Positions 1 to 19,168 of a stretch of 19,168 nucleotides of DNA are shown in pieces; within the stretch, counting starts at the first letter, position 1; each line of letters starts with the position of its first letter. Both the position numbers and the translations under genes were made by a program. The stretch is from assembly GCA_902373545.1 (NCBI GenBank), contig CABKMZ010000037.1:1-19168 (forward strand). Direction: 5' to 3'. The DNA is from an uncultured Actinomyces sp. (lineage in GTDB: Bacteria; Actinomycetota; Actinomycetes; Actinomycetales; Actinomycetaceae). The notes below the pieces were generated by a model, which made no database searches, was not told where the DNA came from, and saw only the letters and a program-made list of their open reading frames with translations.

Positions 1-73
1 TCGCGCGAGGCGTCGGCGAGCGCTCCTAGCGAGTGGGAGACACTAGGTACTCTGCTGACGCACAGCACTAGCC

Positions 74-102
74 ATATTATCGGTGCGTAGCCCGGCGGTC
101 AA
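74..102 (-). promoter_or_regulatory. SigA-type promoter pointing out of the window (probably rplM-rpsI)
   Basis: On the minus strand TTGACC (102-97) is followed after exactly 17 nt by TAATAT (79-74), a near-consensus housekeeping promoter and the best-scoring one by eye in the window. It lies about 30 nt after the truA stop and fires toward the left edge. The likely leader (roughly positions 67 to 1) contains a small CCTAG/CTAGG inverted repeat at about 26-48. The served gene is outside the window. In many actinobacteria truA is followed by rplM-rpsI, so that operon is the inferred target. Confidence 0.7.
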
Positions 103-129
103 AGCGCGGCGAATACTGTGTCACATTCC

Positions 130-1032
130 TCAGCCGTCGTCGCCACAGCACGTGTCACGCCTGGCCCGGGCCTGATTGGCCCGTGCGCCCCACTGACTGG
201 GATCGGGATAGTCGACACCTTCGAGGGTCAGGCCGTGCGCAGGGGCGATCGGCGCGGCCTCGGAGCGGGAACGGGCGGCGAGGATGGCGGCCGGGTAGTC
301 CGTTCCGCGCGCGCCTGTTCCGACGAGGAGGAGGGCCCCGACGAGCGAGCGAACCATCGAGTGACAAAAGGCGTCGGCCTCGACGCGGAAGACGAGAGTG
401 CCGTCCGCCTCGCGCTCGGCGCGCAGGGTACGCAGAGTGCGGATGGTCGTGGCCCCCTCGCGCGGTCGGCAGAACCCGAGGAAGTCATGTTCTCCGAGGA
501 GGGCAGCCCCGGCCTCGTTCATCGCCGCCACATCAAGGGGATCCTCGACCCACAGGCGGTCCCAGCGCCCCAGCGGCTCGGGGCGGTCGGAGACCCGGTA
601 GGCGTAGCGGCGCCCGAGTGCGGAAAAGCGCGCGTCAAAACTGGGGCCGACGACGGCAGCGGAGTAGATGCGCACGTCGCAGGTGCCGCGCGCGGCGGCC
701 AGGTCGCGCCCACGCGCCCTCTCGCCGTAACGGCCCGAGAGGATCTTGTTCAGTCTGCGCACGATCGACGAGGCCGTGGCCCCCTCATCGGATTCCCCGC
801 CCCTGGGGCCGAGCCGCGCCCAGGCCTCGTCGCTGAGGTCGACGTGGCAGACCTGATGGCGCGCGTGTACGCCGGCGTCGGTGCGCCCGGCGACCGTCAT
901 CGTTGCCTCCTCGCGCGAGGCCATGGCCAGCGCCGCTTCAATCTCCCCCTGGACGGTGCGCAGGCCCGGCTGGGCCGCCCACCCGCGAAAGTCAGTGCCG
1001 TCGTAACCCAGGTCGAGGCGCAGGCGCCGCAC
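130..1032 (-). CDS. truA: tRNA pseudouridine(38-40) synthase TruA
   Basis: TruA isomerises uridines 38-40 in the anticodon arm of many tRNAs to pseudouridine, in the cytoplasm. The catalytic motif AGRTDAGVHA is present, with the nucleophilic Asp at about residue 52, after the family opening LRLDLGYDGTDFRGWA. The C-terminal region carries the FCHSMVRSLVGALLLVG core motif. Three GTG codons compete for the start: 1047, 1038 (GTGA overlap with the upstream stop) and 1032. I chose 1032 because GGGAG lies 8 nt before it, giving about 300 residues, a little longer than the usual 260-270. It follows the ROK-kinase gene with a near-zero gap, so the two are probably co-translated. No clear terminator follows the stop, and a separate promoter begins within 30 nt. 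Confidence 0.93.
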   Translation of the reverse strand: MRRLRLDLGYDGTDFRGWAAQPGLRTVQGEIEAALAMASREEATMTVAGRTDAGVHARHQVCHVDLSDEAWARLGPRGGESDEGATASSIVRRLNKILSGRYGERARGRDLAAARGTCDVRIYSAAVVGPSFDARFSALGRRYAYRVSDRPEPLGRWDRLWVEDPLDVAAMNEAGAALLGEHDFLGFCRPREGATTIRTLRTLRAEREADGTLVFRVEADAFCHSMVRSLVGALLLVGTGARGTDYPAAILAARSRSEAAPIAPAHGLTLEGVDYPDPSQWGARANQARARRDTCCGDDG

Positions 1033-1034
1033 GC

Positions 1035-1784
1035 TCACAGCTCCCACGCTCGCACGCCGCCAATAATGCCCGCGTCATTAGGCACGACGATGACGTCGTC
1101 GCCCATGAGATGCAGGTTCGACGCGGTAATCCGCTTCGAGTTACCGCCGCCCAAGTAGAGCCGATCCCACATGTACATCGGTCGTAGGCCATCGACGACG
1201 CGGCGCACGCGGCGCGACCAGTGAGTGTCGCCCAGGCGCAGGCGCTCATGCTCGCCGATGTAGTCGTCATAGGTCAGACCCCAGCGCACCGGGCCCTGCG
1301 ACACCTCAACGTGGGGGGCCAGCGCTCCCCCGTCGAAAACCGCGTTGCCCAGGCCTGTGCCCAGCGTGATGATCATTTCGAGGCCACGGCCCGTGATCGC
1401 GCCCGCGCCAGCGACCTCCGCGTCGTTGAGGACCTTGGTAGGAAGGCCCAGGGCCGCCGCGATCGCACGACCCATGTCGAAATGGTCCCAGCGCTCGACG
1501 AGCTCTGGCAGGACACGCGAGCGCGGACCGTCCCTCGTGATGTAGTGAGGCGTCGCAATGACCACTCCGTGGCGAATCATGCCGGGCATCCCCATCGTCA
1601 CGCGGGTCGCGGCGGGCAGCTCCCTCGCGAGGCCGACGACGGTCTCCACGAGCAGCTCAGGAGGCAGCGGGTAGGGTGTGGGGACCCTACGCGGCGGAGC
1701 CATCATCGTCCCCCGCTCATCCACGACCGATCCCTTAATACCGCCGCCACCGCAGTCAATCGCCAACGTCATCTCACGAGTCAT
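1035..1784 (-). CDS. ROK-family kinase, polyphosphate-glucokinase-like
   Basis: A 249-residue cytoplasmic sugar-kinase fold of the ROK family, most like actinobacterial polyphosphate/ATP glucokinases, which phosphorylate glucose at C6. The phosphate-1 loop is DCGGGGIKGSVVD (10-22). The catalytic aspartate is D121 in VLNDAEVAGAG. The phosphate-2 loop is TLGTGLGNAVF (140-150), and an adenosine-type motif YLGGGNSKRI lies at 210-219. The ROK zinc motif CxCGxxGCxE is absent, as in PPGK proteins. The usual ExGH sugar-contact segment is altered to HVEVSQGPVRW (158-168), so substrate and phosphoryl donor are uncertain. It sits between rplQ and truA, behind a terminator hairpin, with no Shine-Dalgarno but a TAGCCT box 6 nt before the ATG. 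This suggests its own promoter and a leaderless transcript. An alternative ATG lies at codon 5. Confidence 0.8.
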   Translation of the reverse strand: MTREMTLAIDCGGGGIKGSVVDERGTMMAPPRRVPTPYPLPPELLVETVVGLARELPAATRVTMGMPGMIRHGVVIATPHYITRDGPRSRVLPELVERWDHFDMGRAIAAALGLPTKVLNDAEVAGAGAITGRGLEMIITLGTGLGNAVFDGGALAPHVEVSQGPVRWGLTYDDYIGEHERLRLGDTHWSRRVRRVVDGLRPMYMWDRLYLGGGNSKRITASNLHLMGDDVIVVPNDAGIIGGVRAWEL

Positions 1785-1790
1785 GCACCC

Positions 1791-1796
1791 AGGCTA
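1791..1796 (-). promoter_or_regulatory. Candidate -10 box giving a leaderless mRNA for the ROK kinase gene
   Basis: TAGCCT on the minus strand (1796-1791) fits the actinobacterial TANNNT -10 pattern and ends 6 nt before the ATG at 1784. Transcription would then start at or next to the start codon. No Shine-Dalgarno is visible before this ATG, which agrees with a leaderless message. The -35 region is poor (TGTCCG at 17-nt spacing). Confidence 0.5.
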
Positions 1797-1809
1797 CCGG
1801 ATACGGCAA

Positions 1810-1841
1810 GGGCCGGACACCCCATGCGGGATGCCCGGCCC
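1810..1841 (-). terminator. Terminator hairpin of the infA-rpoA-rplQ unit
   Basis: In RNA from the minus strand positions 1841-1828 pair with 1823-1810 over 14 consecutive pairs, including two G-U pairs, around a four-base GCAU loop. It starts 28 nt after the rplQ stop. The downstream U-tract is weak (CUUGCCGUAU), as is common for high-GC actinobacterial terminators, so some read-through into the next gene is possible. Confidence 0.75.
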
Positions 1842-1869
1842 GATGCTCGAGTTGATCAGTGGCTCACGA

Positions 1870-2439
1870 TCACTTCTCGTCGGCGACCTGCTCGGCGGCG
1901 TCAGCCTCCTTGCCGGCCTCGGCGGCAACTTCCTCAGCCTCGTTGGCCTTGGCGAGATCGCCCTCCTCGCGAGCCTCTTCGGCGCGCTCGGCGGCAGCCT
2001 CGGCGGCCTTCTCAGCCTCGTCGGCAACGGCCTTCGCAGCCGTCTTCTCAGCAGCCTTCACGACGGCCTTCTTCTCGACCTTCTCCATGACGAGCTCAAT
2101 GCGCATCAGGGGAGCGTTGTCGCCCTTGCGGTTGCCGACGCGGATCAGACGGGTGTAGCCGCCAGCGCGCTCGGAATCCATGGCGGGGACGAGCTCCTCG
2201 AAGAGGATCGCGACGATGCCCTTGTTGGGGATCTTCTTCAGGACCGTACGGCGAGCGTGCTGGTCGCCGCGCTTGGCCTTGGTGATCAGCTTCTCGACGT
2301 AGGGGCGCAGCATCTTAGCCTTCGCCTCCGTGGTCGTGAGGCCGCGGTGTTCGATGAGCTGAGCCGCCAGGTTCGACAGAATCAGCTTCTGGTGTGCCGG
2401 GCTTCCGCCCAGACGAGCACCCTTCTTGGGGGTGGGCAT
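1870..2439 (-). CDS. rplQ: 50S ribosomal protein L17
   Basis: L17 is a large-subunit protein near the peptide exit tunnel. The conserved core runs from [19 protein letters not shown] through [28 protein letters not shown] to [25 protein letters not shown] (about residues 1-117). The remaining approximately 70 residues form a tail made almost entirely of Ala, Glu, Lys and Asp, probably helical or disordered, bringing the protein to 189 residues against about 120 in E. coli. Long acidic L17 tails are seen in other actinobacteria. The start has AGGAG 6 nt upstream. It is 43 nt downstream of rpoA and is the last gene of its unit, followed by a strong hairpin. Confidence 0.97.
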
Positions 2440-2482
2440 GTGTTTCTCCTACGGATTCAATGCGTCCATCGGACGCACGGGG

Positions 2483-3478
2483 TCAGATGGACTGGTCGTC
2501 CGAAAAGATCGCGGCGGACTCCGAGTCGCCGAAGCTCGGCATGACCGAGTCCTTCAGCGTCATTCCGAGAGCCGCCAGGGACTCCTTGATCTCTTCGATC
2601 GACTTGGTACCGAAGTTGCGGATGTCGAGCAGGTCGGCCTCCGAGTGAGCAACCAGCTCGCCCACGGTCAGGATGCCGCGGCGACGCAGCGCGTTGTAGG
2701 AACGCGACTGCAGGTTCAGGTTCTCGATCGGGAGGGCCAGATCGGCTGCAAGGGTGGCGTCGGTGGTGGAGGGGCCCACCTCGATGCCTTCCGCTTCCTC
2801 GTTCAGTTCACGCATGAGGCCGAACAGCTCCACGAGCGTCTTGCCGGCCGAGGCCAGGGCATCGCGCGGGGTAATGGCCGGCTTGGTCTCCACGTCGATG
2901 ACGAGGCGATCGAAGTCGGTGCGCTGCTCGACACGCGTCGCCTCGACCTTGTAGGTCACCTTGACGACGGGCGAGTAGATCGAGTCGATCGGAATGCGAG
3001 AGATCTCGGCCTGCGGATCCTTGTTCTGAGCGGCCGACACGTAGCCGCGGCCACGCTCGACGGTCAGCTCGATCTCCAGCTTGCCCTTCTCATTGAGGGT
3101 GGCAAGACGCAGATCGGGGTTGTGGATCTCGACACCGGCGGGAGGCGTGATGTCGCCGGCGAGAACCTCGCCGGGGCCAGCCTTACGCAGGTACATGACG
3201 ACAGGCTCGTCATTCTCGCTGGACAGGACGATCTGCTTGATGTTCAGGATGATCTCAGCGACATCTTCCTTCACACCTTCGATCGTGCGGAACTCGTGGG
3301 GGACGCCATCGATGCGGATGGACGTCACCGCTGCACCCGGGATCGAGGACAGGAGGGTACGACGCAGGGAGTTACCCAGCGTGTAGCCGAACCCAGGCTC
3401 GAGGGGCTCCAGGGTGAAACGGGAGCGCAGGTCGCTGACCTTTTCTTCGGTCAGGATGGGTCGCTCTGCAATGAGCAC
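2483..3478 (-). CDS. rpoA: DNA-directed RNA polymerase subunit alpha
   Basis: The alpha subunit dimerises to nucleate RNA polymerase assembly; its C-terminal domain contacts promoter UP elements and activators. At 331 residues the length is normal. The N-terminal domain (about 1-230) contains [32 protein letters not shown] short linker leads to the C-terminal domain (about 249-311) with [19 protein letters not shown]; Arg259 aligns with the DNA-contacting R265 of E. coli. The last 20 residues are an acidic tail. The start is GTG with AAAGGA 6 nt upstream, preceded by a CCGGTG/CACCGG hairpin. Unlike E. coli or Mycobacterium, no rpsD lies between rpsK and this gene. Confidence 0.98.
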
Positions 3479-3494
3479 GTCTATTCCTTTCTGA

Positions 3495-3594
3495 CCGGTG
3501 CCCGCTATATGACACCGGATATGGGAACCTGCTGGTGCAGGCTAAGGGAGTGTGAACCCGGGGGGTTCAGACGTGGGGAGGGACGCGCCCTCCC
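3495..3594 (-). other. Structured rpsK-rpoA intergenic segment (three hairpins)
   Basis: The 125-nt gap between rpsK and rpoA holds three consecutive perfect inverted repeats. They are GGGAGGG/CCCTCCC at 3576-3594 (5-nt loop), TGAACCC/GGGTTCA at 3553-3569 (3-nt loop) and CCGGTG/CACCGG at 3495-3518, the last ending 4 nt before the rpoA Shine-Dalgarno. No U-run follows the first two. They could be a partial terminator, a processing site or a translational control element for alpha; the sequence does not decide. Confidence 0.5.
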
Positions 3595-3603
3595 GTCCAC
3601 AAG

Positions 3604-4014
3604 TCAGCCGCGGCGGCGCTTCGGCGGGCGGGTGCCGTTGAAGGCCTGAGGCGTGACGTCCTGGATCGAACCGATCTCGAGGCCGGCGGCCTGCAGGGAG
3701 CGGATCGCGGTCTCGCGGCCGGAGCCGGGACCCTTGACGAAGACGTCAACCTTCTTCATGCCGTGCTCCTGGGCGCGACGAGCCGCAGCCTCGGCCGCGA
3801 GCTGCGCGGCGAAGGGGGTGGACTTACGCGAGCCCTTGAAGCCAACCTGGCCGGAGGACGCCCAGGCGACAACCGCGCCCGTGGGGTCCGTCAGGGAAAC
3901 GATGGTGTTGTTGAACGTCGACTTGATGTAGGCGTGGCCGTTGGTGACGTTCTTCGAAATCTTGCGACGCGGCTTGCGGGCACCGCCCGAGCGCGAGGTC
4001 TTTGCTGCTGCCAT
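3604..4014 (-). CDS. rpsK: 30S ribosomal protein S11
   Basis: S11 sits on the 30S platform and helps shape the mRNA/tRNA E-site region. The 136-residue product has a basic N-terminus (about 1-22) followed by the full family core: [42 protein letters not shown], and the C-terminal [42 protein letters not shown]. The usual HNGCRPPKRR signature reads [10 protein letters not shown] here, a minor substitution. It lies 61 nt after rpsM and 125 nt before rpoA. Confidence 0.97.
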
Positions 4015-4075
4015 TTCTGGTTCAGTTCCTTCTTGTCGCGGAAAGCTACCCCGTGGGGGCGGGCTCTCCTAGGCC

Positions 4076-4450
4076 TTACTTGGCCTTCTTCTTGCCTGCA
4101 ACGGTGCGCTTGGGGCCCTTGCGGGTACGCGCGTTGGTCTTGGTGCGCTGACCGTGGACCGGCAGGCCACGACGGTGGCGAAGGCCCTGGTACGAACCGA
4201 TTTCGATCTTGCGACGAATGTCGGCCTGAACCTCACGGCGGAGGTCACCCTCAACCTTGAAGTTTGCCTCAATGTAGTCACGAAGCTTGACGAGTTCCTC
4301 TTCCGTCGCGTCCTTCACGCGAGTGTCCGGGCTGACGCCGGTGGCGGCGAGGGTCTCTGCCGCGCGGGTGCGGCCGACTCCGTAGATGTATGTGAGCGCG
4401 ATCTCGAGCCGCTTCTCGCGGGGGAGGTCGACGCCGGCAATACGTGCCAT
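4076..4450 (-). CDS. rpsM: 30S ribosomal protein S13
   Basis: S13 is in the head of the 30S subunit, contacting the P-site tRNA and bridging to L5. The 124-residue product starts [26 protein letters not shown], has the helix-hairpin-helix region at about 14-45, and ends in the basic rRNA-binding tail with [27 protein letters not shown] (89-115). An in-frame ATG 24 nt further upstream would add MNNWSNIT, but the family start is MARIAG and GGAG lies 10 nt ahead of it, so 4450 is used. The gene is preceded by a 148-nt structured gap. Confidence 0.97.
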
Positions 4451-4495
4451 GGTGATGTTGCTCCAGTTGTTCATCGGAGGTCGTCATCGCTCAGT

Positions 4496-4583
4496 CCGGG
4501 CGAGCAGCCCGGCCCCGGCCTCCGAACCGAGGGTCGCCCACGGGTGGGCGCTTAGAGTGATGCTGTGGGGCGTGATGCCCCGC
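4496..4583 (-). other. Three-hairpin leader between rpmJ and rpsM
   Basis: The 148-nt gap upstream of rpsM contains CCGGGC/GCCCGG (4496-4512), CGCCCA/TGGGCG closing a CGGG tetraloop (4535-4550) and GGGGC/GCCCC (4567-4581, extendable by two pairs). No U-tract follows any of them in the direction of transcription, so a plain terminator is unlikely. The position, at the head of the rpsM-rpsK-rpoA segment, is where autogenous control by a ribosomal protein acts in other bacteria. That role is only inferred here. Confidence 0.4.
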
Positions 4584-4598
4584 GGGTCGCAGCGGGCT

Positions 4599-4712
4599 TC
4601 AGCCCTGGCGCTGCTTGTGCCTGGGGTTGTCGCAGATGACCATGACGTTGCCGTGGCGACGAATCACCTTGCACTTGTCACAGATCTTCTTGACACTCGG
4701 CTTGACCTTCAT
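4599..4712 (-). CDS. rpmJ: 50S ribosomal protein L36, zinc-binding form
   Basis: Reading the minus strand from the ATG at 4712 gives a 37-residue protein beginning [19 protein letters not shown] and ending [10 protein letters not shown] before TGA. L36 is the smallest large-subunit protein and stabilises 23S rRNA near the L7/L12 stalk base. The zinc ligands C11, C14, C27 and H32 are all present, so this is the C+ type. GGAGGT lies 7 nt upstream. The gene is 40 nt after infA, as in most bacteria. Confidence 0.97.
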
Positions 4713-4725
4713 GGTTGTTACCTCC

Positions 4726-4742
4726 ACTGCCCGATGGGCAGT
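4726..4742 (-). promoter_or_regulatory. Hairpin abutting the rpmJ ribosome binding site
   Basis: A perfect 7-bp inverted repeat ACTGCCC/GGGCAGT with a 3-nt loop fills the middle of the infA-rpmJ gap. Its 3' arm in the transcript runs directly into the GGAGGT Shine-Dalgarno of rpmJ. It may tune rpmJ translation or protect the infA mRNA end; no U-run follows. Confidence 0.5.
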
Positions 4743-4752
4743 TTGTGTCGGG

Positions 4753-4974
4753 TCACTTGTAGCGGTAGACGATACGGCCTCGGGAGAGGTCGTAGGGGCT
4801 CAGCTCGACGACAACTCGATCCTCGGGCAGGATGCGGATGTAGTGCTGACGCATCTTTCCCGCAATGTGGCCGAGAACCACGTGGCCATTCTTAAGTTCC
4901 ACACGGAACATCGCGTTAGGCAGGGCCTCAACGACCGTGCCTTCCATCTCAATGACGCCGTCTTTCTTCGCCAT
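4753..4974 (-). CDS. infA: Translation initiation factor IF-1
   Basis: IF-1 binds the 30S A site during initiation and assists IF2 and IF3. The 73-residue product is a single OB-fold (S1-like) domain with textbook sequence: [48 protein letters not shown] and [22 protein letters not shown] is unusually close to the ATG (2 nt), but the family sequence fixes the start. It is the first gene of the infA-rpmJ-rpsM-rpsK-rpoA-rplQ unit, with a promoter about 130 nt upstream. Confidence 0.98.
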
Positions 4975-5010
4975 ATCCTCCGTTTATCCTCTACATGTCT
5001 CGGATAGGTT

Positions 5011-5024
5011 GCGGCGGATGCCGC
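5011..5024 (-). other. Small hairpin in the infA leader
   Basis: GCGGC/GCCGC with a 4-nt loop lies about 37 nt before the infA start, directly next to the CGGATAGGTT motif. Its function is not evident. Confidence 0.4.
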
Positions 5025-5102
5025 TAGGCGCATCTTTGCCATGGTGACATGCGGATACGCCCAAGGAACTACTCTACGGCATGCGCACCCTCGGGCGATA
5101 GT

Positions 5103-5132
5103 GCTAAACTCTGTCGACTCGCTCACGTTCAA
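5103..5132 (-). promoter_or_regulatory. Candidate infA promoter
   Basis: On the minus strand TTGAAC (5132-5127) is separated by 18 nt from TTTAGC (5108-5103). Transcription would start near 5096, leaving an approximately 120-nt leader. The -35 is good, the -10 only moderate (a shifted reading gives TAGCAC). Placement between the map terminator and infA supports an independent unit. Confidence 0.5.
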
Positions 5133-5207
5133 TGCGTCACATTTTTCACACACGCCGTCTCACAGTAATTCAGCGCCGAGGCCGTGGATGAGTCAGCCCA
5201 CGAATCG

Positions 5208-5250
5208 CACACCACACACCGCGCACCGCGCACGACACACCACACACCGC
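5208..5250 (+). repeat. CA-rich low-complexity patch with a 15-bp direct repeat
   Basis: CACACCACACACCGC occurs at 5208-5222 and again at 5236-5250, embedded in a stretch made almost only of C, A and G (about 5201-5258). The pyrimidine/purine skew is conspicuous in the otherwise mixed sequence. No function is apparent. Confidence 0.7.
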
Positions 5251-5290
5251 ACACCAGAGCGAGGACTGCCCGAGCCGAACCTTACCGAAT

Positions 5291-5403
5291 AATGTCGCAC
5301 GTAATTCCCCACGGTCATTTTTCGACTACGCCTCAAAACGTTGCAATTCCAACACTGCGAATTCAAAGTTTGAAATAGTCACGAGGGAATTACGTGCGAC
5401 ATT
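5291..5403. mobile_element. 113-bp element with perfect 19-bp terminal inverted repeats (MITE- or hairpin-like)
   Basis: AATGTCGCACGTAATTCCC at 5291-5309 is exactly the reverse complement of 5385-5403. The 75-nt interior is markedly AT-richer than the surroundings and contains a TTCAAA-G-TTTGAA palindrome (5362-5374). There is no coding capacity. I see no clear target-site duplication in the flanks (GAAT on the left, GATA on the right), so mobility is inferred from architecture only. A large cruciform or bidirectional regulatory hairpin is the alternative. Confidence 0.55.
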
Positions 5404-5562
5404 GATAGAGCAGGCCCGGCGGCGCCCCACGGCGCGCCACGGCACCCGGCGGCAAGCAGGCCCTCAGGCACCAAGACAGGGTCCCAGAGTCAGAAGGCAC
5501 CGTGAACCCAGGCGGCTAGTGACTACGGTTAACGCGGCCACGGCCTCGTCGATACAAGAGTC

Positions 5563-5592
5563 GGGCCCGGCACTCAGATGAGTACCGGGCCC
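5563..5592 (-). terminator. Terminator of the secY-adk-map unit
   Basis: GGGCCCGG (5563-5570) pairs with CCGGGCCC (5585-5592), and the interior ACTCA/TGAGT continues the stem after a single C/A mismatch, leaving a 2-nt apical loop. It begins 12 nt after the map stop codon. The downstream sequence on the minus strand is GACTCTTGTATC, a modest U-rich run. Confidence 0.75.
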
Positions 5593-5604
5593 TTCCGCTA
5601 AGCG

Positions 5605-6513
5605 TCAGTCGAGCGAGATGGGCGTGACGCCATAGGGCGACAAGCCAGCCACTCCCCCGTCGCGCGCCGTCAGCACGCTCACGCCGTCAGCCATGATCGC
5701 AATCGAATGTTCCCAGTGGGCAGCGTCACGGCCATCAACCGTGCGCACGGTCCACTCGTCGTCATCCGTCTGCGAAGCGATGTCGCCGCGCGTGAGCATC
5801 GGCTCAACGGCCAGGACCATGCCGGGCTTCAAGCGAGCCTGGATGCCGCGCACGTTGTAGTTGAGGACGTCCGGCGGCATGTGCATCTTCGTTCCGATGC
5901 CGTGTCCGACGAATTCCTCGATGATGCCGGCCTCCCAGCCGTTGATGAGGGCGTTCTCGGCGACGACCGTCTCAACGGCATTGCCGACCGCGCTGATTCG
6001 CTTGCCGGTCGCGAGTCCAGCCAGCGCCGCCCACAGGGACTCGCGCGTCACAGCGTCGAGCTGACGGCGTTCACGCAGCAGATCCTCGTCCACACCGGCA
6101 ATCGAACCCGACGCGCGAATACCGGCCGCGAAGTCCTCATCAGAGACGAACTGCTCGCCAACGATCACGCTGAACGCCGCGTCGCCATGCCACTGACGGC
6201 CGCCGCGGTCGACGAACGCGCCGCAGTCAAAGGACACGATGTCGCCGGGAGCCAACTCGTAGTCACCGGGGATACCGTGGACGATCACGTCGTTGACCGA
6301 GATGCACACCGTCGCCGGGTAGCCGTAGTAGCCCTTGAAGTTGGACGTGGCGCCACCGTCGGCGATCGCCTGGGCACTCACCTCGTCCAGCTCGCGGGTT
6401 GTCACGCCGGGGCGCACGGCAGCGCGCAGCGACTCGTGGATCGACGCGACGACCAAGCCAGCCTCGCGCATCCACCGCAGCTGCTCGACGGTCTTGAGCT
6501 CGATGTGCGGCAT
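5605..6513 (-). CDS. map: Type I methionine aminopeptidase
   Basis: MetAP removes the initiator methionine from nascent proteins at the ribosome exit. All five metal ligands are visible: D96 (SFDCG), D111 (WHGDAAF), H204 (FVGHGIGT), E237 (VEPML) and E268 (HWEHSIAI). The substrate-contacting H80 (IVHGIP) is also present. At 302 residues it is longer than the common 250-285. There is an extra segment at about 121-147 between IVG and the VTRESL helix, and a four-residue-longer loop between the first two metal ligands. It starts 3 nt after adk with little Shine-Dalgarno, so it is probably translationally coupled. It is the last gene of its unit and is followed by a hairpin. Confidence 0.96.
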   Translation of the reverse strand: MPHIELKTVEQLRWMREAGLVVASIHESLRAAVRPGVTTRELDEVSAQAIADGGATSNFKGYYGYPATVCISVNDVIVHGIPGDYELAPGDIVSFDCGAFVDRGGRQWHGDAAFSVIVGEQFVSDEDFAAGIRASGSIAGVDEDLLRERRQLDAVTRESLWAALAGLATGKRISAVGNAVETVVAENALINGWEAGIIEEFVGHGIGTKMHMPPDVLNYNVRGIQARLKPGMVLAVEPMLTRGDIASQTDDDEWTVRTVDGRDAAHWEHSIAIMADGVSVLTARDGGVAGLSPYGVTPISLD

Positions 6514-6516
6514 CGG

Positions 6517-7088
6517 TTACTTCGCCACCGAATCCAGGATCGCGAAGATACGGGCCGTGACATCGTCGATGCTGCCGCGCCCATCCACGACCTCGAGCAT
6601 GTCCTGGTCCACGTAGTACGTCGCCACGGGCTCGGTCTGCTGGTGGTAGACCTCGAGGCGGTGCCGCATCACGGGCTCGGTGTCGTCCGTACGGTGCTGC
6701 TCCTGCGCGCGCTTGAGCATACGCTCCACGACCTCGTCCTCATCGACCTGAATCTCCAGGACGACGTCGATCGACTTGCCCAGGTCCAGGAGCATGTCAC
6801 GCAGGACGTGCGCCTGCTCCACCGAGCGAGGGTAGCCGTCCAGCAGGAAGCCCTTGGCCGTGTCGGGCGCAGCCAGACGCGCCTTCACCATGGCGTTCGT
6901 GACCGAGTCCGGAACGAACTCGCCACGATCCATGTAAGCCTGCGCCTGCTTGCCGATCTCCGTACCCTCCGCCATATTCGCGCGGAAGATGTCACCCGTC
7001 GAAATGGCGGGGATGTCCAGGCGCTCAGCGATGCGCGAGGCCTGGGTGCCCTTGCCAGCTCCGGGAGGGCCGAGGAGGATGACGACTG

Positions 7089-7092
<4 letters not shown>
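6517..7092 (-). CDS. adk: Adenylate kinase
   Basis: Adk catalyses ATP + AMP = 2 ADP in the cytoplasm. The Walker A loop GPPGAGKGT is at 8-16. AMP-site motifs include STGDIFR (31-37) and GFLLDGYPRS (81-90). R134, D136 and D137 and then R143/R145 form the transfer/LID arginine cluster. The LID is the short form (no four-cysteine zinc insert), giving 191 residues rather than about 215, usual in actinobacteria. Its ATG overlaps the secY stop (ATGA), the classic secY-adk coupling. Confidence 0.98.
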
Positions 7093-8381
<1,289 letters not shown>

Positions 8382-8408
8382 GGCTTCCTCCTACGGGTGA
8401 TGGGCAGC

Positions 8409-8422
8409 GGGGCGAAAGCCCC
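8409..8422 (-). other. GC hairpin in the secY leader
   Basis: GGGGC/GCCCC around a 4-nt loop, 17 nt before the secY AGGAGG. It may influence secY translation or stability. Confidence 0.35.
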
Positions 8423-8436
8423 TAGACTGACTTAGC

Positions 8437-8453
8437 TTACCCGACACGGGTAA
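8437..8453. promoter_or_regulatory. 7-bp dyad in the secY leader (operator or hairpin)
   Basis: TTACCCG-ACA-CGGGTAA is a perfect 7-bp inverted repeat with a 3-nt centre. It lies 56 nt upstream of the secY start and just downstream of the candidate promoter. It could be a repressor site or an RNA hairpin. Confidence 0.4.
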
Positions 8454-8472
8454 CAAATGGCGAGATCCAATC

Positions 8473-8510
8473 ATTATTAAGAACGCACTTTCGTGTATTT
8501 AACGAAACAC
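8473..8510 (-). promoter_or_regulatory. Weak candidate secY promoter region
   Basis: This is the only AT-rich patch of the rplO-secY gap. On the minus strand AATAAT (8478-8473) could be a -10; the hexamer 18 nt upstream is TTAAAT, a poor -35. A TTTCGT/ACGAAA inverted repeat (8489-8507) overlaps the spacer. A secY promoter is expected because a strong terminator precedes it, but its exact position is uncertain. Confidence 0.3.
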
Positions 8511-8599
8511 GTCGTGCGCGCAGCCCGCTCCTACAGCGAGTTGCTTTTGCGCGAGAAGGGCCGCTTGACACCCCTCGTCAGCGCGTTGAGGGCAAAGAT

Positions 8600-8632
8600 A
8601 ACGGGGGTGGTCCATGAAGGACCACCCCCGTT
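8600..8632 (-). terminator. Terminator of the S10-spc operon after rplO
   Basis: A perfect 14-bp stem (8600-8613 with 8619-8632, ACGGGGGTGGTCC core) closes a 5-nt loop, starting 4 nt after the rplO stop. The minus strand continues TCTTTGCC, a short U-rich tail. This is the clearest intrinsic terminator inside the cluster. Confidence 0.85.
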
Positions 8633-8636
8633 CACC

Positions 8637-9101
8637 TCAGCGGGCCGAAATGGACCCGCCAGCGGCAGTGATCTTTGCCTCGGCGGAGGACGACCAGGAG
8701 TCGACCTCGACCTCGAGCTTGACGCTCAGTTCGCCGGTACCGAGCACCTTGACGGGCGCGGAGTCGCGAACGGCGTGCTTGGCGATGAGATCCTCAACCG
8801 TGACCTTGCCGCCCTCGGGGAAGAGCTCCCCGAGCTTGCCAACGTTCACGACCTGGTACTCAACGCGGAAGGGGTTCTTGAAGCCGCGAAGCTTCGGCAG
8901 ACGCATGTGGATCGGCATCTGGCCACCCTCGAAGCCGGCAGCAACCTGGTAACGGGCCTTGGTGCCCTTGGTGCCACGGCCAGCGGTCTTACCCTTCGAA
9001 CCCTCACCGCGACCCACGCGGGTCTTCGCGGTCTTGGCTCCGGGGGCAGGACGCAGGTGGTGCAGCTTAACGATCTGCGTCTTCTTCGTGGAGTCCGCCA
9101 T
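8637..9101 (-). CDS. rplO: 50S ribosomal protein L15
   Basis: L15 is a late-assembling large-subunit protein with a glycine-rich, rRNA-threading N-terminus. The 154 residues begin with [35 protein letters not shown] (about residues 12-46), then [20 protein letters not shown], and a globular C-terminal domain ending [16 protein letters not shown]. It starts 2 nt after rpmD. It closes the long S10-spc run: a terminator follows immediately, whereas in many bacteria secY is directly co-transcribed. Confidence 0.97.
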
Positions 9102-9103
9102 TG

Positions 9104-9289
9104 TCAGTCGACCTCCTCAGCGGTCACCAGGTGACGCACGGTGCGAACGGCGCCCAGAACGGCATCCGTCTGCTCACGCACGACACTCTGGCCGATCTTG
9201 CGCAGCCCGAGGGTGCGCAGCGTGTCCTTCATGTTCTGCTTCGCGTGAGCAGAGGACTTGACCTGCGTGATCTTGATGTTCTTCGCCAT
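9104..9289 (-). CDS. rpmD: 50S ribosomal protein L30
   Basis: L30 is a small large-subunit protein, absent from some bacteria. The 61-residue product reads [19 protein letters not shown] followed by [39 protein letters not shown], the typical fold with the conserved RTLGLRKIG loop. A GTG one codon upstream is possible. The ATG at 9289 has GGGAGG 7 nt ahead and overlaps the rpsE stop by one base (TGATG), so it is preferred. Confidence 0.96.
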
Positions 9290-9978
9290 CACTTAGCCTC
9301 CCCTGCAGCGGCCTTGTCGGCCTCGGCGGCCTCGGCAGCCGCGCGCTTCTCGGCCTCGCCCTCTGCGCGAGCGCGCAGCATGGACGCGGGAGCAACGCGC
9401 TCGAGGGGCAGGCCGCGACGAGCGGCAACAGCCTCGGGCTGCTCGAGCTGCTTGAGTGCGTCAACCGTCGCGTGGACAATGTTGATCGCATTGGACGAGC
9501 CCAGCGACTTGGTGAGCACGTCGTGAACGCCCGCGGCCTCCAGGACGGCGCGCACCGGGCCACCGGCGATAACACCGGTACCGGGGGCGGCCGGACGGAG
9601 CAGGACGATACCGGCGGTATCGCGGCCCTGCACCACGTGCGTGATCGTGCGGCGGATCATCGGGACGCGGAAGAAGTTCTTCTTCGCCTCCTCGACGCCC
9701 TTGGAAATGGCCTGGGGAACTTCCTTGGCCTTTCCGTAGCCGACGCCCACCGTGCCTTCGCCGTCACCCACGACAACCAGGGCGGTGAAGGAGAAACGAC
9801 GTCCACCCTTCACGACCTTGGAGACGCGGTTGATGGTAACGACGCGCTCGATGTACTCGTTCTTGTTCTCGTTGTTCCGGCGGTTATCGCGATCGTTGCC
9901 GCGGCCGGAGCGGCGCTCACGGCGATCGTTGTTCTCGCCCGCGCCCGAACCGTTCCTGTCTCGCTGCTGTGCAGCCAT
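9289..9978 (-). CDS. rpsE: 30S ribosomal protein S5
   Basis: S5 lies at the 30S mRNA entry side and affects decoding accuracy. The core has the double-stranded RNA-binding region [29 protein letters not shown] (about 43-71) and [18 protein letters not shown], then the C-terminal S5 domain with [28 protein letters not shown]. At 229 residues it is well above the usual 165-200. The extra length is an Arg/Asn/Gly-rich N-terminal extension (about 1-40) and an Ala/Glu tail. The start [10 protein letters not shown] at 9978 is chosen over an upstream in-frame extension that would run through rplR. Its Shine-Dalgarno is weak (GAGAGA). Confidence 0.95.
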
Positions 9979-10006
9979 CAGATGATCTCTCTTTCTTTCG
10001 GCTCGT

Positions 10007-10378
10007 TCACAGCTCGAGTCCGCCCTCACGGGCGGCCTCGGCAACGGCCGCAACGCGACCTGCGTACTTGTTACCACCGCGGTCGAACACGACAGCGGAG
10101 ATACCGGCAGCCTTCGCACGCTCGGCAATCAGCGAGCCGACCTTGCGAGCCTTGTCGGTCTTCGTACCCTCGGCACCAGCGAGTTCGGCCTCGATGTCGG
10201 AGGCCGACACCAGGGTGTGGCCGACCGTATCGTCGATGACCTGAGCCACCATGTGGCGGTTCGAACGGGTGACGACCAGACGGGGACGCTCGGGCGTGCC
10301 GTTGATCTTCTTGCGGAGGCGGAGGTGACGGCGCTTGCGAGCGACGAACTTGCCCTTGCCCTTGATCGAGTAAGCCAT
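10007..10378 (-). CDS. rplR: 50S ribosomal protein L18
   Basis: L18 binds 5S rRNA together with L5 and anchors it in the central protuberance. The 123 residues contain the basic N-terminus [33 protein letters not shown], the central [20 protein letters not shown] strand (here SASDIE), and the C-terminal [28 protein letters not shown] motif. The ATG overlaps the rplF stop by one base; a GTG immediately upstream is less likely. rpsE follows after 28 nt. Confidence 0.97.
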
Positions 10379-10920
10379 CACTTACCAGCCTTTCCGACCT
10401 TGCGACGGATGGTCTCGCCCACGTAGTGGATGCCCTTGCCCTTGTAGGGCTCCGGCTTCTTCAGCTTGCGGATGCGAGCAGCAGTCTCACCGACGAGCTG
10501 CTTGTCGATACCCGACACCGAGAACAGCGTCTGGGACTTCGGCGCAATCGTGAACTCGATGCCCTCGGGCGGGGTGATGGTGATCGTGTGGGAGAAGCCC
10601 AGGGAGAACTCAAGGTCCTTGCCCTTGGCAACCACGCGGTAACCGGTACCCGTGATCTCGAGATCCTTCTTGTAGCCCTCAGTCACACCAACGATCATGT
10701 TGGCGATCAGGGTGCGGGACAGTCCGTGGAGCGAACGCGAGGTGCGCTCGTCGTTCGGACGCTCGACGATAACCTGGCCGTCCTCGATCTTCGCGGTGAT
10801 CGGCTCGGCGACAACGTGGGAGAGGGTGCCCTTGGGGCCCTTCACGGTCACGTTCTGGCCGTCGATCACGACGTCGACGCCGGCGGGGATAGCGATGGGG
10901 TTCTTACCAATTCGCGACAT
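10378..10920 (-). CDS. rplF: 50S ribosomal protein L6
   Basis: L6 sits near the sarcin-ricin loop and factor-binding centre. The 180 residues begin [19 protein letters not shown] and contain two repeated domains. The signature near the C-terminus reads [32 protein letters not shown] (about 138-169), ending RRKVGKAGK. It is 15 nt after rpsH and overlaps rplR by one base. Confidence 0.98.
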
Positions 10921-10935
10921 TGTTCAGCCTCCTCA

Positions 10936-11334
10936 TCACCAGATGTAGGCGAGGACTTCCCCACCCACACCCTTCTCGGCTGCCTGGCGGTCGGTGAGCA
11001 GGCCGGAGGACGTGGACAGGATCGCCACGCCGAGGCCGCCGCGGACCTTGGGCAGGTTGGTGGACTTGGCGTACACGCGCAGACCGGGCTTGGACACGCG
11101 CTTGAGCCCCTGGATCGCAGCCTCACGGTGCGAGCCGTACTTCAGGTTGATCGTCAGGGTCTTGCCCACGCGGGCATCCTCGACGGTGGTCGAGGCAATG
11201 TAGCCTTCCTCGACCAGGATGTTCGCAATCGCGTTCTTGAGCTTCGAGTACGGCATGGAAACCGCATCGTGGTGCGCACGATTCGCGTTGCGCAGACGCG
11301 TCAGCATGTCTGCAATCGGGTCTGTCATTGTCAT
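10936..11334 (-). CDS. rpsH: 30S ribosomal protein S8
   Basis: S8 is a primary 16S binder and, in E. coli, the repressor of the spc operon. The 132 residues start [23 protein letters not shown] and end with the family C-terminus [34 protein letters not shown]. The second ATG (11328) is possible, but the first has AGGAAGGGGAA at better spacing and matches other actinobacterial S8 proteins. It is preceded by a 62-nt gap with a sizeable hairpin. Confidence 0.97.
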
Positions 11335-11355
11335 GGGGGTTTATTCCCCTTCCTC

Positions 11356-11389
11356 GTCGCGGTTTCTCCGGTTACCCGGGACCTGCGAC
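11356..11389 (-). other. Hairpin in the rpsZ-rpsH gap
   Basis: GTCGCGGT (11356-11363) pairs with ACC-T-GCGAC (11381-11389, one bulged base). Inside, after a one-sided internal loop, CCGG (11368-11371) pairs with CCGG (11376-11379). This is one of the most stable structures inside the S10-spc transcript and lies directly ahead of the rpsH ribosome binding site. Autogenous S8 control is a possibility, not shown. Confidence 0.4.
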
Positions 11390-11396
11390 GTTCGTT

Positions 11397-11582
11397 TTAC
11401 CAGCTGCTCTTGGTGACACCGGGGAGTTCGCCACGGTGGGCGAGCTCGCGCAGGCACACGCGGCACAGTCCGAACTTGCGGTACACCGAGTGCGGACGAC
11501 CGCAACGGTTGCACCGGGTGTAGGCACGCACGCCGAACTTCGGCTTGCGGGCAGCCTTGACCTTCAGGGATGTCTTGGCCAT
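11397..11582 (-). CDS. rpsZ: 30S ribosomal protein S14, type Z (zinc-binding)
   Basis: S14 is in the 30S head. At 61 residues with four zinc ligands, C24 and C27 (CNRCGR) and C40 and C43 (CRVC), this is the short C+ form. Many actinobacteria additionally keep a longer zinc-independent paralogue elsewhere, induced by zinc shortage. The Shine-Dalgarno AAGGAGG sits inside the last codons of rplE, and the gap is only 3 nt, so the pair is probably coupled. Confidence 0.98.
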
Positions 11583-11585
11583 GGG

Positions 11586-12131
11586 TCAGTCCTCCTTGAA
11601 CGGGAAGCCGAGGTGACGGAGAAGGGCGCGACCCTCTTCGTCGGTGGTGGCCGAGGTGACAACCGTGATGTCCATGCCGCGCACTCGGTCGATCGAGTCC
11701 TGGTCGATCTCGTGGAACATCGACTGCTCCGTGAGACCGAAGGTGTAGTTGCCGTGACCGTCGAACTGCTTGGAGGACAGTCCGCGGAAGTCACGGATAC
11801 GGGGAAGCGCCGTCGAGAGGAGGCGGTCCAGGAACTCCCACATGCGGTCGCCGCGAAGCGTGACGTGCGCACCGATCGCCTGGCCCTCACGCAGCTTGAA
11901 CTGCGCGATGGACTTCTTGGCGCGGGTGGTCACGGGCTTCTGGCCGGTGATCGCGGTGAGGTCGCGGATAGCGCCCTCAAGTGCCTTCGAGTCGCGAGCG
12001 GCCTCGCCGACACCCATGTTGACGACAATCTTCGTCAGTCCGCCGACCTGCATGACGTTCTCGTGCTTGAACTCAGCACGGAGCGCCTCGCGGATCTCGG
12101 AGTTGTACTTTTCCTTCAGACGCGGGGCCAT
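11586..12131 (-). CDS. rplE: 50S ribosomal protein L5
   Basis: L5 binds 5S rRNA and contacts S13 and P-site tRNA. The 181 residues begin [21 protein letters not shown] and contain [25 protein letters not shown], then [33 protein letters not shown] and the C-terminal FPEIDQD-like motif (here [27 protein letters not shown]). Length and motifs are normal. It starts 2 nt after rplX. Confidence 0.98.
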
Positions 12132-12133
12132 GC

Positions 12134-12565
12134 TCAGATCTCCTTGCCCTGCTCAACGCCGCGCTTCGCGCCACCACGAGCCACGCGGACTCGGACGGTG
12201 CGGGTGCGGCCGCCGCGCTCAACGGTGTCCTCGCGGAAACCGACGCGGACGCGCTTCTTGGTCTCGGGGTCGACCAGAGCGACCTTGGACAGCGAGATGG
12301 GGGCCTCGATGGTCTCGATGCCGCCAGCGCTACCCTGCTGGCCCTGGCGCACGTGGCGCGTCTTGAGGTTGATGCCCTCGACGAGGACCTTGCCCTCGGC
12401 CGGGAACACCTGGATGACGCGGCCCTGCTTGCCCTTATCGCCGGGCTTCAAGGGCTCGAGGCCCTCCTCGGCGCGGCGGGCGTTGCGCTTGGCCAGCGCC
12501 TTCTCGTCGGACGTACGTCCGCGAACGACCTCGACGAGGTCATTCTTACGAATCTTGGCTGCCAT
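12134..12565 (-). CDS. rplX: 50S ribosomal protein L24 with an insertion in the KOW region
   Basis: L24 initiates large-subunit assembly and lies near the tunnel exit. The opening [16 protein letters not shown] and the later [31 protein letters not shown] match the family. They are separated by about 25 extra residues (R17-P41, rich in Ala, Arg and Glu) exactly where the KOW motif normally reads SGKDKGK. The C-terminal part [19 protein letters not shown] is also longer than in E. coli. Total 143 residues against about 105 in most bacteria. The insertion keeps the frame and the flanking motifs are intact, so the protein is likely functional. Confidence 0.96.
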
Positions 12566-12568
12566 GGA

Positions 12569-12937
12569 TCAGATCACCTCCGGAGCGAGGGAGACGATAC
12601 GCATGAACTTCTTGTCGCGCAGCTCGCGGCCCACGGGGCCGAAGATACGCGTGCCACGCGGCTCGCCATTGTTGTTGATGATGACGGCCGCATTCTCGTC
12701 GAAACGAATGTAGGAACCGTCGGGGCGGCGGGTTTCCTTACGCGTGCGAACGATCACTGCCTTGACGACTTCGCCCTTCTTGACGTTGCCGCCGGGGATG
12801 GCGTCCTTCACGGTGGCGACGATCGTGTCGCCGATACCCGCGTAGCGCCGACCCGAGCCACCGAGAACACGGATGGTCAGGATCTCCTTGGCCCCTGTGT
12901 TGTCGGCGACCTTCAGTCGCGACTCCTGCTGGATCAT
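12569..12937 (-). CDS. rplN: 50S ribosomal protein L14
   Basis: L14 lies at the subunit interface and forms bridges with 16S rRNA; it is also the docking site of the silencing factor RsfS. The 122 residues contain [61 protein letters not shown] and [31 protein letters not shown], all canonical. It follows an 88-nt gap after rpsQ, which contains two short possible hairpins (CCGAA/TTCGG and CCGGT/ACCGG). This is the boundary between the S10 and spc parts of the cluster; I see no promoter there. Confidence 0.98.
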
Positions 12938-13025
12938 TTTCTATTGACTCCTGTCGTCGTGCCGGTTCTCTCCCGGATTGTACCGGTCGAGCCTTGCCGA
13001 ACGGATTTCGGTCTGTGAGCGAAGG

Positions 13026-13292
13026 TCACTTCGCCTTTTCGAGGATCTCCACAACGCGCCAGCGCTTGGTGGCCGACAGCGGGCGGGTCTCCATGATGAG
13101 GACGAGATCGCCGACGCCGCACTCGTTGTGCTCGTCGTGAACCTTGACCTTCTTGTTCTTGCGCATGACCTTGCCGTAGAGGGCGTGCTTGACGCGGTCC
13201 TCGATCTGGACGACAACGGTCTTGTCCATCTTGTCGCTGACGACGTAGCCGCGACGGACCTTACGCTCGTTACGAGCGGTGGTTTCTGCCAT
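13026..13292 (-). CDS. rpsQ: 30S ribosomal protein S17
   Basis: S17 is a primary 16S-binding OB-fold protein. The 88 residues begin [41 protein letters not shown] and contain the signature [37 protein letters not shown] at 13301 overlaps the rpmC stop. GAGGAG is 8 nt before the ATG at 13292 but abuts the GTG, so the ATG is preferred. Confidence 0.97.
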
Positions 13293-13297
13293 CAGGC

Positions 13298-13531
13298 TCA
13301 CTCCTCAGTGCTCGGGGCGGTGCGGTAGCCAAGCTCCCGCTCACGCGCGATGGTGTAGATCCGGGCAATGTCGCGGCGCACGGTCTTCATGCGACCGTGA
13401 TCCTCGAGGTTGCCAACGGCCTGCGCGAAACGCAGGTTGAACAGCTCGGCCTTGGCCTTCTCCAGCTCCTTGGAGAGCTGAGCGTTGTCCATGGCGTCGA
13501 GCGCCTCGGTGGTCAGACCCTTATCTGCCAT
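13298..13531 (-). CDS. rpmC: 50S ribosomal protein L29
   Basis: L29 is a small helical-hairpin protein at the tunnel exit, near where trigger factor and SRP dock. The 77-residue product has [50 protein letters not shown], the family core, with a short N-terminal extension. The ATG overlaps the rplP stop by one base (TGATG). Confidence 0.97.
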
Positions 13532-13950
13532 CAGATGTCACCACCCTCTCGGACCACGAAACGGGTCTTGATAGGAAGCTTGTGCTGGGCACGGCTGAGG
13601 GCCTCGCGAGCGAGCTCCTCGGGGACGCCTGCCAGCTCGAACATGACACGTCCGGGCTTGACGGGAGCAACCCACCACTCCGGAGCACCCTTACCGGAAC
13701 CCATTCGGGTTTCGGCGGGCTTCTTGGTCAGCGGGCGGTCCGGGAAGATGTTGATCCAGACCTTACCGCCACGCTTAATGTGACGGGTCACGGCAATACG
13801 AGCCGCCTCAATCTGACGGTTGGTGATGTACGCAGCCTCGAGCGCCTGGATGCCGTAGTCGCCGAACGCCAGTTCGGTGCCACCGGAGGCGAAGCCAGTG
13901 CGGTGAGGACGGTGCTGCTTGCGGTACTTAGTCCGACGGGGAATGAGCAT
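13531..13950 (-). CDS. rplP: 50S ribosomal protein L16
   Basis: L16 contributes to the A-site side of the peptidyl-transferase region. The 139 residues start [19 protein letters not shown] and include the signatures [57 protein letters not shown] and [19 protein letters not shown]. It starts 5 nt after rpsC and overlaps rpmC by one base. Confidence 0.98.
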
Positions 13951-13955
13951 TGGGC

Positions 13956-14765
13956 TCAGGCCTCCGATCCGGTCGTGGGCGCAGCGGCCTCGGAGGCGGT
14001 TGCCTCACGGGGAGCCTGCTGCGCGGCGGTCTCCTGGTTGGGGCGTCCACCGCGGCGGGGGCCACGGCGACCGTCGCGACGGCCGCCACGCTGGGCCTGC
14101 TCGGCCTGCTGGCGAGCGAACTCGCGCTCGGTGATGTCGCCCTTGTAGATCCACACCTTGACGCCGATGCGACCGAAGGTCGTGCGGGCCTCGTGGAATC
14201 CGTAGTCGATGTTCGCGCGCAGGGTGTGCAGCGGCACGCGACCCTCGCGGTAGAACTCGGAGCGGGACATTTCAGCGCCACCCAGACGGCCGGACACCTG
14301 GACACGAATGCCCTTGGCGCCAGCGCGTTGCGCGGACTGGATGCCCTTACGCATCGCACGACGGAAGGACACGCGGGCAGCGAGCTGCTCGGCGATGCCC
14401 TGCGCAACGAGCTGCGCTTCGAGGTCGGGGTTCTTGACCTCGAGGATGTTCAGCTGAACCTGCTTGCCCGTCAGCTTCTCGAGCTGAACGCGCAGGCGGT
14501 CGGCCTCGGCACCACGGCGACCGATGACGATGCCCGGACGAGCGGTGTGCAGGTCGACGCGAACGCGGTCACGCGTGCGCTCGATGCTCACCTCGGCGAT
14601 ACCGGCGCGCTCGAGGTTGTCGGTCAGGAACTTGCGGATCGCGACATCTTCGGCCACGTAATCCGCGTAGCGCTGTCCCTTGGTGGTGGAGTCGGAGAAC
14701 CAGCGAGACCGGTGGTCAGTGGTGATTCCCAGACGGAACCCGCGGGGGTTGACCTTCTGACCCAT
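13956..14765 (-). CDS. rpsC: 30S ribosomal protein S3
   Basis: S3 lines the mRNA entry channel and takes part in mRNA unwinding. The start [22 protein letters not shown] is the family N-terminus, so the in-frame extension further upstream into rplV is rejected. A KH type II domain includes VIGRRG (about 80-85), followed by the RRAMRK basic patch (135-140) and the C-terminal domain [37 protein letters not shown]. Residues about 218-269 form an unusual tail, first Arg/Gly-rich and then Ala/Thr/Glu-rich. It is one base after rplV. Confidence 0.97.
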
Positions 14766-14766
14766 A

Positions 14767-15138
14767 TCAGCGGTCTCCCTTCTTCTTGTCTTCCTTGGTC
14801 CCCACCACGATGGTGATGTGGGAGGTGCGCTTGAGGATACGACCGGCGCGTCCCTGAGCACGGGGACGGATGCGCTTCATGGTCGGGCCCTCGTCCACGT
14901 ATGCCTCGAGCACGAGCAGATCGGCCTCGTTGAAGGTCTCGCCGGCGTTTTCAGCCTTGACCTTCGAGTTGGCGACTGCGCTCAGCAGCACCTTGCGGAC
15001 ATCGGTGGCGACGGCCTGCGGGGCGAACCGCAGAATGTCGGCGGCCTCCAGAACACGCTTGCCGCGAACCTCGTTCACAACACGGCGGGACTTCTGGGGC
15101 GTGACGCGGATGAATCGCGCCTGCGCCTTGGCTTCCAT
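14767..15138 (-). CDS. rplV: 50S ribosomal protein L22
   Basis: L22 extends a beta-hairpin into the exit tunnel, where mutations give macrolide resistance. The 123 residues include [48 protein letters not shown] and the loop signature [41 protein letters not shown]. No tunnel-loop deletion is apparent. The lysine-rich end KEDKKKGDR is normal. It lies 29 nt after rpsS. Confidence 0.98.
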
Positions 15139-15167
15139 GTATCTGCCTCTTCTTCCGTGGGGCCGGC

Positions 15168-15449
15168 TCAGCGCCGACGTCCCTTACGATCGTCCTTGTC
15201 GTGGCTGCGGAAAGTACGCGTGGGAGCGAACTCTCCGAGCTTGTGGCCCACCATCGACTCGGTGACGAAAACGGGCACATGCTTACGGCCGTCGTGGACG
15301 GCGATGGTCAGGCCCAGGAAGTCCGGGGTGATGACCGAGCGACGCGACCAGGTCTTGATGACGTTCTTCGAGCCGGATTCGTTCGCGGCGTCGACCTTCT
15401 TGAGCAGGTGGTCGTCGACGAACGGGCCCTTCTTCAAACTACGCGGCAT
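15168..15449 (-). CDS. rpsS: 30S ribosomal protein S19
   Basis: S19 pairs with S13 in the 30S head. The 93 residues read [20 protein letters not shown], then [56 protein letters not shown] and a basic tail [10 protein letters not shown]. Everything matches the family. It is 16 nt after rplB. Confidence 0.98.
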
Positions 15450-15465
15450 TTCAATCGACTCCTAC

Positions 15466-16302
15466 TCAGCGGTTCTTGCCGGTCTTGCGACGGCGGACGA
15501 TCATGCGATCGGACGCCTTCTTCGGACGACGGGTACGGCCCTCGGGCTTGCCCCAAGGCGACACGGGGTGACGACCACCGGACGTGCGGCCTTCACCACC
15601 GCCGTGCGGGTGATCGACCGGGTTCATGACGACACCACGGACGTGCGGGCGCTTGCCCTTCCAGCGCATACGGCCGGCCTTGCCCCAGTTGATGTTCGAC
15701 TGCTCGGCGTTGCCGACCTCGCCGATGGTGGCGCGGCAGGTGGCCTCGACGTTGCGGATCTCGCCGGAGGGCATACGCAGCTGGGCGAAGCGGCCTTCCT
15801 TAGCGACGAGCTGCACGGAGGTGCCAGCGGAGCGAGCGATCTTGGCGCCGCCACCCGGGTAGAGCTCCACGGCGTGCACAACGGTACCCAGGGGGATGTT
15901 GCGCAGCTGCAGCGAGTTGCCGGGCTTGATGTCGGCGCCAACGCCAGCCTCGATGTGATCGCCCTGCTTGAGGCCGGTCGGAGCGAGGATGTAGCGCTTC
16001 TCGCCATCCGCGTAGTGCAGGAGGGCGATGCGGGCCGTGCGGTTGGGGTCGTACTCGATGTGAGCGACCGTCGCCGGAACGCCGTCCTTGTCGTGACGAC
16101 GGAAGTCGATCACGCGGTACTGGCGCTTGTGGCCGCCGCCGCGGTGGCGGGAGGTCACGCGGCCGTTGTTGTTACGGCCACCGGTCTTGTGCAGCGGGCG
16201 CAGCAGCGACTTCTCGGGGGTGTCGCGCGTGATCTCGACGAAGTCAGAGACGGACGAGAAGCGACGGCCCGGAGTCGTGGGCTTGTACTTGCGAATTCCC
16301 AT
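15466..16302 (-). CDS. rplB: 50S ribosomal protein L2
   Basis: L2 is a primary 23S binder needed for peptidyl-transferase activity and subunit joining. The 278 residues (family norm 273-280) include [31 protein letters not shown] (about 39-69), the RNA-binding OB and SH3-like domains, and the C-terminal [18 protein letters not shown]. His231 corresponds to the functionally important H229 of E. coli. It is 22 nt after rplW. Confidence 0.99.
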
Positions 16303-16324
16303 TGTTCAAATGTCCCTTCGGTTC

Positions 16325-16630
16325 TCAGGCCTGATCGCCGAAGATGTCGATGGTGCCCTCACGCACGGTGACGATGGCACGCTTGACGTCCTTGCGCTTA
16401 CCGATCCCGTTACGGGTGCGGTAGGTCTTGCCCTTGCGGTTCTGGGTGGCGATGGAACCGATCTTGACGCCGAAGATACGCTCCAGGGCAATCTTGATCT
16501 CGGTCTTGTTCGCGCGGGGGTCAACCTCGAAGGTGTACTTGCCCAGGTCCATCAGGGCGAGCGACTTCTCGGTGGTGACCGGCTTCAGGATGATGTCGCG
16601 GGGGTTCTTGCCCGCTTCGATCGTGCTCAC
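16325..16630 (-). CDS. rplW: 50S ribosomal protein L23
   Basis: L23 surrounds the tunnel exit and is the main docking site for trigger factor and SRP. The 101 residues include [86 protein letters not shown], a complete family match. The start is GTG, overlapping the rplD stop (GTGA), with GGAGGAG 6 nt upstream inside rplD. Confidence 0.98.
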
Positions 16631-17271
16631 TTGGTCTCCTCCTTGGTACCGAGGAAGGCCTCCAGGGCGGCCTGCGTGAAGACGATGTCATCGGCGTCCA
16701 GGACGTCGTACGTGTTCAGCTGGTCGGCCCACAGAACGTGAACCTCGGGAACGTTGCGCAGGGACAGCGCGGTCAGTTCGTTGCCACGCTCGAGGACGAC
16801 GAGGGCCTGACGGTCCTCGACGATCGCGCGCAGGGCGGCGAGAGCGGCCTTGGTCGAGGGCTTGTCGCCTTCGAACAGGGCGGTGACAACGTGGATGCGG
16901 TCGGCGCGCGCACGGTCGGAGAGAGCGGAACGCAGAGCGCCCTGCTTCATCTTCTTGGGGGTGCGCTGGTCGTAGTCACGCGGCTGAGGGCCGTGGACGA
17001 TGCCGCCGCCGGTGAAGTGAGGCGCACGGATGGAGCCCTGGCGAGCGTTACCGGTGCCCTTCTGACGGAACGGCTTCTTGCCGCCGCCAGCGACCTCACC
17101 GCGGGTCTTCGTCGCGTGCGTGCCCTGACGGGCGGCCGCAAGCTGAGCGACGACAACCTGGTGCATCAGCGGAATGTTGGTGGGGACGTCAAAGGTCGAA
17201 CCGGGGAGAACGACGGAGCCCGCCTTCTTGCCCTCGAGGTCGATGACGTCAACGTTACGATCGTCAGCCAT
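16627..17271 (-). CDS. rplD: 50S ribosomal protein L4
   Basis: L4 reaches into the exit tunnel opposite L22. In E. coli it also represses its own S10 operon, which makes the long leader upstream of rpsJ notable. The 214 residues have the extended loop with [38 protein letters not shown] (about 53-90), then [17 protein letters not shown]. The start [15 protein letters not shown] at 17271 lies 2 nt after rplC. A GTG two codons earlier is possible but has poor spacing from GAAGG. Confidence 0.97.
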
Positions 17272-17273
17272 GA

Positions 17274-17939
17274 TCACGCACCCTTCACGGAGGAGCGAAC
17301 CAGGACCACGCCGTTCTTGGGACCCGGGATGGCGCCGCTGATGAGCAGCAGGCCCTTCTCGGTGTCCACGGCCTGGATCGTCAGGTTCTGAACAGTACGA
17401 CGGTTGCCACCCATGCGGCCGGCCATGCGCAGGCCCTTGAAGATGCGACCGGGGGTCGCGCAAGCGCCGATCGAGCCGGGCTTACGGTGGTTGCGGTGCG
17501 CACCGTGGGAGGCGGAAACGCCGGCGAAGCCGTGACGCTTCATAACGCCGGCAAAGCCCTTGCCCTTGGTGGTGCCGGAGACGTCGACGGACTGGCCAGC
17601 CTCGAAGGTGGCGGCGTCGAGTTCCTGGCCGAGCTCGTAGGAGTCGTGCTCGGAGGTGCGGACCTCAGCGAGGTGACGGCGGGGGGCAACCCCGGCCTTC
17701 TCGAAGTGGCCCTGCAGGGGCTTGGTGACCTTACGGGAGTCAATCTCACCGAAGCCAAGCTGAATAGCGGAGTAGCCGTCGACCTCTTCGGTACGAACCT
17801 GGGTCACGACGTTGGTGCCGACCTGCACGACAGTCAGGGGCACGAGGTGGCCGTCGGCATTCCAGACCTGGGTCATGCCGAGCTTGCGGCCGAGCAGCGC
17901 CTTAATGGGCGCGCCAGCGTGCTGCTTCTTGTTAGTCAT
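17274..17939 (-). CDS. rplC: 50S ribosomal protein L3
   Basis: L3 is an early assembly protein that reaches the peptidyl-transferase centre. The 221 residues contain [28 protein letters not shown] near the N-terminus and the loop [58 protein letters not shown] (about 128-185), which is strongly conserved. The C-terminus is [19 protein letters not shown]. It lies 11 nt after rpsJ with GAGGA 8 nt upstream of the ATG. Confidence 0.98.
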
Positions 17940-17950
17940 TGCAGATGTCC

Positions 17951-18259
17951 TCAGAGCTTGATCTCGATGTTGACGTCCGCAGGCAGGTCGAGGCGCATGA
18001 GCGAGTCGACGGCCTTGGGGGTCGGGTCGATGATGTCGATGAGCCGCTTGTGCGTGCGCATTTCAAAGTGCTCGCGGCTGTCCTTGTACTTGTGGGGCGA
18101 CCGGATGACAACGAAAACGTTCTTCTCGGTCGGCAGCGGCACCGGGCCCACGACCGTGGCGCCCGCACGCTGTACGGTGTCCACGATCTTGCGCGCGGAG
18201 CTGTCGATGACCTCGTGGTCATACGACTTGAGCCGGATGCGGATCTTCTGTCCCGCCAT
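17951..18259 (-). CDS. rpsJ: 30S ribosomal protein S10 (NusE)
   Basis: S10 is a 30S head protein and, as NusE, a partner of NusB and NusG in rRNA antitermination and transcription-translation coupling. The 102 residues match the family throughout, including [58 protein letters not shown] and [16 protein letters not shown]. It is the first gene of the 21-gene S10-spc unit, preceded by a leader of about 300 nt and a recognisable promoter. Confidence 0.98.
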
Positions 18260-18296
18260 GCCGTCTTACCTCTTCTCGTACAGATTCGCCGCCGGT

Positions 18297-18318
18297 CCCC
18301 GCACTCGGGCGTGTCGCA
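18297..18318 (-). repeat. 22-bp direct repeat, copy A (rpsJ leader)
   Basis: Identical over 22 bp to 18571-18592. On the minus strand it reads TGCGACACGCCC then GAGTGCGGGG, with an internal CCCG-AGTG-CGGG mini-hairpin. This copy is 38 nt before the rpsJ start, in the transcribed leader, and lacks a -10 box behind it. Confidence 0.8.
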
Positions 18319-18370
18319 GCCGTTGTGCTCGCGATCCCTCGCGCAGACCGACGTCTTGTCCAAAGATCTT

Positions 18371-18409
18371 GGGCATATTGCCCGACCCATACGTGATGGC
18401 ACGCATGGG
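18371..18409 (-). other. Paired hairpins in the rpsJ leader
   Basis: CCCATACGT (18386-18394) pairs with ACGCATGGG (18401-18409) with one mismatch. It is directly followed in the transcript by GGGCA/TGCCC with a 3-nt loop (18371-18383). A third small hairpin, GCGGT/ACCGC (18520-18533), is near the 5' end of the leader. Tandem stems of this kind in a ribosomal-operon leader suggest attenuation or ribosomal-protein binding. Confidence 0.45.
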
Positions 18410-18564
18410 CCACCCCAGATACGCTGAGGCAACCGTGCCATTCTGTCAGAGTTCCACCCGCGAGCACAATCCCAACGGCTCATTCTCGCATGTGAAACCA
18501 CCGACAGAGTGGCGTCAGCGCGGTGTTTACCGCCTATGGCAGCAGCAACCGTCACCAAGAAACT

Positions 18565-18593
18565 AACGTACCCCGCACTCGGGCGTGTCGCAA
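18565..18593 (-). promoter_or_regulatory. rpsJ (S10 operon) promoter
   Basis: On the minus strand TTGCGA (18593-18588) is followed after 17 nt by TACGTT (18570-18565), matching TTGNNN and TANNNT with ideal spacing. Transcription would start near 18558, about 300 nt before rpsJ. Most of the -35 and the whole spacer are one copy of a 22-bp repeat. Confidence 0.6.
18571..18592 (-). repeat. 22-bp direct repeat, copy B (rpsJ promoter)
   Basis: Exact duplicate of 18297-18318, 274 bp apart. This copy supplies five bases of the -35 hexamer and the complete 17-bp spacer of the rpsJ promoter. Flanks of the two copies differ. Confidence 0.8.
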
Positions 18594-18887
18594 GTGGGGA
18601 TGCGTCACACCGCAGTTGTACGAGGCCTGCCTGGCCTGCGATGACAAGGTTATCCGCGCGTGTGGGGCCGCATTGCGCGCACAAGGGTGATCAGTCTCTC
18701 GACACAAACCCGTGCCCGCATGACGACAGCGCTCCGCGTGCGATGGTGCACCGCTGTCAGCATCACGCGCGACAATGGGCACAACACCACTAGTAACAAC
18801 CAACAACCCTCACAACGCCCGGTCCACACAACCAGACCAGGCCACCCCCGTGTGGAGTGGTGACACGATTGCGAACGTCCCACACAT

Positions 18888-18988
18888 GCGGATAGGTTAG
18901 CCACTCACGGATAGGTTAGCCGCTTACGGATAGGTTATGAGGCTATCCGCATGTGCGTAACCTATCCACGAGCGCGTTACCTATCCGC
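18888..18988. repeat. Symmetric array of six GGATAGGTTA motifs in a 19-bp register
   Basis: GGATAGGTTA occurs at 18890-18899, 18909-18918 and 18928-18937. Inverted counterparts are at 18939-18948 (degenerate, GAGGCTATCC), 18958-18967 (TAACCTATCC, exact) and 18977-18986 (TTACCTATCC, one mismatch). All neighbours within each arm are 19 bp apart, and all three pairs are centred on 18938. The whole is an imperfect 101-bp palindrome with 36 of 50 positions paired; mismatches fall mainly in the 9-bp spacers. A separate 13-bp perfect inverted repeat CACATGCGGATAG (18883-18895) and its complement (18943-18955) overlaps it. It lies between the tuf terminator and the rpsJ promoter. Operator array or dispersed palindromic repeat are both possible. 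Confidence 0.8.
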
Positions 18989-19050
18989 AAGCAACGCAAA
19001 CATGCCCACCCGGAGCGCCACACTCCCCCGCCGCACGCCGGGCATAGCGA

Positions 19051-19083
19051 AGGGCCCCGCCTCCACGTGGGAGGCGGGGCCCT
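19051..19083 (-). terminator. Terminator of tuf
   Basis: A perfect 14-bp GC-rich stem (19051-19064 with 19070-19083) closes a 5-nt loop, 53 nt after the tuf stop. There is no U-run, as in many actinobacterial terminators. Two smaller hairpins precede it in the 3' UTR: CTGAG/CTCAG (19114-19128) and CGCTG/CAGCG (19090-19105). Confidence 0.75.
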
Positions 19084-19136
19084 CAATGCCGCTGGATCAG
19101 CAGCGAATCATATCTGAGACAAACTCAGAGGGTGAT

Positions 19137-19168
19137 TCACTTGATGATCTTGGTGACACGACCGGAAC
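19137..19168 (-). CDS. tuf: Elongation factor Tu, C-terminal end (partial)
   Basis: The minus strand reads S-G-R-V-T-K-I-I-K then TGA at 19139-19137. GRVTKIIK is the characteristic C-terminus of bacterial EF-Tu, the GTPase that delivers aminoacyl-tRNA to the ribosome. The rest of the gene is beyond the right edge. The position upstream of rpsJ fits the str-S10 order rpsL-rpsG-fusA-tuf-rpsJ. Confidence 0.88.
   Translation of the reverse strand, partial: SGRVTKIIK

Follow-up and report, generated by a model that had tools for sequence, protein, structure and literature searches.

Dispersed bacterial repeats are often regarded as mobile debris. Among the described families, the REP, REPIN and BIME elements come closest to the arrays reported here, which occur in two sequence variants that we call dialects. 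As far as the available parts of the papers on them go (PMC3116915, PMC2817692), those elements are dispersed, extragenic, inverted and present in many copies, with sequence types tied to a partner, and the arrays share each of these properties, the partner being a putative one in their case. However, the RAYT/Y1 transposase (PF01797) that goes with REP/REPIN elements was found in none of 30 genomes of the genus, including 10 dialect-1 carriers and one dialect-2 carrier, while it was found in 5 of 14 control genomes. Compensatory changes are common in REPINs according to the accessible text (PMC3116915), whereas the arrays show no clear covariation and, unlike REP/REPIN elements, carry three phased sites in each arm. 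The STAR elements of staphylococci are similar in being short intergenic direct repeats of unknown function, with species-specific loci that expand and contract; the consulted excerpt gives their consensus as T(G/A/T)TGTTG(G/T)GGCCC(C/A), the repeats standing 40 bp or more apart (PMC3532100). By eye, neither this consensus nor this spacing was found in the arrays, which instead have a 19- or 20-bp pitch and dyad symmetry. The ERIC sequences and similar small repeats resemble the arrays in their length of about 100-150 bp, their intergenic position and their inverted ends, but in a comparison made by description only, the available portion of the source describes no internal fixed-pitch site array for ERIC (PMC2229807). 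The target duplications and 5' TA ends of the ERIC-like class were not seen in the arrays.

Other known systems share single features with the arrays. The DNA uptake sequence dialects of the Neisseriaceae, in the excerpts at hand, likewise involve a short word in the genome whose sequence varies from one related lineage to another. These uptake sequences are single words, whereas the arrays are phased and inverted and occupy tens of loci. In Tn402 and Tn5053, 19-bp transposase-binding repeats stand in rows and the two ends are unlike. The Mu-transpos_C domain (PF09299), by which carriers of a MITE of the Tn402, Tn7 or Mu-like kind would be recognised, was absent from all 12 carriers searched (10 of dialect 1, 2 of dialect 2); it was present in 3 of 35 genus genomes, all of them non-carriers, and in 0 of 14 control genomes. 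The DtxR/IdeR iron box, TTAGGTTAG-S-CTAACCTAA, is a 19-bp palindrome with AGGTTAGSCTAACCT spacing. Both array dialects contain AGGTTA, a half-site of this box, and one listed DtxR motif of C. glutamicum contains GGATAGGTTA (PMC1382209, as far as its available text shows), probably as a chance overlap through that half-site. The array centre, AGGTTA-N-TAACCT, spans 13 bp (AGGTTANTAACCT), compared with 15 bp in the box, and does not match it; moreover, the most constant part of the array sites is GGATAG rather than AGGTTA, and the sites stand in direct 19-bp rows. DtxR was set aside as a reader of the arrays because of the spacing.

The array described here lies between tuf and rpsJ in the window, that is, the whole stretch of 19,168 nucleotides that was analysed. 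It represents a single copy of an intergenic element that is specific to one lineage, the Schaalia odontolytica complex of mouth bacteria, and is dispersed through the genomes there. The parts of the array are as follows.

18883..18991, + strand: whole element; outer limits diffuse, orientation assigned by likelihood
18890..18899, + strand: outer left site GGATAGGTTA, exact match
18909..18918, + strand: middle left site GGATAGGTTA, exact match after a 19-bp step
18928..18937, + strand: inner left site GGATAGGTTA, exact match
18938, no strand: dyad centre, the single base between the inner sites, from a register test with 6 of 6 cores
18939..18948, - strand: inner right site, read as GGATAGCCTC from the sequence, core intact and 3' end degenerate
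18958..18967, - strand: middle right site GGATAGGTTA, exact match
18977..18986, - strand: outer right site GGATAGGTAA, one mismatch

The six-site inverted array was confirmed as real. All six GGATAG cores lie in 19-bp register around the dyad at 18938, which bears out the claim of the sequence-only reading that the array is perfectly centred; its count of six sites holds for the hexamer core, but for the 10-mer five sites are within one mismatch. When up to two mismatches were allowed, the 10-mer matched 10 times in the window against 4.25 expected, and 0 of 200 shuffles reached 10. The arms are 77% complementary across 47 nt. The + strand is the forward strand in the family model by 12.6 log units, so that the array is antisense to tuf and rpsJ. 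Elsewhere in the window, a lone intergenic GGATAGGTTG at 5002-5011 has no in-register partners and is perhaps a decayed array or a chance match.

The same element was found at many other places. The nearest genome examined (G001) contains 132 exact 10-mers, compared with 0 in the control. The tandem pattern, with at most one mismatch, was present in 10 of 200 family genomes, all belonging to one of the 36 genera sampled, and was absent from the other 35. Exact core pairs numbered 46-161 in each of 10 of the 35 genus genomes, with one pair in two more and none in 23. In a tree of the S10 region with 31 genomes, all 11 dialect-1 carriers, including the window, formed one clade with a support of 0.977. 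A search of a species collection gave 89 stretches, 86 of which came from six assemblies of the S. odontolytica complex. No match to the array was found in plasmid and phage sequences, and no report of this repeat was found in the titles and abstract openings of mainly open-access papers. Matches outside the genus in the genome-wide scan (L049, L072 and L117) appear to be fortuitous and were excluded from the counts, except that L117, a Bacillota record, stays in the table of 112 arrays used for genomic context, as codirectional, and in the list of one-sided clusters. These copy counts across the genus genomes uphold the suggestion, made from the sequence alone, of a genome-wide palindromic repeat. 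The choice that came with it, between hundreds of copies at random sites and a function, proved too simple: the repeat is dispersed, yet some of its copies have been retained at orthologous positions. Two of the six assemblies from the species collection are named Sanguibacter keddieii (L036, 250_SKED) and Xylanimonas cellulosilytica (L039, 352_XCEL); in them the repeat has flanks like those of the other carriers. Both organism names look wrong; the Sanguibacter keddieii record is doubtful because one of its arrays shares contig number and coordinates with a genome placed in the genus (G043).

The genes and conserved blocks around the array were compared with those of relatives.

17951..18259, - strand: rpsJ (S10), protein identity 97-100% in 30 of 30 genus genomes
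18549..18599, - strand: block upstream of rpsJ, apart from the array, conserved in 8 relatives; a promoter by position only
19051..19083, - strand: tuf terminator-like stem-loop, apart from the array, conserved in 8 relatives; named by position and stem

The gap between the last array site and the tuf stem is about 64 nt. A consensus scan showed no promoter-like site at the block upstream of rpsJ, and its failure to find a terminator-like site (a stem followed by a T run) in 18200-19168 is uninformative because it also misses the tuf stem-loop. Neither GGATAGG nor CCTATCC was present in the tuf-rpsJ gap of any of the 8 other array-bearing genomes in which the end of tuf was identified, nor in the 1.5 kb upstream of rpsJ in two further array-bearing genomes. 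The relatives have an intergenic length of 557-608 nt and the window one of 877 nt. Between the tuf stem-loop and the block preceding rpsJ the sequence is hypervariable, and the flanks of the array at this locus are unalignable among relatives. The sequence-only reading had offered an operator for the str/S10 genes, a suggestion that fails the refutation criterion set in that reading, namely absence of the array from this locus in relatives. A cis operator acting on tuf or on the S10 operon would fit the position of the array between tuf and rpsJ, but the region upstream of rpsJ is free of arrays in all 10 other array-bearing genomes checked, and the sequence in which the array sits is hypervariable; this explanation is largely refuted, and we give it next to no credence.

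The layout of the element is regular. Three sites per arm (3+3) is the usual form, seen in 59 of 118 distinct arrays. Each repeat unit consists of GGATAGGTTA and nine semi-conserved bases, the site itself is about 15 bp long (CATSYGGATAGGTTR) and recurs at a 19-bp pitch, and the arms face each other across a one-base centre. Among the core-to-core steps of dialect 1 up to 60 bp, 344 of 355 are 19 bp. At one locus, an arm that is made up of three units in G086 comprises six in the close relative G154, a change by whole steps, and the spacers within an arm are alike (z of 9.1 and 7.7). At L196:2119-5797 and L048:6110-7976, tandem duplications include arrays along with portions of the flanking sequence, and long rows of GGATAGGAAC units are present.

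To compare the divergence of cores and spacers, 171 orthologous pairs were filtered by flank length, flank identity and a spacer identity of at least 60%, and duplicates were removed. This left 61 in-register pairs and also took out pairs with more diverged spacers. Differences were seen at 11 of 2136 positions of the GGATAG core compared with 335 of 2106 spacer positions, a contrast that is inflated to an unstated degree because pairs share genomes and loci and because the arrays were recruited through the motif. Position 7 was changed in 23 of 356 cases, 21 of them in inner sites, and the three bases after it in 80 of 1068. In an analysis of 51 pairs in which a recognised site was not required in both members, which lessens but does not remove the inflation from motif recruitment, the core was exact in both members in 285 of 306 units; by our own arithmetic, about 35% would be expected if the core changed at the spacer rate. 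The other units comprised 8 with one core change and 13 with two or more, 12 of which were outermost units. Decay is stronger in the outermost units, of which 12 of 102 have at least two core changes. The idea that selection acts on the motifs themselves is supported far beyond this site, since cores are nearly constant relative to spacers at orthologous loci. Neutral minisatellite arms, spread by recombination without any binding protein, would account for the unit-wise expansion and for the resemblance of spacers within an arm. However, core and spacer differ about 30-fold in divergence although they lie in one unit, which makes a neutral origin highly improbable.

The two arms of the array are not mirror copies. 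When each inner site was read on its own strand, one of them had G and the other C at position 7 in 87 of 118 arrays, whereas both had the same base in 31. The linkers, the four bases beside the inner sites, showed an inverted identity of 1.06 versus 1.57 in 68 non-redundant dialect-1 arrays, with 0 of 5000 shuffles as low, and a same-strand identity of 1.69 versus 1.39 (14 of 5000 as high). The corresponding values for 19 dialect-2 arrays were 0.95 versus 1.76 (63 of 5000 as low) and 2.37 versus 1.67 (19 of 5000 as high). The CATSY part, which served as the control for this test, was inverted. The element is therefore polar, and its polarity is not tied to gene direction: we counted 14 sense and 17 antisense arrays in codirectional gaps, 3 and 3 in divergent gaps, and, relative to the nearer gene, 17 and 26 in convergent gaps. 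The orientation fit is partly circular, whereas the tests of arm difference (position 7 of the inner sites and the linkers) are not. The polarity may come from common descent of the elements, from functional handedness or from selection against perfect palindromes. An orientation-specific excess of wobble (137 forward, 83 reverse) was discarded, because 79 and 31 of these fall at five positions that differ consistently between the arms and the remaining 58 versus 52 are about even.

The genomic context of the arrays was examined using gene calls from a simple script that misses genes. None of 112 arrays overlaps a gene by more than 20 bases, and two touch a gene by a few bases. Both flanks were called for 76 of the 112, of which 37 are convergent, 32 codirectional and 7 divergent; the background, gaps of at least 120 bp in two syntenic 400-kb stretches (n = 283), has 34, 181 and 68, respectively. 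In terms of orthologous locus groups with context, 22 of 41 are convergent, 15 codirectional and 4 divergent, although this grouping is rough because one group joins 24 arrays through repeated flanks. Arrays thus favour convergent gaps: the share of 22 of 41 groups versus 34 of 283 gaps gives p of about 8e-9, and such p-values are too small because the background (16 of 142 and 18 of 141 per genome) counts the same region twice, in two related genomes. Convergent arrays make up a smaller part of the sample from G103, a dialect-2 genome, with 4 among the 17 that have both flanks.

The convergent context, together with a strong predicted fold (z of -7.1 for the minus strand of the window array), is what one would expect of a bidirectional terminator or an mRNA 3'-end hairpin that lies between convergent genes and acts as RNA. 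However, covariation in the hairpin is not clearly above that of shuffles: paired cells amount to 79.6% versus 78.8% in shuffles (28 of 500 as high), the covariation score is 0.126 versus 0.117 (36 of 500 as high), and there are fewer pair types than in most shuffles. Slid versions have 25-38% paired cells, a difference that is expected when the same site stands on both arms. This suggests that the arms are complementary because both carry the same site. In addition, the linkers of the arms are less complementary than chance (1.06 versus 1.57, 0 of 5000), a separate stem-loop lies directly behind tuf, and there is no orientation bias, so that a terminator or 3'-end hairpin is improbable. A search of the window against Rfam gave no match at the gathering threshold; four sub-threshold matches (E 0.18-0.41), two of them over the array, were taken as chance. 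An RNA element is thus disfavoured by the covariation, orientation and Rfam results.

A second dialect was found in two related genomes. A sequence model built from 56 elements and run on 121 family genomes gave 34-44 matches per genome for six carriers, along with two weak matches in G103; at a laxer limit, it gave 23 matches at 13 places in G103 (E 1e-4 to 0.19) and none in three further members of the genus. G103 is the sister of the dialect-1 carriers in the tree, in which G199 was not placed. In these two genomes the site is CATTGGGGYAGGTTA and the pitch 20 bp, with layout and centre as in dialect 1, and 56 of 65 steps among the eight commonest step sizes are 20 bp. In a direct pattern search of 35 genus genomes, 59 dialect-2 pairs were identified in G103, 76 in G199 and a single pair in G151, while the remaining 32 genomes had none. 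G103 and G199 contain no dialect-1 pairs, and the two dialects are nearly mutually exclusive among genus genomes. The lone dialect-2 array of G151, a genome otherwise of dialect 1, is at L263:3465 (contig 1 near 1471465). The centre word AGGTTANTAACCT has 2-21 matches in each of 12 carriers and 1-2 in nine genomes of eight other genera, where no phased units were seen by eye in the surrounding bases. Among the fetched loci, one of 19 G103 stretches has its array between relatives of the genes that flank a dialect-1 array of G001 (L281 and L199), and one further stretch has one flank in common with a dialect-1 locus. These are too few shared loci to claim conversion in place between dialects.

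Since the sites are almost unchanged and related species use the same design with another word and another spacing, a DNA-binding protein probably reads the array. Protein occupancy also fits better than RNA structure because the core is nearly constant, the linkers are freer, the covariation is unclear, the pitch is fixed and the second word has its own pitch. On this sequence evidence, we lean towards the arrays being binding arrays for a putative sequence-specific DNA-binding protein that co-evolves with them.

The main rival of this protein-binding reading is a non-autonomous, MITE-like mobile family, in which the arms would be transposon ends with rows of transposase-binding sites and the dialects would be families of different transposases. 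Several observations are consistent with it. The consistent difference between the arms gives the element a polarity, its orientation is independent of gene direction, and the presence of arrays varies between relatives. For example, a 400-kb stretch of G086 contains four arrays; G154 has counterparts to two of them, lacks a third and carries other sequence in place of the fourth. Because presence differs between such close genomes, arrays also spread or get lost. Among the 19 G103 stretches, a single one has the same two flanking genes as one of the compared dialect-1 loci, G151 has its single dialect-2 array, and an X arm and a Y arm in L105 flank about 3.8 kb. A mobile element would need conserved binding sites, too. 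On the other hand, the single filled and empty pair compared differs by about 257 bp and shows no clean target-site duplication of the array itself, the Y1 and Mu-transpos_C transposases are absent from the carriers searched, and the cores are kept in copies at orthologous loci. L105 aside, no one-sided arm was found in about 1.5 Mb of Schaalia DNA or in 20 further G001 stretches. Overall, a mobile family is possible but rather unlikely as the explanation. The two readings can both be true, if a host protein came to occupy the sites of a mobile family or did so from the start.

Four one-sided clusters were considered as candidate autonomous copies and rejected; three are in L105 and one, probably chance, is in the Bacillota record L117. 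In L105, the clusters that start at 398 and 4288 terminate in GGCTCTTC and GAAGAGCC, and TTATTAAG adjoins both ends (L105:443-458 and 4254-4270); the arm at 1293 ends at an assembly N. At L017:1365 in G001, an end similar to those of L105 adjoins array sequence. We read the L105 arm pair as a putative insertion sequence, presumably ISL3-like, that entered the centre of an array and was read across assembly joins. The gene between the arrays of L196, which we take to be IS256-like, was not retained as an autonomous partner, as it seems to have ends of its own.

Under the protein-binding reading, a sequence-specific, probably oligomerising putative protein would occupy the array sites. In the course of time, the elements have reached new intergenic positions. 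They occur chiefly between convergent or codirectional genes and seldom between divergent genes, and they gain or lose whole 19-bp units. Occupancy might then act at gene ends as a roadblock or an insulator or in an architectural role; the suggestion of an architectural-protein site, made for this array from the sequence alone, is possible in this sense. More tentatively, the arrays could form a chromosome-wide system in which a single putative protein recognises the phased, polar and inverted arrays at the ends of genes, the site word and helical pitch (19 versus 20 bp) vary at tens of loci between lineages, and protein and arrays co-evolve as dialects. Because the cores are fixed at shared loci while the intervening bases change, and because a related lineage has another word and pitch, it can be tested directly whether repeats of this kind serve as functional protein sites. 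A saturated transposon library has been published, according to the accessible part of the report, for S. odontolytica XH001, the host of the epibiont TM7x (PMC12369343), and this library allows the function of such repeats to be tested in an organism with genetic tools.

Array centres are scarce in what may be the terminus region of the chromosome. With the origin inferred from neighbouring genes, the presumed terminus contains 2 of 46 array centres in G001 (contig 1, 0.892-1.770 Mb) and 1 of 19 in G086 (contig 1, 0.968-1.825 Mb). When base 1 was taken as the origin, the distal third contained 3 of 27 clusters in G001 (p 0.013; p 0.052 for the distal half). In G086, where base 1 is probably not the origin, it contained 3 of 18 (p 0.21). 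A different kind of repeat, a long CRISPR-like array with a 61-bp period and the repeat GTTTTCCCCGCGTGAGCGGGGATGAGCC, was seen at L154:4365-9146 (G086 contig 1, about 504.4-509.1 kb).
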